DNA from: Syntrophomonas sp. DTU018 | GTDB lineage: Bacteria; Bacillota; Syntrophomonadia; Syntrophomonadales; Syntrophomonadaceae | Length of the DNA stretch: 64,000 nt | Reading direction: 5' to 3' | Assembly: GCA_001513155.1 (NCBI GenBank) | Contig: LFSR01000002.1 | Span: forward strand, 1-64,000 | In this document: positions 1-64,000 of the stretch, piece after piece | Position numbering within the stretch: the stretch's first letter is position 1 | How the letters are laid out: each line of letters opens with the position of its first letter | Position numbers and translations under genes: made by a program | Notes under the pieces: generated by a model | Database searches by the model: none | Told to the model about the DNA's origin: nothing | What the model saw: the letters and a program-made list of their open reading frames with translations, nothing else

Positions 1-963
1 GAAGCAGGGTGGGATGACATCTGGATCAACCACCTGCCTACTAACCATGTGGGCGGCGCCACCGAGATAGGAGCGACGGCTATTATTGCTAATTCCACTC
101 AGGTTTTGGAACCTTTCAACCCGGCCAAGACATTGGAATTAATTGAAAAACATAAAATAACCATCCTGGGCCAGGTACCCACCATGTATGCCATGGAATT
201 TGCCCTGCCGGATTTCGATAAATATGATTTTTCATCTCTGCGGACATTAGTGATCAGCGGGTCAGCCGCTCCTATGGAAACCCTGCGCAAGATGAAGGAA
301 ACCATGTGCGATAACGTCTATAACTGTTTAGGACTGACGGAAGTGTCCGGGTTGATCACCTATACGGAAAAGGGCGCCAGCCTGGAAACCCTGCACCTGA
401 CCGTAGGCAAAGTGGCGCCCGAGTTTGAAATGAAGATAGTAGATGAAAACCGTCAGGTAGTACCACCCGGGCAGATCGGCGAGATTGCTTACCGGGGCAC
501 TTCGGTTATTAAGGAATACTTTAAGCTTCCGGAAATCACGGCAGCTTCCTTCGATGATGAAGGCTGGTTTTATTCCGGGGATATGGGCTTCATAGACGAA
601 GACGGCAACTTGCGTATGGTGGGACGTTCCAAAGATATGTACATTACCAACGGAGAAAACATTTATCCTGCCGAAGTTGAGGACGCCATCATGCGCTATC
701 CGGGAGTATTGCTGTGTGCGGTAGTAGGTGTGCCCCATGAGATAGCCGGTCATATAGGGCGAGCCTATATTGTCCCCATACCCGGCCACCAGATTGATAT
801 TGAAGACCTGAAAGAATTCCTGAAGGAGTACCTGGCTACTTACAAGATCCCCAGGGAGTATGTGTTCAGAGAATCCTTGCCCATGACCCTGCTGGGAAAA
901 ATCGAAAAGAAGCTGCTGCGCCAGGAGATTGAAGAAGAGCTGAAGCAAAAGGGTCAGGCTTGA
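1..963 (+). CDS. Acyl-CoA synthetase (AMP-forming), C-terminal part, cut by the window edge
   Basis: The frame is open from base 1, so only the last ~320 residues of a class I adenylate-forming enzyme are visible. Such enzymes activate a carboxylic acid to acyl-AMP and then acyl-CoA. Visible landmarks in order are GLTEVSG (A5-like), GWFYSGD (A7, Asp for ribose binding), GRSKDMYITNGENIYP (A8 hinge) and a C-terminal LLGKIEKK with the probable catalytic Lys at bases 898-900. A GTG at 49 lies inside the conserved domain (preceded in frame by INHLPTNH) and is not the start. The neighbouring SDR gene suggests fatty or aromatic acid catabolism. The acid substrate cannot be read from this fragment. 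Confidence 0.9.
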   Translation, partial: EAGWDDIWINHLPTNHVGGATEIGATAIIANSTQVLEPFNPAKTLELIEKHKITILGQVPTMYAMEFALPDFDKYDFSSLRTLVISGSAAPMETLRKMKETMCDNVYNCLGLTEVSGLITYTEKGASLETLHLTVGKVAPEFEMKIVDENRQVVPPGQIGEIAYRGTSVIKEYFKLPEITAASFDDEGWFYSGDMGFIDEDGNLRMVGRSKDMYITNGENIYPAEVEDAIMRYPGVLLCAVVGVPHEIAGHIGRAYIVPIPGHQIDIEDLKEFLKEYLATYKIPREYVFRESLPMTLLGKIEKKLLRQEIEEELKQKGQA

Positions 964-996
964 TAGCTCTCAATCTCATTATTAGGGGGGATACTA

Positions 997-1737
997 ATGA
1001 GATTAAAGGATAAAGTAGCCATAGTAACCGGGGCCGGCAAAGGTATCGGAGCTGCCATTGCCAAGCGCTTTGCCGAGGAGGGAGCCAAGGTAATTCTAGT
1101 GGACCGGGATGAAAACACCGTCCGGGAGACCGCCGCGGCCATAACTGAAACCGGTGGCATAGCCGCAGCTTATACTGCTGATGTGACGGATCGTGCTGCT
1201 ATTAACAAGTTGATTGAAGATGTGATAGCCAAATATGAGACCATAGATATCCTGGTGAACAATGCGGGCATTGTCCGGGATGCCATGTTCCATAAGATGA
1301 AAGAAGAGGACTGGGATTTGGTAATGAATGTCAACCTGAAAGGTGCCTTCAACATGGTGCAGTCCGTTATCGGCATCATGCGGGAAAAGAACTACGGCAA
1401 AATCATAAATGTATCCTCAGCCAGCCGTTTTGGCAATGTAGGGCAGACCAATTATTCCGCCTCCAAAGAAGCCTTGGTGGGATTTACCAGGTCACTGGCC
1501 AAAGAAGCAGGGAGCAAAGGAATAAATGTCAATGCCATAGCTCCCGGCACTATTGAGACTGACATGTATTACGGCATTCCGGAAAACATCCGCAGCATGA
1601 TGAATCTCATGACTCCTCTGGGCCGACCCGGAAAACCGGAAGAGGTGGCCAATCTCTGTCTGTTCCTGGCCAGTGATGAGTCATCCTATATAACCGGTCA
1701 GGTCATCCATTGTGATGGAGGCATATTCATGCCCTAA
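997..1737 (+). CDS. SDR-family 3-oxoacyl-(ACP/CoA) reductase, FabG-like
   Basis: A 246-residue classical short-chain dehydrogenase, the usual FabG length. The Rossmann motif TGAGKGIG is near residues 11-18, NNAG near 88-91, and the catalytic triad is Ser ~141, Tyr153 and Lys157 in YSASK. It should interconvert 3-oxoacyl and 3-hydroxyacyl thioesters with NAD(P)H. A Shine-Dalgarno AGGGGGG lies just upstream of the ATG. It starts 33 bases after the acyl-CoA ligase on the same strand, so the two are probably cotranscribed. That favours acyl-CoA metabolism over fatty-acid synthesis, but the carrier (ACP or CoA) is an inference. Confidence 0.9.
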   Translation: MRLKDKVAIVTGAGKGIGAAIAKRFAEEGAKVILVDRDENTVRETAAAITETGGIAAAYTADVTDRAAINKLIEDVIAKYETIDILVNNAGIVRDAMFHKMKEEDWDLVMNVNLKGAFNMVQSVIGIMREKNYGKIINVSSASRFGNVGQTNYSASKEALVGFTRSLAKEAGSKGINVNAIAPGTIETDMYYGIPENIRSMMNLMTPLGRPGKPEEVANLCLFLASDESSYITGQVIHCDGGIFMP

Positions 1738-1751
1738 CGGGAATAAGCAAA

Positions 1752-1771
1752 GGGTGACGGATCCGTCACCC
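1752..1771. terminator. Perfect 20-bp palindromic hairpin after the SDR gene
   Basis: GGGTGACGGATCCGTCACCC reads the same on both strands and sits 14 bases after the SDR stop. It looks like a rho-independent terminator stem, but it lacks a T tract. Two bases after it a 153-bp dispersed repeat begins, which may have displaced the T run. Confidence 0.55.
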
Positions 1772-1773
1772 TT

Positions 1774-1926
1774 GGAGAGTGTCAAAAAATTAGCTAAAAG
1801 AGATCGCCACGTCGCTTCGCTCCTCGCGATGACACATCAAAAGGCCATCTTATGTGTCATTGCGAGCCCCGGAGGGGCGTGGCAATCTCGAACGTCTAAC
1901 CGCTAAAAGACTTCTTTGATAGGCTG
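1774..1926 (-). repeat. R1 element, full 153-bp copy (REPIN/MITE-like)
   Basis: This copy begins GGAGAGTGTCAAAAAATTAG and ends GTCTAACCGCTAAAAGAC...CTG. It is an almost exact reverse complement of 42191-42343 and has the same length, 153 bp. Inside are two inverted half-units (core TGTCATYGCGAG...GTGGCRATCTC), each itself an imperfect palindrome. The 1738-2075 gap contains only this element, its flanking hairpins and the upstream region of the next gene. The second flanking hairpin, CTGAAAGGCTCC/GGGGGCTTTTCAG, occupies 1924-1953. Confidence 0.85.
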
Positions 1927-2075
1927 AAAGGCTCCCGATGGGGGGCTTTTCAGTTTATTTTTAACTCCCGCAAATTAGGCGTTTCCAATTTGCGGGGGTA
2001 GTGATTTAATAGACTAAGGAATGTTTTTCATACATATGGGATCGGCTCAATTTCAGGTCCAAGGAGGAGGAGAAT

Positions 2076-2777
2076 ATGAACATGCCTTTGGAGCCTCAGG
2101 AACAGATGACCGTGGGGCAGCGTATAGTTGGGATTCTCTTTAATCCCCGGCTGGCTTTTGCCGATATTGAGAAACAGACCAAATGGGTGCCGCCTTTGCT
2201 GATAATCATGGCGGTAAGCTTTCTGTGTTCCTTGGCATCTGTTTCCAAGCTTAAGGAATATACCCGTTACACCCTGGAACTGCAGGCGCAAAATATACCG
2301 GAATTAGCTAATGAAGCTACGATGGCTATGGCTGTCAACAGCGCAGCAGTATTTGCCTTGATAGGCAGTATGCTGTCCCCGGTTGTTGTGTGCCTGTTGT
2401 GTGCCGGACTGCTCAAGCTGTTCAATTTGTTTGCCGGCGAGCCTGCCCGGTTTCGCCAGTTCTTCGCAGTAACCGTTTACTCTTATTTTCCTCTTTTGAT
2501 AGGTTCGGTCATAGCTGCCATTATGATCGTTATGAGCCCTGCCACTCACCTGGAAGAGGTGTCAACCAGCCTGTACCTGTTATTTCCCCCGGGTTCCAAG
2601 GGTTTTGCCGCCAGTTTAGCCCGGCAGGTGGATCCCTTTTACCTGTGGAGTCTGGGGCTGATGGCTCTGGGTAGTTCCGTTATCAGCAGGGTGCAGTTCA
2701 GAACCTATGCTGCCTATGTATTTGCGATTTGGCTAATATTTGCTCTGGGGACCGCCTTGTTAGCTCAGGGGGTATAG
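2076..2777 (+). CDS. YIP1-family integral membrane protein
   Basis: A 233-residue protein preceded by a strong AAGGAGGAGG site. The amino-terminal segment, with FNPRLAFADIEKQTKWVPPL, followed by about five hydrophobic segments is typical of bacterial YIP1-domain proteins (family membership judged by eye). Such proteins often precede MacAB-like export genes in Bacillota, and their biochemical role is not established. The adaptor gene begins 48 bases downstream on the same strand, so this is probably the first gene of a four-gene operon ending at 6010. Confidence 0.7.
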   Translation: MNMPLEPQEQMTVGQRIVGILFNPRLAFADIEKQTKWVPPLLIIMAVSFLCSLASVSKLKEYTRYTLELQAQNIPELANEATMAMAVNSAAVFALIGSMLSPVVVCLLCAGLLKLFNLFAGEPARFRQFFAVTVYSYFPLLIGSVIAAIMIVMSPATHLEEVSTSLYLLFPPGSKGFAASLARQVDPFYLWSLGLMALGSSVISRVQFRTYAAYVFAIWLIFALGTALLAQGV

Positions 2778-2825
2778 TTCATTCACAGTAATGAACTGAT
2801 TTGACTATTTGAGGAGGACTTATGC

Positions 2826-4115
2826 ATGCCAGCCATTGTACCCCGTGTGTCAATGGGAAGGAAAACCCTGATTATTGTAATCGCAGCAGTATTGATTGTA
2901 AGCATAGTGGGTTTGAACCTCTACCGGTCCCGCCAGCAGGTGCCGGTGGAAGTGTCCACTGCCACAGCGCAGATTGAGAAAATGGGGGCAACCATTCTTA
3001 CCAGCGGCAATATCGAACTGGTGGAAAAACAGGAAGTGTATGCTCCCAGCGACCGCCTGGTGCGGGAAGTGCCGGTCCAGGTGGGGGATCAAGTTAAGGC
3101 AGGCCAAATTCTGGTGGTCCTGGAGGCTGACAGTGAATCCTTGAGTCTCCTGGAAGCCCAGGCAAGGTTGGCCGAACAGGAAGTCACCTACCAGAAGTAT
3201 TTTAATCCCGCCCCGGAAGATCTGAAGATTGCGGAAGCTGAGTATAAACAGGCTCAGCTTAAATATGAAAGCAGTCTAAGAAATGCCGACAGTTATGAAA
3301 AACTTTATGCAGCCGGAGCGGTATCCCTGCAGGAACTGGAAACAGCACGCACTCAGCTGGCGGCAGATGAGGCTGCTTATCTCAAAGCTGAAAGGGAATG
3401 GAATAAGATCCGGAATGGTTTGCAGGGAGCCGAACGCCGCAGCCAGGAAGTGGCTTATCATCGTGCCCGGGAGGCGGTCCAGCTGGCTGAACAAAACCTG
3501 ACTCAATTTGTAGTCCCAGCCCGGATTGATGGTCAGGTTATGGCCGTAGAAGTAAGTCCTGGGGATGTAACCAAAGCCGGTCAGCACCTGGTGACCATTG
3601 GCGATCCCCGCCGGCTGGAGGTAAAGGTGGGAATTGGGGAATATGATGCCGCCCGGGTTAAAAAGGGGCAGGAAGTGCTGATAGAAGCCTCTGCTTTTCC
3701 GGAAAAACAATTTAAAGGCCAGGTAGTGGAAGTTTCCCAGAGAGCGTTTGTGAACAAAAACACCCAGTCCCAGCAGGTGGAAATACCTGTGCGCATTGCC
3801 GTAGATAGTGAACAGGAAGGCCTTCTCCCCGGCTTTACGGTGAAGGTAAAGATAATTACCGTGCCGGAAAAAGAACGGTTAGTGGTCCCTTATGAAGCAG
3901 TAGTGGACAAGGATGGCCAGAAATATGTGTATGTAGTCTCCCAGGGGAAGGCCAAGCAGGCAGCGGTAGAGATCGGACTGGAAGGAGATTTGAACATAGA
4001 GATAACTAAGGGAATAAAAGAGGGGGATGTGGTGATATTGAATCCCCCTGACGATCTGAAAGACGGGCAGGCAGTAAAGCCTGTTGAAGGACCAGCCCAG
4101 GAAGCAAGAGGGTAA
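2826..4115 (+). CDS. HlyD/MacA-like membrane-fusion adaptor subunit
   Basis: A 429-residue protein with one amino-terminal membrane anchor (about residues 12-33), a lipoyl/biotinyl-like half (PSDRLVREVPVQVGDQVKAG), a long Glu/Gln/Ala-rich coiled-coil hairpin (about 95-235) and a beta-barrel C-terminal part. This is the RND/ABC adaptor plan. It should connect the inner-membrane ABC pump encoded next door to the cell exterior; in a Gram-positive-type cell it would project into the wall. ATG 2826 follows GAGGAGG. An ATG at 2822 is out of frame. The ATPase gene starts 6 bases after its stop. Confidence 0.9.
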   Translation: MPAIVPRVSMGRKTLIIVIAAVLIVSIVGLNLYRSRQQVPVEVSTATAQIEKMGATILTSGNIELVEKQEVYAPSDRLVREVPVQVGDQVKAGQILVVLEADSESLSLLEAQARLAEQEVTYQKYFNPAPEDLKIAEAEYKQAQLKYESSLRNADSYEKLYAAGAVSLQELETARTQLAADEAAYLKAEREWNKIRNGLQGAERRSQEVAYHRAREAVQLAEQNLTQFVVPARIDGQVMAVEVSPGDVTKAGQHLVTIGDPRRLEVKVGIGEYDAARVKKGQEVLIEASAFPEKQFKGQVVEVSQRAFVNKNTQSQQVEIPVRIAVDSEQEGLLPGFTVKVKIITVPEKERLVVPYEAVVDKDGQKYVYVVSQGKAKQAAVEIGLEGDLNIEITKGIKEGDVVILNPPDDLKDGQAVKPVEGPAQEARG

Positions 4116-4121
4116 CCAGCC

Positions 4122-4832
4122 ATGATTCAGGTTAAAGATCTGGTAAAAATATATCGTCCCGAACTTAATCCGGTGCATGCCCTGCGGGGAATCAGCGTTT
4201 CTATTGAACCTGGCGAATTTGTAGCGATAATGGGCCCTTCCGGCTCTGGCAAGTCCACCTTCATGAACCTGCTGGGTTGCCTGGATACTCCAACCTCCGG
4301 GTCATATATTCTTGACGGACAGGAAGTCAGTACCATGACCGGAGATCAATTGGCTGAGATTCGCAACAAAAAGATCGGCTTTGTTTTCCAGAGTTTTAAC
4401 CTGCTTCCCCGCATGAGTGCCCTGCGTAATGTGGAACTGCCTCTGGTATATGCTGGGGTAGGCAAGAAGGAGCGCCGCCAGCGGGCTTTGGAAGCTCTGG
4501 AAAAAGTGGGTATGCAGGATCGAATTGATCACCGACCGGCTGAGCTCTCCGGAGGGCAAAACCAGCGGGTAGCTATCGCCCGTGCTCTGGTGAATAATCC
4601 AGCCATACTCCTGGCCGATGAACCTACCGGCAATCTGGACAGCCGTACCAGTGAAGAAATTATGAACATATTCTGTTCCCTGCATAAAGAAAAAACCACT
4701 ATCGTACTGGTCACCCATGAAAGGGAAATAGCCCTGTACAGCAGCCGGATTTTGCATTTTCGTGACGGCCTGCTGGACAAAGAAGAAGCATCTGTTGGTA
4801 ACACTCCTGCTGTACCGGAGGAGAAAATATGA
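4122..4832 (+). CDS. MacB/LolD-type ABC transporter ATPase
   Basis: A 236-residue nucleotide-binding subunit with Walker A GPSGSGKST, Q-loop FQSFNLLPRMSAL, signature LSGGQNQ, Walker B ILLADEPTGNLDS and H-loop VTHE. The DEPTGNLDS form marks the MacB/LolD/FtsE group of ABC ATPases. It should energise the permease encoded by the overlapping next gene (4-base ATGA-type overlap at 4829-4832). Substrate unknown; macrolides, peptides or lipoproteins are the usual guesses for this group. Confidence 0.93.
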   Translation: MIQVKDLVKIYRPELNPVHALRGISVSIEPGEFVAIMGPSGSGKSTFMNLLGCLDTPTSGSYILDGQEVSTMTGDQLAEIRNKKIGFVFQSFNLLPRMSALRNVELPLVYAGVGKKERRQRALEALEKVGMQDRIDHRPAELSGGQNQRVAIARALVNNPAILLADEPTGNLDSRTSEEIMNIFCSLHKEKTTIVLVTHEREIALYSSRILHFRDGLLDKEEASVGNTPAVPEEKI

Positions 4833-6010
4833 ACTTATTGGAAAGCATACAAGCCGCTCTGGATTCCATTCGCGCCAACAAGTTTCGTTCCATACTGACC
4901 ACTCTGGGGATAGTTATAGGGATTGCCGCAGTCATAGCTGTCATAGCCATTGGACAGGGAGGACGGCAGACCATACTGTCGGAGATAGAGAAAATCGGCA
5001 GCAATCTTTTCTACGTCGGATTGGATTGGCGCCGGGAAGATCCCCCCACCGGTCAGGAGTTCAACCTAATGGACATCCAGGTGATAAAGGAGCAGGTGCC
5101 GGAAATAAAGTACCTGTGTGCTGAATCCTATGGATATGAACAGGTCCGGGGAAAACAGACCACAAAGATGGCTCAGATACTGGGAACCAATGCCGATTAT
5201 GGGCCTATGTACAATTTTGTGATGAAGGAAGGGCGCTTTTTCAGCCAGGCTGATGAGCAGGGGAGACGCCGCATAGCAGCCTTGGATGAAGGTATCGCTG
5301 ACGAGCTGTTTCCCAAAGGAACAGTGGGAGAGCAGATAGTCATTGCCGGAACTTCCTTTACCATAGTGGGGGTTGTGAAAAGCCAGGCTTCCCTGTTCAA
5401 TTTAGAGGGGTCCAAAATGATCTACATACCCATCAGCACCTGGCTGGATATAAGTCCCTACGCTACTATAAGTTACCTTGAGGGAAGCACTTATGATGTA
5501 AAGGATGTGCAGAAAGCTGCCGACCAGGCTGTCAAAATACTGGAACGCCGTCATCGTGCCGAAGGCATTTATATAAACGAGACCCTGGAACAACAGATGG
5601 AAATGATCAGTGAGGTCACCGGAGTTTTAACCCTGATCATAGGCTCCATTGCAGCTATCTCCCTACTGGTAGGCGGAATAGGGGTTATGAACATAATGCT
5701 GGTATCGGTTACGGAGCGTACCAGGGAAATTGGTATACGTATGGCTTTAGGAGCCCGGCGCCGTGATATATTGCTGCAGTTTCTCATAGAAGCCATAGTC
5801 CTGTGCCTGATCGGGGGAATTATCGGCACAGCCCTGGGGGTAGGCGGTGCCTTTCTGGTGGCTAAACTGGCCCAATGGCCGCCTCTTATATCCTGGAGTA
5901 CCATCTTACTGGCCTTTCTCTTTTCCGCCGGTGTCGGGATAGTATTTGGACTATTGCCGGCTAACAAGGCATCCCAACTGGATCCTATCGAAGCTTTGCG
6001 TTACGAGTAA
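4829..6010 (+). CDS. MacB-like ABC transporter permease (FtsX superfamily)
   Basis: A 393-residue permease with one amino-terminal transmembrane helix (about 18-40), a large extracytoplasmic MacB-PCD domain, then three C-terminal helices including the family signature GGIGVMNIMLVSVTERTREI and ending PIEALRYE. Together with the adaptor at 2826 and the ATPase at 4122 it makes a complete MacA-MacB-type tripartite exporter, although no outer-membrane partner is expected in a monoderm. It is the last gene of the operon; a terminator follows within 20 bases. Confidence 0.92.
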   Translation: MNLLESIQAALDSIRANKFRSILTTLGIVIGIAAVIAVIAIGQGGRQTILSEIEKIGSNLFYVGLDWRREDPPTGQEFNLMDIQVIKEQVPEIKYLCAESYGYEQVRGKQTTKMAQILGTNADYGPMYNFVMKEGRFFSQADEQGRRRIAALDEGIADELFPKGTVGEQIVIAGTSFTIVGVVKSQASLFNLEGSKMIYIPISTWLDISPYATISYLEGSTYDVKDVQKAADQAVKILERRHRAEGIYINETLEQQMEMISEVTGVLTLIIGSIAAISLLVGGIGVMNIMLVSVTERTREIGIRMALGARRRDILLQFLIEAIVLCLIGGIIGTALGVGGAFLVAKLAQWPPLISWSTILLAFLFSAGVGIVFGLLPANKASQLDPIEALRYE

Positions 6011-6026
6011 AACTTGAGCGGCCATC

Positions 6027-6059
6027 GGGGAAGCAAACCTGCTTCCCCTTTAGTTTTTT
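6027..6059 (+). terminator. Rho-independent terminator of the MacAB-like operon
   Basis: Stem GGGGAAGCA / TGCTTCCCC with a 4-base loop, followed by TTTAGTTTTTT. The rest of the 6060-6347 gap is A+T-rich and holds no recognisable gene. It presumably contains the promoter of the CoA-transferase pair. No clear sigma-54 pair (GG-N10-GC) was found in it. Confidence 0.85.
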
Positions 6060-6347
6060 AAATGAATCAGTTGGCAATGAATCGAAATTCCTTGCTGGCA
6101 TTAACGATTATGTCAATAAGCGATATATTCCGGCTAAATCGTGCTAACGGTTATGCAATAAAGCTATAGCCGAAAGAATCCTGAACCCCTTGCATACATA
6201 GAATAATAGGTTTTGCTGCCATAAAAAATATGCTGTTCATAACCACGGTTTGTGATACAATATATTGCATAATAAAAATTTCTAATCCCATATTATAATT
6301 TAACGTAATTTTCAGATTTGTTAGAAAATTATTTGGAGGTGTGTGTG

Positions 6348-7439
6348 TTGCCCGCAAAGTTTTCCTACAATGAAGAAGCATTGGAAAACCTTCGTATTGA
6401 CGATCCGAGTATACTGGACCGTCTGATCGATCATGAATCATTTCGGGAGAGCAACTTAAAGAAATGCCGCGAAAAAGTCGACAAACGTATGACACTGCAG
6501 GAAGCAGTAGCCAAGTTCGTTGAAGATGGAGATGTCGTAGCTGACTCCGGATTTTCCTATGTACGTACTCCCCTGCAGGCTCAATTTGAGATCTGGCGTC
6601 AGGGGAAGAAGAACCTGCAATATATCGGCTCTCCTAACACATTGAGTTCCTTTGCTATCTTTGCCGGTGCTGCCAAGTATGCTCATAATTCTTATGTGGG
6701 AGCGGAAATGCGCGGTACCGATCGCGCCTTTGACCGGTCACTTAAAGATGGCAGAGGAAAGATTCTATCCGAGTGGGGACATGGCTCAATGGGATTAGGA
6801 TTTAAAGCTGCCCAATACGGGATGCCTTATGTGGCTTCACGCCAACTGCTCGGATCGGACATGCTGAAATACAATCCTTATGTGAAGGTCACCCGCGATC
6901 CCTGGAATAATGACCCCGTAGTATTGATACCCGCTCTGCATCCTGATGTGGTGTTTATCCACGCCCAGCAGGCGGATATGTATGGAAATGCCAAAATTTT
7001 CGGGCCGGCGGTTAATGATATTGCGGAGGCCTTTGCGTCCCGCAAAGTCATTATTACCTGTGAAGAAGTAGTACCCGAACTGGCCATCCGTTTTGACAAC
7101 AGTTTTGTAGTTATCCCCTTCATGGTTGTTGATGCTGTAGTCGAACTTCCCTACGGATGTCTGCCTGGTTGCTGTCCCGGCTATTATTACTGGGCCAGAG
7201 AATGGTGGGAGTGGCTGATGCGTATAGCCACCAGGGATGAAGAGGCTATGCAGGACTTCTTTAAAGAATGGGTCTTGGACTGCAAAGACCAGTATGAGTT
7301 AATCGACAAGTTAGCCAAGCACTTGGGCGGTTCCCGCTATATAGATCACCTGCGCCGCATGCAGAAAGCTGAAGAATATTTGCTTGAAGACAAGGGTGTT
7401 GACTTTACCTATACCCAGGTTATACCCAAGAGGGATTAG
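6348..7439 (+). CDS. Glutaconate CoA-transferase-like subunit A (family I CoA-transferase)
   Basis: About 363 residues from the TTG at 6348, which is chosen because GGAGGT at 6335-6340 stands 7 bases upstream; GTG 6345 is the alternative. The protein resembles GctA/CatI-type alpha subunits of family I CoA-transferases (FIHAQQADMYGNAKIFGP, and the glycine-rich LPYGCLPGCCPGYYYWAREWW near residue 275). Heterotetrameric enzymes of this family move CoA between acyl-CoA and a free acid. Subunit B starts 19 bases downstream. The acid partners cannot be inferred. The alpha subunit carries no catalytic Glu in this family. Confidence 0.85.
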   Translation: MPAKFSYNEEALENLRIDDPSILDRLIDHESFRESNLKKCREKVDKRMTLQEAVAKFVEDGDVVADSGFSYVRTPLQAQFEIWRQGKKNLQYIGSPNTLSSFAIFAGAAKYAHNSYVGAEMRGTDRAFDRSLKDGRGKILSEWGHGSMGLGFKAAQYGMPYVASRQLLGSDMLKYNPYVKVTRDPWNNDPVVLIPALHPDVVFIHAQQADMYGNAKIFGPAVNDIAEAFASRKVIITCEEVVPELAIRFDNSFVVIPFMVVDAVVELPYGCLPGCCPGYYYWAREWWEWLMRIATRDEEAMQDFFKEWVLDCKDQYELIDKLAKHLGGSRYIDHLRRMQKAEEYLLEDKGVDFTYTQVIPKRD

Positions 7440-7458
7440 TTGGAAGGAGGCGAGCACG

Positions 7459-8247
7459 TTGTCAATTGCACCGGCAAACCCTTTTGAACAGTTAGCTTAT
7501 AATGTGTCTTTGCAGATAGAAGACGGCATGATAGTCTATGTAGGTACCGGTCTGCCCATGGTTGGAGCTATTTTAGCCAAATATACCCACGCTCCTCACA
7601 TTACCCTGGTGTATGAGAGCGGCGGGCAGGATCCCTGGGAAGGTCCCATGCCCTGGTCAGTAGGAGGAGCAGCCACTTATCGCCGGGCCCCCATGAGCCT
7701 GGAAATGGCCCATTCATTTGCCATGGCAGCCAATGGCTTTGTGGATATAGCCTTCCAGGGTGCTGCGCAAATCGATATGTACGGAAACCTTAACACCCAC
7801 TTCATAGGCGAAAGCTATCACAATTTCAAATCCCGCCTGACCGGCAGCGGGGGAGGAAATGACCTGAGTTCTCTTGTGGAACGTATCGTCTTGGTCGGTC
7901 TGCAGGATCCCACCAGATTCCCAGCAAAACTGGACTTTTTAACCAGTCCCGGTCATTTATATGGCGGAAACAGCCGCAAAGAAGCAGGCTTGCCCGGACT
8001 GGGGCCGGTAGCCTGTGTCACCCAGCTGGGTGTTATGGATTTTGAGCCGGAAAGCAAGCGCATGCGCATTAAGGGCTTGAACCCGGGTATAACGGTAGAA
8101 ATTGCCCAGGCCTGCACGGGATTTGAACTGCTCGTACCGGATAAAATCGAAGAAATTCCCGCTCCCCCGGAAGATATCCTGAGGGTACTGCGGGAAGAAG
8201 TGGATCCCCATGCTATCTTTATAGCATTCCCGCCACGGGTAAAATAA
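7459..8247 (+). CDS. Glutaconate CoA-transferase-like subunit B
   Basis: 262 residues from TTG 7459, which follows GGAAGGAGG. The beta subunit carries the expected catalytic glutamate in VYESGG (Glu53), the equivalent of the SENG-type Glu of glutaconate CoA-transferase, preceded by the GTGLPMVGA oxyanion-type loop. The pair with the gene at 6348 is intact and appears functional. In syntrophic fatty-acid oxidisers such enzymes activate substrate acids at the expense of acetyl-CoA or another CoA ester; that role here is an inference. Confidence 0.87.
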   Translation: MSIAPANPFEQLAYNVSLQIEDGMIVYVGTGLPMVGAILAKYTHAPHITLVYESGGQDPWEGPMPWSVGGAATYRRAPMSLEMAHSFAMAANGFVDIAFQGAAQIDMYGNLNTHFIGESYHNFKSRLTGSGGGNDLSSLVERIVLVGLQDPTRFPAKLDFLTSPGHLYGGNSRKEAGLPGLGPVACVTQLGVMDFEPESKRMRIKGLNPGITVEIAQACTGFELLVPDKIEEIPAPPEDILRVLREEVDPHAIFIAFPPRVK

Positions 8248-8263
8248 ACAAGCATTTTCATTC

Positions 8264-8293
8264 GGGAGGGCCGCTCAGGTCCTCCCTTTTTTT
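8264..8293 (+). terminator. Terminator between convergent CoA-transferase and YheC/D genes
   Basis: GGGAGGGCC / GGTCCTCCC stem with one mismatch, followed by seven T residues. It serves the plus-strand CoA-transferase pair. Confidence 0.85.
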
Positions 8294-8309
8294 ATGACCA
8301 ATTATGAAA

Positions 8310-9614
8310 CTAAAACCCTGCTAGGTAACAGGCATATTCCATAGGCTTTAGGATAGTTAAATGGCGCAGATTCTTATCAATCTGGCCGAAGGAAGCCCGG
8401 GCCGGTTTGGGGTTGGCTTCCAGAAACCACACTTTGCCCCGGCTGTCGACAATAAAATCCAGCCCCAGTTCTCCCAGCAGAGGTATTCTTCGGCTGAGAC
8501 ACTCAGCAATCTGCAGGGCCAGCATCTCCATCTCTTCCTTAATAGCGGCTGTTTGCTGCCAACTGAAACCCCGGCTGGAAAGAATCTGGCTCAGACTTAC
8601 TGCCTGGCCGCCGGTATGCAAATTGGTGGTTATTTTGGAACTTGCTCCAATGCGAGCGGCGATACCGGTTACTGACCAAGTATTGCGGCGATCCTTTTGA
8701 ATGAGCAGGCGGAAGTCGAAATGGGGTTTGCCGCTCACCTGAATGGCCTGCTGAATAATAAGCTGTCGCCCCGGAGAGGCTGCCCGTATGGCCTTCCAGG
8801 CATCTGCCAGAGAAGTATACAGGTTTTCCGCCTGGTGGTCGTTGGTTTTAACTGCGTAATACTTGTTTCTTTTGCTTACCTTAATGATGCCTGCTCCCCG
8901 GGATCCGTTTATAGGCTTTATATATACGGCCCTGTACCTGTTAAGCATGGCTCTTAGCTGGTTAACAGAAGAAAACAAGCGGGTATCGGGGAGATGGGGA
9001 GCAATACTGGGTTCCTGAGCCAGCTGTTTATGTACCTTCAGCTTGCTGCCGATATGAGTATTGAAAGTTTTTACCCGGCTTTGCAGCCGGGCCCTGGTAA
9101 CGGTAGTGTCCGGCAGCTTAGCATAGCTGTGTTTGAAGAAACGGTTGTAACAAACATCAGGGAGGGGGAACCAGTTTCTTTTCCAGTGGCGCTGTCCGGG
9201 CAAGAGATAGTATCCATGAATGCGGTTTTTCTGCCAGTTGATGTCCTGGGGAGTAAATACATAGGCCAGTCCATGTAGATCATACATACTGTTTACCAGA
9301 CTGCGGAAAAAGTTTTCCTGACTGCCGAAAGTACCCCGTTGCTCTAGATAAGCATCGGTGAGAATACCTATCAGGGGGCCGATGCGCAGCTTGTCACCGT
9401 CCCGGCGGATATTCATCTCCAAACCTTCCGGTATGGCCAGGGCTGCAGATAATTCAGGAGTTATGGTGATAAGAAACTCGCTGTCTTCGACTATGTCCAC
9501 CATAGCCTCAATAGATTTATTGCCCAGGGCCAGCCTGCAGACAGCATTTGGCTTCAGCCCCAATTGTACGGCTTGTTCAGAAGAAAGATGCAATTCTGGG
9601 TAATCTTTGCCCAT
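8310..9614 (-). CDS. YheC/YheD-like ATP-grasp protein (spore-coat-associated family)
   Basis: 434 residues from the ATG at 9612-9614, chosen over an upstream in-frame codon because AAAGAGG lies five bases before it. The N-terminal third matches the YheC/D amino-terminal region (GPLIGILTD). The rest is an ATP-grasp domain with VYIKPINGSRGAGIIKV as phosphate-binding strand, FDFRLLIQ, and GELGLDFIVDS..VWFLEANPKP as the Mg-binding Asp/Glu/Asn cluster. YheC and YheD are found in endospore formers and have been linked to spore coats. The ligase substrate is unknown. Monocistronic, convergent with the CoA-transferase genes. Confidence 0.8.
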   Translation of the reverse strand: MGKDYPELHLSSEQAVQLGLKPNAVCRLALGNKSIEAMVDIVEDSEFLITITPELSAALAIPEGLEMNIRRDGDKLRIGPLIGILTDAYLEQRGTFGSQENFFRSLVNSMYDLHGLAYVFTPQDINWQKNRIHGYYLLPGQRHWKRNWFPLPDVCYNRFFKHSYAKLPDTTVTRARLQSRVKTFNTHIGSKLKVHKQLAQEPSIAPHLPDTRLFSSVNQLRAMLNRYRAVYIKPINGSRGAGIIKVSKRNKYYAVKTNDHQAENLYTSLADAWKAIRAASPGRQLIIQQAIQVSGKPHFDFRLLIQKDRRNTWSVTGIAARIGASSKITTNLHTGGQAVSLSQILSSRGFSWQQTAAIKEEMEMLALQIAECLSRRIPLLGELGLDFIVDSRGKVWFLEANPKPARASFGQIDKNLRHLTILKPMEYACYLAGF

Positions 9615-9730
9615 AGAAGCCTCTTTAGCATACACAGTATTTACTTATATATGTATGCTAAATACTTTCCGGCAGTGCCGCCTGAAGATTACCACAGAAT
9701 TGCCATAATGATCTATTTAGCGACAATACG

Positions 9731-11281
9731 TTATGCCCATATAAAAGTAAGTAAAGCGGCTACACTGGTAAAGACAATAGATATGACTACGGCAACCTTG
9801 ATCACCTTGGATTCTATCCCCAGGGCATCTATAGTAGCAGCTGCATTCTGCAGCTTAGCCGGGGAAATAACACTGGCCAGCCCACCGGCTATAGCGGTTC
9901 CCGCAGCCACTGTCAGGAAATCAAATTTCAACAGGTCGGAAATAATCTCATTATATTTGGTAAACAGGGCAATAGTAGATGCTTCAGAACCAGAGACAAA
10001 TCCGCCCAGCAATCCCAGGTAGGCAGCTATTGCCGAGTACACCCCGTTAAACACCTCAGCAGATCCCAAAGCCAAGACTGAGATCATATTAGTCTCCAAA
10101 CCAGGCGGGTTCCATACTCCGTTTTGGGGGGTATAGCCCGAGTACATCATAACATAAGCAATGGAGAAGAAAACTGCTGCCGAAAAGAAGGGCCGGGGAG
10201 CCCGTTTCAGCCACTTGGTGAGAATTTCCTTCCATTGAGCTTTGGTGGGCTTTAACAGGGGGACCGCTATCAATGTGCTGATAATCACCCAGGTATAGGC
10301 GTTCCACAACATACGAGTGTTAAGGGGTTTGCCGCCGGGAATTATTTCTACAGCCATGGCCAGTTCTTTAAATAAGAAGTTGTACAGGGGCGGCCAGAAG
10401 TTGATAATCAAACAGCATGATACCAGAATGATCCAGGGCGCCAGGGCTGTAAGCAGGGGCATGGACTGCTCCGTGGCAATATCCTGGGGAGTAAGCTGGG
10501 ATCGGTCCAAAATCGGGTGCTTATTTAGCTTCAGGTAAAGCATCATCACTATAATAGTGGCCATGCCGGCTATTACACCGGTCAGCACCACGCCGTGACC
10601 GATGTGGGCTACGGCCATAGCTGTCAAGCCCATGGTGGAACCAGCCAGCAGGCAGGGTACAAATCCCTCCCGCATCTTGGCCCAGCCGCCCACTATAAAC
10701 AGCATGCCGAAGCCAATCATAGTGGAAATGATTGGCATAAATTTAGAAAATACTAAAGCAGCTTCATTTAAGGGGGTGCCGGTCATGTCGGAGAAGATTA
10801 CCAAAGCACCGCCCAGCAGGGCATAAGTACACAGAGCATCGTAGCCCAGCGCCGGCAGAGCTACCGCCACAAAGGTAGAATATCCCAGAGCCAGCATAAT
10901 GGGGGGAAGTATGGATACCGGCGTAGCTCCCACTGCTACCAGCAGCGTGCCTATCCCCATATTTATTATCATGATCTGCACGGTTTGATCCCGGAGAGCA
11001 ATAGTTTTTACAAAGACGACAATGCGTTTTAATGCGCCGGTACATTCCAGAAAAGTAATTTGGAATATGGAAGTAACTACCATAAGGGAAACCGGAAAGG
11101 AAGCAATGAGTCCAGCCAAGGAAGCAGTAAGGCCTACTTCCAAAGAAGTGTTGAAAAACAGGTAGGCAATAGCAATAGTAACAATCCAGCCTGCCAGTCC
11201 GCTCAGGTCAGCAGGCCAACGGGCTATAATAAGCAAGCCCAATACCAGCAAAACGGGTACGAGAGTCAGCAGAATATCCAA
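9731..11281 (-). CDS. L-lactate permease (LctP/LldP) family transporter
   Basis: A 516-residue, almost wholly hydrophobic protein with about 12-14 transmembrane segments. The VGATPVSILPPIMLALGY stretch and the late GGFVSGSEASTIALF loop resemble the LctP family (compare GAFITGSNTSSN in LldP). It would import lactate or glycolate with protons. A GlcD-type oxidase that could use the same substrate lies 22 kb away at 33359, so a link is possible but not shown. An ATG start follows AGGAGG. A TatA gene is encoded upstream on the same strand. Confidence 0.75.
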   Translation of the reverse strand: MDILLTLVPVLLVLGLLIIARWPADLSGLAGWIVTIAIAYLFFNTSLEVGLTASLAGLIASFPVSLMVVTSIFQITFLECTGALKRIVVFVKTIALRDQTVQIMIINMGIGTLLVAVGATPVSILPPIMLALGYSTFVAVALPALGYDALCTYALLGGALVIFSDMTGTPLNEAALVFSKFMPIISTMIGFGMLFIVGGWAKMREGFVPCLLAGSTMGLTAMAVAHIGHGVVLTGVIAGMATIIVMMLYLKLNKHPILDRSQLTPQDIATEQSMPLLTALAPWIILVSCCLIINFWPPLYNFLFKELAMAVEIIPGGKPLNTRMLWNAYTWVIISTLIAVPLLKPTKAQWKEILTKWLKRAPRPFFSAAVFFSIAYVMMYSGYTPQNGVWNPPGLETNMISVLALGSAEVFNGVYSAIAAYLGLLGGFVSGSEASTIALFTKYNEIISDLLKFDFLTVAAGTAIAGGLASVISPAKLQNAAATIDALGIESKVIKVAVVISIVFTSVAALLTFIWA

Positions 11282-11447
11282 TTGTCATCCATCCTCCTGT
11301 CCTACAATGCAAAATGTCCAGGTCCTTCCGCCCTTCCTTACTACTGTACTACTTCACTGTCAGGAAGACCCGAAAGAAAGAACCATAGAAAAATAATATC
11401 ACAAAATAATCAGTAAGCGTAAAAAAATTTTGCTCTGGACGGGCAAA

Positions 11448-11621
11448 TTATTTATCCTCCAGTTCCTGCCAGTCATCCTCCTTAGCTTTTCGGAAACTTT
11501 TAATAGCCTTGCCCATAGACTCAGCTAGCTGGGGAAGTTTGCCGGGACCAAAAATTATTAAAACAATTACCAGAATAAAGACTAATTCCCAGGGACCGAA
11601 ATTACCTATCAAGCCAAACAT
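11448..11621 (-). CDS. tatA: Twin-arginine translocase subunit TatA (first of two)
   Basis: A short gene encoding 57 residues, with an ATG behind GGAGGCAGG. It has one amino-terminal helix (about 10-24), then the [20 protein letters not shown] hinge and amphipathic helix that define TatA/E, and an acidic tail ending ELEDK. TatA oligomers form the passage for folded proteins with RR signals, working with TatC, which is not in this window. The first 41 residues are nearly identical to the second tatA at 22676. It lies just upstream of the lactate-permease-like gene, though no Tat substrate is adjacent. Confidence 0.93.
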
Positions 11622-11851
11622 ATAACCTGCCTCCTTAATGGCCTGTGCCCGTTAATAAGAATGATCGATCTTTTTGCTCCTTCTTTGCAACAATAACGTC
11701 GATTGATTATATAATACCAGATTCGTTCCCAGAAGACATTATATTTAACAGTTAAGCCCGGATCAGCTTTAAATTGACTTCTATTGCTACAATGGTATGG
11801 GGCTACGGCAAATTGCTCATACTGCAAAAAAAACAGTGATAGGAGGATTCA

Positions 11852-13060
11852 ATGAGCGAGTACATTAACAACCGGGAGTTTAGGCAGCAGAAGTTAAAAG
11901 AGATGATCTTGAAGCTGCATGACGGGGAAAGTGTGGAGAAAGTTAAAGAGGAGTTTAAAAAGGTATTCAGCGGGGTTCAAGCCAAAGAAATCGCTGATCT
12001 GGAACAAAGCCTGGTAGCCGAAGGGATGCCTGTGGAGGAAGTCCAGAGGCTATGCGATGTACATGCCGCCGTATTCAAGGGATCCATTGAAGATATTCAC
12101 CGGGAGGACAGAGGACCGGAAACCCCTGGTCATCCGGTGCATACTTTTAAGCTGGAGAACCAGGCTCTGAAAGATTTGATTGATCATAAACTAGCCCCGG
12201 CAGTAACTGCTCTCCGGGAATCCGACAGCCAGGAGAATATTCTAAAGGCTATTGCAGCGGTTAACGAACTGGCAGATATAGACAAGCACTACAGCCGTAA
12301 AGAGAATTTGCTGTTTCCTTACCTGGAAAAGTACGGCATATACGCACCCCCCAAAGTCATGTGGGGGGTGGATGACGAAATACGGGAGGAAATAACGAAG
12401 CTCAAAGATATGCTCACTGATTACCAGGGCAACCCTGAGAGCGTATTATCTCAGTTTAAGGTAGTCGCAGACCGGGTAAAGGACATGATCTTCAAAGAAG
12501 AGAAGATTTTGTTGCCAATGGCCTTGGAAAACCTGGCGGAAGATGAATGGATTCAGATTCGCGATGCCAGTCCGGAAATAGGTTTTTGCCTGGTGGAACC
12601 AGGCACGGAGTGGAACCCGCCCCGCCAGGAATTGGAGCAAGGCGGAGCCCATGATAAATCAATTCATTTTCCCACTGGAGTTCTCAAGCCGGAGGAAATC
12701 AATCTGATATTCAATCACCTGCCCGTAGATATAACCTATGTGGATAAGGACGATATTGTTAAGTATTTTTCCGGGTCCCCCGAGAGAATATTTGCCCGGC
12801 CTAAAACCATTACCGGCCGCAAGGTGCAAAACTGCCATCCTCCAGCCAGTATCAACATTGTGGAGAAAATCCTGGACGATTTTAAGCAAGGTCGAAAGGA
12901 CAGTGAGTCATTCTGGATAAACCTGGGGGATAAATATGTGTATATAAGGTATTTTGCTGTACGGGATGAAGAGGGCAATTATGTAGGAACCATGGAGGTA
13001 ACTCAGGATATTCGGCCTTTGCAGGCTATAAAAGGAGAAAAAAGGCTGCTCAGCGAGTAG
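11852..13060 (+). CDS. DUF438 - hemerythrin-like - PAS protein
   Basis: A 402-residue soluble protein. Residues ~1-80 (LKEMILKLHDGESVEKVKEEFKK) form a DUF438 domain. Residues ~95-230 look like a hemerythrin HHE four-helix bundle with spaced His/Glu (HPVHTFKLEN, DKHYSRKENLLFPYLEKYG, IFKEEKILLP). The C-terminal ~115 residues are a PAS domain (PVDITYVDKDDIVKYFSGSPERIFARP). This architecture is common in anaerobic Bacillota and is thought to sense oxygen, NO or redox state via the di-iron or PAS site. There is no output domain, so its partner is unknown. AGGAGG precedes the ATG and a terminator follows. Confidence 0.8.
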   Translation: MSEYINNREFRQQKLKEMILKLHDGESVEKVKEEFKKVFSGVQAKEIADLEQSLVAEGMPVEEVQRLCDVHAAVFKGSIEDIHREDRGPETPGHPVHTFKLENQALKDLIDHKLAPAVTALRESDSQENILKAIAAVNELADIDKHYSRKENLLFPYLEKYGIYAPPKVMWGVDDEIREEITKLKDMLTDYQGNPESVLSQFKVVADRVKDMIFKEEKILLPMALENLAEDEWIQIRDASPEIGFCLVEPGTEWNPPRQELEQGGAHDKSIHFPTGVLKPEEINLIFNHLPVDITYVDKDDIVKYFSGSPERIFARPKTITGRKVQNCHPPASINIVEKILDDFKQGRKDSESFWINLGDKYVYIRYFAVRDEEGNYVGTMEVTQDIRPLQAIKGEKRLLSE

Positions 13061-13085
13061 CAACCCATTATTGAAGCAAAAGAAG

Positions 13086-13116
13086 AAGGGTGACAGTTTT
13101 TCTGCCACCCTTTTAT
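13086..13116 (+). terminator. Rho-independent terminator after the DUF438 gene
   Basis: AAGGGTGACA / TGCCACCCTT stem (one internal mismatch) followed by TTTTAT. It lies between convergent genes. Confidence 0.8.
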
Positions 13117-13171
13117 ATTGAGGAAGATTATAGCAACCAGGTTTAATTTCTCCGGGCAGTTTTTGTCAATA

Positions 13172-14215
13172 CTATTGACTCAATTCACCGGCAGAACTAT
13201 CGATAGATTGACTAAGGCTGCGGCCGGCAAAAAACTGCCTGTAGATGACCCCGATATAGAACAGCACTATGGGTACCCCGATGATCGCCAGGATTAACAT
13301 GACTTTCAGGGTTAACAGTGATGATGAGGAATTATATAAGGTCAGACTGGCAGCAGGGTCAGCAGCATTAGGAACCAGCGCCGGGAACATAGCCCCACCT
13401 ATAACACCCCACAAGCTCAGGATAAGGAGGCTGGAAACCAGCATAGGAATATAGGCAGCCATCTTTTTCAGGACTACCGGATAAATCCCGTAACAGGCTA
13501 CCAACAGAGCCGGGATAACATACAGCAGCGGATAATGATAATAGTTGGCAAATACCTGGGGCTCATTAATAAAGCAATATACGCTCAGCAAAAGGAACAG
13601 CACCAGGGAAACCAGCCAATAGCGGAATGCGATTTGGCTGGCTTTTTCCCTCAACTGGTCCGGACCCACCGCCATGAGAAAGCCCGCTCCCTGGAGAGCG
13701 AAAAGGCTTACGCTGAAAAGACCGGTACCTATGGCGAAAAGGTTCAGGAGATCCCAAAAACCTCCGGTATAATTGCCCTTCACGTCCAAGGGTATGCCGG
13801 CCAACAGGTTCCCCATGGCTACTCCCAGCAGCAGGCAGACCAGAGCACTGCCGATAAAATAGGCTTCATCCCAGAAACGTATCCAGCGGGCACTGTTTAC
13901 CTCAGGCTTTATCTCTATGGCTACCGCTCGTAAGACCAGGACCAGGAGCAGCAGCATTAGTGCCAGGTAGAAGCCGGAAAAGACGCCGGCATAAACCTTG
14001 GGGAAAGCGGCAAACAATGCTCCCCCGCCGGTCAGCAGCCACACTTGGTTGACTCCCCAGATCGGTCTTAAATTATAGGATATAGCTTCCCGCTCTTCTG
14101 CACTTCGGAAGCGATAGAACAGGTAACCGGCACCCAGGTCAAAACCTGCCAGAACTGTATATCCGGCCATGAGAATCCCTATCAGGATAAACCAGGTAAT
14201 CTGCAATGCTACCAT
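13172..14215 (-). CDS. cydB: Cytochrome bd oxidase subunit II
   Basis: A 347-residue membrane protein of normal CydB length. Signatures include the opening LQITWFILIGILMAGYTVLAGFDLG, NLRPIWGVNQVWLLTGGGALFAAFP and SARWIRFWDEAYFIGSALVCLLLG (cited for identification in parts). It overlaps the 3' end of the cydA remnant by 7 bases, the normal cydA-cydB operon order on the minus strand. CydB alone is not catalytic, since the hemes are in CydA. With cydA truncated, this intact-looking gene probably yields no functional oxidase. Confidence 0.92.
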   Translation of the reverse strand: MVALQITWFILIGILMAGYTVLAGFDLGAGYLFYRFRSAEEREAISYNLRPIWGVNQVWLLTGGGALFAAFPKVYAGVFSGFYLALMLLLLVLVLRAVAIEIKPEVNSARWIRFWDEAYFIGSALVCLLLGVAMGNLLAGIPLDVKGNYTGGFWDLLNLFAIGTGLFSVSLFALQGAGFLMAVGPDQLREKASQIAFRYWLVSLVLFLLLSVYCFINEPQVFANYYHYPLLYVIPALLVACYGIYPVVLKKMAAYIPMLVSSLLILSLWGVIGGAMFPALVPNAADPAASLTLYNSSSSLLTLKVMLILAIIGVPIVLFYIGVIYRQFFAGRSLSQSIDSSAGELSQ

Positions 14216-15144
14216 GCCGATGCTACCTCCTTCCCATTGACATTGGCATCAGACACGGACTTTAGCTCTTTAGCGATGAGGAAAATCCACAAGCCCAGCA
14301 AGAGGATGTAAATCAATACGAACATCACCAGGGAAGCAAGAATCTGGGCTGCCGGCACATTTACCGATGCCGCATCTGCCGTGCGCAGCAGCCCATAGAC
14401 GATCCAGGGCTGGCGCCCTACTTCGGCAGTAATCCAGCCTAACTGATTGACTATGAAGGGAAGAGGAAGAGCGATCATAGCTAAACGCAGGAACAACCGG
14501 TTGTTGTACACAGTGCCTCCCTTGAGCAGCCACAAACCCCATAGGGTAAATAAAATGAAAGCACCTCCCAGTATGATCATGGGACGATAAGAATAGAAAA
14601 CAACTTTAACCGGCGGCCAGTCAGTTTCCGGAAAGCTGTTTAAGCCTTTAATCTCTGCGTGAGGCTCTCCGGTAATAAGCCAACTCAGTAAATAGGGGAC
14701 GGCAATCTTATTGTTGACAGTGCGGTTTTCGGGGTCAACCAGCCCGAAGAGCAGCAGAGATGCTCCTTGCTCATCTTCAAACACAGCCTCCATGGCGGCC
14801 AGTTTGGCGGGCTGGGTATTGGCTACCTGCACGGCGTGGTAATGGCCCAGGAACAGCTGTACGACACAGGCTATAACCGCAACAACCAAACCAATGCGCA
14901 GGGATTTCCCGGCCATCTCCGCCTGCCGGTTTTTTAGCAGCATCCAGGCAGAGATTCCCACCACGAAGAAAGCTCCGGTAATAAAAGAGGCGTCAATGGT
15001 ATGCAGGTAGCGGGGAAGGGTAGAAGGATTGAATACTGCTTGGAAGAAATTGGTGAGTTCCGCCCGACTGCCTACGATGTGATAGCCTGCCGGAGTTTGC
15101 ATCCAGGAATTGGCCACGATGATCCAAAAAGCGGACAGGGTAGA
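14209..15144 (-). pseudogene. cydA: cydA, 5'-truncated (cytochrome bd subunit I remnant)
   Basis: Similarity to CydA starts abruptly at LSAFWIIVANSWMQTPAGY, which lies about 140 residues into a normal ~450-residue CydA. Continuing upstream in frame there are only a few unrelated codons and a TAG. Lost are the first helices with the His that binds high-spin heme b and the conserved Glu residues of the proton path. Retained are the b558 ligands (His in RYLHTIDASF; Met in YSYRPMIILGG) and EVGRQPWIVYGLLRT. The only possible start is a GTG that is a conserved Val in the family. The deletion end lies about 150 bases before the divergent degV gene. Confidence 0.85.
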
Positions 15145-15290
15145 TTTTACAACGCCTGACCAGCAATGGATCTAGTTTATGCTGGCGGAAAAGGGAATGA
15201 GAAAGAATATACCTGGAAATAATAACCTCAAAAGGATGCAGGGGAACCAGGAAAGAAACTCGATAAAATTTTCCGAAGGATGATGATAGG

Positions 15291-16157
15291 ATGGGAACCA
15301 GAATAGCTCAAATTGTTGATTCAGCAGGGAGCATACCCCGGGATATTCTCGATAGATACCGGATAAAAGAGGTGGCTTTTAATATCTTGCTGGGAGATCA
15401 ACAGTACAAGGAGAATATTACCATTACCGGTGAGGAACTTTATGAGAGGATGATAAAACAGCCTCAGCTGATTCCCAAGACTGCGGTTCCCGCAGTATTA
15501 GACTGGATCCGTGCGTTTAAGGAGAAATACGAAGAAGGATACCGCCATTTTATAGTCACCACTATTGCTGAACCCCTTTCTGCCAGTTTGCAATCGGCCA
15601 ATATGGCGGCCCGGCAATTTTTGCAGGCTCATCCGGAGGCTAAAATATATGTTCTTTCCTCCAATACCTGTGCCTGCGGCCAAGCTGCCCTGGAAATAAA
15701 AATAGCCCAACTCATAGAGCAGGGCCAGTTATCCGCAGAACAATTGCTGAAACAGGTTAAAGAATATTTGCCGCGCATAATTTCCCTTTTCTCAGTGAAT
15801 GAACTTACCTATATGCATGCCGGCGGCCGTATAGGAGGAGCAACGGCCTTTCTAGGCAAGCTGATTAACATCAAACCAGTATGTGAATTTGTGGACGGTA
15901 TTGTGCAGCCCATAAAACCGGTACGCTGCCGGAGCAAAGCCCTGATAACCATGGCGGATGAAGCAGTAAAAAGGGTGAAACATGCTGAAGATAAAATAAT
16001 CTGTGTGCAGCATGCCCTCTGCCCCCAGGATGCCGACTTTCTCATCACCCAACTGCGGGAAAAACTGAATTATACCCAGCCCATCTATCTCAGCTCGGTG
16101 GGGGCAGTGGTAGGAGCCCATTCCGGACCAGGAGCAATTGGCATCGGGATTGTTTAA
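15291..16157 (+). CDS. DegV family fatty-acid-binding protein
   Basis: 288 residues with the two-domain DegV plan. It has IVDSAGSIP near the amino terminus (the DSxxxL/P motif that holds the fatty-acid carboxylate), TTIAEPLSASLQSA, SVNELTYMHAGGRIGGATA in the middle and the terminal SVGAVVGAHSGPGAIGIGIV. In Bacillota, DegV/FakB proteins present fatty acids to FakA kinase; no fakA is in this window. The gene is single, divergent from the truncated cydA, and followed at once by a repeat array. Confidence 0.9.
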   Translation: MGTRIAQIVDSAGSIPRDILDRYRIKEVAFNILLGDQQYKENITITGEELYERMIKQPQLIPKTAVPAVLDWIRAFKEKYEEGYRHFIVTTIAEPLSASLQSANMAARQFLQAHPEAKIYVLSSNTCACGQAALEIKIAQLIEQGQLSAEQLLKQVKEYLPRIISLFSVNELTYMHAGGRIGGATAFLGKLINIKPVCEFVDGIVQPIKPVRCRSKALITMADEAVKRVKHAEDKIICVQHALCPQDADFLITQLREKLNYTQPIYLSSVGAVVGAHSGPGAIGIGIV

Positions 16158-16192
16158 GAATAATCAGAATACTGCCCATAAAGCTGCTGTAT

Positions 16193-16573
16193 TGTCATTG
16201 TTGTGAAAATGACTTTCACGTCAGTAAAAAGGCAACCATTGTGTCATCGCGAGCGCGTAGCGCGTGGCGATCTCAATCGTTAAGACAGATAGACGAATGA
16301 GATTGCCGCGCCCCTTTCAGGGGCTCGCAATGACACATAAGAGGACCTTTCATTCATCGTGGCCTGTGCTTCAGGTGATAATTGCGAGCGGAGCGAAGCA
16401 ATCTCAAACGAGGTACGCAGATTGCGAAAAAGAGATCGCCACGTCGCTTCTCTCCTCGCGATGACACGAAGAGAGCTCTTTTCACAGCAATGACACTTAA
16501 GAGGGCTTTTCATTTATCGGGTGTGTTCTAAAGGTGAAAATTGCGAGCTTCCTAAGGAACTCGCAATTTCTAT
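16193..16573. repeat. R1-family repeat array (several half-units)
   Basis: The 16158-16702 gap is filled with tandem and inverted half-units of the R1 family: at least five copies of a TGTCATYGCGAG / GYGGCRATCTC-type palindrome. Bases 16193-16390 are nearly identical (about 9 differences by eye) to the reverse complement of 62832-63020. No terminal CAGACTGTCAAAG end is visible here, so this copy is either partial or a different assembly of the same units. Confidence 0.8.
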
Positions 16574-16599
16574 GCCGATATGCATTAACCACCACTGCA

Positions 16600-16652
16600 G
16601 CAGGAGTATTAGCTGGCGAGGAAGTCCGGAGCGAGCTGGCTAATACTCCTGC
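16600..16652. repeat. R2 element, short hairpin copy
   Basis: A 53-bp unit with perfect 14-bp inverted ends GCAGGAGTATTAGC / GCTAATACTCCTGC around a short spacer (TGGCGAGGAAGTCCGGAGCG). Larger relatives are at 34781-35010 and 42937-43017. Unrelated in sequence to R1. Confidence 0.75.
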
Positions 16653-16702
16653 AACCCGGCATTAAAAGAGTTTTCCCTCGTCATGTACTGTTCTGCAGGT
16701 GA

Positions 16703-17470
16703 CTATTGCCGGTTCATACCGGTATAGACCAGAACAGCATCTCGCAAGAATTTAGCTGCCCCAGGCTTAATCCGGTCGTAATAAGCGGCAAATCTCTCAT
16801 CATTTACATACATCTGGGCCAGGCCCGCATGAGCTTCCTTGCTGTAATTATCCCAGGTAAAACACAGCCACTGGCGATGCAGATCAGCAGCTTTCTGGGC
16901 CAGCTCACTGGCGGGGTCGCCGGCAGCCATAGCTTCCTTCAGAGTATCCAGAACCATTTGGCCCAGTTTTTCGAATTCAGCATACTGTTCCTGGGTCATT
17001 TCTTTCATTTTCCGGTAGGATTTGTCCACGGCTTCATCGCCGTATTTTTCTCGAACTTCTTTGCCATACTTGGCTTCGTTCTCATCAATCAACTTCTGCT
17101 TAAAGCCTTCAAATTTCTCTTGGTCAGTCATGATAATTCTCCCTTCATATTGCGCTATAGTCTTTTCCACATTGTTAATCAGTAGTTCTAATTGCTGCTT
17201 TTTTTCCAGGAGTTTGACCCGGTGTTCTCTCAGAGCAGTCAAGCTGTCAAAGGAAGGATCATTTATAATCTCCCGGATTTGCTCCAGGCCTACTCCCAGT
17301 TCCCGGAAAAACAGTATCTGCTGCAGCCTGTCAACCTCCTTGGGACCGTATATCCGGTATCCGGAAGAAGTAAGCCGGGCTGGTTTCAGCAGTCCGATCT
17401 CGTCATAATAGCGCAGAGTGCGGCTGCTGATACCTGCTGTTTTAGCCAGCTGCTGAACTGTGTATTCCAT
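16703..17470 (-). CDS. MerR-family regulator with TipA-like effector domain
   Basis: 255 residues. The amino-terminal MerR winged helix (VQQLAKTAGISSRTLRYYDE, GYRIYGPKEVDRLQQI) is followed by a coiled-coil dimer helix and a C-terminal TipAS-like domain of about 130 residues (KYGDEAVDKSYRKM, MYVNDERFAAYYD). TipA-type proteins bind thiopeptides or other small molecules and activate transcription from overlong -35/-10 spacers. The target gene is not evident; the gene is single. ATG start behind GGGAG. Confidence 0.87.
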   Translation of the reverse strand: MEYTVQQLAKTAGISSRTLRYYDEIGLLKPARLTSSGYRIYGPKEVDRLQQILFFRELGVGLEQIREIINDPSFDSLTALREHRVKLLEKKQQLELLINNVEKTIAQYEGRIIMTDQEKFEGFKQKLIDENEAKYGKEVREKYGDEAVDKSYRKMKEMTQEQYAEFEKLGQMVLDTLKEAMAAGDPASELAQKAADLHRQWLCFTWDNYSKEAHAGLAQMYVNDERFAAYYDRIKPGAAKFLRDAVLVYTGMNRQ

Positions 17471-17605
17471 AAGGCAGCGCTCCCTTCAGGAACAATAGTA
17501 AACCTTTACGCAACGTTAAGGTCAATATTTATTTACCGGGAAAAGTAGGGGGCGATGCCCACATCGCCCCGCTAGTAATATTTGCTTTTGAGAGGATATC
17601 CCCAG

Positions 17606-18792
17606 CTAAATCCGGGAACAAAAAGCTTTGCCAAATTCTACTCCCTTGGCATAGCCTTCATCATCGGGATTCCATAATACCTTGAGGCCGGGTTCTATAA
17701 CCTCCAGCTTGGCTTCTTTAAGGCGGGACTCGATAATACCTACTGCTTCTCCGCTCCATCCATAGGAGCCAAAGGCAGCGGCTTTTTTGTTCTTGAACCC
17801 CAAGCCGGCTATCATTTCTATAATACTGGCGGCACCGGAAAGGATGCCCCGATTTATGGTGGATGAACCTACCAGGAAGGCCTTGGACTTGAAGATTTCG
17901 GTAATAACATCATTTTTGTCGGAAAGACCCACATTGAAAAGTTTGACGGCTACACTGCTGTCTGCCTCTTTGATGCCTTCAGCGATGGCCTCCGCTAGTC
18001 TCTTGGTACTGTTCCACATGGTGTCATAGACAATGGTAATCTGGTTTTCCTGGTAACTATCAGCCCACTCCAGGTACTTGTGAATAATCTGGGCAGGGTT
18101 GTCCCGCCAGATTACCCCATGACTGGGGGCAATAATATCCACGGGCAGATTAAGGCTGAGCACTTCCTGAATTTTTTTGGTTACCAGGGGACTGAAGGGA
18201 GTAAGAATATTGGCATAGTATTTCAGGGCTTCCTGATATAACTCGGCCTGGTCAACCAGATCGTTATACATCAACCTGGTTGCATAGTGCTGCCCAAAGG
18301 CATCGTTGCTGAACAGGATGTTGTCCCCGGTCATATAGGTGAAGGAACTGTCAGGCCAGTGAAGCATTCTGGCTTCTATGAATATGAGCTGGCATGATCC
18401 GATGTCAAGAGTATCCCCGGTCTTGAAGGTGACAAAGTTCCAATCCTGGTGATAGTGGCCTTTCAGGCTCTTGACCCCGTTAGAGGTACAATATATGGGG
18501 TATCCGGGATCTCCTTCATCAGCAGAGGCAGGGCACCGCTATGGTCAATCTCGGCATGATGAGCAATAATATAATCTATTTGCTGCAGATCCACTTCTTT
18601 TTTTAAGTTCTCTACATATTCCTCTGCAAAAGGTTCCCACACCGTGTCAATTAATACTGTTTTCTTGTCTCTGACTAAATAAGAGTTATAGGAACTGCCC
18701 CGGTGGGTGGAATACTCATGGCCGTGGAATCTTCTCAGTTCCCAATCAATTTTGCCTACCCAGCTAACCCTATCAGTGACAGCAAAACTCAT
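17606..18792 (-). pseudogene. fprA: Flavodiiron protein (FprA), interrupted by one frameshift
   Basis: Two parts of one A-type flavoprotein. Bases 18792-18463 encode the start of the diiron metallo-beta-lactamase-like domain ([28 protein letters not shown]). After a -1 shift the reading continues [19 protein letters not shown]... through IEARMLHWPDS, the second iron ligands and the flavodoxin domain (IVYDTMWNSTKRLAEAI) to 17606. The shift lies at the four-G run 18497-18500 (four C on the coding strand, where five restore the frame). Intact FprA reduces O2 or NO to protect anaerobes. A single missing base in a C run could be a real lesion or an assembly error. Start ATG 18792 follows GAAGGTGG. 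Confidence 0.85.
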
Positions 18793-18975
18793 AAAGCCAC
18801 CTTCTTTCGTAAGTTATATACCACATAAGCATTCGTAGTATCTCCAATTCTAGCATATGCCATCGTTACGCACATCTTTTGATTAATGTTTTCCAAAATG
18901 CTGTTATACATGCGAATGGCAACTATCAGAAGCAATGACCCCCGAGCCCGCCTTGGCTTCTTTCCGAGTAATATA

Positions 18976-19004
18976 TTTACAATAGAGAAACATTGTGTTA
19001 AACT
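18976..19004 (+). promoter_or_regulatory. Candidate sigma-A promoter of the fmdE/ABC operon
   Basis: TTTACA at 18976-18981, a 17-base spacer, and TAAACT at 18999-19004. Transcription would begin near 19010, just at the first arm of the structured leader. Confidence 0.45.
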
Positions 19005-19009
19005 AACAA

Positions 19010-19131
19010 TTAATATGAAAGTCATGAAGACTTTCAGTTAAATACATACCCAGACAAAATGAACTTCATATTAAGGGAAACCACGAAGGTAAATCCGCAG
19101 GAAGCGGAGATATATACCTTCGTTTTTTTAT
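19010..19131 (+). promoter_or_regulatory. Structured leader with intrinsic terminator upstream of fmdE (possible attenuator or riboswitch)
   Basis: The leader can form AATATGAA (19012-19019) with TTCATATT (19065-19072), or a competing hairpin GAAAGTC (19017-19023) with GACTTTC (19029-19035); the two share bases. Next comes a strong terminator: ACGAAGGTA (19083-19091) with TACCTTCGT (19115-19123), an inner TCCGC/GCGGA hairpin, and a T run at 19123-19129. The Shine-Dalgarno of fmdE follows within a few bases. Placing a terminator between promoter and start codon implies regulated readthrough. No known riboswitch consensus was recognised. Confidence 0.6.
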
Positions 19132-19148
19132 GGGAAAGGAGCCGAGTT

Positions 19149-19673
19149 ATGAACAAAGAATGGTGGGAACGAGCGGTTCAGTTTCACGGCCATGAATGCC
19201 CTGGACTGGCTATTGGCTGCAAAGCCTGTGAAGCAGCGATGGAGGAACTGGGCTTTATGTTTTCGGCTGACGAAGAGATAGTTTGTGTAACCGAGAACGA
19301 TGCCTGCGGAGTTGATGCCATTCAGGTTATTACCGGATGTACTTTTGGCAAGGGTAATCTGATCTATCGAGGAACTGGCAAAATGGCTTTTACTTTCTTT
19401 GCTCGTGACCTTGGGAAAAGCCTGCGCTTAGTTTTCAAACCCCTGCCGCCGGAAATGGATCGCGGCCAGCGTCAACAGTATATTCTCCACGCGGCGGTTA
19501 AGGATCTGTTCGAGTTTAAGCATCCTAACTATCAATTGCCGGAGAAGGCCCGCATATTTAACTCAATGGTATGTGAAAAATGCGGGGAGGCAGCAGCGGA
19601 ACATAAAATGCGCTTGCAGGATCACAAAACCGTTTGTCTGGACTGTTTTGAGGAATACACGCGAGGATGGTAA
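19149..19673 (+). CDS. FmdE-domain protein with C-terminal zinc ribbon
   Basis: 174 residues from ATG 19149 (GGGAAAGGAG upstream). The amino-terminal FmdE domain has FHGHECPGLAIGCKACEAA and ENDACGVDAIQVITGCTFGKGNL. The C terminus carries a CEKCG...CLDC zinc-ribbon. FmdE proteins were named from molybdenum formylmethanofuran dehydrogenase operons, but in bacteria the function is unproven and metal or cofactor handling is suspected. It overlaps the permease gene by 7 bases, so it is translationally tied to the importer. The reading frame stays open upstream to 19059 across the leader, but the Shine-Dalgarno favours 19149. Confidence 0.85.
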   Translation: MNKEWWERAVQFHGHECPGLAIGCKACEAAMEELGFMFSADEEIVCVTENDACGVDAIQVITGCTFGKGNLIYRGTGKMAFTFFARDLGKSLRLVFKPLPPEMDRGQRQQYILHAAVKDLFEFKHPNYQLPEKARIFNSMVCEKCGEAAAEHKMRLQDHKTVCLDCFEEYTRGW

Positions 19674-20719
19674 GTAACGAGTACAGCCGATATATAGGCC
19701 GCAAACGGGGCGTTATTTTTATACTGGTGCTGTTGCTTATTATTACGGCGCTTTGGGCACTTAATACCGGCTCAATAGCGTTGAATCCGGTTCAAGTTTT
19801 GAAAACTTTAATAACCGGCGGAAATCAGGTCGAAAATGTCGCCATTTGGAACATTCGCCTGCCCAGGATTCTGGCAGGTTTAGTGGCCGGTGCCGGGTTG
19901 TCGGTAGCCGGGTGCGTAATGCAGAACAATTTGCGCAACCCCCTGGCATCGCCTTCTACCCTGGGAATATCTAATGCGGCTGCCTTTGGGGCGAATGTGG
20001 CTATCATCCTTCTGGGCGCAGGTACTATTGCCAATACCGGTGCTGGACAAGTAATAATAAACAACCCTTATATGGTAACCATATTAGCTTTCCTGTTTGC
20101 TATGTTGGCAGCCCTTCTTATTGTGTGCCTGGCTAAGTTTGGAGGGTTCACTCCCGAGGCCATCGTCCTGGCCGGAGTTGCCCTGGGGTCTTTATTCACC
20201 GCCGGCACTACCATCATCCAGTATTTCGCCGAGGATGTTAAAGTGGCGGCGGTAGTATTCTGGACTTTTGGAGATTTAGGCCGGGCTGCCTGGAATGAAG
20301 TATTCATAATGCTGGTCCTGGTAACCATGGCGTTAGGGTATTTCTTCTTAAAAAGCTGGGATTACAATGCCATCAGCAGCGGCGAGGAAACCGCCCGGGG
20401 ATTGGGAGTGAATGTTGACCGGGTACGTATGGCAGGTATGCTGGTTGCTTCGCTAATTACAGCCGTAGCTGTGTCGTTTCTGGGGATTATTGCCTTCATA
20501 GGATTAATAGGACCCCAGATAATGCGCAGGATTATTGGTGATGATCACCGCTTTCTGATTCCCTCCTCAGCTTTGTTAGGCTCCTTGATCCTGCTGGCAG
20601 CCGATACCGTGGCCAAGACGGTGATTGCACCGGTAGTACTTCCAGTGGGAGCGGTTACTTCATTTTTAGGGGCTCCGCTGTTTCTGTATTTATTAGTAAG
20701 GGGGTATAACAGGAAATGA
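19667..20719 (+). CDS. BtuC/FecCD-family ABC importer permease
   Basis: 350 residues with about ten membrane segments. Family marks are IWNIRLPRILAGLVAGAGLS near the amino terminus and the late GPQIMRRIIGDDHR coupling region. Proteins of this type import iron-siderophores, cobalamin, heme, or in some groups molybdate or tungstate. It overlaps both neighbours (7 bases with fmdE, 4 with the ATPase), so the operon is tightly coupled. Confidence 0.92.
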   Translation: MVSNEYSRYIGRKRGVIFILVLLLIITALWALNTGSIALNPVQVLKTLITGGNQVENVAIWNIRLPRILAGLVAGAGLSVAGCVMQNNLRNPLASPSTLGISNAAAFGANVAIILLGAGTIANTGAGQVIINNPYMVTILAFLFAMLAALLIVCLAKFGGFTPEAIVLAGVALGSLFTAGTTIIQYFAEDVKVAAVVFWTFGDLGRAAWNEVFIMLVLVTMALGYFFLKSWDYNAISSGEETARGLGVNVDRVRMAGMLVASLITAVAVSFLGIIAFIGLIGPQIMRRIIGDDHRFLIPSSALLGSLILLAADTVAKTVIAPVVLPVGAVTSFLGAPLFLYLLVRGYNRK

Positions 20720-21468
20720 TTCTTTCAGTGAAAGACCTGGCTTTTAAGTATCCTGGCCGTTCAGTGTTACAGGATATTGCCTTTGACGTGGCGCCCGGAG
20801 AATGCTGGGCTGTTCTGGGTATCAATGGTGCCGGTAAATCCACCCTATTAAAATGCCTGAATCGCATCTTAAAACCCCAAAAAGGAGTTGTGTATATTCG
20901 CGAAAATGAGGTACTAAAACTCAGTAATCTGGAACTGGCTCAGAAAATGGGATATGTCTCCCAGCACCAGGAAAGAAATCGCATCACGGTATTTGATGCC
21001 ATATTGCTGGGCCGCAGGCCTCACATTAAGTGGGATGCTTCCAAACATGACCGGCAGGTAGTAAGGCAAGTTATGGAGATGCTGGATTTAGAGGATTATG
21101 CCATGAGGTACCTGGATGAACTGAGCGGGGGTGAATTGCAAAAGGTAGTGATTGCCCGGGCTTTAGCCCAGCAACCGGATGTCCTGCTTTTGGATGAACC
21201 CACCAGCAGCCTGGATTTAAAAAATCAAATGGAAGTAGTCCGTTTAATTAAGAAGGTGGTCACCCATAACCATATTGCAGCTGTAGTTACTATGCACGAC
21301 TTGAACCTGGCCCTGAGATTTGCTGATAGGTTTGTCATGTTAAAAAACGGCACTATATTTGCCACGGGAGGACGGGAGATTATAACAGCAGAGAATATCG
21401 AGAGTGTTTATTCTTTGCCGGTGGAGATAAAAACCTTTGACACTATACCACTGGTAATACCCAGGTAA
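20716..21468 (+). CDS. FepC/BtuD-type ABC importer ATPase
   Basis: 250 residues with Walker A GINGAGKST, Q-loop YVSQHQE, signature LSGGELQ, Walker B VLLLDEPTSSLD and H-loop TMHD. It powers the permease encoded immediately upstream (4-base overlap). Its start ATG falls in the last codons of the permease gene. Confidence 0.93.
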   Translation: MILSVKDLAFKYPGRSVLQDIAFDVAPGECWAVLGINGAGKSTLLKCLNRILKPQKGVVYIRENEVLKLSNLELAQKMGYVSQHQERNRITVFDAILLGRRPHIKWDASKHDRQVVRQVMEMLDLEDYAMRYLDELSGGELQKVVIARALAQQPDVLLLDEPTSSLDLKNQMEVVRLIKKVVTHNHIAAVVTMHDLNLALRFADRFVMLKNGTIFATGGREIITAENIESVYSLPVEIKTFDTIPLVIPR

Positions 21469-21484
21469 ATAATAGGGGGGAAGC

Positions 21485-22588
21485 ATGGTGAAAAAAGTAT
21501 TAATAGGTTTATTGGCTCTGATGCTGGTAGGGACCGCATTGCTGGCCGGGTGTGGAGGGAGCCCGGATAACTTGGATGAGAATGTGGGGATTACTATAAC
21601 AGATATGGCTAACCGCACAGTTACTATTAAAGGACCGGTAGAAAGAGCAGTAGCCATTGGCCCAGGTGCCCTGAGATTGTATACATATATAAATGGCACA
21701 GACAAACTGGTGGGAGTGGAACAGATCGAAGTAGATAGTGCCGTCGGCCGGCCTTATAACCTGGCACATCCTGAGTTGGCTGATTTACCGGTAATTGGGC
21801 AGGGAGGGCCGCAGAATGTCCCTGATCCGGAAAAAATCCTGGCGGTTTCTCCGGATGTTATCTTTAGTACTTATGGAGAGGAACTGGCCGACATTGATAA
21901 TCTGCAGGCCCAAACCGGCATTCCGGTAGTAGAACTCAGCTATGGGGAAGTTGCAGTATTCGATCCGGCAGTTTATGATTCACTAAAGTTAATAGGGCAA
22001 ATCATGAATAAGGAACAGAGAGCCCAGGAAGTGGTTGATTATATGCTGGGATGCCATGCTGATCTGAACCGCCGTACGCAAGATATACCTGAGCAGGACA
22101 AACCCCGGGTCTATATAGGAGCACTGGGATCCCGGGGAAGTCATGGAATAGAAAGTACCCGGGGAAACAATACTTTACTCAATGCTATTAATGCCGTTAA
22201 TGTAGCTGATGAAACAGGCAGAACCGGTTCTTTTATGATTGATAAAGAAAAGCTGTTGGCTTGGGATCCAGATATCCTTATTATCGATGCAGGCGGTCTG
22301 GCTATGGTACAGGAAGATTATAAGAAAAATCCTGGTTTTTACCGGGCTTTAACCGCTGTTAAGAACGGCCGGATATACCGGCAGCTGCCGTACAACTACT
22401 ATACTACTAATCTTGATACAGCTATGGCGGATGCTTACTTTCTGGGTAAAACCATTTATCCTGAGAGTTTTGCAGATATTGACCCCGCAGCCAAAGCCGA
22501 TGAAATATATAGCTTTTTATTAGGCAAGCCTCTATACCAGCGAATGTGCCAGGACTTTGGCGAATTTGCCCAGATTAGACTGGATTAA
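21485..22588 (+). CDS. Periplasmic-binding-protein-type lipoprotein of the FecCD importer
   Basis: 367 residues with a lipoprotein signal (LLAGC, Cys23) and a class III binding-protein fold. The helix-linked two-lobe pattern is evident from VKRAVAIGPGALRLYTYI-like and DPDILIIDAGG segments. It would capture the substrate outside the cell for the permease at 19667. Its gene is the last of the operon, 16 bases after the ATPase and followed by a terminator. Specificity is unknown. The company of FmdE suggests a metal oxyanion or metal-cofactor ligand, which is an inference. Confidence 0.9.
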   Translation: MVKKVLIGLLALMLVGTALLAGCGGSPDNLDENVGITITDMANRTVTIKGPVERAVAIGPGALRLYTYINGTDKLVGVEQIEVDSAVGRPYNLAHPELADLPVIGQGGPQNVPDPEKILAVSPDVIFSTYGEELADIDNLQAQTGIPVVELSYGEVAVFDPAVYDSLKLIGQIMNKEQRAQEVVDYMLGCHADLNRRTQDIPEQDKPRVYIGALGSRGSHGIESTRGNNTLLNAINAVNVADETGRTGSFMIDKEKLLAWDPDILIIDAGGLAMVQEDYKKNPGFYRALTAVKNGRIYRQLPYNYYTTNLDTAMADAYFLGKTIYPESFADIDPAAKADEIYSFLLGKPLYQRMCQDFGEFAQIRLD

Positions 22589-22637
22589 GCACAACTGAGA
22601 GCCAGGGTGTGGCTGTGCCAACTGGTAATAGAAAGTA

Positions 22638-22672
22638 AAAGGAGCAACAGGTACGAACCTTTGCTCCTTTTT
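22638..22672. terminator. Bidirectional terminator between the binding-protein gene and tatA
   Basis: AAAGGAGCAA / TTGCTCCTTT stem with T runs on either side, placed between convergent genes. Confidence 0.85.
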
Positions 22673-22675
22673 CAG

Positions 22676-22855
22676 TTAAGCATTTTTATCTTCCGGCAAT
22701 TGGGGATCATCCTGCTGGGCTTTCCTGAATCCTTTAATGGCTTTGCCCATAGATTCAGCCAACTGGGGCAGTTTGCCCGGTCCAAAAATGATTAATACAA
22801 TAACCAGTATGAGAACCAGTTCCCAGGGGCCAAAATTTCCGATTAAGCCAAACAT
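22676..22855 (-). CDS. tatA: Twin-arginine translocase subunit TatA (second copy)
   Basis: A short gene encoding 59 residues with an ATG behind GAGGGAGG. Apart from two or three changes, residues 1-40 equal those of the TatA at 11448 ([14 protein letters not shown]...[18 protein letters not shown]). The tails differ ([13 protein letters not shown] here). It stands at the end of a cytochrome-maturation cluster and near a Tat-exported flavoprotein (25873), which makes a dedicated export role plausible. No tatC is present in the window. Confidence 0.93.
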
Positions 22856-22902
22856 ATAATTCCTCCCTCTGCTTTAATTTGCTATCATAAAGCACCGCTC
22901 TA

Positions 22903-23691
22903 TCAAGCGTAGCTATGCAATCCGGGCAACAGGTAGTTGACTCCGAAGAAGGTAAACAGTACCAGCCCAAAGCCAATTATGACCATCCAGCGGGTTGTAT
23001 TGGCCGGCCAATCCCGGCTGCGGTAAACATGCAGGTAAATGGCATAGATTATCCAGGTTATCAAAGCCCAGGTTTCTTTGGGATCCCAGGACCAGTACCT
23101 GCCCCAGGCCTGTTCTGCCCAGACAGCTCCCAGTACAATGGACAGTGACAGCAGGGCAAAACCTCCCCCTACCAGTAGATAGATGTAATCGTCTTTAATC
23201 GACTGACCCGCGGGGAAAAACTGTACCGCAGCCAGACCTGCCGCCAGAGCAAAGGCAGCATAAGCTACCGCCGCCGTAATAACATGCACGGTCAGCCAGG
23301 GACTCTTCAGGGCAGGCATCAGGGGAGCTACAGCACTTAGCTGATCTCTCATCAAAATTACTACCAAAGATACCAGCAAGGCCGATATCAACATCACCGC
23401 ACCCGCAGCTGGCTGTATAGGGTAGCGGGTCTGCATGAGCAAGTACAGCAAGACGGTTACCCAGCTAAAGCTCAACAGGAATTCCAGACCGTTAGTTAAC
23501 GGCAGTACACCGGTTAATGCTGTGCGCATAACCAGTATAGCCAGGTGCAGTATGCATCCCAATATGGCCAAGCCTAAAGCAGCTTTCGCAGCCATGCTAT
23601 TATGGAACTTGCCGCCCCCCCAGTAGAGCAGGGCAGAGGCAAAATAGCAAAACAGCACCACATAAATAAAAATGTCCATCAATGTTTCCAT
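22903..23691 (-). CDS. ccsA: Cytochrome c maturation protein CcsA/ResC family
   Basis: 262 residues with about eight membrane segments. It has the tryptophan-rich heme-handling loop WGRYWSWDPKETWALI near the C terminus and conserved His residues (LHVYRSRD, LPGLHSY). CcsA with CcsB/ResB forms the system II synthetase that attaches heme to CXXCH motifs outside the membrane. The ATG follows GGGAGAGGT. It lies 86 bases after resB, same strand. A degenerate piece of R1 repeat is seen in that spacer. Confidence 0.93.
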   Translation of the reverse strand: METLMDIFIYVVLFCYFASALLYWGGGKFHNSMAAKAALGLAILGCILHLAILVMRTALTGVLPLTNGLEFLLSFSWVTVLLYLLMQTRYPIQPAAGAVMLISALLVSLVVILMRDQLSAVAPLMPALKSPWLTVHVITAAVAYAAFALAAGLAAVQFFPAGQSIKDDYIYLLVGGGFALLSLSIVLGAVWAEQAWGRYWSWDPKETWALITWIIYAIYLHVYRSRDWPANTTRWMVIIGFGLVLFTFFGVNYLLPGLHSYA

Positions 23692-23777
23692 CAGTACCTC
23701 TCCCTAACCTAGATTGTATTTGCTAGAGATCACCCCGAGCTGCACCCTAGCGATGACCGGCTAATTATTATCATGCT

Positions 23778-24764
23778 TCAAACCATGTTTTTTTTCCTGC
23801 GCGGCGTTGCCAGCATAGCCAGGCATACCCCGAGCATCAGAGCACAACCGCCGATCAAAACCAGAGGCAATCCCGGATCGGACTTAACTTCGAGAATAGT
23901 GTAAGGCTCAACCCCGGTAAAGGTAACATATACATTTTCATCAATCTGGGCAGGTTCATTCAGTTTGGCAGCACCTATACCCAGGAGCTTGTCATTCTCA
24001 TATACCGAAAAAACAATATGAGGGTTGTCCGGGCGCAAGGTAACTGAGCGCATGCCGTAGGCGGGGTTGAAGTTGGGAATATACTTGTAAATTCTTACCC
24101 GGCGGTTAGTTCCGTCGGGATCCAACCATTCCCCTTCAAAGAAACGACCTTCTTTGTTTTCGCCATTCTCAGCAATGTAAGCAGCTTTGACCAAATAACC
24201 AAAACTAGTTTGATAAGCCTTGACTCCCTGGTAATTTAGCGGGTGGTTTACACTGATGGCTATTTGATCTGTTACCTGGCCATTTTCCAGGACTGTAACT
24301 TCAGATATATATTGGGACGGAGAGCCGTCTTCATTGAATTCAATTCGGAACTCGTCCAGCTGCAGCGTAAATGGGTGCCTGATATCCAGGACTTTGGCAA
24401 TATCCACCCTATCACCAGCCAGCAGGTGAATCCTGTCATTCTGCCCAGAGACAGAATATATCAACCCGCCTACCAGAACCAGTATTATTCCCAAATGAAG
24501 GGTAAAGATGCCTAGTTGCCTGTACCAGACCCTTCTGCCAAATCTTTTCAGCAACACCCGAAAGGTTAATTTAATCCGGTTAAAGGTGCAAAGAATCATA
24601 TTTATCAACAACAGAAGCAGGAGAAGCTTGAATACGGGAATTTGGTAGAAGCTGCCGGGAAGCACAGAACTGCCTACTGCTGCTGTCACACCTATCAGAA
24701 ACAGCAGAAACAAACCGGTTTTCATGGAAGAAACCAAGCTGTAAAACCTATTGAAGCCTTGCAT
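23778..24764 (-). CDS. resB: Cytochrome c maturation protein ResB/CcsB family
   Basis: 328 residues from ATG 24762-24764, chosen because GTGAGGT stands upstream and the protein then begins at the family's usual position (FYSLVSSMKTGLFLLFLIGV). Three amino-terminal helices, a large extracytoplasmic beta domain (residues ~110-290, DRIHLLAGDRVDIAKVLD) and a final helix match ResB. It partners CcsA encoded downstream and would mature the pentaheme cytochrome encoded upstream on the same strand (24961). Confidence 0.92.
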   Translation of the reverse strand: MQGFNRFYSLVSSMKTGLFLLFLIGVTAAVGSSVLPGSFYQIPVFKLLLLLLLINMILCTFNRIKLTFRVLLKRFGRRVWYRQLGIFTLHLGIILVLVGGLIYSVSGQNDRIHLLAGDRVDIAKVLDIRHPFTLQLDEFRIEFNEDGSPSQYISEVTVLENGQVTDQIAISVNHPLNYQGVKAYQTSFGYLVKAAYIAENGENKEGRFFEGEWLDPDGTNRRVRIYKYIPNFNPAYGMRSVTLRPDNPHIVFSVYENDKLLGIGAAKLNEPAQIDENVYVTFTGVEPYTILEVKSDPGLPLVLIGGCALMLGVCLAMLATPRRKKNMV

Positions 24765-24887
24765 ATATCTGACCTCACAAGATAAAAGATTTCCGGCTAT
24801 AAATGAAATCCAGGAAAACCACAAAAACATGGATGGGTTTATTTTACTTGAAAAATAACCTTTTGGATATTGGGTATATTATACAGT

Positions 24888-24917
24888 ACTCCCTTTTCCT
24901 AAAAAGATAAAGGGAGT
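24888..24917. terminator. Hairpin between the cytochrome gene and resB
   Basis: ACTCCCTTT / AAAGGGAGT stem with a 12-base loop. There is no clear T run on the minus strand, so it may be a processing or weak termination site inside the cluster rather than its end. Confidence 0.4.
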
Positions 24918-24960
24918 GAAAACCCCCTTCATCAAAGCTATATTTGTATGTCTAGCATGT

Positions 24961-25515
24961 TTACCAGGCATTGGTCCAGGCTTCTTCATCCAGATCGTCT
25001 ATCCAGTTGAAAATATGACATTCGGAACAAAAAACATAGGAAGGCTCATGCATTTGATGACATACATTACATTCCTGCTCCCCGTGATGGGAATCATGCG
25101 GGTTTGATTCCTCAAAATCGGTGGCGGCTTGTATCTCATCCCAGCTAATCCCTTCTCCTTCGGGAGAATGGCATTCCAGGCAGAATTCTCGACTGGTATC
25201 TGGCCCTCCTTCCAGAGGCAGGGTGTAATTTCCGGTGATAAAGTTAATGCCTTCCATAGCCTTTTCCGGGATGCTGTTGTGATGGCATTCCTGACAGGTT
25301 ACATCTTCGGCTGCATGTTTGTGATCTAGTAAAGCGCTTTCACTCCAAGATTCGTAATAGGGCTTAATGATATGGCATGTGGCACAGAAGGAAGGATTTT
25401 CACTAGCTTTCAGCAATCCTACGCCGGTACCAGCACCTATTATAATTACAGTGACCAGAACTATCAGAATAACTTTCCTATTTAAAAATCTCTCCCGAAA
25501 ACTCTTGCGTTCCAT
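24961..25515 (-). CDS. Membrane-anchored pentaheme c-type cytochrome (NrfH/NapC-like)
   Basis: 184 residues: a short basic amino terminus, one membrane anchor (about 14-36) and five CXXCH heme sites (Cys44, Cys74, Cys112, Cys149 and Cys163). The anchor plus CATCHIIKPYYESW opening is NrfH/NapC-like. Such proteins take electrons from menaquinol and pass them to an extracytoplasmic reductase. The divergent neighbour 25873 encodes an exported flavoprotein, the obvious partner, and ccsA/resB lie downstream. Five hemes is one more than in classical NrfH or NapC. Start ATG behind GGGGAGG. Confidence 0.9.
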   Translation of the reverse strand: MERKSFRERFLNRKVILIVLVTVIIIGAGTGVGLLKASENPSFCATCHIIKPYYESWSESALLDHKHAAEDVTCQECHHNSIPEKAMEGINFITGNYTLPLEGGPDTSREFCLECHSPEGEGISWDEIQAATDFEESNPHDSHHGEQECNVCHQMHEPSYVFCSECHIFNWIDDLDEEAWTNAW

Positions 25516-25622
25516 TTAAAACCTCCCCATTATATGTTTAGTGCTGTGTTGGTTAGGAAGACCTGCACCGTACTCTTAGAACTTATGCATTTATTCTACA
25601 ATATTCAGCTTCTCCTGCCATT

Positions 25623-25726
25623 GGATTCCCCTACAGTGTTTTCAAGCCAATCCTCGTGATAGGCTCCAAAGAAAAACACTCCTTTCCAGAAGTGTTCATT
25701 TGGATTTTTCTACAGTGTAATCCTCC
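25623..25726. promoter_or_regulatory. Paired CTACAGTGT boxes between divergent cytochrome and flavoprotein genes
   Basis: The 25516-25872 gap holds two related boxes: GGATTCCCCTACAGTGT at 25623-25639 followed by AATCCTC, and GGATTTTTCTACAGTGTAATC at 25702-25721 followed by CTC. Both keep the order GGATT...CTACAGTGT...AATCCTC. A hairpin AACACT/AAGTGTT lies between them. A shared control region for the two divergent genes is an inference. No sigma-54 site (GG-N10-GC) was found here. Confidence 0.4.
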
Positions 25727-25872
25727 AAAGGTTCGTAATTCCTAACGATGTGTGTTAATAACGGTAATGATAGACTGACACTAGAGACTGTACTAACATC
25801 AAACGATTTAGCCCGGTGGCTACTCTAATTCAAATAAGGAAAGTAATTATTTGGGAAAGGAGTAGAGATCTG

Positions 25873-27570
25873 ATGAGTTTTGAGGACAATCAGGAAAAAG
25901 GCTTTACGAGGCGAACCTTCATAAAAGGGGCCGCTCTGGGTACAGTAGGTCTTGCCTCTGCTGGTTTGCTGGCAGGCTGTGGTGCATCGGAAGAGGCTCC
26001 CCCGGCGGAAACACCAACCGGTGAAGCGGAAAACATCCCCAGCTTCTTAAAACCCCCTCCGCCCATACCTGATTCAGAAATTACCGAAACTATTACTGCC
26101 GATGTTATCGTAGTGGGAGGCGGAATGTCCGGGCTTTGTGCGGCCATGTCTGCTGCTGAGGAAGGTGCCAAGGTTATTCTCTTGGAAAAAACCGGCCAAG
26201 TTAACTTCCGCGGCAACGATTATGGCGCTATCGGTTCCAAGATGCAGAAGCAGATTGGCAATGAAATCAATAAGATGGAAGCTGTCCAGGAAATCCTGCG
26301 CTACAGTGCCTATAAAGCCGACCAGAGGGTGATATCTTTATGGGCAAATTACAGCGGCATGGTAGCCGACTGGATAATGGAAAAAGCCGAACGCTATGGC
26401 TGCAAGCCCAAACCAGTACCCCTGGATGAGACTGTGACCCCGGGAACTACGGTACGAGGCTTTCCTACTTTAAGCTTCAGAATGGATCCCAGCGAAGTAG
26501 CTTTGAATGATGCCCCCAAGGGAACTGATCCCTGGACAGCATCCATGCGGTATACCTTGAAACAAGGCTGTATAGATGCTGGCGTTGATATTCGCTACAA
26601 TTCTCCTGCAGTCCGGTTGATACGGGAAAATGATAACAAGGGAAGAGTTACAGCAGTTATAGCCGGTGAACAAGGCGCTTACAAAAAATATGTGGGAACC
26701 AAAGGTATCATCTTATGTACCGGTGACTACAATGCTGATAAGGAAATGCGGGAATATTTTATACCCTCCACTAAATACATCCATATGAACATGTATGAAA
26801 TGGTAAATGGACCTATCTGTACCGGTGACGGCCACAAGATGGCTATGTGGATAGGGGCGGCTATAGATGAATTCCCCCATGCTCCCATGTATTTCGACTT
26901 TGCTGTTCCGGGCGCCCCTATTCTGGCCGATGCGCTGATGCGCCAGCCCTGGCTGAGTGTTAATGAACGCGGCTTGCGCTACTGCAATGAAGAACTGCCT
27001 TATGCCTACCTGTGTAATGCTCAGCGCCAGCAACCCGGCAATGTGCGCTGGTCGGTATGGGATTCCAAGTGGCCGGAGGAGGCACCTTCCTTTAAGGTGG
27101 TTGCCTGTAAGGACATGAGAACCAATTTCCATAATCCCGAGAATGTGAAACAGTATATAGAAAAAGGCTATATTAGAAGTGCTGAAACCCTGGAAGAACT
27201 GGCAGAAAAGATGCAAGTGCCCAAGGATAATTTCCTGGCTACAGTAGCCCGCTATAACGAACTGGCCCGGAAGGGCGTGGATGAGGATTTCGGTAAACGG
27301 GCAGCCTGTTTGACCACCATAGAAAAGCCGACCTTCTATGCAGCTCCTCTGGGAATTGCCTTGTTGGTTACTCTGGGCGGACTGAAGATAAACGATAAGC
27401 TGCAAGTTTTGGATACCGAGCACAATGTTATCCCTGGACTATATGCTGCTGGTAATGCTTCGGGAAGCTATTATGGCAACGACTACTGCGTAAATCTGCC
27501 TGGCAACAGCCATGGTCGTGCTTTCACCTTTGGTTATCTGGCTGGTAAGAGTGTAGTTCAAAATGGTTGA
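25873..27570 (+). CDS. Tat-exported FAD-binding reductase-like lipoprotein
   Basis: 565 residues from ATG 25873 (GAAAGGAG upstream). It carries a twin-arginine signal (Arg13-Arg14, TRRTFIKG) that ends in a lipobox LLAGC (Cys36), then an FAD-binding-2 domain (DVIVVGGGMSGLCAAMSAAE) and the closing GLYAAGNASGSYYGND...NLPGNSHGRAFTFGYLAG. It therefore folds with FAD inside, is exported by Tat and is lipid-anchored outside. The fumarate-reductase C-terminal Arg motif (GxNRLGG) is absent, replaced by NLPGNSHG, so fumarate is unlikely. Substrate unknown. The divergent pentaheme cytochrome is the probable electron donor. Confidence 0.88.
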   Translation: MSFEDNQEKGFTRRTFIKGAALGTVGLASAGLLAGCGASEEAPPAETPTGEAENIPSFLKPPPPIPDSEITETITADVIVVGGGMSGLCAAMSAAEEGAKVILLEKTGQVNFRGNDYGAIGSKMQKQIGNEINKMEAVQEILRYSAYKADQRVISLWANYSGMVADWIMEKAERYGCKPKPVPLDETVTPGTTVRGFPTLSFRMDPSEVALNDAPKGTDPWTASMRYTLKQGCIDAGVDIRYNSPAVRLIRENDNKGRVTAVIAGEQGAYKKYVGTKGIILCTGDYNADKEMREYFIPSTKYIHMNMYEMVNGPICTGDGHKMAMWIGAAIDEFPHAPMYFDFAVPGAPILADALMRQPWLSVNERGLRYCNEELPYAYLCNAQRQQPGNVRWSVWDSKWPEEAPSFKVVACKDMRTNFHNPENVKQYIEKGYIRSAETLEELAEKMQVPKDNFLATVARYNELARKGVDEDFGKRAACLTTIEKPTFYAAPLGIALLVTLGGLKINDKLQVLDTEHNVIPGLYAAGNASGSYYGNDYCVNLPGNSHGRAFTFGYLAGKSVVQNG

Positions 27571-27605
27571 TCAACATCAGTAGGCAAATGCTCTCCCTCC
27601 ACTGA

Positions 27606-27640
27606 GCGAGCCTGAACTGACCAGGCTCGCTTCAGTTTTT
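27606..27640 (+). terminator. Terminator between flavoprotein and sigma-54 activator genes
   Basis: GCGAGCCTG / CAGGCTCGC stem with a 7-base loop and TTCAGTTTTT tail. Confidence 0.85.
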
Positions 27641-27658
27641 GGGCGAATTACAGCTGTT

Positions 27659-29698
27659 TTAGCTCTTGACCAGTTGGTATTCCTTGATCTTGCGGTATAG
27701 GGTGGAGCGACTCATGCCCAACAGAGCCGCTGCTTCAGATATATTTTGATTAGTCTGCTCGAGAGTTTGCTCTATCATAATACGCTCGATTTCTTTCATA
27801 GACAGATTGCTGTCTGCTCGGCCCAGAAGCGGTGTTTTTTCACCGGCAGGCAAGCTCAGGTTAATCCCGGCGGTTATCTCTTCAGGCAGGTCGCGAGGGC
27901 GAATTACTCCATCTTCGCATATATTCACTGCATAAAGCATGGCATTCTCTAACTGACGGACATTTCCTGGCCAATGGTAGTGCAATAAACACAGAACAGC
28001 CGGATCACTGAGAACTGGTTCGGAAATTTGCTGCTGGCGGGCTATTTTGCTTATAAAGTAACGGGCTAATTCAATGATGTCGTTGCCTCGTTCTCTTAAG
28101 GGGGGAATATCAATCTGCAGTACTTTCAGACGGTAGTACAAATCCTGGCGAAATTGGCCCTTTTCTACCAGCTCCCTCAGATCTTTATTGGTGGCCGTTA
28201 TAAGGCGGAAGTTTACAGGTATATAGCGACTGCCGCCCAGGCGCATTATTTTTCTTTCCTCCAGTACCCGGAGCAAAACGGGTTGGAGTTCCAGGGGCAT
28301 ATCTCCGATCTCATCCAAAAACAGGGTACCTCCGTTGGCCAGTTCCAGTTTCCCCGCCCGTCCCTGCCGGTTAGCTCCGGTAAATGTGCCGCCTTCATAA
28401 CCAAATAACTCGCTCTCAATCAAGGTGCTGGGTATTGCTGCACAGTTCACAGCTACAAAAGGTCCCTCCGGCCGGCTAAGGTCATGTATAGCCTGGGCGA
28501 ACATTTCCTTGCCGGTGCCGCTTTCTCCTTGCAGCAAAATATTAGCCTCCAAAGTAGCAAATTTACGGGCCATTTCCACAGCTTTTAACAATTTTGGAGA
28601 TCTTCCTTTGATGGCCTGAAAGCTAAACCTTGTCTCCTGCTCGGACCGGTGAGCTTGTGTGGTCTTTTTCCGGGTAATTTTTTTCAGCTTGATTACATAG
28701 CCAAAGTTATTGCCCGAATGGTCATTGAGGGGAAGGGCTGAGCTAATCAGCAGGCGCTGGTTAAGACGCTCAATTCTCATTTCTGCATCCCGGATCGGCC
28801 GGCCGGAGCTCAATAACGATTTGATCAGGGGTTGTTCGCCTAACACATGTTCGATCGGGGTACCAATTATATGGGCTTCCGGGAGGAGTATTTGCTGGGC
28901 AACCCGATTAGCATTGGTAATGATACCGTTTTTATTTAGAGTAAGGAGAGCTTCGTCAGTTACTTGCAGGGTATGGTTAACCAGTTCATGATATAAAGCT
29001 AGCTGAAATTGATTTTGGATAGCCCAGGCTACCGAGACTACCAACCCCAGGGACTGGGTGCTTTGCTTGGAGAAGCTGGACGTTACTATACTTAACGAAC
29101 CTGCCAGGTTGTAGTTAAAATCGAAAATGGGGGCCGATGAGCATGATATTTCTTCATATTTCTCGAAATAATGCTCCGGTCCGCATATTTGCATGGGCGT
29201 GCCTTCAACCAGGCTTATGCAGTGGGCACAGGTGCCTACGGTGGATTCATTCCAAATTGAACCATGAACCAGATTGAAACGTTCGTTCTGCTGGCGCAGG
29301 GCGTCATTCCCTTCAATTACCCGTAACATGGTACCTTCTTCATCGGATAGCAGAATGATGGCATCGGAGAGCATGGCTTCCAGTTGACATATATAGGGAT
29401 CGGCAGCTTTGAGGAGCAATTCTTTTTGATGTACCAGTTCCCGAAAAGCCAGTTTGTCCAAAACCGGACCGTAATTGTACAGGTTATGGTCCATTCCATA
29501 CTGGTAAGACCTCAGCCACGAGTTGAGCACCTTGGGTCTGATTAAGCTATCCTCAGGGATATCGAGACGTTGGCTAAGCAGGGCAGCCTTTTGCTGGCGG
29601 ATTTTTTCCATAAGTATAAGATCATTTTTGTTAAGGGGCTGCACATCCAGACGGTTTTTAGTCATGGGACTAATTAACTCATCCATAGGATTCTTCAC
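27659..29698 (-). CDS. Sigma-54-dependent transcriptional activator (GAF-PAS-AAA+-Fis)
   Basis: 679 residues. An amino-terminal AcoR/DhaR-like sensory part contains a Cys-rich GAF-like segment (VGTCAHC 154-160, ICGPEHYF). A PAS domain (~245-340) follows, then the AAA+ core with Walker A GESGTGKE (391-398), GTFTGA loop (437-442) and Walker B LFLDEIGD, and a Fis-type helix-turn-helix at the end (SEAAALLGMSRSTLYRKI). It activates sigma-54 RNA polymerase. The contact loop is normally GAFTGA and here has Thr at position two. The start is GTG 29698 behind AAGGAGGGG. A sigma-54-like promoter lies 175 bases upstream, facing the next gene. Confidence 0.92.
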   Translation of the reverse strand: MKNPMDELISPMTKNRLDVQPLNKNDLILMEKIRQQKAALLSQRLDIPEDSLIRPKVLNSWLRSYQYGMDHNLYNYGPVLDKLAFRELVHQKELLLKAADPYICQLEAMLSDAIILLSDEEGTMLRVIEGNDALRQQNERFNLVHGSIWNESTVGTCAHCISLVEGTPMQICGPEHYFEKYEEISCSSAPIFDFNYNLAGSLSIVTSSFSKQSTQSLGLVVSVAWAIQNQFQLALYHELVNHTLQVTDEALLTLNKNGIITNANRVAQQILLPEAHIIGTPIEHVLGEQPLIKSLLSSGRPIRDAEMRIERLNQRLLISSALPLNDHSGNNFGYVIKLKKITRKKTTQAHRSEQETRFSFQAIKGRSPKLLKAVEMARKFATLEANILLQGESGTGKEMFAQAIHDLSRPEGPFVAVNCAAIPSTLIESELFGYEGGTFTGANRQGRAGKLELANGGTLFLDEIGDMPLELQPVLLRVLEERKIMRLGGSRYIPVNFRLITATNKDLRELVEKGQFRQDLYYRLKVLQIDIPPLRERGNDIIELARYFISKIARQQQISEPVLSDPAVLCLLHYHWPGNVRQLENAMLYAVNICEDGVIRPRDLPEEITAGINLSLPAGEKTPLLGRADSNLSMKEIERIMIEQTLEQTNQNISEAAALLGMSRSTLYRKIKEYQLVKS

Positions 29699-29873
29699 AA
29701 ATACCCCTCCTTAAGAGATGGTCCACCTGCTCACTACACAGGACAACCCATATCTCATTTTAACACATATAGTGATCTTTCACAGTTATACTAATGTTTC
29801 ATTTTGAGACAGTACTTGGTTAAGCAACAGGGCTGTTGGGCTTCTGTTCTTGATTGATAAAACTGGCCGGCAG

Positions 29874-29890
29874 TTGGTATGTTTTTTGCT
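29874..29890 (+). promoter_or_regulatory. Candidate sigma-54 promoter upstream of the PucR-type gene
   Basis: TTGGTATGTTTTTTGCT has GG and GC separated by exactly 10 bases and matches TTGGCAC-N5-TTGCT except C-to-T changes in the -24 box. Transcription would start near 29901, leaving a 30-base leader to the ATG at 29931. The divergent activator gene next door is the natural regulator. Confidence 0.5.
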
Positions 29891-29930
29891 ATGAGAAAAA
29901 GCAGCACTATTTTGAGAGAGGTGAGGCATA

Positions 29931-31109
29931 ATGTCTATGGCAGCCCCTAATCAGGTCTACCATTTGGTAGACGGAGTGCTGGATGAAGGACTGGCTTTTG
30001 TAGCCAGGTATGTTGAGGACCGTATCCAACGTCCCGTACTTATTGCCGACCATGACGGGCGTCTGCATTATCCTGAAGTCACCGGTGGTCCCGCTGACAT
30101 TGACGATTTGTTTGTCTCACTCCCTTCCCATCTCCGCGGCAAAGATTTTTACTACCAACCGGAGAAAAACTGCCTGTATTACCGGGTACGTTATAACGAC
30201 AGCAGTGCTTATATAATTGCCTGCTACCTGCCTGCAGAACAGATATCCCAAGCCCTGTCAGTAATGATTGACAGCAAGTTAGCCATCAAATGCTATTTTT
30301 CCAAGCTGCATAAGAATAGTGATTGCTTGGAGCGGGAATTGGCTGAATACCTTTTCAGTAACAGCAATGCCAGTATCCGAGATATTGCCAGACTGAGCGA
30401 TAACCGGCTGGAAATGGACCGGTCCTATTTCGTGACTTTGGTTGAAGCTGAGGGATTGTCTGACTGGACGAATCTCCAGGTGATCCGTTCTTATTTCTGT
30501 GAATATTTCCATCAGCATAAGTTTAAAGTCGTGCCGGTTTCCTGGGAAAATTCCCTGACCATGATAATTCCCACCTGTGTAAACCGGGAACAGTTGGATG
30601 AAGCCTTTGACTGGCCGTCTATGCTGAAGTTTAAAGAGTTTTTGGAAAAACAGTTTAACCTTAAGCTGTCCCAGGGTATCGGCCGGGTTTATCCTCTGGC
30701 GGATGTGCGCAAAAGTTTTTATGAAGCCCGGGTAGCTTTGACCCTGCCCCGGCTGCTGGGGAAGAAAAATTTCGTACAAAAATTTCCTGAGCTGGGCCTT
30801 TATTACCCCATCTTTGCTCAGGATCCCCAGGACATTATAGACTTTTGCCGGCAATCTCTGGGCAAAATTATTGAATATGACGAAAAAACCGATGGAGAGC
30901 TCCTATTAACCTTGCGAAAACTCCTGGATTCCAGTTTTAATATGAAAAGCACCGCCGACAGCTTGTTTATTCATGTAAATACCCTCTACTACCGGGTCAA
31001 TAAAATAGAAGAACTGCTGGGAATCGATTTCAACAATATGGATAGCCGGGTGAATTTGTTCATTGCTCTTAAAGTATGGGATACTTTGACCATCAATGGT
31101 TTGGTTTAA
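29931..31109 (+). CDS. PucR/CdaR-type transcriptional regulator
   Basis: 392 residues. The first ~120 form an unidentified sensory domain (RPVLIADHDGRLHYPEVTGG). The middle resembles the GGDEF-like segment of CdaR proteins (SQGIGRVYPLADVRKSFYEA). The C terminus is the PucR HTH_30 (FNMKSTADSLFIHVNTLYYRVNKIEELLG split here for identification). Such regulators control catabolic genes. It lies beside a sigma-54 activator, has its own sigma-54-like promoter and is followed by a terminator, so it is monocistronic. Start ATG behind GAGAGGTGAGG. Confidence 0.8.
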   Translation: MSMAAPNQVYHLVDGVLDEGLAFVARYVEDRIQRPVLIADHDGRLHYPEVTGGPADIDDLFVSLPSHLRGKDFYYQPEKNCLYYRVRYNDSSAYIIACYLPAEQISQALSVMIDSKLAIKCYFSKLHKNSDCLERELAEYLFSNSNASIRDIARLSDNRLEMDRSYFVTLVEAEGLSDWTNLQVIRSYFCEYFHQHKFKVVPVSWENSLTMIIPTCVNREQLDEAFDWPSMLKFKEFLEKQFNLKLSQGIGRVYPLADVRKSFYEARVALTLPRLLGKKNFVQKFPELGLYYPIFAQDPQDIIDFCRQSLGKIIEYDEKTDGELLLTLRKLLDSSFNMKSTADSLFIHVNTLYYRVNKIEELLGIDFNNMDSRVNLFIALKVWDTLTINGLV

Positions 31110-31195
31110 CTATGGTTAGATCCAACTCCGGCTCAGGTGGAAATACGGATAAAATGCCGGGATGCATATAAAGCTGATATTGAATGCCAGGGAAC

Positions 31196-31231
31196 CCCGT
31201 TAACGGTGAGGATCGTTAACGGGCATTTTTT
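31196..31231 (+). terminator. Rho-independent terminator after the PucR-type gene
   Basis: CCCGTTAACG / CGTTAACGGG perfect stem and CATTTTTT tail. Confidence 0.9.
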
Positions 31232-31264
31232 GTTCTGGAAGAAAAAAATCAGAGAAATAAGATC

Positions 31265-31326
31265 TTGACGAGTAAACGGGTTTTTTATAAAGTAAGTTAG
31301 AATTCTAATAATAATAAATCTAACTT
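31265..31326 (+). promoter_or_regulatory. Promoter and palindromic operator of the marR-MATE operon
   Basis: TTGACG (31265-31270) and TATAAA (31286-31291) are spaced by 15 bases. Directly after lie the 12-bp palindrome TTAGAATTCTAA (31297-31308) and a wider inverted repeat AAGTTAGA (31294-31301) / TCTAACTT (31319-31326). The position suggests autoregulation by the MarR protein encoded downstream. Confidence 0.5.
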
Positions 31327-31343
31327 TCTTTTGAGGTGTAATT

Positions 31344-31790
31344 ATGGATAAGGAACAGGCCCTGGAGCTGCATGTCCTGCTTTTTTCGTTTATGGGGCGG
31401 TTTCATGACAAGTTTTTTATGAACTACCGCCAACATTTGGATACGGTCTTTCCCCTGAAGAAGAACCAGACTAAGATCATCAGCGTGCTTTATCATCGTA
31501 ATGGCCTTACCTCAACCGAACTGGCCAGAATGCTGGATATTGAAAAGGGCGGGCTGACCAGTATTATTGATCAACTGGAACAGATGAACCTGGTTGTTCG
31601 CCGCCCTGATGCCCATGACCGTCGTAAGCAACTGCTTAGTTTAAGCGAGCAGGGACGGAGATTAATGGAGCAGGTAATGGAGTGTTATACCGAAAGCATT
31701 CAGGAGCAGTTTAAGCTGGTAGATCAGCAGGAACTGGATCAATTCATAAACAGCTTGCGCTGTGTAGTTGATTTTATGGAGAAAATTTGA
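31344..31790 (+). CDS. MarR-family transcriptional regulator
   Basis: 148 residues with the MarR winged helix (LTSTELARMLDIEKGGLTSI, wing RPDAHDRRKQLLSLSEQG). The stop overlaps the start of the MATE gene by four bases, a classic arrangement in which the repressor controls its own efflux pump. The ATG is preceded by GAGGTG, and a palindromic operator candidate lies in the leader. Confidence 0.9.
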   Translation: MDKEQALELHVLLFSFMGRFHDKFFMNYRQHLDTVFPLKKNQTKIISVLYHRNGLTSTELARMLDIEKGGLTSIIDQLEQMNLVVRRPDAHDRRKQLLSLSEQGRRLMEQVMECYTESIQEQFKLVDQQELDQFINSLRCVVDFMEKI

Positions 31791-33208
31791 CAAGGAGACC
31801 CACTATGGACAGAACTGACGCATTGAGATACCAAAAAGTTACCAGTTTGCTCTGGAGTTTTTCCCTGCCCGCCATTGTGGGCATGGTGGTAAATGCCCTC
31901 TACAATATTGTGGACAGGATATTTTTAGGCCGGGGTATTGGCACACTGGCTATTGCCGCTACTACCGTAGCCTTCCCCATGATGATCATACTCATGGCGG
32001 TATCGGTTTTGATCGGTGTGGGGGCCACCGCATTGATATCTATTCGCCTGGGAGAAGGAAAGCAGGAGGAAGCGGAAGTAGTTGCAGGCAATGCCATGAC
32101 CATGCTGGTATTATTGCCGGCGGTATTTGCTTTGATTTTCTTTTTATATACTGAGCCTATTTTGACCCTGTTCGGAGCCAGCCAGGAAGTAATGCCTTAT
32201 GCCAAAGATTTTATGAAAATTATTATGCTGGGTGCTGCTTTCAGCTCTTTAGGCCTGGGCGCCAACAATTTTATTCGCGCCGAAGGCAACCCCCGTATGG
32301 CCATGTACACCCAGCTGCTGGGCGGGAGCATCAATGTGGTTTTAAATTATATTTTCATTTTCCAGTTTGGCTGGGGAATGAAAGGTTCGGCTTTTGCCAC
32401 GGTTCTGGCTCAATTAGCCACTTGCCTGTGGGTAATGAGTTACTTTCTGGGCGGGCGCAGTTTGGTGAAGATTCGCTGGAAGAATTTGCTTCCCAAACGG
32501 TCTGTGCTGGCCGGCATCATGGCTATAGGATTTGCCCCCTTTGCTATGCAGGTGGCCAACAGTGTGCAGCAGCTGATTTTAAATAAGACTATTATACATT
32601 ACAGCGGTGACATTGCTCTCTCTGCGGTAGGAATAATGATGAGCATAGCTACTATTATGTTCATGCCTATCTTAGGTCTTGCTCAGGGTGCTCAGCCTAT
32701 CATCGGCTTCAATTATGGAGCCCGCCAGTATGGCAGGGTAAAAGAAACATTTAAAATTGCTGTCATGGCAGGAACGGCCATTGCTGTAACCGGCTGGCTG
32801 GCAGTCCATATATGGCCATCCCAGATAATCGGGCTGTTTACCCGGGATGACCAGGAGCTTATTAATCTGACCACCCATGCTATAAAAATCTATTTTCTCA
32901 TGTTCCCGGTAATAGGCTTTCAGATTATAGGTTCCAACTACTTCCAGGCAGTGGGCAAGGCGCTGCAGGCAACTATTCTCAGTCTGTCCCGGCAGGTACT
33001 GATATTCATTCCCATGCTGCTCATACTGCCCCGCTTGTGGGGTATTGAAGGAGTCTGGAGAACCCCTCCTATATCAGATTTTCTGTCCGTGCTCCTCACA
33101 GGAACCTTTATCTTTTTTGAAATGAGAAAAATAAGCCGGCTGGAGAAGAGGGGCCGGGAATGGGAGGATGAGGATGACCTGGCCAGTGCCTGTACTGATA
33201 CTCCCTAA
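31787..33208 (+). CDS. MATE-family multidrug/Na+ antiporter
   Basis: 473 residues with 12 predicted helices in two homologous halves. Typical MATE segments are SLPAIVGMVVNALYNIVDRI near the amino terminus and LGLAQGAQPIIGFNYGAR in the second half. It probably exports cationic compounds in exchange for Na+ or H+. Cotranscribed with and probably repressed by the overlapping marR gene. The C-terminal tail is charged (KRGREWEDEDD). Confidence 0.92.
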   Translation: MTRRPTMDRTDALRYQKVTSLLWSFSLPAIVGMVVNALYNIVDRIFLGRGIGTLAIAATTVAFPMMIILMAVSVLIGVGATALISIRLGEGKQEEAEVVAGNAMTMLVLLPAVFALIFFLYTEPILTLFGASQEVMPYAKDFMKIIMLGAAFSSLGLGANNFIRAEGNPRMAMYTQLLGGSINVVLNYIFIFQFGWGMKGSAFATVLAQLATCLWVMSYFLGGRSLVKIRWKNLLPKRSVLAGIMAIGFAPFAMQVANSVQQLILNKTIIHYSGDIALSAVGIMMSIATIMFMPILGLAQGAQPIIGFNYGARQYGRVKETFKIAVMAGTAIAVTGWLAVHIWPSQIIGLFTRDDQELINLTTHAIKIYFLMFPVIGFQIIGSNYFQAVGKALQATILSLSRQVLIFIPMLLILPRLWGIEGVWRTPPISDFLSVLLTGTFIFFEMRKISRLEKRGREWEDEDDLASACTDTP

Positions 33209-33243
33209 CGGTTTTCATGCCTCATAAAAAGGTCTAGCTGTGA

Positions 33244-33264
33244 AAGCAACAGGTGCTTTTGTTT
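33244..33264 (+). terminator. Weak hairpin after the MATE gene
   Basis: AAAGCA / TGCTTTT stem with a short loop, followed by GTTTG. The stem is short, so termination here is uncertain. Confidence 0.35.
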
Positions 33265-33358
33265 GGGAGGTTTCTGCAAATATTTCTAGGCCCTATTGCA
33301 AGGGTTTGGGCAATAGTAATAATAACGGAACAAGACCTACAACAGTAAAAGGCAGGCG

Positions 33359-34780
33359 ATGCAGATGAGTTACAACAGGGTAAGTGCGGAAATTGTAGCT
33401 GAGCTGACCAGTATTGTGGGCCCTAGGAATGTTGTAGTTGATCCGGACCAGCTGTATTGCTATTCATATGACGAAGCAACCGAGTCCAAATGGCAGCATC
33501 TTCCCGAGGTTGCAGTAAAACCGGAAAATACCCAGCAGGTTTCCCGCGTTATGCAGTTGGCTAACCGGGAAAGGATACCCGTTACTCCCCGGGGGGCCGG
33601 AACCGGTTTGGCTGCCGGGGCAGTTCCTTTTTATGGCGGGATTGTCCTGTCTTTGGAAAGAATGAACAAAATAATCGAGCTTGACCAAGCCAATATGTTC
33701 ATGGTGGTGGAACCAGGTGTAACTACCGCTGAGGTACAGCGCTGCGCCCAGGAGGCTGGATTGTTCTATGCCGGTGATCCCTGCAGTGCCGACAGTTCTT
33801 TTATCGGCGGGAACATCGCCACCAATGCCGGCGGCAACAAAGCTATCAGATATGGAGTTACCGGCCAGCATGTTTTCGGGCTGGAAGTAGTTTTAGCCAA
33901 TGGTGAGGTATTGAACTTAGGCGGTAAGATTATTAAGGAAGTTTCCGGCTATAACTTAATCCAGCTGATTACTGGTTCGGAAGGCACCCTGGGGATCATA
34001 ACCAGGATATATTTAAAACTGCAGCCCCGACCGAAGTTTAATGGGGTTATTATGGCTCCCTTCGACAGCATTCCCGCTGCCATTCAGTTGGTACCCAAGA
34101 TGATCACTGAGAGCGGGATTGTGCCCACCTCCATCGAGTTCATGGATAATGTGTGTATAAAAGCAGCGGAACGGTTCCTGGAACGCCAGCTCATGTTCAA
34201 CCAGGCAGCAGCTTTCGTAATTATTGAATTGGACGGCAACAGTGAAGTCCAGTTAATGACTGAAATGGAGATGCTGGCGGATCAATGCTATCAGAATAAC
34301 GCTCTGGATGTTCTGGTAGGGGATAATGCCTCTACTCGGGAAAGAATTTGGAAACCGCGCCGGGTTCTGGCCGAAGCCCTGCGGGTGATCAGCCCGGTTT
34401 ACTCCATGGAAGATATTGTAGTTCCTATCAGTCAGATTCCCGACACCGTCCTGGCCATAAATAAGCTATCGGCAAAATACGGCATCAGAATAGCCAATTT
34501 CGGCCATGCCGGAGACGGCAACATCCATACCACTCTCCTGAAGGATAACCTGACTGACCAGGCCTGGGAAGAGGGCAAAGAGAAACTTCTGGACGAACTT
34601 TATAGGGAGGTTTATGCCCGGGGAGGCAAGATCTCCGGTGAACACGGCATAGGTGCCAAACGCAAGGATGCTTTGGCCCGCTATGTGGATCCCATTGCCT
34701 TGCAGACCATGAAAGCCATCAAGAAAGCTCTGGATCCTAATAATATTCTTAATCCGGGGAAAATATTTGACCTTGAATAA
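33359..34780 (+). CDS. FAD-linked oxidase, GlcD / D-lactate dehydrogenase family
   Basis: 473 residues. A PCMH-type FAD domain (VTPRGAGTGLAAGAVP, NIATNAGGNKAIRYG, LITGSEGTLGIITR) is followed by the C-terminal FAD-oxidase domain (FGHAGDGNIHTT, SGEHGIGAKRKDAL). It oxidises a 2-hydroxyacid such as D-lactate or glycolate. Electron acceptors in anaerobes are often ETF or an FeS partner (GlcF), but no such gene is adjacent. A lactate-permease-like gene lies at 9731. The start is ATG 33359 or 33365 behind AAAAGGCAGG. A 230-bp R2 repeat starts on the base after its stop. Confidence 0.9.
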   Translation: MQMSYNRVSAEIVAELTSIVGPRNVVVDPDQLYCYSYDEATESKWQHLPEVAVKPENTQQVSRVMQLANRERIPVTPRGAGTGLAAGAVPFYGGIVLSLERMNKIIELDQANMFMVVEPGVTTAEVQRCAQEAGLFYAGDPCSADSSFIGGNIATNAGGNKAIRYGVTGQHVFGLEVVLANGEVLNLGGKIIKEVSGYNLIQLITGSEGTLGIITRIYLKLQPRPKFNGVIMAPFDSIPAAIQLVPKMITESGIVPTSIEFMDNVCIKAAERFLERQLMFNQAAAFVIIELDGNSEVQLMTEMEMLADQCYQNNALDVLVGDNASTRERIWKPRRVLAEALRVISPVYSMEDIVVPISQIPDTVLAINKLSAKYGIRIANFGHAGDGNIHTTLLKDNLTDQAWEEGKEKLLDELYREVYARGGKISGEHGIGAKRKDALARYVDPIALQTMKAIKKALDPNNILNPGKIFDLE

Positions 34781-35010
34781 GCAGGAGCGTTAGCCAGGAG
34801 GCAGTAGTATTAGCCAGGCGAATGACTTACGACAAGCCGTGGCAACCCACGGCGCAACTGAGGGCTGCGAAGGGGAGCGAGAATCAGGATGTTTCGAGCA
34901 GCGAGTACTGAGTGCATGGATGCCGAATTACGAGCGGTCCCCTTCGCACTTAAAGTTTGCCGATGTGTTGCAGGCGAGGAGTACCGGAGCGAGCCGACTA
35001 ATACTCCTGC
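34781..35010. repeat. R2 element, long copy
   Basis: This fills most of the 34781-35093 gap. The left end is GCAGGAGCGTTAGCC and the right end is GACTAATACTCCTGC, inverted relative to each other. The interior 34800-34880 matches, in reverse complement, 42949-43017 (CGCTCCCCTTCGCAGCCCTC). Bases 34968-35010 match the short copy at 16600-16652. It contains no open frame with family resemblance. Confidence 0.75.
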
Positions 35011-35093
35011 CGAGCAATAAATCTACATAGGGATTACTACACCTCTTGTGTGGCTCGCGAAGACACTTCTTGTGGGCATTGACTGATGGTTGG

Positions 35094-35888
35094 TTAACCC
35101 AATAATAAGCGGTCATTATCCAGTTCCTGGCCGCTGCGGCGACCGAACAGCTCAATCAGCTTGTCCACCGTCATCTTCCGGCGCTCCTCGCCGGAGATAT
35201 CCAGGATAATACGGCCGTCGTGCATCATGATAGTACGGGTCCCGTATTCCAAGGCGGCTTTCATATTATGGGTAACCATCAGGGTACACAACTGGTGCTG
35301 CTCCACCAGTTCCTTGGTTAAATACAGTACCTGACGGGCTGCTGAGGGATCCAGAGCTGCGGTGTGCTCATCCAGCAAAAGCAGCTTTGGTTTGACAATG
35401 GTAGCCATGAGCAGAGTTAAAGCCTGCCGCTGGCCTCCGGAGAGCAAACCTACCTTTTGTTTCATGCGATTTTCCAGCCCCAGTCCCAGACGGGCCAGGT
35501 GCTCCCGGAACAAGGCCAGGTCAGCTTTACGTATTCCCCACTGGAGACCATGGGGTTTACCTTTGGCGTACGCCATAGCCAGGTTTTCTTCAATGGTCAT
35601 ATCAAAGGCGGTTCCTTTGAGAGGATCCTGAAACACCCGGCCAATGTACTGAGATCTTTTATATTCAGGCCAATAGGTTATATCCATGCCGTCCAGAACA
35701 ATACTGCCTTTATCTGGCTCATAAACCCCGGCTATGCAGTTCAGCAGGGTAGACTTGCCGGCACCATTTCCCCCGATAACGGTTACAAATTCCCCGGCTT
35801 CCAAAGTCAGGTCTACCTCATCCACAGCCAATTTTTCATTAATACTGCCCATAGAAAAGGTCTTGCTCAAACTACGGATTTCCAGCAT
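35094..35888 (-). CDS. ABC ATPase of a TrpXYZ-like importer
   Basis: 264 residues from ATG 35886-35888 (AAGGAGG upstream; an earlier in-frame codon at 35912 would lie deeper in the permease gene). Walker A GGNGAGKST, signature LLSGGQRQ and Walker B LLLLDEHTAALDPS are present; note DEH rather than DEP after Walker B, as is common in this family. It overlaps the permease gene by 17 bases. It is the last gene of a T-box-controlled ABC cluster with the permease at 35872 and the binding protein at 36976. Confidence 0.88.
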   Translation of the reverse strand: MLEIRSLSKTFSMGSINEKLAVDEVDLTLEAGEFVTVIGGNGAGKSTLLNCIAGVYEPDKGSIVLDGMDITYWPEYKRSQYIGRVFQDPLKGTAFDMTIEENLAMAYAKGKPHGLQWGIRKADLALFREHLARLGLGLENRMKQKVGLLSGGQRQALTLLMATIVKPKLLLLDEHTAALDPSAARQVLYLTKELVEQHQLCTLMVTHNMKAALEYGTRTIMMHDGRIILDISGEERRKMTVDKLIELFGRRSGQELDNDRLLLG

Positions 35889-36798
35889 TATCTTTAACCT
35901 CCTTGTGGGCATAGGAACGGGAGCGTTTCTGCCGGGACATGAGACCTTCTTTTATTACCGGGCTGGAAAGAGCGATGGTTACTATTATAGCCGAGACCAG
36001 CTTGAGGTCGGTGGGCGGCATGCCCAGGTGCAGAGCGATGGCAATTACCAGGCGGTACAGCATGGCTCCCAGTACCACCGCAAGCAGGCGGCGCAGCAGG
36101 GAACTGGTGCCAAAGAGCACTTCTCCGATAATTACCGAGGCCAGGCCGATTATGACCATCCCAACGCCCATGCTGATATCAGCAAAGGACTGGTACTGGG
36201 CAATCATAGCTCCCGACAGGGCTACCAGGGTGTTGGCCAGCCCCAGTCCGAACAGTATGGTGATATTGGTATTTACACCTACTGCCCGCACCATTTGATC
36301 ATTGTCACCGGTAGCTCTCAAGACCAAACCAAAGCGGGTCTGCAGGAACAAATACAGTAAGAGTATTACTGCCAGCAGCAAGACTAAAGGAAGCAGCCAG
36401 TGAGTCTGGGCTTCCACAGGGGTCCCTTGCAGGGAATTGAAAACCGTAGGCTGATTCAGCAAAGGGATGTTAGCACGGTTAGCCATAACCCGCAAGTTTA
36501 TAGAATAAAGACCCAGCATCACCAGTATACCTGCCAGCAGGGGCTGGATTTTCAGCTTGGTGTACAGCAAAGCCGTTACATTGCCCGCCAGCCATCCCGC
36601 CACCATAGCTGCCGGTAAAGCCAGGAAAGGATGACCCATAGTACATAGCATAGCTGAGACAGCAGCCCCCAGCGTGAAGCTGCTGTCTACAGTCAGATCA
36701 GGCATATTAAGAGTGCGAAAGGAGATAAATACTCCCAGAGCCATAATGGCATAAATTATGCCCAGCTCCAGTGAACCCTGCAAAGCTAGTAGACTCAT
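35872..36798 (-). CDS. ABC permease of a TrpXYZ-like importer
   Basis: 308 residues with eight to nine helices, similar in plan to the LivH/BPD_transp_2 group (GIIYAIMALGVFISFRTLNM, DLTVDSSFTLGAAVSAML). The order binding protein - permease - ATPase matches the predicted tryptophan/tyrosine transporter TrpXYZ. It is separated from the binding-protein gene by 177 bases that hold an R1 repeat, an unusual interruption inside the operon. Confidence 0.85.
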   Translation of the reverse strand: MSLLALQGSLELGIIYAIMALGVFISFRTLNMPDLTVDSSFTLGAAVSAMLCTMGHPFLALPAAMVAGWLAGNVTALLYTKLKIQPLLAGILVMLGLYSINLRVMANRANIPLLNQPTVFNSLQGTPVEAQTHWLLPLVLLLAVILLLYLFLQTRFGLVLRATGDNDQMVRAVGVNTNITILFGLGLANTLVALSGAMIAQYQSFADISMGVGMVIIGLASVIIGEVLFGTSSLLRRLLAVVLGAMLYRLVIAIALHLGMPPTDLKLVSAIIVTIALSSPVIKEGLMSRQKRSRSYAHKEVKDNAGNP

Positions 36799-36846
36799 TG
36801 GCCCAATGCCCCTTTAGTATATAAATTGGTAACTCGACAGCTATAA

Positions 36847-36967
36847 TGACATTGCTGTAAAAACGACTGCGCTTTGTCATCGGAGCGCGTAGCGCGTGGC
36901 GATCTCGTTCACATACTTGCAGGCACCGTTTCAGATTGCTTCGCTGTGCTCGCAATGACACCATGAG
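36847..36967. repeat. R1-family copy inside the TrpXYZ-like operon
   Basis: Two half-units with TTTGTCATCGGAGCGCGTAG...GTGGCGATCTC and AGATTGCTTCGCTGTGCTCGCAATGACA. It lacks the CAGACTGTC terminal ends of full R1, so it is a partial or older copy. It lies between the binding-protein and permease genes of one operon. Confidence 0.75.
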
Positions 36968-36975
36968 GGCCTTTT

Positions 36976-37980
36976 CTATTCAAATATTTCCACCGCTTCA
37001 TTAAGAACATCTTCGGGTATAGTAACGCCGATAGCATCAGCGGTGGTTTTGTTCAGGTATATTTGCATATCCTTCATGGTCTTGACCGGAATGTCCCCCG
37101 GGTTTGCACCTTCGAGTATCTGGGCGGCTATATTGGCAGTCTCCTGGCCTAGTTCAACGTAATTGATACCGCAGGTGGCCAAGCCTCCATCCTTAACCAT
37201 GGAATCAGCCCCTACGTAAACCGGTATTTTAGCCTGATTGGCTACCTGAGCTACCACTGGCATAGCCGAGGCAATAGTATTGTCTATGGGAGAGAATATA
37301 GCATCAGCTTTGCCCGCCAGAGATGCGGTGGCCTGCTGTACCTCCGAAGAGTTCGAAACCGTCGCCTCAACCACAGTTAGGCCGTTTTTGGCGGCATATT
37401 CTTTAAGGTCGTTAATAACCGATATGGAATTGGTTTCCCCGGAGTTGTACAGTGCTCCTATGGTTTTGACATTCGGGGTAATGCGCATGGCCAATTCCAT
37501 AATTTGCTCCGCTGAGACTGCATCCGAGGTGCCGGTTACATTGCCGCCCGGTTTTTCCAGGCTGTCAACCAGTCCCGAACCTACTGGATCAGTGCAGGCG
37601 GAAAATACCACCGGTATTTCCTTGGTCTCACCCACCGCTGCCTGGGCGGAAGGAGTAGCAATAGCCACAATCATGTCATAGCGGTTGTTGGAAAACTTCT
37701 GGCATATGGTTTTAAGGTTAGTCTGGTCATTTTGGGCATTTTGATAATCGATGATAATATTTTCCCCGTCTTTGTAACCCAATTCTGCCAGGTGATCAAT
37801 GAAGGCTTCACGAATGGTGTTAAGGGAAGGATGCTCCACAATCTGGACAATACCGATTTTGATTTGCTCCTCAGCAGGGGACTGACTGGCATTGTCACCA
37901 GCGGAAGAACACCCCGCTGCGGATACCAGCAGCATAACCGCAAGCAACAGAGATACCGTAATCGACACAGCTCTTTTCAT
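36976..37980 (-). CDS. ABC substrate-binding lipoprotein, TrpX-like
   Basis: 334 residues with a lipoprotein signal (LLVSAAGCSS) and the type I periplasmic fold of the PF04392 group (KIGIVQIVEHPSLNTIREAF, VVFSACTDPVGSGLV, DAIFSPIDNTIASAMP). Members next to a Trp T-box have been proposed as tryptophan binders (TrpX), which fits the T-box directly upstream. ATG start behind AAAGGAGG. First gene of the importer operon. Confidence 0.87.
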   Translation of the reverse strand: MKRAVSITVSLLLAVMLLVSAAGCSSAGDNASQSPAEEQIKIGIVQIVEHPSLNTIREAFIDHLAELGYKDGENIIIDYQNAQNDQTNLKTICQKFSNNRYDMIVAIATPSAQAAVGETKEIPVVFSACTDPVGSGLVDSLEKPGGNVTGTSDAVSAEQIMELAMRITPNVKTIGALYNSGETNSISVINDLKEYAAKNGLTVVEATVSNSSEVQQATASLAGKADAIFSPIDNTIASAMPVVAQVANQAKIPVYVGADSMVKDGGLATCGINYVELGQETANIAAQILEGANPGDIPVKTMKDMQIYLNKTTADAIGVTIPEDVLNEAVEIFE

Positions 37981-38027
37981 TCCAATTCCTCCTTTAATAT
38001 TTGTATTATTAATTTATCTGGGGTGCT

Positions 38028-38068
38028 CAACTCTGCTCAGCTCATCTCAACTCCACTCCACTCATCTT
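38028..38068. repeat. Low-complexity CTCAACT-like run in the leader of the TrpX-like gene
   Basis: A run of short imperfect repeats (CTCAACTC, CTCAGCTC, CTCAACTCCACTCCACTC) between the T-box terminator and the start codon. It has no coding sense; slippage-prone tract. Confidence 0.5.
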
Positions 38069-38097
38069 AGATGGAGGTTTTGGAATGGCCGGCAAAT

Positions 38098-38360
38098 AAA
38101 AAACACCTATCCTTAAGTATAAGGACAGATGTACTATCTGCGGTGCCACCTTATTTGGTACCGAAGTACCCGCTCACAGAGTGCTGACACACCCATAGCC
38201 CTTTAACGCAGGCCAAGCGTTGCAAGCTACTGCAGTCCAGGGGGACTGGTTCACTCCACCCTCCGAGGCCCATTTATCCACTCCATATCCCGCCGGGATT
38301 CCAGCTTGCCCCGACTCTCTGTAGGGCTGGCAGTGGTTTTACTCCCTCATCATCAGTTTG
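38098..38360 (-). promoter_or_regulatory. T-box leader, probable tryptophan specificity
   Basis: Read on the minus strand it has an early GGAGTA element, AGAGAG further on, and the diagnostic T-box sequence AATAAGGTGGCACCGC (complement of 38140-38155). A terminator follows with a 13-bp stem including G-U pairs (loop UACU) and a T run at 38098-38104. A TGG followed by A (complement of 38256-38258) sits in the position expected for the specifier loop, indicating tRNA-Trp. Uncharged tRNA binding would let transcription run into the TrpXYZ-like genes. Confidence 0.88.
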
Positions 38361-38366
38361 TCAACA

Positions 38367-38395
38367 TAATAACCAGAGCCCCGACCAATTGTCAA
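38367..38395 (-). promoter_or_regulatory. Sigma-A promoter of the T-box transcript
   Basis: On the minus strand TTGACA (complement of 38390-38395), a 17-base spacer and TTATTA (complement of 38367-38372). Transcription would start about 38360, giving a leader that begins just before the T-box stem I. Confidence 0.65.
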
Positions 38396-38430
38396 TCCTA
38401 TTTAATGGCCAGGGAAGTTATCTTTGCCAA

Positions 38431-38733
38431 TTAATATTGAAAGTTGACGTAAGCTTCCCCCACTTCCCGGGCATAAGCCTCCAACTGCTGGCGGTCCATG
38501 GGCGGAAGTATCTTCACGGGCATAGTTTCATGGCAGCGGGGGCAAACCACCTTAAAGTTCTCCCATTGCTGGGGATGGTCGGCAAGCTGCAGCAGCACGT
38601 AAATAAGGGTGGGAGTAGACTTGCCGTTTTCCGAGAACTTGGAGGCGGTCTCCAGGGTCCAGTTATACTCATTAACATAGTTCCCGCACCGGGGACAATA
38701 GATCATCAACTGGGCTGTTTCACTAAGGCGCAT
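38431..38733 (-). CDS. Small CPxC zinc-ribbon-like protein, paralogue 1
   Basis: 100 residues from ATG 38731-38733. An opening LMIYCPRCGNYVNEYNWTL with a CPRC pair is matched near the C terminus by a second CPRC (VVCPRCHETMP), so a zinc ribbon is likely. It is clearly paralogous to the divergent gene at 38838: both have LMIxCPxC, NEYNWTLxTA, F-S, a Leu-rich middle, and CPRC. Function unknown. The spacing to a Shine-Dalgarno is loose (AAGAAG about 11 bases upstream), so the start is moderately sure. Confidence 0.7.
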   Translation of the reverse strand: MRLSETAQLMIYCPRCGNYVNEYNWTLETASKFSENGKSTPTLIYVLLQLADHPQQWENFKVVCPRCHETMPVKILPPMDRQQLEAYAREVGEAYVNFQY

Positions 38734-38837
38734 ACTGGTTTCACTTCTTTTCCTAATTAGATGCCGGCATTGATTATAATATAATAAAAAGCTGATTAGC
38801 AAAAGTAACTGTCGAAATAGCATAAGGAGAGGTTTGC

Positions 38838-39146
38838 ATGGGTCTGAGACAACAGCCTGCCGAATTAATGATACGCTGTCCGGAATGCAAAAGACTGTCC
38901 AATGAATACAACTGGACTCTCAAAACCGCAGCTCATTTTTCCATAGGAGAGGAAACCTGTCCCTCCGTTCTGCAGGTAATACTGGCTACTCTGGAAGGGC
39001 AGGGCGATATGTTCGATGGGTACCGTATGATTTGCCCTCGTTGTAATTATGGAATAGATTTTTCCCGTATTGATCTTCCTGACTATGATGCGGTTATGAA
39101 CTATGCCCAGCTGGTGGGAGAGGATTACTGCCAGGGATGGTATTGA
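38838..39146 (+). CDS. Small CPxC zinc-ribbon-like protein, paralogue 2
   Basis: 102 residues behind AAGGAGAGG. It has LMIRCPECKRLSNEYNWTL, then a helical middle (VLQVILATLEGQ) and MICPRCNYGIDFS, ending DYCQGWY. It aligns along its length with the divergent gene at 38431, so a duplication with inversion is evident. No catalytic motif is visible. A role in metal binding or as a small nucleic-acid-binding protein is possible but unproven. Confidence 0.75.
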   Translation: MGLRQQPAELMIRCPECKRLSNEYNWTLKTAAHFSIGEETCPSVLQVILATLEGQGDMFDGYRMICPRCNYGIDFSRIDLPDYDAVMNYAQLVGEDYCQGWY

Positions 39147-39364
39147 TTGATGCCGCAAGTTAGGGATGTTCTAAGCAAATCCAAGATTCAATTAACATGA
39201 CGGCAGTTCCGGGCGGAATGGTTTGCTTGTTTGGACAACATCAGTTAAAATTTACCGATTCATGCTTGTGATGGAACATCATCCCCTGCTCGATTAGCCC
39301 AGTCTTGGGAAGTAAGGGAAAAAGGCGCTTCCCCTGGCATGGGATAATTGAGGAGGGCTTTTTA

Positions 39365-39463
39365 ATGTACTATGAAAAAACTTTTGATTTTGCGCAGATT
39401 TGCACTGCAAATGACTCTTTACAGAACCAACTCTTCCGGAGAAAAGAGATTTGTATGGCATAG
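39365..39463 (+). CDS. Possible 32-residue small protein
   Basis: An ATG at 39365 follows GAGGAGGG at the right distance and runs 32 codons (MYYEKTFDFAQIC... KEICMA) to a TAG. No family recognised. It may be a small protein or the first part of a lost gene. The rest of the 39147-39914 gap shows no convincing gene. Its right half is A+T-rich and carries a promoter candidate, and near 39324-39342 there is an imperfect GGGAAG...CTTCCC hairpin. Confidence 0.3.
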   Translation: MYYEKTFDFAQICTANDSLQNQLFRRKEICMA

Positions 39464-39768
39464 TATCCATCATAACATTGATCTCTCGCTAATGGCTTCT
39501 ACGTCCAGCGCATGTTTCCTGACCGCTGTTTTAAGGTATTTTTTCCGCTACGCTTGTCTATTGCTTTGATCCTGCCCGGCTCTTCCCGCAGAGCATGGAC
39601 TTTATGAAGTATACCCATTTTTGTTGGCATTTATCCAAGGGCCAACTGTAAAACTCAAGAAAAATCAAAAAAATTCATTTTACGACAAGGAGTCAAAATT
39701 TGGTGTTATAATTGATATTACAAAAACAAAAATGTTTGTGCTCTTTTACGACAGTTTTTGCGCATCAT

Positions 39769-39798
39769 TTGACAGCATGGTTTCTTTTCCCGTTATAT
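39769..39798 (+). promoter_or_regulatory. Candidate sigma-A promoter of the decayed flavoprotein gene
   Basis: TTGACA at 39769-39774 and TTATAT at 39793-39798 with an 18-base spacer, about 115 bases upstream of the TTG start. Confidence 0.45.
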
Positions 39799-39914
39799 CA
39801 TTCTTCAAAGATAAATCTCTGCTAAAGAAGAATGAAGGGAGTGATAATTACTTTAGGGAGGATTAGAGGTAACAAGTGGTTTTTCCCCATAATCTTTGAG
39901 AGGAGGACAATGAA

Positions 39915-41464
39915 TTGCACAGAGTTGGAAAGAAACTAGCCTGTCTTTTAGTGTTCGTGATGCTGTTTACTGTGGTAGGATGCGGAGGATCAGGTTCAAA
40001 AAGCGGTGAGCAGCCCGGAGGTCAATCTGATGTTCTTACCAAGGAAGCTGATGTGGTAGTAATTGGTGCCGGTACTTCCGGCATGTCCGCTGCTATTGAA
40101 GCAGCCAGTGAAGGTGCCAAAGTTATTCTTTTAGAAAAAATGGGTAAAGTGGGAGGAAGCAGCCGCTTTGCTGAGGGTATATTTGGTGCCGAAAGCCCGC
40201 TGCAAAAAGAGTTAGGTATTAATGTCAGCAAGATGGAAATACTGCGTAAATAGATGGAGTTCCACAATTACCGGGTTTCCGGTCCCCAATGGAAAGCCTT
40301 GATCGATGCCTCGGGTGATAATATTCAATGGCTTTTAGATTTGGGAGTGAAGTTTGCCATGGTAAGCAGCCCCGGTAAAGGGGAAAAAACCTGGCATGTT
40401 TATGATGGTTTCGGAGATGCTCTTTTCGATCAACATTTCTTGCCCAAAGCTGAAGAACTGGGGGTAGAGATATTACTCAACACTCCCGGAAAAGAATTGG
40501 TCATGGAAGATGGACGTATTGTGGGAGTGAAAGCGACAACCCCAGATAAAAAGGAACTGCTTATTAAATGCAAGGCTGCCATAATAGCAACTGGCGGATT
40601 TTCCGATGATCCGGAATTGGTGGCAGAATTAACTACCGACGATATGAGTCAGGTGGTTAATGGTGGAACCCCTGGCCATACCGGAGATGGAATTAAAATG
40701 GCCCGGGCAGTTGGCGCAGCCTCCAACGGTTGGGCTATATTCAGTAAAATAGGTCTCACCTTGGAGAATCATTCAGTTCATTCCCATATCAACACAGCCG
40801 CTGCTATGGAACCAAGCCTGTGGGTCAATAAATTTGGTGAACGCTACGTTAATGAGGATGTAATTTTCCATTATACCCGGGCTGCCAATGCAGTAGGAAC
40901 TCAACCCACTACCTATTCTATTATCGACAGCAATCTCCTGAATAAAATGGTGAACGAAGGTTGTTACAATGGTTTTGGAGCTTATGTGCTGCCTGGAACC
41001 AAGCTGGTTGACCTGCCTGGCGAGTTGGAAGAAGCTCTGGCCAGAGGTGGCAAAAATGTTTTCAAAGCTGATACTCTAGAGGAATTAGCTGATAAACTGG
41101 GAATTGATCGGGATACCTTCCTGGCCACTATCGACCGTTATAATGAATTCTGTGCTATGGGGCAGGATTTAGATTACGGCAAAGATCCTCAGTACCTTAA
41201 TGAAGTGAAACCGGTCCCTTCTATGCCTTCCATATCAAAGTCCTCAACCTCAACTCCATGGGCGGCATAAGAGTAAATCTTAAAAACGAAGTCCTCGATA
41301 AAGATTATAAGCCCATCCCAGGTTTGTATGCGGCAGGAATGGACTGTGACGGCTATACCGGAGATACATACGGTTTGAATATCCCCGGATCTTGTCAGGG
41401 TATTGCATTGTTCACGGGCAGAAATAGTGCCATTCATGCCGTAGAGTATATTAAAAGCCTATAG
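39915..41464 (+). pseudogene. FAD-binding reductase-like lipoprotein with in-frame TAG and a frameshift
   Basis: TTG 39915 behind AGGAGG starts a Sec-type lipoprotein signal (TVVGC, Cys23) and an FAD-binding domain (DVVVIGAGTSGMSAAIEAAS). A TAG at 40251-40253 interrupts the frame, which then continues with no shift at MEFHNYRVSGPQW. A second lesion, a missing base at the CCC run 41216-41218, shifts the end; restoring it gives FYAFHIKVLNLNSMGGIRV and the closing GLYAAGMDCDGYTGDTYGLN. It is a relative of the intact protein at 25873 but with Sec, not Tat, export. Like it, it lacks the GxNRLGG Arg motif (GLNIPGSCQG instead). Two independent lesions argue for a pseudogene. Confidence 0.85.
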
Positions 41465-41480
41465 TTTTAAATAATAAAAA

Positions 41481-41531
41481 GACATGAAGGGAACCTTTTC
41501 ATAGATTACTATGAACGGTTTCCTTCATGTC
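41481..41531 (+). terminator. Long imperfect hairpin after the decayed flavoprotein gene
   Basis: GACATGAAGGGAACC and CATAG pair with CTATG and GGTTTCCTTCATGTC, giving a ~20-bp stem with a small bulge. No strong T run follows. Confidence 0.6.
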
Positions 41532-41722
41532 CCTTAATAGCTTACAGGGAATAACTGGGGCAATATGTGCACGGAAATTCGTTGATACATTTGTTGGTTC
41601 CTAGGACCAAGATCGTCTGCTGCACCTTTATAGTGATCGGTATAGGAAATCGTTGATTGCAGAGGCAAACAGCCCTCGCCCGACGCTAATAAACTATTCC
41701 TGATGCAGGTAGGTAATTGGGG

Positions 41723-42064
41723 ATGAAGAAGAATGATATCTTATTGATCGTAATAGTTGCATTAATCAGCCTGGCTTTCTTATTTTTTTTGTATATACAG
41801 GGAAAAGGCGAGCGGCTAACTGCCGTTATTGTTCATAAGAATCAGGTTATTGAACGCATCGATCTGAGTAAAGTGGAAGAACCTCGAACCATAACGGTTT
41901 CCGGGTACTATACCAATATCATAAGAGTAGAAAAAGATCGGATAAGATTTGAACGCTCAGATTGCCCCGAACAGATCTGTGTTCATACCGGGTGGCTGAG
42001 CAAATTCGGTGATATTGCGGTATGTATGCCCAATCAAACCATTATCGATATCCAGAAAGATTAA
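41723..42064 (+). CDS. NusG-domain-II-like membrane-anchored protein
   Basis: 113 residues from ATG 41723 (TTG 41717 is the alternative). One amino-terminal helix (LLIVIVALISLAFLFFLYIQG) is followed by a small beta domain with SDCPEQICVHTGWLSKFGDIAVCMPNQ, the NusG_II pattern with two or three conserved Cys. Proteins of this family lie near flavin or Rnf-type electron-transfer genes, and the decayed flavoprotein just upstream fits that. Function not established. It ends at 42064 and is followed by a terminator that has been split by a repeat. Confidence 0.8.
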   Translation: MKKNDILLIVIVALISLAFLFFLYIQGKGERLTAVIVHKNQVIERIDLSKVEEPRTITVSGYYTNIIRVEKDRIRFERSDCPEQICVHTGWLSKFGDIAVCMPNQTIIDIQKD

Positions 42065-42156
42065 TTGCAGGAAATTGTTTAAATAAAGAACGGCAAAAAG
42101 ATTGAAGATCTCATCTTTGATCCGGATGGATACGATGAATTCACCCCAGAAAAGAC

Positions 42157-42190
42157 AACTCCCCGGAGGAGATAATCTTCCGGGGAGTTT
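42157..42190 (+). terminator. Terminator hairpin, left copy of a 34-bp direct repeat
   Basis: AACTCCCCGGA / TCCGGGGAGTT stem. The same 34 bases recur exactly at 42344-42377. This left copy has no T tract because R1 begins on the next base. Confidence 0.85.
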
Positions 42191-42343
42191 CAGACTGTCA
42201 AAGAAGTCTTTTAGCGGTTAGACATTCGAGATTGCCACGCCCCTCCGGGGCTCGCAATGACACATAAGATGGCCTTTTGGTATGTCATCGCGAGGAGCGT
42301 AGCGACGTGGCGATCTCTTTTAGCTAATTTTTTGACACTCTCC
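42191..42343 (+). repeat. R1 element, full 153-bp copy flanked by 34-bp direct repeats
   Basis: Begins CAGACTGTCAAAGAAGTC and ends TTTTTTGACACTCTCC. The interior half-units GAGATTGCCACGCCCC...CAATGACA and TGTCATCGCGAG...GTGGCGATCTC are inverted to one another, so the RNA or single strand can fold into one long hairpin. It is the inverted near-copy of 1774-1926. Both ends touch a perfect 34-bp duplicate of the terminator hairpin, exactly as expected for an inserted element with target duplication. Confidence 0.9.
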
Positions 42344-42381
42344 AACTCCCCGGAGGAGATAATCTTCCGGGGAGTTTTTTT
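42344..42381 (+). terminator. Terminator hairpin, right copy, with its T tract
   Basis: The same AACTCCCCGGA / TCCGGGGAGTT stem as at 42157, followed by seven T. Without the inserted element this would be the ordinary terminator of the NusG-II-like gene and its convergent neighbour. Confidence 0.9.
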
Positions 42382-42394
42382 GTTATGTAAATGG

Positions 42395-42835
42395 CTATTT
42401 GGAAGGTGGCAAGATCATGTAGTTGGTTACAGCGGTTGCAATCAGTTTATCCTCGTTGTTAAACGCTTCTCCGATCAGGTGGATGGTGGTTTTCCCTTTA
42501 GACTGGACCCGGGCTACGGTTTTTAAGGTATCGCCCAAGAAAATGGGACGATGGAAGGTGGTGCTGATATCAATGGTAGCGATAGGGACTTTGTCGGTTA
42601 TTAAATAGCACAAATGGCCAAAGGTGTTATCCAATGCTGCACATATCAGCCCACCTTGCATGGATCCGGCCAGATTCAAAAATTCTTCTTTGACAGGATA
42701 TATAACGGTAAGACTTTTTTCCGGAACATATTCCACTGTTTTTTGCTGCAGCAAAAAAGAACATCCTGGTCTTCTGTCTACCTTATTAAAGGTTCGCTTC
42801 AAAATTTCCTCACGATCGGTAATTGCTTCCTCCAT
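42395..42835 (-). CDS. Hot-dog thioesterase (PaaI/4HBT family)
   Basis: 146 residues from ATG 42833-42835 behind AAAGGGGGG. The hot-dog core is recognisable from NLAGSMQGGLICAALDNTFG (the central helix with Asp near the PaaI catalytic position) and TTFHRPIFLGDTLKTVARV. Such enzymes hydrolyse acyl-CoA thioesters and may relieve CoA sequestration in a fatty-acid-oxidising cell. Single gene. A longer in-frame start at 42868 lacks a Shine-Dalgarno. Confidence 0.85.
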   Translation of the reverse strand: MEEAITDREEILKRTFNKVDRRPGCSFLLQQKTVEYVPEKSLTVIYPVKEEFLNLAGSMQGGLICAALDNTFGHLCYLITDKVPIATIDISTTFHRPIFLGDTLKTVARVQSKGKTTIHLIGEAFNNEDKLIATAVTNYMILPPSK

Positions 42836-42936
42836 TTCCAGCCCCCCTTTGTTCCATTTTAATCTCATTTTACTCTTTTTTTAGAAATAAACCCACAACA
42901 ATTGGCAAATGAGTGCAAAGGGCAAATTTACTGTCT

Positions 42937-43017
42937 CCCGCTCCCCTTCGCAGCCCTCAGTTTCACCGTGGGTTGCAACGGCTCGTCGTAAGTCCCTCGC
43001 CCTGCTAATACTCCTGC
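42937..43017 (-). repeat. R2 element, partial copy
   Basis: Reverse-complement match to part of 34781-34880, ending at the R2 terminus GCTAATACTCCTGC. The rest of the 42836-43231 gap contains only degenerate R1-like scraps (GAGATCGCCACG near 43106). Confidence 0.7.
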
Positions 43018-43231
43018 ACAAGCAGTAGTTAGCGTAAATTTCGTAGTGATTGTCATGCCCCTTAAAAGGATGCAGCTATCCCATATATCTATTATCCCCA
43101 GTTGAGATCGCCACGTTATTAGTTCCCTGACGGGGATGCAGCAAAAGCTATTCTCACTAGCTATTACCCATTAGGAAGTCATTTTCTCAGCAATGCCTGT
43201 TAAAATAGTATCGTGCTGTTATACTGTCTTT

Positions 43232-44233
43232 ATGAAATATAAAGTGGAGATGGATAAATTGGCCAAAGGCAGCCTGTTCAAAACAACATCCGCACTATCG
43301 GTTCACCCCAGCCTGTATTTGCTCCTTACCATAATAATCTGGGCCAGCACTTTCATTAACTTAAAGATATTGCTGCCCCACATACCGGCTAATACTCTAG
43401 CATTTGCCCGCTTTCTCATAGCCAGCCTGGTATTTGTTCCTTGGTTCATTACCATGGGAAAGCCCCGGATAAGGAAAAGGGACTATCCAAGAGTGATAGT
43501 ATGCGGATCCACGGGAGTAACCCTGTACAATTTCCTGCAAAATCAAGGCTTGACCACTGCCGGAGCAATCGATGGATCTATATTGGCTTCCATGGCACCG
43601 GTTTTTATTGCCTTACTGGCAGTAACTGTATTACGGGAGAAAATTTCCGGAATTCAAGTACTGGGTATCGTGCTAGCCTTGCTTGGTTCGGCGGTGGTTG
43701 TAACCAATGGTTCTATGGATTTGGGTCACATGGATGCCGGGCGTATGGCGGGGGATATCCTGATACTTCTCACCGGAGTGTGCTGGGCAATATACAGTAC
43801 CGTGCTGAAAGGTCTGCTGCTGCGCTACGACCCTTCAGTTTTACTGGTGTATACCACCTGGATAGGAACTTTGCTGCTGCCCTTGGCAATGCTGGAGCCT
43901 TCACCAGATTGGGCTGCTCTTTCCCTCAGCGGATGGCTGCACCTTTTTTATCTGGGATTGTTTGCATCAGGTTTGGCCTATTTGCTGTGGAACAAAGCTT
44001 TAAGCCAAGTGCCGGCAGCTACTGCAGGAGCTTTCCTTTATTTAATACCGCTGTTTGCTTCTCTAATGGCGGCGGTTTTTCTTCACGAACGACTGGGAGT
44101 ATTTACTGTCCTGGGAGGGCTGGCAGTGCTCTTCGGCACTTATTTGGCCAACCTGTCTCCGGCACAGGAAGTGACCAATAGCATGCAGGCATCAGACCCG
44201 GCGGGAAAACAGCCTCGAGCTAATGATATGTAA
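43232..44233 (+). CDS. EamA/DMT-superfamily metabolite transporter
   Basis: About 333 residues with ten predicted helices in two EamA repeats (the first begins YLLLTIIIWASTFINLKILL, the second GDILILLTGVCWAIYST). It resembles RhaT/YdcZ-type drug/metabolite exporters; substrate unknown. Start uncertain: ATG at 43193, 43232 and 43250 are all in frame and none has a good Shine-Dalgarno. 43232 gives the usual length. The C-terminal tail after the last helix is polar. Confidence 0.85.
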   Translation: MKYKVEMDKLAKGSLFKTTSALSVHPSLYLLLTIIIWASTFINLKILLPHIPANTLAFARFLIASLVFVPWFITMGKPRIRKRDYPRVIVCGSTGVTLYNFLQNQGLTTAGAIDGSILASMAPVFIALLAVTVLREKISGIQVLGIVLALLGSAVVVTNGSMDLGHMDAGRMAGDILILLTGVCWAIYSTVLKGLLLRYDPSVLLVYTTWIGTLLLPLAMLEPSPDWAALSLSGWLHLFYLGLFASGLAYLLWNKALSQVPAATAGAFLYLIPLFASLMAAVFLHERLGVFTVLGGLAVLFGTYLANLSPAQEVTNSMQASDPAGKQPRANDM

Positions 44234-44294
44234 ATCGTAAGGAAACTGGGATATACTGGATTATATGACAGCTAGTTTTAAAGGAGGTTTTGCC

Positions 44295-44819
44295 ATGGAT
44301 TGCTTCGAAGCCATAAAAGTCCGGCGCAGTATCCGCAGTTTTACTAAGGAACCTGTTCCCCAGGAAGATATACTGAAAATTTTGGAGGCAGGACGCCTGG
44401 CTCCGTCGGCGGGCAATCTTCAGCCCTGCTATTTTATTGTAGTGACAGACCCCCAACAAATCCAGCGCCTGCAAGAGGCAGCCCTGGGACAGGCTCATGT
44501 AGGCCAGGCACCCTGCATCATAGCAGTATGTGTAGATCCGGAGCGCTCATCTTACTATGGTGATGTAGGCCGTTATCATCTGTGCCTGCTGGATGCGGCT
44601 AATGCTACCCAGAACATGCTGCTGGCAGCTACCGCCCTTGGTTATGGATCCTGCTGGGTAGGGGGATTCAGCGAAAGAAAAGTGAAAAGTGTTCTGGAGT
44701 TACCCCAAACTTTTAGGGTAATATCCCTGATTCCCATAGGAAAATCTGCCGTAACGCCGGAAATGCCGCCCCGCAGACCTCTGGAGGACATAGTATACTG
44801 GCAGAAATGGTCAGATTAA
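44295..44819 (+). CDS. Nitroreductase-family FMN oxidoreductase
   Basis: 174 residues from ATG 44295 behind AAAGGAGG. The family opening AIKVRRSIRSFTKEPVPQED supplies the FMN-phosphate Arg residues. GRLAPSAGNLQPC and YGSCWVGGFSERKVKSVLELP complete the fold. Such enzymes reduce nitroaromatics, flavins or quinones with NAD(P)H; physiological substrate unknown. Possibly cotranscribed with the EamA gene (62 bases between them). Confidence 0.88.
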   Translation: MDCFEAIKVRRSIRSFTKEPVPQEDILKILEAGRLAPSAGNLQPCYFIVVTDPQQIQRLQEAALGQAHVGQAPCIIAVCVDPERSSYYGDVGRYHLCLLDAANATQNMLLAATALGYGSCWVGGFSERKVKSVLELPQTFRVISLIPIGKSAVTPEMPPRRPLEDIVYWQKWSD

Positions 44820-44829
44820 AAGAAGAAAA

Positions 44830-44849
44830 CCCCTGCTGGCAGGCAGGGG
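44830..44849. terminator. Hairpin between convergent nitroreductase and rubrerythrin genes
   Basis: CCCCTGC / GCAGGGG stem with a 6-base loop. No T run directly follows, so its strength is uncertain. Confidence 0.5.
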
Positions 44850-44883
44850 TAGTAAGGGGGGAGATATATAGGAATTTCAGCTG

Positions 44884-45435
44884 TTAGGCAAAATAACGTT
44901 TGAGCAGGCCGGCAAAGGCTGCACCATGGCGGGCTTCATCCTTGCACATCTCATGGACTGTGTCATGGATGGCATCGTAACCCAGCTCTTTGGCCCTGGC
45001 AGCCAGGTCTTTTTTGCCTTTGCAGGCACCATGTTCGGCTTCCACTCTCATTTGCAGATTGGTGCGGGTATCAGCCACCAGGACCTCTCCCAGGAGCTCG
45101 GCAAATTTGGCAGCGTGTTCAGCTTCTTCAAAGGCAATCCGTTTATAAGCTTCGGCTACTTCCGGATAACCCTCCCGGTCAGCCTGGCGGCTCATAGCTA
45201 AGTACATGCCCACTTCGGTGCACTCGCCCATAAAGTTGGCTTTCAAACCCTCTATAACTTCGGGATCCAATCCCTTGGCAATACCTACCCGGTGCTCATC
45301 AGCCCAGGTCAAATTGGCAATACCGGCTTTTGCCTCCTCAAATTTGCTGCTGTCTGCACCGCACTGGGGGCAAGCGTCGGGAGCTTTTTCCCCTTCGTAA
45401 ACATAACCGCAGATTGAACAAACCCATTTTTTCAT
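44884..45435 (-). CDS. Reverse rubrerythrin (rubredoxin domain first)
   Basis: 183 residues. Unlike classical rubrerythrin, the rubredoxin site comes first (Cys6, Cys9, Cys22 and Cys25 in CSICG and CPQCG). The diiron four-helix domain follows with Glu/His ligands in [32 protein letters not shown] and [11 protein letters not shown]. It reduces H2O2 with electrons from NADH-linked carriers. It lies 28 bases after perR and presumably in the same PerR-controlled operon. Confidence 0.93.
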
Positions 45436-45463
45436 TTATGTCTTCCTCCTTTTAATTAAGTAT

Positions 45464-45886
45464 TTATTTATCTCCTGCTTCTGCAAGGCAGTTGCCGCAT
45501 AAACCTTTGAAATACAGGTGACTTTCATCCACCCGGAAATTGTCCATATTCTCAAACTCCAAAGCGGAGCCTTTCAAGCGCAGGTCATAAATCTTGCCGC
45601 AGCGGTGGCAGCGAAAGTGTCCGTGCAGGGAAGTATCTGCATCATAGCGCATTTCATTTTCGGCTATAGTTATCAGACTAACCAAACCCTTTTCGACAAA
45701 CAGGTTAAGGGTATTGTATATGGTGGTTCTTGACAGGGTAGGAATTTCGGTGGAGAGTTCCCGGTAAATCATATCCACGTTGGGATGATTACGGTTTTCC
45801 ACCAAGTATTGATAAACCTTTATGCGATGATGAGATGGTTTTACATCATGGGTTTCCAAGTGATTTCTGATCTGGGCAATGTTCAT
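45464..45886 (-). CDS. perR: Fur-family peroxide regulator PerR
   Basis: 140 residues with the Fur winged helix (HRIKVYQYLVENRNHPNVDMIYREL), the regulatory His/Asp cluster (DADTSLHGHFRCHRCGKIYDL) and structural zinc pairs CHRC and CGNC. The Asp of DADTSLHGHF is the residue typical of PerR. Rubrerythrin downstream and an inverted repeat upstream support PerR over Fur or Zur. The ATG follows AGGAGG. Confidence 0.88.
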   Translation of the reverse strand: MNIAQIRNHLETHDVKPSHHRIKVYQYLVENRNHPNVDMIYRELSTEIPTLSRTTIYNTLNLFVEKGLVSLITIAENEMRYDADTSLHGHFRCHRCGKIYDLRLKGSALEFENMDNFRVDESHLYFKGLCGNCLAEAGDK

Positions 45887-45919
45887 TTGAAATCCTCCTA
45901 AGTTGCAATTAATACAACT

Positions 45920-45934
45920 TTGTAATGATTACAA
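45920..45934 (-). promoter_or_regulatory. PerR-box-like operator upstream of perR
   Basis: TTGTAATGATTACAA is a perfect 7-1-7 inverted repeat that fits the PerR consensus TTATAATNATTATAA at 13 of 15 positions. It stands 33 bases before the perR start codon and implies autoregulation of the perR-rubrerythrin operon. Confidence 0.8.
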
Positions 45935-46117
45935 TTTCATAGTAAACACAGAGAACCTGAATGTCAATCCCTAAATCAGGAAAAATTTTTGTTTATAACT
46001 GTTGAAGTGTTCATTTTCTCAAAATACAATGCCAACTACCCGCATTTTTTAAGTTATGCTATAATTTAGATACCCTTACAAAAGTGAGGGATTTTTTTAG
46101 AAAAAGGGGTGGGTGGA

Positions 46118-46447
46118 ATGACGGAAGAAATGCGTAAACATAGAGGGCAGATAGCCAAAGAGGTACTGCAGAAACACGGGCTGAAGGTAGCCTATGACGG
46201 TGACATGGTGGATGGACGTCCCCAGGGTTATGGCATTGCTTATTACCGGGATGGACGCGTTTATGAAGGTGAGTGGTACAAAGGCCGGCCTCACGGTCAG
46301 GGAAAACTGTATTATGATAATATGAATCTGTGGTATGAAGGCCAGTGGGTTAAAGGAAAAAGAGAAGGTTACGGAAAATCCTATTACGAAGATGGTACTT
46401 TAGCTTACGAAGGGGAATGGAAAGACGGCAAGCCAGTAAATAAATAA
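46118..46447 (+). CDS. MORN-repeat protein
   Basis: 109 residues from ATG 46118 behind GGGGTGGGTGGA. After a helical amino terminus there are four tandem MORN repeats of about 23 residues (YDGDMVDGRPQGYGIAYYRDG, YEGEWYKGRPHGQGKLYYDN and so on). Such repeats bind lipids or form structural strips. Bacterial roles are poorly known. Monocistronic with a strong terminator. Confidence 0.85.
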   Translation: MTEEMRKHRGQIAKEVLQKHGLKVAYDGDMVDGRPQGYGIAYYRDGRVYEGEWYKGRPHGQGKLYYDNMNLWYEGQWVKGKREGYGKSYYEDGTLAYEGEWKDGKPVNK

Positions 46448-46462
46448 TGATTGATTTATAGA

Positions 46463-46488
46463 ACCCAGGTATGTGTACCTGGGTTTTA
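46463..46488 (+). terminator. Rho-independent terminator after the MORN gene
   Basis: ACCCAGGTA / TACCTGGGT perfect stem with TTTT tail. Confidence 0.9.
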
Positions 46489-46582
46489 TTAGTATTTCAT
46501 GGCGTAACCTTTCTGCCCTTATTTTTTTGTTTGTCCAACTTTGGTAGAATATTGAAAAATACATAGAAAGGGAAGGGTGAGG

Positions 46583-47350
46583 ATGTCCTACGAGTACACA
46601 GTGGAAAACGACATTGTTATTTTTAAGCTGAAAAGCGGGAAAACCAATCCAATTTCTACCGAGACCTTACGGGGACTGAATGAAGTTGTAAAGCGGGTGA
46701 ACCAGGAAGAACAGCTTAAAGGTATCGTTATTACCGGGGAAGGCCGTTACCTTTCCAGCGGATTTGATCTCCAGACTTTTACTACTTTTGAGAGCCCTCA
46801 GGCTATAATTGACTGGTTTGAGTACGAGGAAGAGACATTGTACAATTTGTTCACCTGCAGCAAACCGGTAGTGGCTGCTATCAACGGCCATGCTACCGCT
46901 GCTGGTTTGATTGTTTCCATGGCCTGTGACTACCGCATCTGTGTAAACCATCCTAAAATCAAACTGGGCATGACGGAAATAAAGATCGGGCTCGCCTTAA
47001 CTCCTGCCGAGGCTGAGATAATGAGGTTCGGTTTGGCTACTGATGTAAATTACCGGGATGTTATTTTCAAAGGGGAACTGTTTGATCCGGTATGGGCATT
47101 GGAGCGCCGGATTGTTGATGAACTGGCCGACAATGTCGATGACCTGTTGGAGAAGGCTAAAGCCAAGGTATCTGCCTTGATTGATACTCCCGGGCGCCCA
47201 TTTATCCTGCTGAAGAACATGCAAAAAAGACATGCTGCCCGGGCAATTCGGGAGGGTATTGAAGAATATGACTTCCAACTGCTGGTGGACACCTTCACCA
47301 ATGAATCGGTAATAGCTACTCTGAGAAGTGTTCTCCAGGCCATTAGCTGA
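46583..47350 (+). CDS. Crotonase-superfamily protein lacking one catalytic Glu
   Basis: 255 residues from ATG 46583 (GGAAGGG upstream; GTG 46577 possible). The oxyanion-hole and fold segments are present (YLSSGFDLQTF, KPVVAAINGHATAAGLIVSMACD), but the first hydratase Glu, aligned to Glu119 of the enzyme at 61908, is Ile110. The second is kept (Glu132 in GMTEIKIG). One-Glu crotonases include enoyl-CoA isomerases and thioesterase or decarboxylase types, so hydration is unlikely. Monocistronic, convergent with CoA-transferases. Confidence 0.85.
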   Translation: MSYEYTVENDIVIFKLKSGKTNPISTETLRGLNEVVKRVNQEEQLKGIVITGEGRYLSSGFDLQTFTTFESPQAIIDWFEYEEETLYNLFTCSKPVVAAINGHATAAGLIVSMACDYRICVNHPKIKLGMTEIKIGLALTPAEAEIMRFGLATDVNYRDVIFKGELFDPVWALERRIVDELADNVDDLLEKAKAKVSALIDTPGRPFILLKNMQKRHAARAIREGIEEYDFQLLVDTFTNESVIATLRSVLQAIS

Positions 47351-47370
47351 TATTTGCCTATAAGCATAAA

Positions 47371-47396
47371 AAGAGGCCCTTTACGGGCCTCTTGGC
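47371..47396 (+). terminator. Terminator between crotonase and CoA-transferase genes
   Basis: AAGAGGCCC / GGGCCTCTT perfect stem with a 5-base loop. The T run is short. Confidence 0.7.
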
Positions 47397-47410
47397 GTTT
47401 AAAGGAGCAG

Positions 47411-48757
47411 TTATCGCTTGTTGGAACGGCGCCAGATGTTTTGCTTTTGGGCGGCTTTTATCAGGTCATCGCGAAAATCAGGATGAGCAAGATTTATCAG
47501 ACCTTCAGCCCGTTGCCAGGTGGTTTTGCCTTTCAGATTAAACAGGCCGTACTCGGTAACAATATACTGGGCTACGGTGCGGGAGTCGGTAACAATTGCT
47601 CCAGGGGTTAAGATGGGCACTATGCGGGACTTTATATTACCGCCAGCATCTGTATAGGTGGAAGGCAGACAAATGAAGGATTTGCCTCCCCGGGATTCAT
47701 AGGCAGCCAAAACGAAATCCAGCTGACCTCCCGTACCGCTTATATGGCGTGTTCCAACTGATTCAGCGCATACCTGACCATAAATATCTACTTCCAAGGC
47801 ATTGTTTACGCTTATCAGATTATCATTGGCTGAGGCTATGCGTACGTTGTTGGTGTAGTCAACCGGATAGCTGCAGCACATGGGGTTGTCGTGCAGGAAA
47901 TCGTACAAACGCTGAGTACCCAAAGCAAAAGTATAAGCCAGTTTGCCCGGATCCGTGGTTTTGTAACGCCCGGTTATTTTACCGGCTTCCACCATGTCCA
48001 CATAGGAGTCCACCATCATCTCCGTATGGCAGCCTAGATCTTTAAGATCAGACTGGGCTATCATCTTTCCCACGATAAGTGGCATAGGACCAATACCCAA
48101 CTGCAGGCAGCAGCCGTCTTTTATTTCATTAACAATATATTCGGCTACTTTTTTGTCAGCGGCAGTGGCTTCACCGGGGACCAATTCGGGCAGCTTAGGG
48201 TTGCTTCCTTCGATAATGTAGTCAACTTCCGAGATATGAACGGCTTCATGGTAACCACCCAGACATCGGGGTATGTTCTGATTGACTTCCACAATTACTA
48301 TGCGAGCCCGGTCACATACCGCCTTGCTGTGGGAGTTCTGGGGTCCAAAGTTAAAGAAGCCGTGCTCATCCATGGGAGCCACTTGGCGAACGGAAATATC
48401 AATAGGTTCCACATTCTCCCGGATGTAACGGGGCAGTTCTGAATAACGGATGGGTGCGTAATACACCGGACGCTGCTGCTGGGCAGCTTTGCGGTCCCAT
48501 TTGGAAAAATGCCAGGAATTCCATACAAATGAATTCCCTTCAGGGTCAGCTTCCATAACCTGGGGTGTATACTGAGGCAGGATAGTACTTATTTTTACAT
48601 CAGTCAACTCGTGAACCCTGCGGGCCAAGGCTTGGTCAAAGGCTATGGTTTGGCCGGTGAGATTGCCGTAATCGATCCAATCATGAGATTTGACCAGACT
48701 GGCAGCATACTCTGCTGTAACCAACTTTTGCTGGCACTCCTTGGAAAATCTCGGCAA
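47411..48757 (-). CDS. Acetyl-CoA hydrolase/transferase-family CoA-transferase (copy 2 of tandem pair)
   Basis: 448 residues of the butyryl-/4-hydroxybutyrate CoA:acetate CoA-transferase group. The first domain has [11 protein letters not shown]. The second carries [13 protein letters not shown], the active-site region [20 protein letters not shown] with the probable catalytic Glu, and [19 protein letters not shown]. It transfers CoA between acyl-CoA and a carboxylate such as acetate. It lies 60 bases downstream of a diverged copy at 48818 on the same strand, so both are probably one transcript. Confidence 0.88.
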
Positions 48758-48817
48758 GAACAGTCCCCCCTAGTATCCATTACTATTGTTGTTACTTAAC
48801 ATCTTAATATATTTTTG

Positions 48818-50182
48818 TTAAAAAGGAATACGGTTAGTTCTCGACCATATTTTCATTTCTTTGGCGGCCTTCAGCAGGTCATCACGGAAATCGGGATGAG
48901 CCAGGTTGATCAGGGCTTCTGCTCTTCCCCATATAGATAGAGCTTTCATGTTAACCATTCCATATTCGGTTACCAAATAATGAACCTGGGTGCGGGGAAC
49001 CGTTACTATTGCCCCCGGGGTAAGCAAGGGTTTGATTCGCGAATGCAGTTTACCTTCGGAATCGGTGTAGGTAGAAGAAAAGGCCAGGAAACTCTTGCCG
49101 CCTTTGGAGTGGAATGCTCCCACGACAAAATCCAGCTGACCGCCGGTTCCTGAAATTTGCCGCAATCCGTGACTTTCAGAACATACCTGGCACAGCAGGT
49201 CTATTTCCAAAATATTGTTTATAGAAACAACATTATCGTTGCGGGCTATTGCTTCGGGGCTGTTGGTATCATAAACAGCCACTGATGCGCAGCGGGGGTT
49301 ATCGTTCAGGAAATCATAAGTTTCCTGGGTTCCCAGACTGAAGGAGTAGGTGCTCTTGTTAATATCTTTAGCCTTGCGCATATTGGTTATTTTGCCGGCT
49401 TCGTACATTTTTACAAAAGCGTCACAGAACATTTCACTCTGAATGCCCAGGTCCTTCAGATCAGATTCAGCAATCATATTGCCGATCAAGTTAGGAAGAG
49501 CCCCTATACCCAACTGCAGGCAGGCACCGTCCACAATCTCGCTTACTATTTGCTCGGCTATGCGCCTTTCGGCCTCGGTAGGTTCAGCAGCAGGAGGAAG
49601 AGTGAACACAGGCGGGTTGCTGCCTTCTATAATGTAGTCGATTTCACTTATATGGACATATTCATCACTGCCGCCCAGGCAGCGGGGCATATTTTCATTA
49701 ACCTCCACAATAGCCACCCGGCTGTTCAAAGCCATACCCCGGTTATGGGAATTACCCAGGCCAAAGTTGAAACAACCGTTCCGGTCCATGGGAGTTACCT
49801 GAGCACACCATACATCAGCCCAGAAATGTTTGAAATCCGGGTTGTAAGCCAGCATGGTGGCCTCATGATAATTAAAGGGACAATGACAGACCAGTCCCAG
49901 GTCAGCAGCTTTGCGATCCAGGGCGGTAAAATACCAGCTGAAATACTGGAAGGATTTCTGCTCCGGATCGCATTTAATAACTTCCGGTATGGGTAATATT
50001 GTTCCAGTAGCCCGGATGGAAACATTTTTCAATTCTCCCGCCCGTTGGGCCAAAGCTTTGTCAAATTCAATGGGCTTGGTGGCAAACATACCGTACTCCA
50101 CGATATCGTTGTCCTGAACCAGTTTGGCGGCTTCCTCGGCACTTATTAATTTACGTCGATACTCTTCCATATAAGTCCTCAT
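48818..50182 (-). CDS. Acetyl-CoA hydrolase/transferase-family CoA-transferase (copy 1 of tandem pair)
   Basis: 454 residues from ATG 50180-50182 behind GGGGG. Its architecture is the same as that of its neighbour: DIVEYGMFATKPIEFDKA in domain 1, then LQLGIGALPNLIG, SINNILEIDLLCQVCSESHG and [19 protein letters not shown]. The IDLLCQV form (neighbour: VDIYGQV) and many substitutions show long divergence and suggest a different acid partner. A sigma-54-like promoter lies about 70 bases upstream, so acid-responsive induction is plausible. Confidence 0.88.
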   Translation of the reverse strand: MRTYMEEYRRKLISAEEAAKLVQDNDIVEYGMFATKPIEFDKALAQRAGELKNVSIRATGTILPIPEVIKCDPEQKSFQYFSWYFTALDRKAADLGLVCHCPFNYHEATMLAYNPDFKHFWADVWCAQVTPMDRNGCFNFGLGNSHNRGMALNSRVAIVEVNENMPRCLGGSDEYVHISEIDYIIEGSNPPVFTLPPAAEPTEAERRIAEQIVSEIVDGACLQLGIGALPNLIGNMIAESDLKDLGIQSEMFCDAFVKMYEAGKITNMRKAKDINKSTYSFSLGTQETYDFLNDNPRCASVAVYDTNSPEAIARNDNVVSINNILEIDLLCQVCSESHGLRQISGTGGQLDFVVGAFHSKGGKSFLAFSSTYTDSEGKLHSRIKPLLTPGAIVTVPRTQVHYLVTEYGMVNMKALSIWGRAEALINLAHPDFRDDLLKAAKEMKIWSRTNRIPF

Positions 50183-50248
50183 GATAATACCCCCATTCTT
50201 TAAGTCAACCACTATTTGCACAATTAAGAATATTCAAACATTAACTTT

Positions 50249-50267
50249 ACGCAAGATATGTACCAGC
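50249..50267 (-). promoter_or_regulatory. Candidate sigma-54 promoter of the tandem CoA-transferase operon
   Basis: Minus strand CTGGTACATATCTTGCGT: GG and GC are separated by exactly ten bases and only one base differs from TGGCAC-N5-TTGC. Transcription would start near 50238, a ~55-base leader before ATG 50182. The rest of the 50183-50580 gap is A+T-rich and carries nothing else recognised. Confidence 0.6.
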
Positions 50268-50580
50268 AAGTCAAAGTTGCGATAATATTTAAATAACAGA
50301 GGGGAATTAACCGGGATGTGTGTAGCAAATACTGTACAATGATAGGGGAAAAACGATATATTGATAACATTAAATATGTTTGTATAGCCGTTCAGATATT
50401 TGGACATTTGTATTAGATTTTGGACAAAATGGGGAAATAATTCTTTCCGGCTAGCACCGGTACTCTGTCTCTTGCAAACCTGTAGTATAATAAAAAGTAC
50501 CTGGGATTTGCGCAAGATTAGCTGCCCGGAAACGTATTAATGGTTAAACTAGGGTTGAAAAACATAAGGAGGATTACTAT

Positions 50581-50931
50581 ATGAAATTAAGGAAAGTATT
50601 AGGCCTGATATTAATTATCGGCTTGATAGCCGGTATGATGATAGGCTGTAGCCAGTCAGGAACCGGGGAGCAGGAGAAGGAACAGACTCCTCCTCCAATC
50701 GAGGAACCGGTGAATTCTGACAGTATTGAAGCTACAGCTACCTATACTGGTCGTATTGACAACAACTCGGTGGAAATGGTTTTGCAGGGTGATCCTCAAG
50801 CTTTCCAGCTGACCGACGAATTGATAGAATCCTGGGATAGCCTGGGATTTGCAGAAGGAGATCAGCTGAAGATTCAGTATCAGGAACGAGAGAACGACCG
50901 ACCCTTACTTCTTAATGCCCAAAAATTATAA
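50581..50931 (+). CDS. Small secreted lipoprotein, function unknown
   Basis: 116 residues behind AAGGAGG. It has a lipoprotein signal with lipobox MIGC (Cys23), a Pro/Glu-rich linker, and a small beta-rich C-terminal domain (ATATYTGRIDNNSVEMVL). No family recognised. It ends 12 bases before a bidirectional terminator shared with the mop remnant. Confidence 0.75.
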   Translation: MKLRKVLGLILIIGLIAGMMIGCSQSGTGEQEKEQTPPPIEEPVNSDSIEATATYTGRIDNNSVEMVLQGDPQAFQLTDELIESWDSLGFAEGDQLKIQYQERENDRPLLLNAQKL

Positions 50932-50943
50932 ACACCATTAACA

Positions 50944-50983
50944 GGAGGCCTTCCTCAATAATGAGGAAAGCCTCCATTTTTAT
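50944..50983. terminator. Bidirectional terminator between the lipoprotein gene and mop remnant
   Basis: GGAGGCCTT / AAAGCCTCC stem enclosing an inner CCTCA/TGAGG hairpin, with ATTTTTATTT on the plus side. Confidence 0.8.
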
Positions 50984-51183
50984 TTAACGAATACTACATT
51001 TATAGCCTTGATCAAGGCGGTTACCTGGTGTCCGGGCTTGAACCCGGCTTTTTCCAAGGATTCGCGTGTCATCACGAACCAGATTTCGGTGTCTCCCATT
51101 CACATACTGACCTGGGCCATAACACCATCTGCTTTGATGTCTCAAATTTGGCCGGTTAACCGGTTCCGTACTCCAGCTTCTAT
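50980..51183 (-). pseudogene. mop: Molybdenum-pterin binding protein (Mop/TOBE), with two in-frame TGA codons
   Basis: A 67-codon Mop domain ending KAGFKPGHQVTALIKAINVVFVK. Similarity covers the whole length (GVRNRLTGQI, DIKADGVMAQVSM, MGDTEIWFVMTRESLEKAG), but TGA codons fall after GQI and after VSM. The codon where an ATG is expected reads ATA, just behind AAGGAGGG. Neighbouring genes use TGA as a stop (base 961), so recoding is unlikely. Intact Mop proteins bind molybdate or tungstate. Confidence 0.8.
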
Positions 51184-51377
51184 ACCCTCCTTGTGGTAAG
51201 ATCATGATTGCCAGTATTATTATGCCAAGATTACTATTTATATACATAAAGTATTAAATATTGGAAGCAGTTGGATTATCGCTGCAGATATTTTTGGGCC
51301 AGGGAGGATAACCATAAGACTGCTAGAATTTTAACACGTAAACGATCTCAATTTATAAGGGGAAGGAGAGGGAATAA

Positions 51378-52007
51378 GTGCCTGAAGGGAACCAAGCATA
51401 CTATAAGCGACCTGAAATAGTTCAATCTCCGGAAGAAGCTCTGACTCTATTAAAGGAAGGCAACCAGCGCTTTGTTGCCGGCCAGACTCTGCCGCAGGAT
51501 GTAAGTGAGGAAAAACGAAACTCGTTAGTGGCCAAAGGGCAGAAACCCTTCGCGGTTATTGTATCCTGTTCTGATTCGCGCCTGCCGCCGGAACTGATTT
51601 TTGACCAGGGACTGGGGGACCTGTTTGTAGTACGTGTGGCCGGCAATGTGTTAGGACCGGTGGCTATGGGCAGCGTAGAGTATGGGGTGGAACACTTGCA
51701 CGCACCTCTGCTGGTCATTTTGGGGCATAACCATTGCGGTGCGGTAAAGGCCAGTGTGGATGGCGGAGAAATCCCGGGGAGCATCGGGGCTATAGTGGCC
51801 AAGATCAAACCTTCTGTGGACCTGGTGCGATCCAGTGGGATAACAGGAGATTCCATCTATGAACATGTTGAAGATATGAATGTAAAGGCTATGGTGAATG
51901 AAGTACAATCCAGCCCTATTGTCAAAGAGCTTCTGCATGAAGGTAAGCTGCGCATTATAGGGGCTAAATACTGCCAGGAAACCGGAAAGGTTACCTTTTT
52001 TGAATAG
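51378..52007 (+). CDS. Beta-class carbonic anhydrase
   Basis: 209 residues from GTG 51378 behind GGAAGGAGAGGG. Zinc ligands and catalytic dyad are all present: Cys64, Asp66 and Arg68 in CSDSR, and His117 and Cys120 in GHNHC. It interconverts CO2 and bicarbonate in the cytoplasm, useful for carboxylation and pH balance in an anaerobe. Monocistronic; a terminator follows. Confidence 0.93.
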   Translation: MPEGNQAYYKRPEIVQSPEEALTLLKEGNQRFVAGQTLPQDVSEEKRNSLVAKGQKPFAVIVSCSDSRLPPELIFDQGLGDLFVVRVAGNVLGPVAMGSVEYGVEHLHAPLLVILGHNHCGAVKASVDGGEIPGSIGAIVAKIKPSVDLVRSSGITGDSIYEHVEDMNVKAMVNEVQSSPIVKELLHEGKLRIIGAKYCQETGKVTFFE

Positions 52008-52024
52008 AGATTAGTTCAAACTGG

Positions 52025-52054
52025 AGCTGATACTCGCCAGGTATCAGCTTTTTT
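52025..52054 (+). terminator. Rho-independent terminator after the carbonic anhydrase gene
   Basis: AGCTGATAC / GTATCAGCT perfect stem with TTTTTT tail. Confidence 0.9.
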
Positions 52055-52277
52055 ATATTTGAGCTGACTTTTTTTCCCGTTGTTAACAGGGCTTTTCCAT
52101 ATCTGATAGCCCACGTGGAATAAGCGATACTTACAGCGTGAAGAAAGCAATTAGAGGTATATTAAAAGTATAATCTCCGTAACAAAACACAACTTTACTG
52201 CGAAACAAGGTATCTAATCTATGGAAGGGTCTATTTGAAAAAAGCAAATGTAATGCTTTTGGAAAAGGGGAACACAA

Positions 52278-52982
52278 ATGGAATACAAGATAATGCTGAT
52301 TGAAGACGATGATTCCATAGCCCAGCTGCTTAGCTCGCATCTTGAGAAATTTGGGTATAAATCCATAGTAGTGAAGGATTTTGATAATATTTTGGATATG
52401 TTTATTCATATGAATCCGCATCTAGTTTTGCTTGATATCAATTTACCAAAATACGATGGCTATTATTGGTGCAGGAAAATAAGACAGGTCTCTACGAATC
52501 CGATCATACTTATTTCTGCCCGGGATAGTGAAATGGATCAGGTGATGGGGATAGAAAGCGGTGCAGATGATTATATAACCAAGCCATTTTATTACGATGT
52601 GGTTATTGCCAAAATTAAAAGCCAGTTAAGACGTTGTTATGGCGAGTTTGCCCCCGATTTATCGGCAGAAAGAAGGGTTGATCTGGAAGGACTCATTTTA
52701 TACCCCGAAAGGCCGGAACTGCATTTTAACGGCAATTCCACGGTACTGACCAAGAAAGAAGCTGAACTTGCCGAGGTGCTGATGAGTATGTCTCCCAGGA
52801 CAGTAAGCCGGGACATACTTATGGAAAAACTCTGGGACGACCAGGCTTTTATAGATGAAAATACACTAAATGTGAATATAGCACGTCTCAGAAAAAAGCT
52901 GCAAGAAATTGGTGTTGACAAGGCCCTGGAAACCATAAGGGGACACGGATACAGACTGAATGTAACCTGGAGGCACAAGTGA
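52278..52982 (+). CDS. OmpR-family response regulator, BceR-like
   Basis: 234 residues: a receiver domain with phospho-acceptor Asp53 (LLDINLPKYDG), conserved Lys (DDYITKPF), and a winged-helix output domain (TVSRDILMEKLWDD). The next gene, a short-loop histidine kinase, starts on the base after its stop. With the ABC genes 54310 and 55055 this forms a Bce-type antimicrobial-peptide sensing module. Confidence 0.9.
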   Translation: MEYKIMLIEDDDSIAQLLSSHLEKFGYKSIVVKDFDNILDMFIHMNPHLVLLDINLPKYDGYYWCRKIRQVSTNPIILISARDSEMDQVMGIESGADDYITKPFYYDVVIAKIKSQLRRCYGEFAPDLSAERRVDLEGLILYPERPELHFNGNSTVLTKKEAELAEVLMSMSPRTVSRDILMEKLWDDQAFIDENTLNVNIARLRKKLQEIGVDKALETIRGHGYRLNVTWRHK

Positions 52983-53966
52983 ATGAAAATTTTTCTGCTG
53001 GACCATATGCCCTTCGTATTATTATATCTCTTCAATATGATCTTCCTATTTGTCTTTTATAGAAGGCTAGGTGGATTTGAAACTTTAGCAAATGTTTATT
53101 ACTTCATATTCTTAAGCAGCTTCCTTCTGGCAATATTTTTGTTATACCGTTATCTTTCCGGCAAAGGTCTATATGAAAAATTGAGCAGGAGGCCTACTGA
53201 CCTTGAGGATACTCTGTCTATACCTGGAAGTGCTCCTCTTGCAGAAAGAGTCAGCCAGCTGCTTCATGAGCAATATAATCTGTTTCAAGAACAAATCCAG
53301 ATATATAAACGGAAACAAGCAGAACATCTGAACTTTATTCATCAATGGGTTCATCAGATGAAAACACCTATATCAGTTATTCACTTAATTCTTCAGGAAA
53401 ACGAAGGTGAACCTTATGCAGAGAATATCCGGCAGGAGCTGGAGGGTATCACCAGAGGGTTAAACATGGCTATGAATATGGCCAGGTTAGGCAGTTTTCA
53501 ACATGATTTTACCGTTGAAAGGGTTTCGCTGCATGCCCTTGTTTCCGGAGTTATAAATGAGCAAAAAAGGTATTTCATAAGAAAAAAGGTTTACCCTGAA
53601 GTAAAAGTTGATCCAGACATATCAGTAAGATCCGACCGGAAGTGGCTGAAGTTCATAATAGAACAGTTGCTGGTAAATGCCATTAAATACACGGAAGGGG
53701 AAAGTAAAAAAGTCATTGTATCGGCTTATGAGAACGGACAAGGCAAGGTTTTGGAAGTGAAAGATCAGGGCGTAGGAATACCTTCACATGATATCCGGCG
53801 AGTTTTTGAACCTTTTTACACGGGTGAAAATGGGCGAAAATTTGGTGAATCTACTGGTATGGGGTTATACCTGGTACATGAAGTATGTAAAAAATTGGAC
53901 CATAAAATTGAAATAGAGTCAGAATTAGGAGATGGAACTTCGGTTAGGATTATTTTTTGTAATTGA
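52983..53966 (+). CDS. Intramembrane-sensing histidine kinase, BceS-like
   Basis: 327 residues with two close amino-terminal helices (~10-27 and ~38-56) and almost no external loop, typical of BceS kinases that receive the signal from a partner ABC transporter. The H-box is WVHQMKTPIS (His124), the N-box LLVNAIKYT, and the G-boxes VKDQGVGI and STGMGLYLV. It should phosphorylate the regulator encoded immediately upstream. Confidence 0.9.
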   Translation: MKIFLLDHMPFVLLYLFNMIFLFVFYRRLGGFETLANVYYFIFLSSFLLAIFLLYRYLSGKGLYEKLSRRPTDLEDTLSIPGSAPLAERVSQLLHEQYNLFQEQIQIYKRKQAEHLNFIHQWVHQMKTPISVIHLILQENEGEPYAENIRQELEGITRGLNMAMNMARLGSFQHDFTVERVSLHALVSGVINEQKRYFIRKKVYPEVKVDPDISVRSDRKWLKFIIEQLLVNAIKYTEGESKKVIVSAYENGQGKVLEVKDQGVGIPSHDIRRVFEPFYTGENGRKFGESTGMGLYLVHEVCKKLDHKIEIESELGDGTSVRIIFCN

Positions 53967-54213
53967 AGCACCGTCTCCCAAAATCAACCCAAAAACTGCT
54001 CCCTCTTGGGAGTTCTGTTCTTCTTCACGGTTCCTTAATTGCTTCTAGCTTTTCTCACCTTGGTCAATTTGGCTTTATCAGTACCTGACAAAAGCAATTT
54101 GAATCAAGAAAAGCCTTGTTCGTCAGCTGGGGTATTAAAACCTTAACCTGAACCAGGTTATACCGGATTTTGTCCTTCCCAGCTTTTTTTTGGGCTGGCT
54201 TTGGAATGCATTA

Positions 54214-54227
54214 TTACAGCAGTGTAA
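54214..54227 (+). promoter_or_regulatory. Candidate BceR operator upstream of the ABC genes
   Basis: TTACA-GCAG-TGTAA, a 5-4-5 inverted repeat about 95 bases before the ATPase start. The 53967-54309 gap also contains an imperfect CTCCCAA/TTGGGAG hairpin near 53977-54022. Assignment to BceR rests only on position and symmetry. Confidence 0.4.
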
Positions 54228-54309
54228 GGTTAATGTAATGATAATCGATAGCAGAGAAAACAGGGGTATATAAAATAAAAGTATCACAAATACGAAAGGA
54301 TGCTTGAAA

Positions 54310-55080
54310 TTGGAGATTCTGAGATTAAAACATGTTTCTAAAATATACGGGACTAAGGTACAGTATACTGCCCTTAATGATATCAGCCTGAGTATCGAAA
54401 AGGGCGAATTTGTGGGAATAATGGGACCTTCCGGGAGCGGAAAGACCACTCTCCTTAATGTAATTTCCACCATTGATCCTCCCACCTCCGGAGAGGTATT
54501 GATAGACGGGGAAAATCCCTATAAGTCAGATAGCTCAAAGCTGGCACTATTCAGGCGCAGGAAGCTGGGCTTTGTTTTTCAGGATTTCAATCTGATTGAT
54601 ACCTTAACCATTGGTGAAAATATTATGCTTCCTTTAACCCTGGATGGGCACAAAGTTTCTGTTATGGAGGAAAAGCTGAAGGATGTGGCTGCAAGGCTAG
54701 ATATAGAAAACATCCTCACGAAAAGGACCTTTGAAGTATCTGGCGGGCAGGCCCAGCGAACTGCCATCGCCAGGGCTGTTATTCATTCGCCTTTGCTTTT
54801 GCTGGCCGATGAACCTACGGGAAATCTTGACTCCAAAGCAGCGAAAGACGTGATGGAGCTATTCGAAAGCATTAACCGGGATACTGGGGTAACTACGGTG
54901 ATGGTAACCCACGATCCTAAGTCAGCCAGCTACTGCCGGCGCGTGATATTTATTAAAGATGGCCAGTTTTTTAATGAAATTCATCGTGGTGACAGCCGGC
55001 AGAAGTTTTACCAGCAAATTATTGATGTTCTTGCCCTGCTGGGAGGTGAGGCCAATGACCTTGACACAATTCGCCTTTAA
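54310..55080 (+). CDS. BceA-like ABC transporter ATPase
   Basis: 256 residues from TTG 54310, chosen because AAAGGA stands 9 bases upstream and the protein then opens EILRLKHVSKIYG like other BceA; TTG 54304 is possible. It has Walker A GPSGSGKTT, signature VSGGQAQ, and Walker B LLLADEPTGNLDSKA. It overlaps the permease gene by 26 bases. Confidence 0.9.
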   Translation: MEILRLKHVSKIYGTKVQYTALNDISLSIEKGEFVGIMGPSGSGKTTLLNVISTIDPPTSGEVLIDGENPYKSDSSKLALFRRRKLGFVFQDFNLIDTLTIGENIMLPLTLDGHKVSVMEEKLKDVAARLDIENILTKRTFEVSGGQAQRTAIARAVIHSPLLLLADEPTGNLDSKAAKDVMELFESINRDTGVTTVMVTHDPKSASYCRRVIFIKDGQFFNEIHRGDSRQKFYQQIIDVLALLGGEANDLDTIRL

Positions 55081-56989
55081 CAATGTGAGACGCAATACCA
55101 GGGTGTATCTGGCTTATTTTCTGAGCAGTGTTTTTACTATTATGGTTTTCTTCTCTTTTGCCGTTAATTTGTTTCATCCGGTAATAGCAAGCAGAAAGGG
55201 CGGGACAATCGAAATAATAATGGGGCAAACCGAGGCGGCAATCCTTGTTTTTTCGTTTTTATTTGTGCTTATCTCGGTGAATGCCTTTTTGAAAGTGAGA
55301 AGCAAGGAATTCGGAATCCTGATGCTGCTAGGTATGACTAAAGAGCAGCTCAGACGGCTGGTTTTCCTGGAAAATATGATGATAGGATGCCTGGCAATTA
55401 TTGTAGGTATCTCCCTTGGCTTGGTGTTTTCCAAGCTCTTTTTAATGATTCTGAGCAGTATCCTGGTTTATGAGGATCTATCGTTTTATTTTCCGTATAA
55501 AGCAATACTGTTGACTACAGGCTTCTTTATCTTAATATTCCTGGGTATTTCAGCTTTGACTCCCTTTATAATCCGTATCAACAGCATTATCGAACTTTTA
55601 CAGGGAAGCAAAAGACCTAACCGGGAGATAGAGTTTTCTGCAGTACAATCTATAGCTGCCCTTTTGTTGCTAGGTGCAGGCTATTTTATGGCCTTATCTT
55701 TTCAATTGTATGGTATAAATCATTTTTTGGACAGGATTGTTTTATTAATTGAAAACCTGCCCTATGTGGAGGTTATTTTAACCGCTTCGGTAGTTATAGG
55801 AACTTATTTGTTTTTCACCCAGTTCAGTATTTTTATACTGCACAGATTAAAGGGGAATAAAAGTTTCTACCTGCATAAGACCAATATGCTGTGGATTTCC
55901 GATCTTATTTACCGGATCAGAGATAATGCCCGTATGCTTTTTTTAGTTACCATTCTGTCGGCGGTTGCTTTTACGGCGGTAACGGGAGTATATGCACTAA
56001 GTTCAGTAGTAAAGGATGAGGCCCTTCAGGATAACCCTTTCGCTCTTACTTACACATCCTATTGCAGCAATAAAAATGAGCAGCAGCAAGTCAGAATAAT
56101 TGAGGACATGCTTGAGGCCCATGGCTTTAACTACGCAAGAGTTCAAAGCGAGGTTATAAAGCAGGTTTCCAACCATCGAACCATCCATATCATGAAGCTT
56201 TCGGATTATAACCGCCGGGTGTCTGCTTTAGAATTGGAGCAGGCGGTACTGGGTGAAGACCAGGCATTATTAGTTCCTGTCTATGTAAGATTCGATCCCA
56301 AAAGAGATAAAACCCTAAGCCAGCAAAGCATTTCCTTGGATAACGGAGCAATAAACCTGGAAGTGGTTGGAGTAGCCCCTAAAGTAATCTTCTATTCTGG
56401 CTTATTTCCCAACCTGGTTGTGGTGAATAATGAAACGTATGACAAGATAACAGGTATACAGGAAAAATACCACTCTTACTCCTATGATATTCCCGACTGG
56501 CTGAACACCAGGGAAGTAACTGAAAAACTGAGAGATCAGCTGGGGGTAGGAGAACATGGCCAATATTTCTGGTCAACCAGGATAGAAGGGTATACTGTGG
56601 AAAATCAAAACAAGAAATTATTTTTATATGTAGGATTCTTCCTTGGGGCCATATTTTTCCTGGGGGCTGGCAGCTTCCTTTATTTTAGGCTATATACCGA
56701 CCTGAATCAGGAAAAAAGTAAATATATCGGCATATCAAAACTAGGCTTAAGCTTTCGGGAAATGAAAAAGGTGGCAAGTATGCAAATCGCAGTCCTGTTT
56801 TTTGTCCCTTATGTTCTGGCAAGTATTCATACTTATTTTGCCATAAATGTGCTGCAAACCGTATTGTATTCGTCTGTTTTCCAGCAGTTCCTGACAGTTT
56901 TAGGGGCATTTTTGATCTTGAACATTATTTATTATCTTTCCGTCCGCTCCCGGTATATTAATTATTTAAAGCAGTTTATTGTGCCATAA
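55055..56989 (+). CDS. BceB-like ABC transporter permease
   Basis: 644 residues from ATG 55055 behind GGGAGGTGAGG. It has ten helices with a large extracellular domain between helices 7 and 8 (residues ~320-520), the mark of BceB/VraG permeases; FtsX-type cores are visible (VRSKEFGILMLLGMTKEQL). It removes bacitracin-like peptides from lipid II-cycle intermediates and signals to the kinase encoded at 52983. The module has the usual RS then AB order, with separate promoters. Confidence 0.9.
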   Translation: MTLTQFAFNNVRRNTRVYLAYFLSSVFTIMVFFSFAVNLFHPVIASRKGGTIEIIMGQTEAAILVFSFLFVLISVNAFLKVRSKEFGILMLLGMTKEQLRRLVFLENMMIGCLAIIVGISLGLVFSKLFLMILSSILVYEDLSFYFPYKAILLTTGFFILIFLGISALTPFIIRINSIIELLQGSKRPNREIEFSAVQSIAALLLLGAGYFMALSFQLYGINHFLDRIVLLIENLPYVEVILTASVVIGTYLFFTQFSIFILHRLKGNKSFYLHKTNMLWISDLIYRIRDNARMLFLVTILSAVAFTAVTGVYALSSVVKDEALQDNPFALTYTSYCSNKNEQQQVRIIEDMLEAHGFNYARVQSEVIKQVSNHRTIHIMKLSDYNRRVSALELEQAVLGEDQALLVPVYVRFDPKRDKTLSQQSISLDNGAINLEVVGVAPKVIFYSGLFPNLVVVNNETYDKITGIQEKYHSYSYDIPDWLNTREVTEKLRDQLGVGEHGQYFWSTRIEGYTVENQNKKLFLYVGFFLGAIFFLGAGSFLYFRLYTDLNQEKSKYIGISKLGLSFREMKKVASMQIAVLFFVPYVLASIHTYFAINVLQTVLYSSVFQQFLTVLGAFLILNIIYYLSVRSRYINYLKQFIVP

Positions 56990-57076
56990 TTGGGCTTCAA
57001 TAGCTGGTCTTGCTATTGCTGCCCGGGAAAAAGATGGTTTCCCCTGCTTCCCGGAACCTAATACTGTCATCTTCAG

Positions 57077-57107
57077 CCCACCCTGTGTTTTACGGTGTGG
57101 GTTTTTA
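57077..57107 (+). terminator. Rho-independent terminator after the BceAB-like genes
   Basis: CCCACCCTGT / ACGGTGTGGG stem (one mismatch, one G-U) with a TTTTTATTT tail. Confidence 0.8.
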
Positions 57108-57278
57108 TTTATATGTATATATTTTCTTGTTAAGCCAGGAGTATAGATATTTTTCTATATAATGTGAGGAATTTTTGCGGAACAAGTTGGAATCAGGCAG
57201 ATAAGCGGAAGGGAGCAAATGATATGCAAGGATTTTGTAAATGACTAATAATAAGTCGGGTCAAGTAGATGCAGGAGG

Positions 57279-58097
57279 ATGATGTACAGGAGGACGAGCT
57301 TTGCATTGATTTATAAAAACCCAGTACAATCGGGTAGTGAAAGGAGTGATACTATCAATATTCTCAGATCACGATTTGTTGCGATCATTATTGTAGCAGT
57401 TATTATAGTTACTGTACCTGTACAACCGGTATTGGCATTGCTGGGAGATCGTACGCTAAAGATGGGGGATCAGGGGTACGATGTTCAGCAGCTCCAGCGC
57501 GACCTGGGCTATTTAGGCTATCCGGTTGGTCAAGCGGATGGTATATATGGCTGGAATACTTTTCAAGCTGTAAAGAGCTTTCAGGCAGATCATGGACTGG
57601 CAGCGGACGGAGTTACTGGTAAGGCCACCGCTCAGGAAGTTATCAAGCAGGTAAGCAAGCCGGCTAATACCAATTCCGGTACTGCTGACGCTGCTGGCAA
57701 TGATGCGGTTAATCCTTCCCGGGGAGGTTCTTATTGGAATCTATCTCAGGGTGACATCTATAATCTGGCCAGATTGGTACATGGCGAAGCCCGGGGTGAA
57801 CCTTTCGAAGGTAAAGTAGCTATAGTAGCTGTGGTACTTAACCGGTTAAGATCAGACAAGTTTGGCAACAGTGTAAATCAGATTATTTTTGAACCAGGTG
57901 CCTTCACGGCTGTCAGTGACGGGCAGTTTTGGCTGGAACCGGACGAGAGCAGTTACCAGGCTGTTCAGGCGGCCTTACGCGGATGGGATCCCACTGGCGG
58001 AGCCATATACTACTGGAATCCAGCTACAGCCACCAATAAGTGGGTTTGGAGCCGTCCAATTATTAACCAAATCGGCAAACACGTATTTGCCAGGTAA
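57279..58097 (+). CDS. Spore cortex-lytic-type cell wall hydrolase, SleB-like
   Basis: About 272 residues with an amino-terminal helix or signal (FVAIIIVAVIIVTVPVQPVLA), a peptidoglycan-binding domain (DVQQLQRDLGYLGYPVGQADG), a Ser/Asn/Ala linker and a C-terminal Hydrolase_2 (SleB/CwlJ) domain (LARLVHGEARGEPFEGKVAI, with the catalytic Glu in GEARGE). It degrades spore cortex during germination. The start is unclear: ATG 57279 touches its AGGAGG, TTG 57306 is rather far from a second AGGAGG, and a third AAAGGAG at about 57341-57347 is followed only by ATC/ATT codons. Confidence 0.87.
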   Translation: MMYRRTSFALIYKNPVQSGSERSDTINILRSRFVAIIIVAVIIVTVPVQPVLALLGDRTLKMGDQGYDVQQLQRDLGYLGYPVGQADGIYGWNTFQAVKSFQADHGLAADGVTGKATAQEVIKQVSKPANTNSGTADAAGNDAVNPSRGGSYWNLSQGDIYNLARLVHGEARGEPFEGKVAIVAVVLNRLRSDKFGNSVNQIIFEPGAFTAVSDGQFWLEPDESSYQAVQAALRGWDPTGGAIYYWNPATATNKWVWSRPIINQIGKHVFAR

Positions 58098-58123
58098 ACC
58101 AGGAGAAGTAAAACAATGCAAGA

Positions 58124-58201
58124 GGGATGGTTCTCTCTGTCATTTGTCTAAATGCATGTTAGCGGCATTTATTACTGGAGAATGACAGAATTAACCGTCC
58201 C
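58124..58201. repeat. Long nested inverted repeat between sleB and the reductase gene
   Basis: GGGATGGTT...CTGTCATT pairs with AATGACAG...AACCGTCCC, with an inner AAATGC/GCATTT hairpin. It sits between convergent genes, so it may end transcription. GTCATT/AATGAC recalls the R1 half-unit ends, but the rest differs. Confidence 0.5.
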
Positions 58202-58248
58202 CTTTGCACTCGTGGTGACAGAACAGGTGAGAAGGACAAACCTGCTGG

Positions 58249-59919
58249 TTACTGTAAATTGGCTTTGTCCCACTGCTGGACTTCCCAGAAAACATAGCCT
58301 CCGCTGATATTTACCGCCCGGTAACCCAGTTGTTTGAGAATGCGAGACGCTACATAGCTGCGCAAACCTGAATGACAATAAATCAGGATTTCTTTGTCCG
58401 CGGGTATTTCTTCCCGGCGGAGACGAATCTCATCCAGGGGTATGTGATAAGAACCTGGTACTTTACCCCGGGATGCTTCTCTGAAGGTACGGACATCCAG
58501 CAAAAAAGCCCCCTCGGAAACCCGGGCGGGTACTTCCGGCCAGTGGATAACTTCCACATCTCCATTTACCAGGTTGCCTGCGGCATAACCGGTCATGTTA
58601 ACCGGATCCTTGGCTGATGAAAAAGGCGGCGCGTAAGCCAATTCCAATTCCTGCAGGTCAAATACCGTCATACCAGCCCTCAGCGCCGTGGCAATCACGT
58701 CAATGCGTTTGTCAACTCCCTCATATCCCACTATCTGGGCTCCCAGCAATTTTCCATCCCCGGGAGCAAAGAGCAGTTTTATAGCCATAGGCATGGCACC
58801 GGGGTAATAGGCAGCATGAGAACTGGGATAGGTATGAACAGCCAGGTAAGGCTGTTCCAAAGCCCGCAGGCGTTTTTCATTCAAACCGGTTACCCCGGCA
58901 GCCATCCTGCCAAATTTCACAATAGCTGTTCCCTGGGCACCTTTATAAGGGATTTTGCGCCCGCATATATTATTGGCTATTACCCATCCCTGCCGGTTGG
59001 CGGGACCCGCCAGGGGCAGCAGCATTTCCTGACCGGTTTGGAAATTCTTGATCTCTATGGCATCCCCGCCGGCATAGATAAAGGGATCGGAAGTCTGCAG
59101 GTATTCGTTCACCAGTATGCCGCCGGTGGAACCAATAGCCAGTCCGGCTTCCCGGGCCAAGGTTGTCTCCGGTTTCACCCCCACACCCAGGATAACCAGA
59201 TCAGCGGCTACGATGCTGTTGTCATCCAGAACCACTTCTTCAACCTTATCTTTCCCTTTCAGTCCAACCACCCGCCGGTTAAGAAGCAGGTCAATATCTG
59301 TGTCGATTATATAGCGATGCAGGAAGGCGGCCATTTCAGGATCCAGGGGCGGCATAACCTGGGATGAAGCTTCCACTATGGTGACATCGAGACCGAGATG
59401 GTTTAACATGTCGGCCATTTCCAGGCCGATAAACCCGCCTCCCACTACTACTGCCCGGGATGGGTGATGATCCTGCACATAAGCCCGGATAATATCGCTG
59501 TCGGGTATGTTGCGTACAGTAAAAATATTGGGTCTGTCCAGACCCTCCAGGGGAGGTGCAAAGGGAATGGAACCCGGTGCCAGTATCAGGTAGTCATAAT
59601 TCTCCCGGTATGTTTCCCCGGATATCAAGTTACGGACGGTTACAATTCTCTCTTGGGGATGTATCCGGGTAACTTCGTTTGAGGTGCATACCTGGATGTT
59701 GAAGCGCTTTTGCATGTCCTGGGGAGAAAGCAGCAACAGGTTGCTGCGCTGGGGTATAACCCCTCCTACATAGTAGGGCAGACCGCAGTTGGCAAAGGAT
59801 ATATACTCTCCCTTTTCAAAGATAATGATCTCCGCGTGCTCATCCAAGCGGCGCAAGCGAGCAGCGGCACTGGCTCCGGCGGCAACCCCACCGATGATTA
59901 CTACTTTTTTACCAGCCAT
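58249..59919 (-). CDS. CoA-disulfide reductase / NADH oxidase with C-terminal rhodanese domain
   Basis: 556 residues. It has an FAD site (VVIIGGVAAGASAAARLRRL), the active cysteine Cys45 in SFANCGLPYY, an NAD site (VVVGGGFIGLEMADML), a dimerisation domain, then a rhodanese domain with Cys515 in YCHSGLRS. CoADR-Rhd fusions reduce CoA persulfides, CoA disulfide or polysulfide with NAD(P)H, linking thiol redox and sulfur handling. Monocistronic, convergent with sleB. Confidence 0.92.
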   Translation of the reverse strand: MAGKKVVIIGGVAAGASAAARLRRLDEHAEIIIFEKGEYISFANCGLPYYVGGVIPQRSNLLLLSPQDMQKRFNIQVCTSNEVTRIHPQERIVTVRNLISGETYRENYDYLILAPGSIPFAPPLEGLDRPNIFTVRNIPDSDIIRAYVQDHHPSRAVVVGGGFIGLEMADMLNHLGLDVTIVEASSQVMPPLDPEMAAFLHRYIIDTDIDLLLNRRVVGLKGKDKVEEVVLDDNSIVAADLVILGVGVKPETTLAREAGLAIGSTGGILVNEYLQTSDPFIYAGGDAIEIKNFQTGQEMLLPLAGPANRQGWVIANNICGRKIPYKGAQGTAIVKFGRMAAGVTGLNEKRLRALEQPYLAVHTYPSSHAAYYPGAMPMAIKLLFAPGDGKLLGAQIVGYEGVDKRIDVIATALRAGMTVFDLQELELAYAPPFSSAKDPVNMTGYAAGNLVNGDVEVIHWPEVPARVSEGAFLLDVRTFREASRGKVPGSYHIPLDEIRLRREEIPADKEILIYCHSGLRSYVASRILKQLGYRAVNISGGYVFWEVQQWDKANLQ

Positions 59920-60198
59920 ATCACTGATTCCAGCTCTGGCAGCAATATTGCGCCGGGCTGAAATCTTTCACCTCCCCTGGTGTAATTTAATCGTTTTATA
60001 CTTCCATTATATTTGGATAAGCCGAGGCAGGGGTAACATTTTGTCTAATTGGGGCAGTTCAAGCCGGCCTTAAAATAAATAGACGCTAGGGGGATAAGCC
60101 ATGTATACAATGTTCATGAGCGTAATGTTTGAAAACGGATGAATAGTTTATTATACTGATAAGATAAGCTATGAATCGTCAGAAGGAGTAGAAAGAGT

Positions 60199-61266
60199 AT
60201 GGGAAACATCACGATCGAGCGAACCCAATCACCTAAGCAAAAGCCCGATCAAAACAATTTGGGCTTTGGCAACTATTTTACGGACCACATGTTTGTAATG
60301 GATTACACTGCCGGCAAAGGGTGGCATGATCCCCGCATCATTCCTTACCAGCCTTTGCAGTTGGAACCGTCTGCCATGGTGCTTCATTACGGGCAGGCCA
60401 TCTTTGAAGGTCTGAAAGCCTACAAAGCTAAAGATGGCAGGATACTGCTTTTCAGGCCACACCAAAACATGGCCCGTACCAACATTTCCAACGATAGGCT
60501 TTGCATTCCTCCCATTGACGTGGATTTTGGAGTAGAAGCCATTAAGACCCTGGTGAAGTTGGAAAAAGATTGGATTCCCGAAGCAGAAGGAACATCGCTA
60601 TATATCAGGCCTTTTATCATTGCTACCGATCCTTACCTAGGAGTACGCCCTTCCAATACATACAAGTTTATCATCATCCTTTCACCAGTTGGTGCCTATT
60701 ATCCTGAAGGAATTAATCCAGTTAAGATTTATGTGGAGAGCAAATATGTCCGGGCGGTCAAAGGCGGTATCGGTTATGCCAAGACTCCCGGCAATTATGC
60801 AGCCAGCCTCAAATCCCAGGTGGAAGCCCATGAAAAAGGCTATACCCAGGTATTATGGCTGGATGGAGTTGAACGCAAGTACATAGAAGAAGTCGGCACC
60901 ATGAATGTATTCTTCAAAATCGACGGCAAAGTAATAACCCCTGCCCTGGAGGGAAGTATTCTGGCTGGCATTACCCGGGATTCAAGCATAGCCTTATTGA
61001 AACACTGGGGAATTCCGGTGGAAGAACGGCGTATCAGCATAGAAGAAGTATATCAGGCCCATGCGGAAGGACGGCTGGAGGAAGCTTTTGGTACCGGAAC
61101 TGCTGCGGTTATTTCACCTATAGGTTCGTTAAACTGGAATGATCATATTATTACTATTAACAACGGAGAGACCGGTCCCATCGCCAAACGGCTTTATGAT
61201 ACCCTAACCGGCATTCAGTGGGGTGATTTGGAAGATCCCTTTGGTTGGGTGGTACCGGTTGAATAG
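60199..61266 (+). CDS. ilvE: Branched-chain amino acid aminotransferase
   Basis: 355 residues of fold-type IV PLP enzyme. The PLP lysine is in GYAKTPGNYAAS. MVLHYGQAIFEGLKAYK, EEVGTMNVFFKIDGK and LAGITRDS are the class II BCAT marks. It makes Leu, Ile and Val from their 2-oxoacids with glutamate. An AAGGAG precedes the ATG. No T-box was seen in the 59920-60198 gap, only a spurious 13-codon frame. Confidence 0.93.
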   Translation: MGNITIERTQSPKQKPDQNNLGFGNYFTDHMFVMDYTAGKGWHDPRIIPYQPLQLEPSAMVLHYGQAIFEGLKAYKAKDGRILLFRPHQNMARTNISNDRLCIPPIDVDFGVEAIKTLVKLEKDWIPEAEGTSLYIRPFIIATDPYLGVRPSNTYKFIIILSPVGAYYPEGINPVKIYVESKYVRAVKGGIGYAKTPGNYAASLKSQVEAHEKGYTQVLWLDGVERKYIEEVGTMNVFFKIDGKVITPALEGSILAGITRDSSIALLKHWGIPVEERRISIEEVYQAHAEGRLEEAFGTGTAAVISPIGSLNWNDHIITINNGETGPIAKRLYDTLTGIQWGDLEDPFGWVVPVE

Positions 61267-61395
61267 AATAACTGACCTTTGCAGCCAGGATTTTAATTGA
61301 TGAAACCTTCATACCCGGTACAGTGGGGAGGAAAACGGAAAGTCCTGCCGAATTACCATCTTCGGAGAGACTTTCACGGGTTGGAGGGAAAATTG

Positions 61396-61650
61396 ATGAC
61401 GGAATTCCGATTTGAAATCATCAAGGCAGAGCCTTTGAAAGGACAAAAACTTGCAGGCAGCAAGGATTATTTAACCCATGTTACGGTGATACGTGATGGG
61501 AAGACCATCATGGATGAGAATATTAGAGTAAGAAAGAACCCTGCCGGGATTTTTCCGGAACAGGATGTTATCCGGAAGAAGATAACCGCTCCATCGCTGC
61601 AGAAAGAGTTGAATGAAAAATTAAAAGCCTATATTAAGAAACAGAAATAA
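61396..61650 (+). CDS. Conserved-looking 84-residue protein, function unknown
   Basis: 84 residues from ATG 61396 behind TGGAGGG. It is a small basic soluble protein (FRFEIIKAEPLKGQKLAGSK, then TVIRDGKTIMDENIRVRKNP) with a Lys-rich helical tail. Not recognised. It lies 129 bases after ilvE and is closed by a strong terminator, so it may be the last gene of that transcript. Confidence 0.65.
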   Translation: MTEFRFEIIKAEPLKGQKLAGSKDYLTHVTVIRDGKTIMDENIRVRKNPAGIFPEQDVIRKKITAPSLQKELNEKLKAYIKKQK

Positions 61651-61666
61651 ACAAGTTTGTGATCCG

Positions 61667-61691
61667 ACCGGCCGTCTTCGGCCGGTTTTTT
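61667..61691 (+). terminator. Rho-independent terminator
   Basis: ACCGGCCG-TCTT-CGGCCGGT perfect stem and TTTTTT tail. Confidence 0.95.
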
Positions 61692-61838
61692 CATTTTGTA
61701 TGTTCTTTTTAACAACACTTGTTTATTTTACAGCACCTTTCCAGATAAGGACATGAGCAATATGAGGTTTGCCATATCCCAATTTATAAAAAGCAGCATC
61801 TAAGCTGGCATATAAAAAGTAGGTTTTGTTCCAATCCC

Positions 61839-61854
61839 TGGCAGGAGAATTGTT
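61839..61854 (+). promoter_or_regulatory. Weak sigma-54-like site upstream of the enoyl-CoA hydratase gene
   Basis: TGGCAGGAGAATTGTT has a good -24 box and correct spacing, but GT instead of GC in the -12 box. Given for comparison with the better site at 50249. Confidence 0.25.
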
Positions 61855-61907
61855 ATAAAGAGAGAATGGTTTTTTAAACGAACATAAAATTAAGGGGGAT
61901 TTGGAAT

Positions 61908-62705
61908 ATGGAAAACTACAAGGGGAAAGAGTATAATACCATTTTGGCCTGGGTGGAGGACAATATTGGCTATGTTCAATTAAATCGGCCCAAGGCATTC
62001 AATGCGATCAATGAAACACTGCTGAATGAATCCTATGAGGTAATGAATCTTATGTCCGAGGATCCTGAGGTTCGGTGCATCATTATCCACGGGCACGAAA
62101 ATGTATTTGCTGCTGGCGCAGATCTGAAGGCTGTAGCCAACTATAATGCCTTCCAGGCCCGCAACTTCCTGGATCTGGTTCACCGTACCATCTACGCTAT
62201 TGAAGACAACCACAAACCAGTAATCGCTGCCGTTAATGGCCTGGCCTTAGGCGGAGGGCTGGAGTTAATGCTGGCTTGCGACATCCATATTGTAGCTGAC
62301 AATGCCACTTTCGGACTGCCGGAGATAAATTTGGGTATATTCCCCGGTGGCGGAGGAACCCAGAGGATGCCGCGTCATACCTCCATCTGCATAGCCAAGC
62401 AGTATGTATTCACCGGTGATTTCTTTGATGCTCAGACCGCTTATCGGATCGGCCTGGTCAACATGGTCGTACCGGCTGCCGAGGTAATGGATACCGCCAA
62501 GAAGATGGCTCGCAAGATCAGCCGTAAGAGTCCTTTGGCCTTGCGGGAAGCCAAGCAGTCTGTCAACAATTCCATGAATATGGATATCAAGACCGGCTGC
62601 AGAGCAGAGCAGATAGCTTGGTCCATGCTGTTTAGTTCCGAAGACCAGAAAGAAGGCATGAAAGCCTTCTTGGAAAACCGCAAAGCAGAGTTCAAGGGCC
62701 GTTAA
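61908..62705 (+). CDS. Enoyl-CoA hydratase (crotonase)
   Basis: 265 residues behind AAGGGGG. Both catalytic glutamates are present: Glu119 in GGGLELMLACD and Glu139 in FGLPEINLG, with the oxyanion loop AAGADLKA and GGGGTQRMPRH. It hydrates 2-enoyl-CoA to 3-hydroxyacyl-CoA in beta-oxidation. No other beta-oxidation gene is adjacent. A terminator follows, abutted by an R1 repeat. Confidence 0.93.
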   Translation: MENYKGKEYNTILAWVEDNIGYVQLNRPKAFNAINETLLNESYEVMNLMSEDPEVRCIIIHGHENVFAAGADLKAVANYNAFQARNFLDLVHRTIYAIEDNHKPVIAAVNGLALGGGLELMLACDIHIVADNATFGLPEINLGIFPGGGGTQRMPRHTSICIAKQYVFTGDFFDAQTAYRIGLVNMVVPAAEVMDTAKKMARKISRKSPLALREAKQSVNNSMNMDIKTGCRAEQIAWSMLFSSEDQKEGMKAFLENRKAEFKGR

Positions 62706-62732
62706 TTTAAAACTTGAAACAGGCTAAAACTC

Positions 62733-62765
62733 AAGCCCCCTGCCTGACCCAAAGGCAGGGGGCTT
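62733..62765 (+). terminator. Terminator hairpin abutted by an R1 element
   Basis: AAGCCCCCTGCCT / AGGCAGGGGGCTT 13-bp perfect stem. The expected T run is missing because the repeat starts with CAGACTGTC on the next base. Confidence 0.85.
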
Positions 62766-63159
62766 CAGACTGTCAAAGAAGTCTTTTAGCGGTTAGACGT
62801 TCGAGATTGCCACGCCCCTCCGGGGCTCGCAATTATCACCTGAAGCACAGGCCACGATGAATGAAAAGTCCTCTTATGTGTCATTGCGAGCCCCTGAAAG
62901 GGGCGCGGCAATCTCATTCGTCTATCTGTCTCCCCGATTAAGATCGCCACGCGCTATGCGCTCGCGATGACACAATGGTTGCCTTTTTACTGACATGAAA
63001 GCCATTTTCACAGCAATGACAATCAAGAATTCCTTTCATAGCGATGACAGGCTTAAGTTTTCGTTTATCGTGGCCTGTTCTACTGGTGACAATTGCGAGA
63101 CACGAAGTGCCGTGGCAATCTCAAAAGCAAAACCACTAATAGACTTTTCTGACGCTCTG
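62766..63159. repeat. R1 composite element (394 bp)
   Basis: The left end, CAGACTGTCAAAGAAGTC through the first half-unit, equals the start of the full element at 42191. From about 62832 it switches to a near-identical inverted copy of 16193-16390. The right end AGACTTTTCTGACGCTCTG is an inverted version of the left end. So it is a mosaic with inverted termini around two additional palindromic units. It occupies most of the 62706-63213 gap. Confidence 0.8.
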
Positions 63160-63161
63160 AG

Positions 63162-63187
63162 AGCCTGCCTTCAACTGAGGGCAGGCT
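63162..63187. terminator. Hairpin abutting the right end of the R1 composite, next to minC
   Basis: AGCCTGCC / GGCAGGCT stem three bases beyond the repeat end and 27 bases from the minC stop. Probably the minC terminator, again touching an R1 end. Confidence 0.7.
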
Positions 63188-63213
63188 TTAAATACTTTGG
63201 CCGGGTCTGTTAT

Positions 63214-63858
63214 TTACTTGCGGCCACGCCCCAGATTTTCCCGGGGGTTGTACATTTTGATACATATCCCATCTTCATCAACATAGGCTATTTCCGGGTA
63301 AGGACGGTTGGTTTGGTCTTCAGGTGCACGGGATATTCGATCAGCAATCCTTATCTGGCTGGGAACCAGATTCAGGGCAAATACTATGCTGCTGGTATCT
63401 CCATAATAACCGGCATGAGCTATTCCGCCCAGTTTGCCTAATACAATAATGTCACCGCCGGCAATGATTTCGGCGCTTTCATGTACGTCCCCCCACACCA
63501 CTACAGTTCCTTCCGATTTAACTTTCTGACCGCTGCGCAAATTTTTGTGAATAAATAAATCGCCCGAAACCCGGGTATTGCTGGAACTAGAGGGAGGGGG
63601 AGCTGATCCGGTTGATTTGCGAACCGGCAGTTCGGTATTATTGAGGACCATACCGTAGTTCAGGCATAATTGCTGCAGAGCAGCTACTTCTTCCAAAGAC
63701 AGATTAGCCAGACCGCTGCCGCTGAATACCACCCGGGACCCCTTGAATAATTGCTGGTTATTTTTTATTTTCTCGTCCAGTTCACGATACAAATCGCTGA
63801 AAGGAGCGGTATCAAATATCATCAACAGGTTGCCGTTGACACCTTTGATTTTAACCAT
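63214..63858 (-). CDS. minC: Septum site-determining protein MinC
   Basis: 214 residues. The amino-terminal domain (LLMIFDTAPFSDLYRELDEK, VVFSGSGLANLSLEEVAAL) is joined by a Ser/Pro-rich linker to the C-terminal beta-helix (VWGDVHESAEIIAGGDIIVLGKLGGIAHAG in part, ALNLVPSQIRIADRI). MinC blocks FtsZ assembly away from midcell. It lies 10 bases after a MinE-like gene on the same strand. minD is not visible and may lie beyond the window. Confidence 0.93.
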   Translation of the reverse strand: MVKIKGVNGNLLMIFDTAPFSDLYRELDEKIKNNQQLFKGSRVVFSGSGLANLSLEEVAALQQLCLNYGMVLNNTELPVRKSTGSAPPPSSSSNTRVSGDLFIHKNLRSGQKVKSEGTVVVWGDVHESAEIIAGGDIIVLGKLGGIAHAGYYGDTSSIVFALNLVPSQIRIADRISRAPEDQTNRPYPEIAYVDEDGICIKMYNPRENLGRGRK

Positions 63859-63868
63859 TTTTGGGGTA

Positions 63869-64000
63869 TTACCTGCCTTTTATCGGTATGCTGATGTCCA
63901 ATGCAGTATTGCGTCCTTCTGTTATCAAACGTACTTCAGGAGTGCCATCAATATCCAAATGTTTGGATATAACCGCAATAATCTCTTCCTTGAGAGTGTT
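63869..64000 (-). CDS. minE: MinE-like cell division topological specificity factor, C-terminal part
   Basis: The last 43 residues of a gene running off the right edge. [16 protein letters not shown] and [17 protein letters not shown] match the MinE topological-specificity domain (E. coli LRKDILEVICKYVQID and ISILELNVTLP). It directly precedes minC, whereas the usual order is minC-minD-minE. Short fragment, so moderate confidence. Confidence 0.65.

What the first reader, a model, noticed from the sequence alone, without database searches (positions are those of the whole stretch)
42157..42381. A 153-bp palindromic element inserted exactly at a terminator, flanked by perfect 34-bp direct repeats of that terminator
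Bases 42157-42190 and 42344-42377 are identical and each holds the whole terminator hairpin. The 153 bp between them (42191-42343) equals, inverted, the copy at 1774-1926. No spare bases lie between element and repeats. This is the picture of a transposition event with an unusually long target duplication, or of a repeat that moves by copying a terminator. No transposase is nearby, so it would be a non-autonomous MITE/REPIN moved in trans.
Basis: seen in the sequence. Interest (0 to 1): 0.78.

Follow-up and report, generated by a model that had tools for sequence, protein, structure and literature searches.

The report
Mobile element that duplicates terminators
A short DNA element without genes has inserted into dozens of this bacterium's transcription terminators, each time leaving a full copy of that terminator on both sides; its ends match those of IS1182-family insertion sequences that leave the same mark, so it is very probably moved by such a transposase.

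Summary
The window element is 152 bp (42191-42342), bracketed by a perfect 35-bp direct repeat (42156-42190, 42343-42377) that is a whole terminator hairpin. It is one of a family. In this genome 48 of 56 end-paired copies are flanked by direct duplications (13-35 bp) of hairpins that differ from site to site; mismatched left/right flanks do not match. Sister species have the orthologous sites empty, with one terminator copy, including the window's own site. The ends (SAGASTGTCRAARAA) occur 84 times here against 0 for the reversed pattern, and are shared with full-length IS1182-family insertion sequences (DDE transposase), which duplicate hairpins in the same way. The element is therefore an IS1182-type MITE that uses the hairpin as target and as ruler. 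No RAYT and no IS1182 transposase is in this assembly, so the partner is lost or unassembled; a same-family genome carries one. Staphylococcal IS1272, the studied IS1182 member, also targets hairpins but deletes them; whole-hairpin duplication was only drawn as a hypothetical pathway in the one model paper found. New variant of a known kind.

The parts
42156..42190 (.). left copy of the 35-bp target duplication; whole terminator hairpin (AACTCCCCGGAGGAGATAATCTTCCGGGGAGTT core)
42191..42342 (+). IS1182-type MITE, 152 bp, no ORF of note
42191..42205 (+). left terminal inverted repeat CAGACTGTCAAAGAA
   Evidence: matches TIRs of full-length IS in L143-L145
42328..42342 (-). right terminal inverted repeat GAGAGTGTCAAAAAA (read inward)
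42228..42262 (.). interior REP-like palindrome 1 (GAGATTGCCACG...CGCAATGACA)
   Evidence: sequence; fold z = -4.1 for the whole element
42284..42317 (.). interior REP-like palindrome 2 (GTCATCGCGAGG...GGCGATCTC); found alone, 84-91% identical, in other genera of the family
42343..42377 (.). right copy of the target duplication; keeps the run of T and so the complete + strand terminator
1775..1926 (-). second copy of the MITE (96% identical); flanking hairpins differ (1752-1771 and 1930-1946), an exception
62766..63159 (+). long (394 bp) member of the same family with extra REP-like palindromes; flanked by related but diverged hairpins
16190..16570 (.). related cluster of REP-like palindromes (95% inverted match to 62825-63023) without recognisable terminal repeats

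Best explanation
A family of miniature inverted-repeat transposable elements moved in trans by an IS1182-family DDE transposase. The transposase chooses intrinsic terminators by their hairpin shape, not by sequence. It joins the element's two 3' ends to the two feet of the hairpin, so the staggered gap spans the whole stem-loop; host fill-in then makes a complete terminator hairpin on each side. One copy keeps the original T-run, so insertion probably leaves termination working. Shown here: copies, ends, hairpin-exact duplication, empty sites, and autonomous IS1182 elements with the same ends and the same duplication. Inferred: mobilisation in trans, cleavage at the feet of an extruded hairpin, and preserved termination.
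For: 47 matches of the element in the genome. 48 of 56 end-paired copies have direct duplications of a self-complementary hairpin, 13-35 bp long with the site's own stem; 41 of 48 have an A- or T-run beside it. Matched flanks: median alignment score 41; mismatched flanks: median 10, 99.9th percentile 24. Empty sites: 19 orthologous loci in G001-G003, for 9 of the 17 sites queried, with both flanks aligned and no terminal repeat, for example L190 against L017 with one exact copy of the 26-bp hairpin; the window's own site has one terminator in G001 and G002 (L193, L183). Full-length IS with the same ends and a hairpin duplication: L143-L145 (three copies), L142; L116-L118 with close ends and exact hairpin repeats. 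Their proteins pass the NCBIfam IS1182 cut-off (L142, L143, L118: 386-463 bits against 270). A genome of the window's own family (G005) has four copies of the end CAGACTGTCGAAAAA, each beside its own hairpin; three of them run into an IS1182 transposase N-terminus 52-59% identical to those.
Against: No IS1182 transposase is found in this assembly, so mobilisation in trans is not shown for this genome. Eight end-paired copies lack a clear duplication; some have a different hairpin on each side. L142 has its two hairpin copies with the loop reversed. No transposition was observed.
Confidence: 0.92

Rival explanations
1. REPIN moved by a RAYT (Y1/HUH) transposase.
For: The interior holds a pair of REP-like palindromes in inverted orientation, and one of them occurs alone in other genera.
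Against: No Y1_Tnp match in the genome, while the same search rings in 5 of 14 control genomes. Defined terminal inverted repeats shared with DDE insertion sequences and long target duplications do not fit HUH transposition (established knowledge of IS200/IS605 and RAYT).
Confidence: 0.03
2. The unit is 'terminator-element-terminator': the terminator is part of the mobile element and is copied with it.
For: At the single window site this looks the same as a target duplication.
Against: Every site has its own hairpin sequence, and the single hairpin at empty orthologous sites is that of the site.
Confidence: 0.01
3. Insertion by the same family but through a different route to the duplication: deletion or replacement of one hairpin as in IS1272, followed by gene conversion or template switching that restores it.
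For: IS1272, of the same IS1182 family, removes the stem-loop (PMC5678879, PMC4923244). Some copies have mismatched hairpins, and L142 has a reversed loop.
Against: 48 copies with two hairpins, many of them perfect, and exact agreement with the empty sites are explained more simply by a staggered cut at the feet.
Confidence: 0.04

Closest known systems
IS1272 (IS1182 family, Staphylococcus): stem-loop-replacing transposition (PMC5678879; PMC4923244)
   Same: Same transposase family (IS1272 is assigned to IS1182 in both papers), DDE chemistry, target is a hairpin (often a terminator) recognised by shape, no sequence consensus.
   Different: IS1272 deletes or replaces the hairpin and leaves no duplication. 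Here the whole hairpin is duplicated, the outcome that Wan et al. 2017 drew only as hypothetical 'pathway b'.
MITEPye1 of Paracoccus yeei (IS1182-type MITE, 159 bp; PMC11578231)
   Same: Non-autonomous, about 150 bp, terminal repeats like an IS1182-family element, intergenic.
   Different: 4-bp duplications and 1-3 copies; here 13-35-bp hairpin-exact duplications and about 50 copies.
ISMac2-derived MITEs of Methanosarcina acetivorans (IS1182; PMC3852290)
   Same: 160-169 bp IS1182-type MITEs in 7-14 copies.
   Different: Reported duplications of 4 or 0 bp.
REPIN/RAYT systems (PMC3116915)
   Same: Interior palindromes resemble paired REPs; extragenic location.
   Different: No RAYT in the genome; terminal repeats and target duplications present.

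Membership tests
MITE of the IS1182 family | short, without a transposase gene, bounded by terminal inverted repeats | tested here: met
   152 bp; SAGASTGTCRAARAA at both ends
MITE of the IS1182 family | terminal repeats match those of full-length IS1182-family elements | tested here: met
   L142 and L143-L145 carry matches to the same 15-mer pattern and encode proteins over the NCBIfam IS1182 cut-off
MITE of the IS1182 family | same kind of target duplication as the autonomous elements | tested here: met
   whole-hairpin repeats at L116-L118 and L142-L145
MITE of the IS1182 family | a partner transposase in the same genome (usual, though orphan MITEs exist) | tested here: not met
   none in G000, a 59-contig assembly where multi-copy IS can be lost; present in same-family G005 and, decayed, in G019
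MITE of the IS1182 family | demonstrated mobilisation in trans | not testable with these tools
   needs an experiment
REPIN moved by RAYT | Y1 (REP-associated tyrosine) transposase in the genome | tested here: not met
   PF01797: no match in G000
REPIN moved by RAYT | no target duplication on insertion | tested here: not met
   duplications at 48 copies

The most novel reading that the evidence does not exclude
A branch of IS1182-family transposases measures its target by structure: the stagger of its two cuts equals the span of the target hairpin, so the duplication is always one whole terminator, whatever its length. It is the duplicating counterpart of IS1272's hairpin-deleting transposition and lets the element spread through terminators without destroying them.
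Probability: 0.7. Interest if true: 0.7.

Novelty: new variant of a known kind. Interest (0 to 1): 0.62.

Why it matters
DDE transposases usually make a duplication of fixed length. Here the length follows the secondary structure of the target, which gives a large natural dataset for a pathway that the literature found here only drew as a possibility. It turns 'does the transposase read an extruded hairpin?' into a direct test. It also shows a way to insert at the ends of genes while leaving a complete terminator, which would explain how about 50 copies are tolerated in a 2.6-Mb genome.

Tried and rejected
REPIN/RAYT: no Y1 transposase. Rfam on the window: nothing. A search for the autonomous element behind unpaired ends in the own genome: only more MITEs or ordinary genes. 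PF13751 and the L143 transposase in the own genome: none. The second window copy (1775-1926) was tested as a recombinant: its hairpin occurs nowhere else in the genome and the gene pair beside it is not syntenic in relatives, so recombination, misassembly and decay cannot be told apart. A text search for the interior palindromes found no relevant paper. One viral-contig scan with a window gene was uninformative.

Full report
OBSERVATION. The window holds CAACTCCCCGGAGGAGATAATCTTCCGGGGAGTTT at 42156-42190 and again at 42343-42377, a perfect 35-bp direct repeat that is one whole terminator hairpin. Between them lies 152 bp (42191-42342). The copy at 1774-1926 is inverted and 96% identical.

A FAMILY IN THE GENOME. 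The genome (G000, 2.56 Mb, 59 contigs) has 47 BLAST matches to the element. Reading the flanks of 31 showed that nearly all are bracketed by direct repeats of a hairpin, with a different sequence at each site. The two ends share SAGASTGTCRAARAA, which occurs 84 times in G000 and never for the reversed control pattern; 49 times in the sister species G001, rarely in G002 and G003, and not in six other genomes of the family. The extra ends revealed shorter and longer members (about 110 to 394 bp) and sub-families with other end variants.

STATISTICS. Pairing ends 90-420 bp apart gave 59 pairs; three share an end with a better pair and are set aside. Of the remaining 56, 48 have a local match between left and right flank above the 99.9th percentile of mismatched pairs (matched median 41, mismatched median 10, 99.9th percentile 24). 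In the reconstructed single-copy sites the repeat is a hairpin, 13-35 bp long (median 24.5), with feet within a few bases of the repeat limits in most cases, the difference being mainly A:T pairs of the flanking A- and T-runs. 41 of 48 have at least five A before or five T after within 8 bases. The sites are thus intrinsic terminators by sequence. In G001 and G002, 10 of 14 bounded copies have the same kind of repeat.

EMPTY SITES. 140-bp flanks of 17 insertion sites were searched in G001, G002 and G003. For nine sites, 19 orthologous loci had both flanks aligned and no terminal repeat; 18 show the junction, one (L195) is masked by N. In G001, L190 shows exactly one copy of the 26-bp hairpin AGCGGGTGCCATTTCTGACACCCGCT that is doubled around the element at L017. 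The window's own terminator is present once, without the element, in G001 (AACTCCCCGGATAATCTCCGGGGAGTT) and G002, beside the orthologous downstream gene; the gene upstream differs. One insertion (L031/L110) is shared by G000 and G001 with 86% identical flanks, so some insertions are old; other copies are identical to each other, so some are recent.

THE PARTNER. No Y1 (RAYT) transposase and no PF13751 transposase was found in G000. PF13751 proteins of the phylum were fetched. Three of them (L116-L118) lie in elements with ends CAGACTGTAGACAAA, CAGACTGTCGACAAA or close variants, flanked by exact 21-24-bp hairpin repeats. The pattern SAGASTGTCRAARAA in 398 genomes of the phylum led to L142 (G129, ends about 1.5 kb apart, 512-codon frame) and L143-L145 (G259, three copies, 477-codon frame). 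Their ends match the same pattern as the MITE ends, and they are flanked by whole-hairpin repeats that differ between copies. L142, L143 and L118 score 386-463 bits for NCBIfam IS1182 (cut-off 270). In the window's own family, G005 has four copies of the end CAGACTGTCGAAAAA at contig edges, each beside a different hairpin; three of them run into an IS1182 transposase N-terminus 52-59% identical to those of L142 and L143. G019 has a decayed copy whose transposase is 57% identical to L143, with the end CAGAGTGTCAAAGAA beside a hairpin. G000 itself has none that the searches detect; partner loss or failure to assemble a multi-copy IS are both possible.

MECHANISM. Inference: the transposase binds a target hairpin, probably extruded or single-stranded, and joins the element's 3' ends at the two feet. 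The gap then equals the stem-loop, and fill-in yields two complete hairpins. This explains duplications whose length varies with the stem and which abut the element. Wan et al. 2017 (PMC5678879) drew exactly this as pathway b, while reporting that IS1272 removes the stem-loop; Furi et al. 2016 (PMC4923244) describe deletion of part of the hairpin with no duplication. The IS1182 family was already said to include members that target palindromes (Siguier 2015, as cited in both). From memory, not tested, reference tables give IS1182 duplications of up to about 60 bp, so single cases may be known.

CONSEQUENCE. At the window site the right copy keeps the T-run and is still recognised as a + strand terminator; on the minus strand only short stems at 42159-42172 were flagged. 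Preserved termination is likely but was not measured.

EXCEPTIONS. Eight pairs lack a clear duplication. The second window copy (1775-1926) has two unrelated hairpins. In G001, L055 joins two different hairpins, one of which is the left flank of another copy (L104): this fits recombination or misassembly between copies. L142 has its two hairpin copies with the loop reversed.

DISTRIBUTION AND NAME. CAGACTGTCAAAGAAGTCTNTTA over 84,980 species genomes hit only two: a Bacillota MAG (USOA134_maxbin.047) and Syntrophomonas sp. UBA9860 (the window's own record may be left out). The element is therefore specific to a narrow group related to Syntrophomonas.

VERDICT. A real, well-supported IS1182-type MITE family that spreads through terminators by duplicating them: a new variant of a known kind.

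Noticed in passing
L102 (G001) 338-421, minus strand; L104 and L107: In the sister species, copies of the element are interrupted; one carries an Rfam group II intron domain match (44.7 bits, cut-off 40), so group II introns seem to insert into these MITEs.
   Followed up: partly
L005 (G000) and L178/L103 (G001): The orthologous terminator is occupied by different sub-families in the two species, which suggests repeated targeting of one terminator.
   Followed up: partly
L055 and L104 (G001): One terminator hairpin appears beside two different element copies, as expected from recombination or misassembly between copies.
   Followed up: partly
L125 (G003, same genus) 1349-2972: An IS1182-family element with ends CAGACTGTGTGAGAA/CAGACTGTGTGAAAA sits inside a hairpin without duplicating it, more like IS1272.
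   Followed up: no
L142 (G129) flanks: The two hairpin copies are identical in the stem but the loop is reversed (GA against TC).
   Followed up: no
window 42284-42317 and loci in G008, G013, G026, G028, G031, G034: The interior palindrome occurs in other genera of the family where the MITE ends were not found, so the MITE seems to have captured an independent REP-like repeat.
   Followed up: partly
window 11451-11625 and 22685-22859; 34801-34894 and 42924-43017: Further repeats in the window (78% direct, 84% inverted), with no Rfam match.
   Followed up: no
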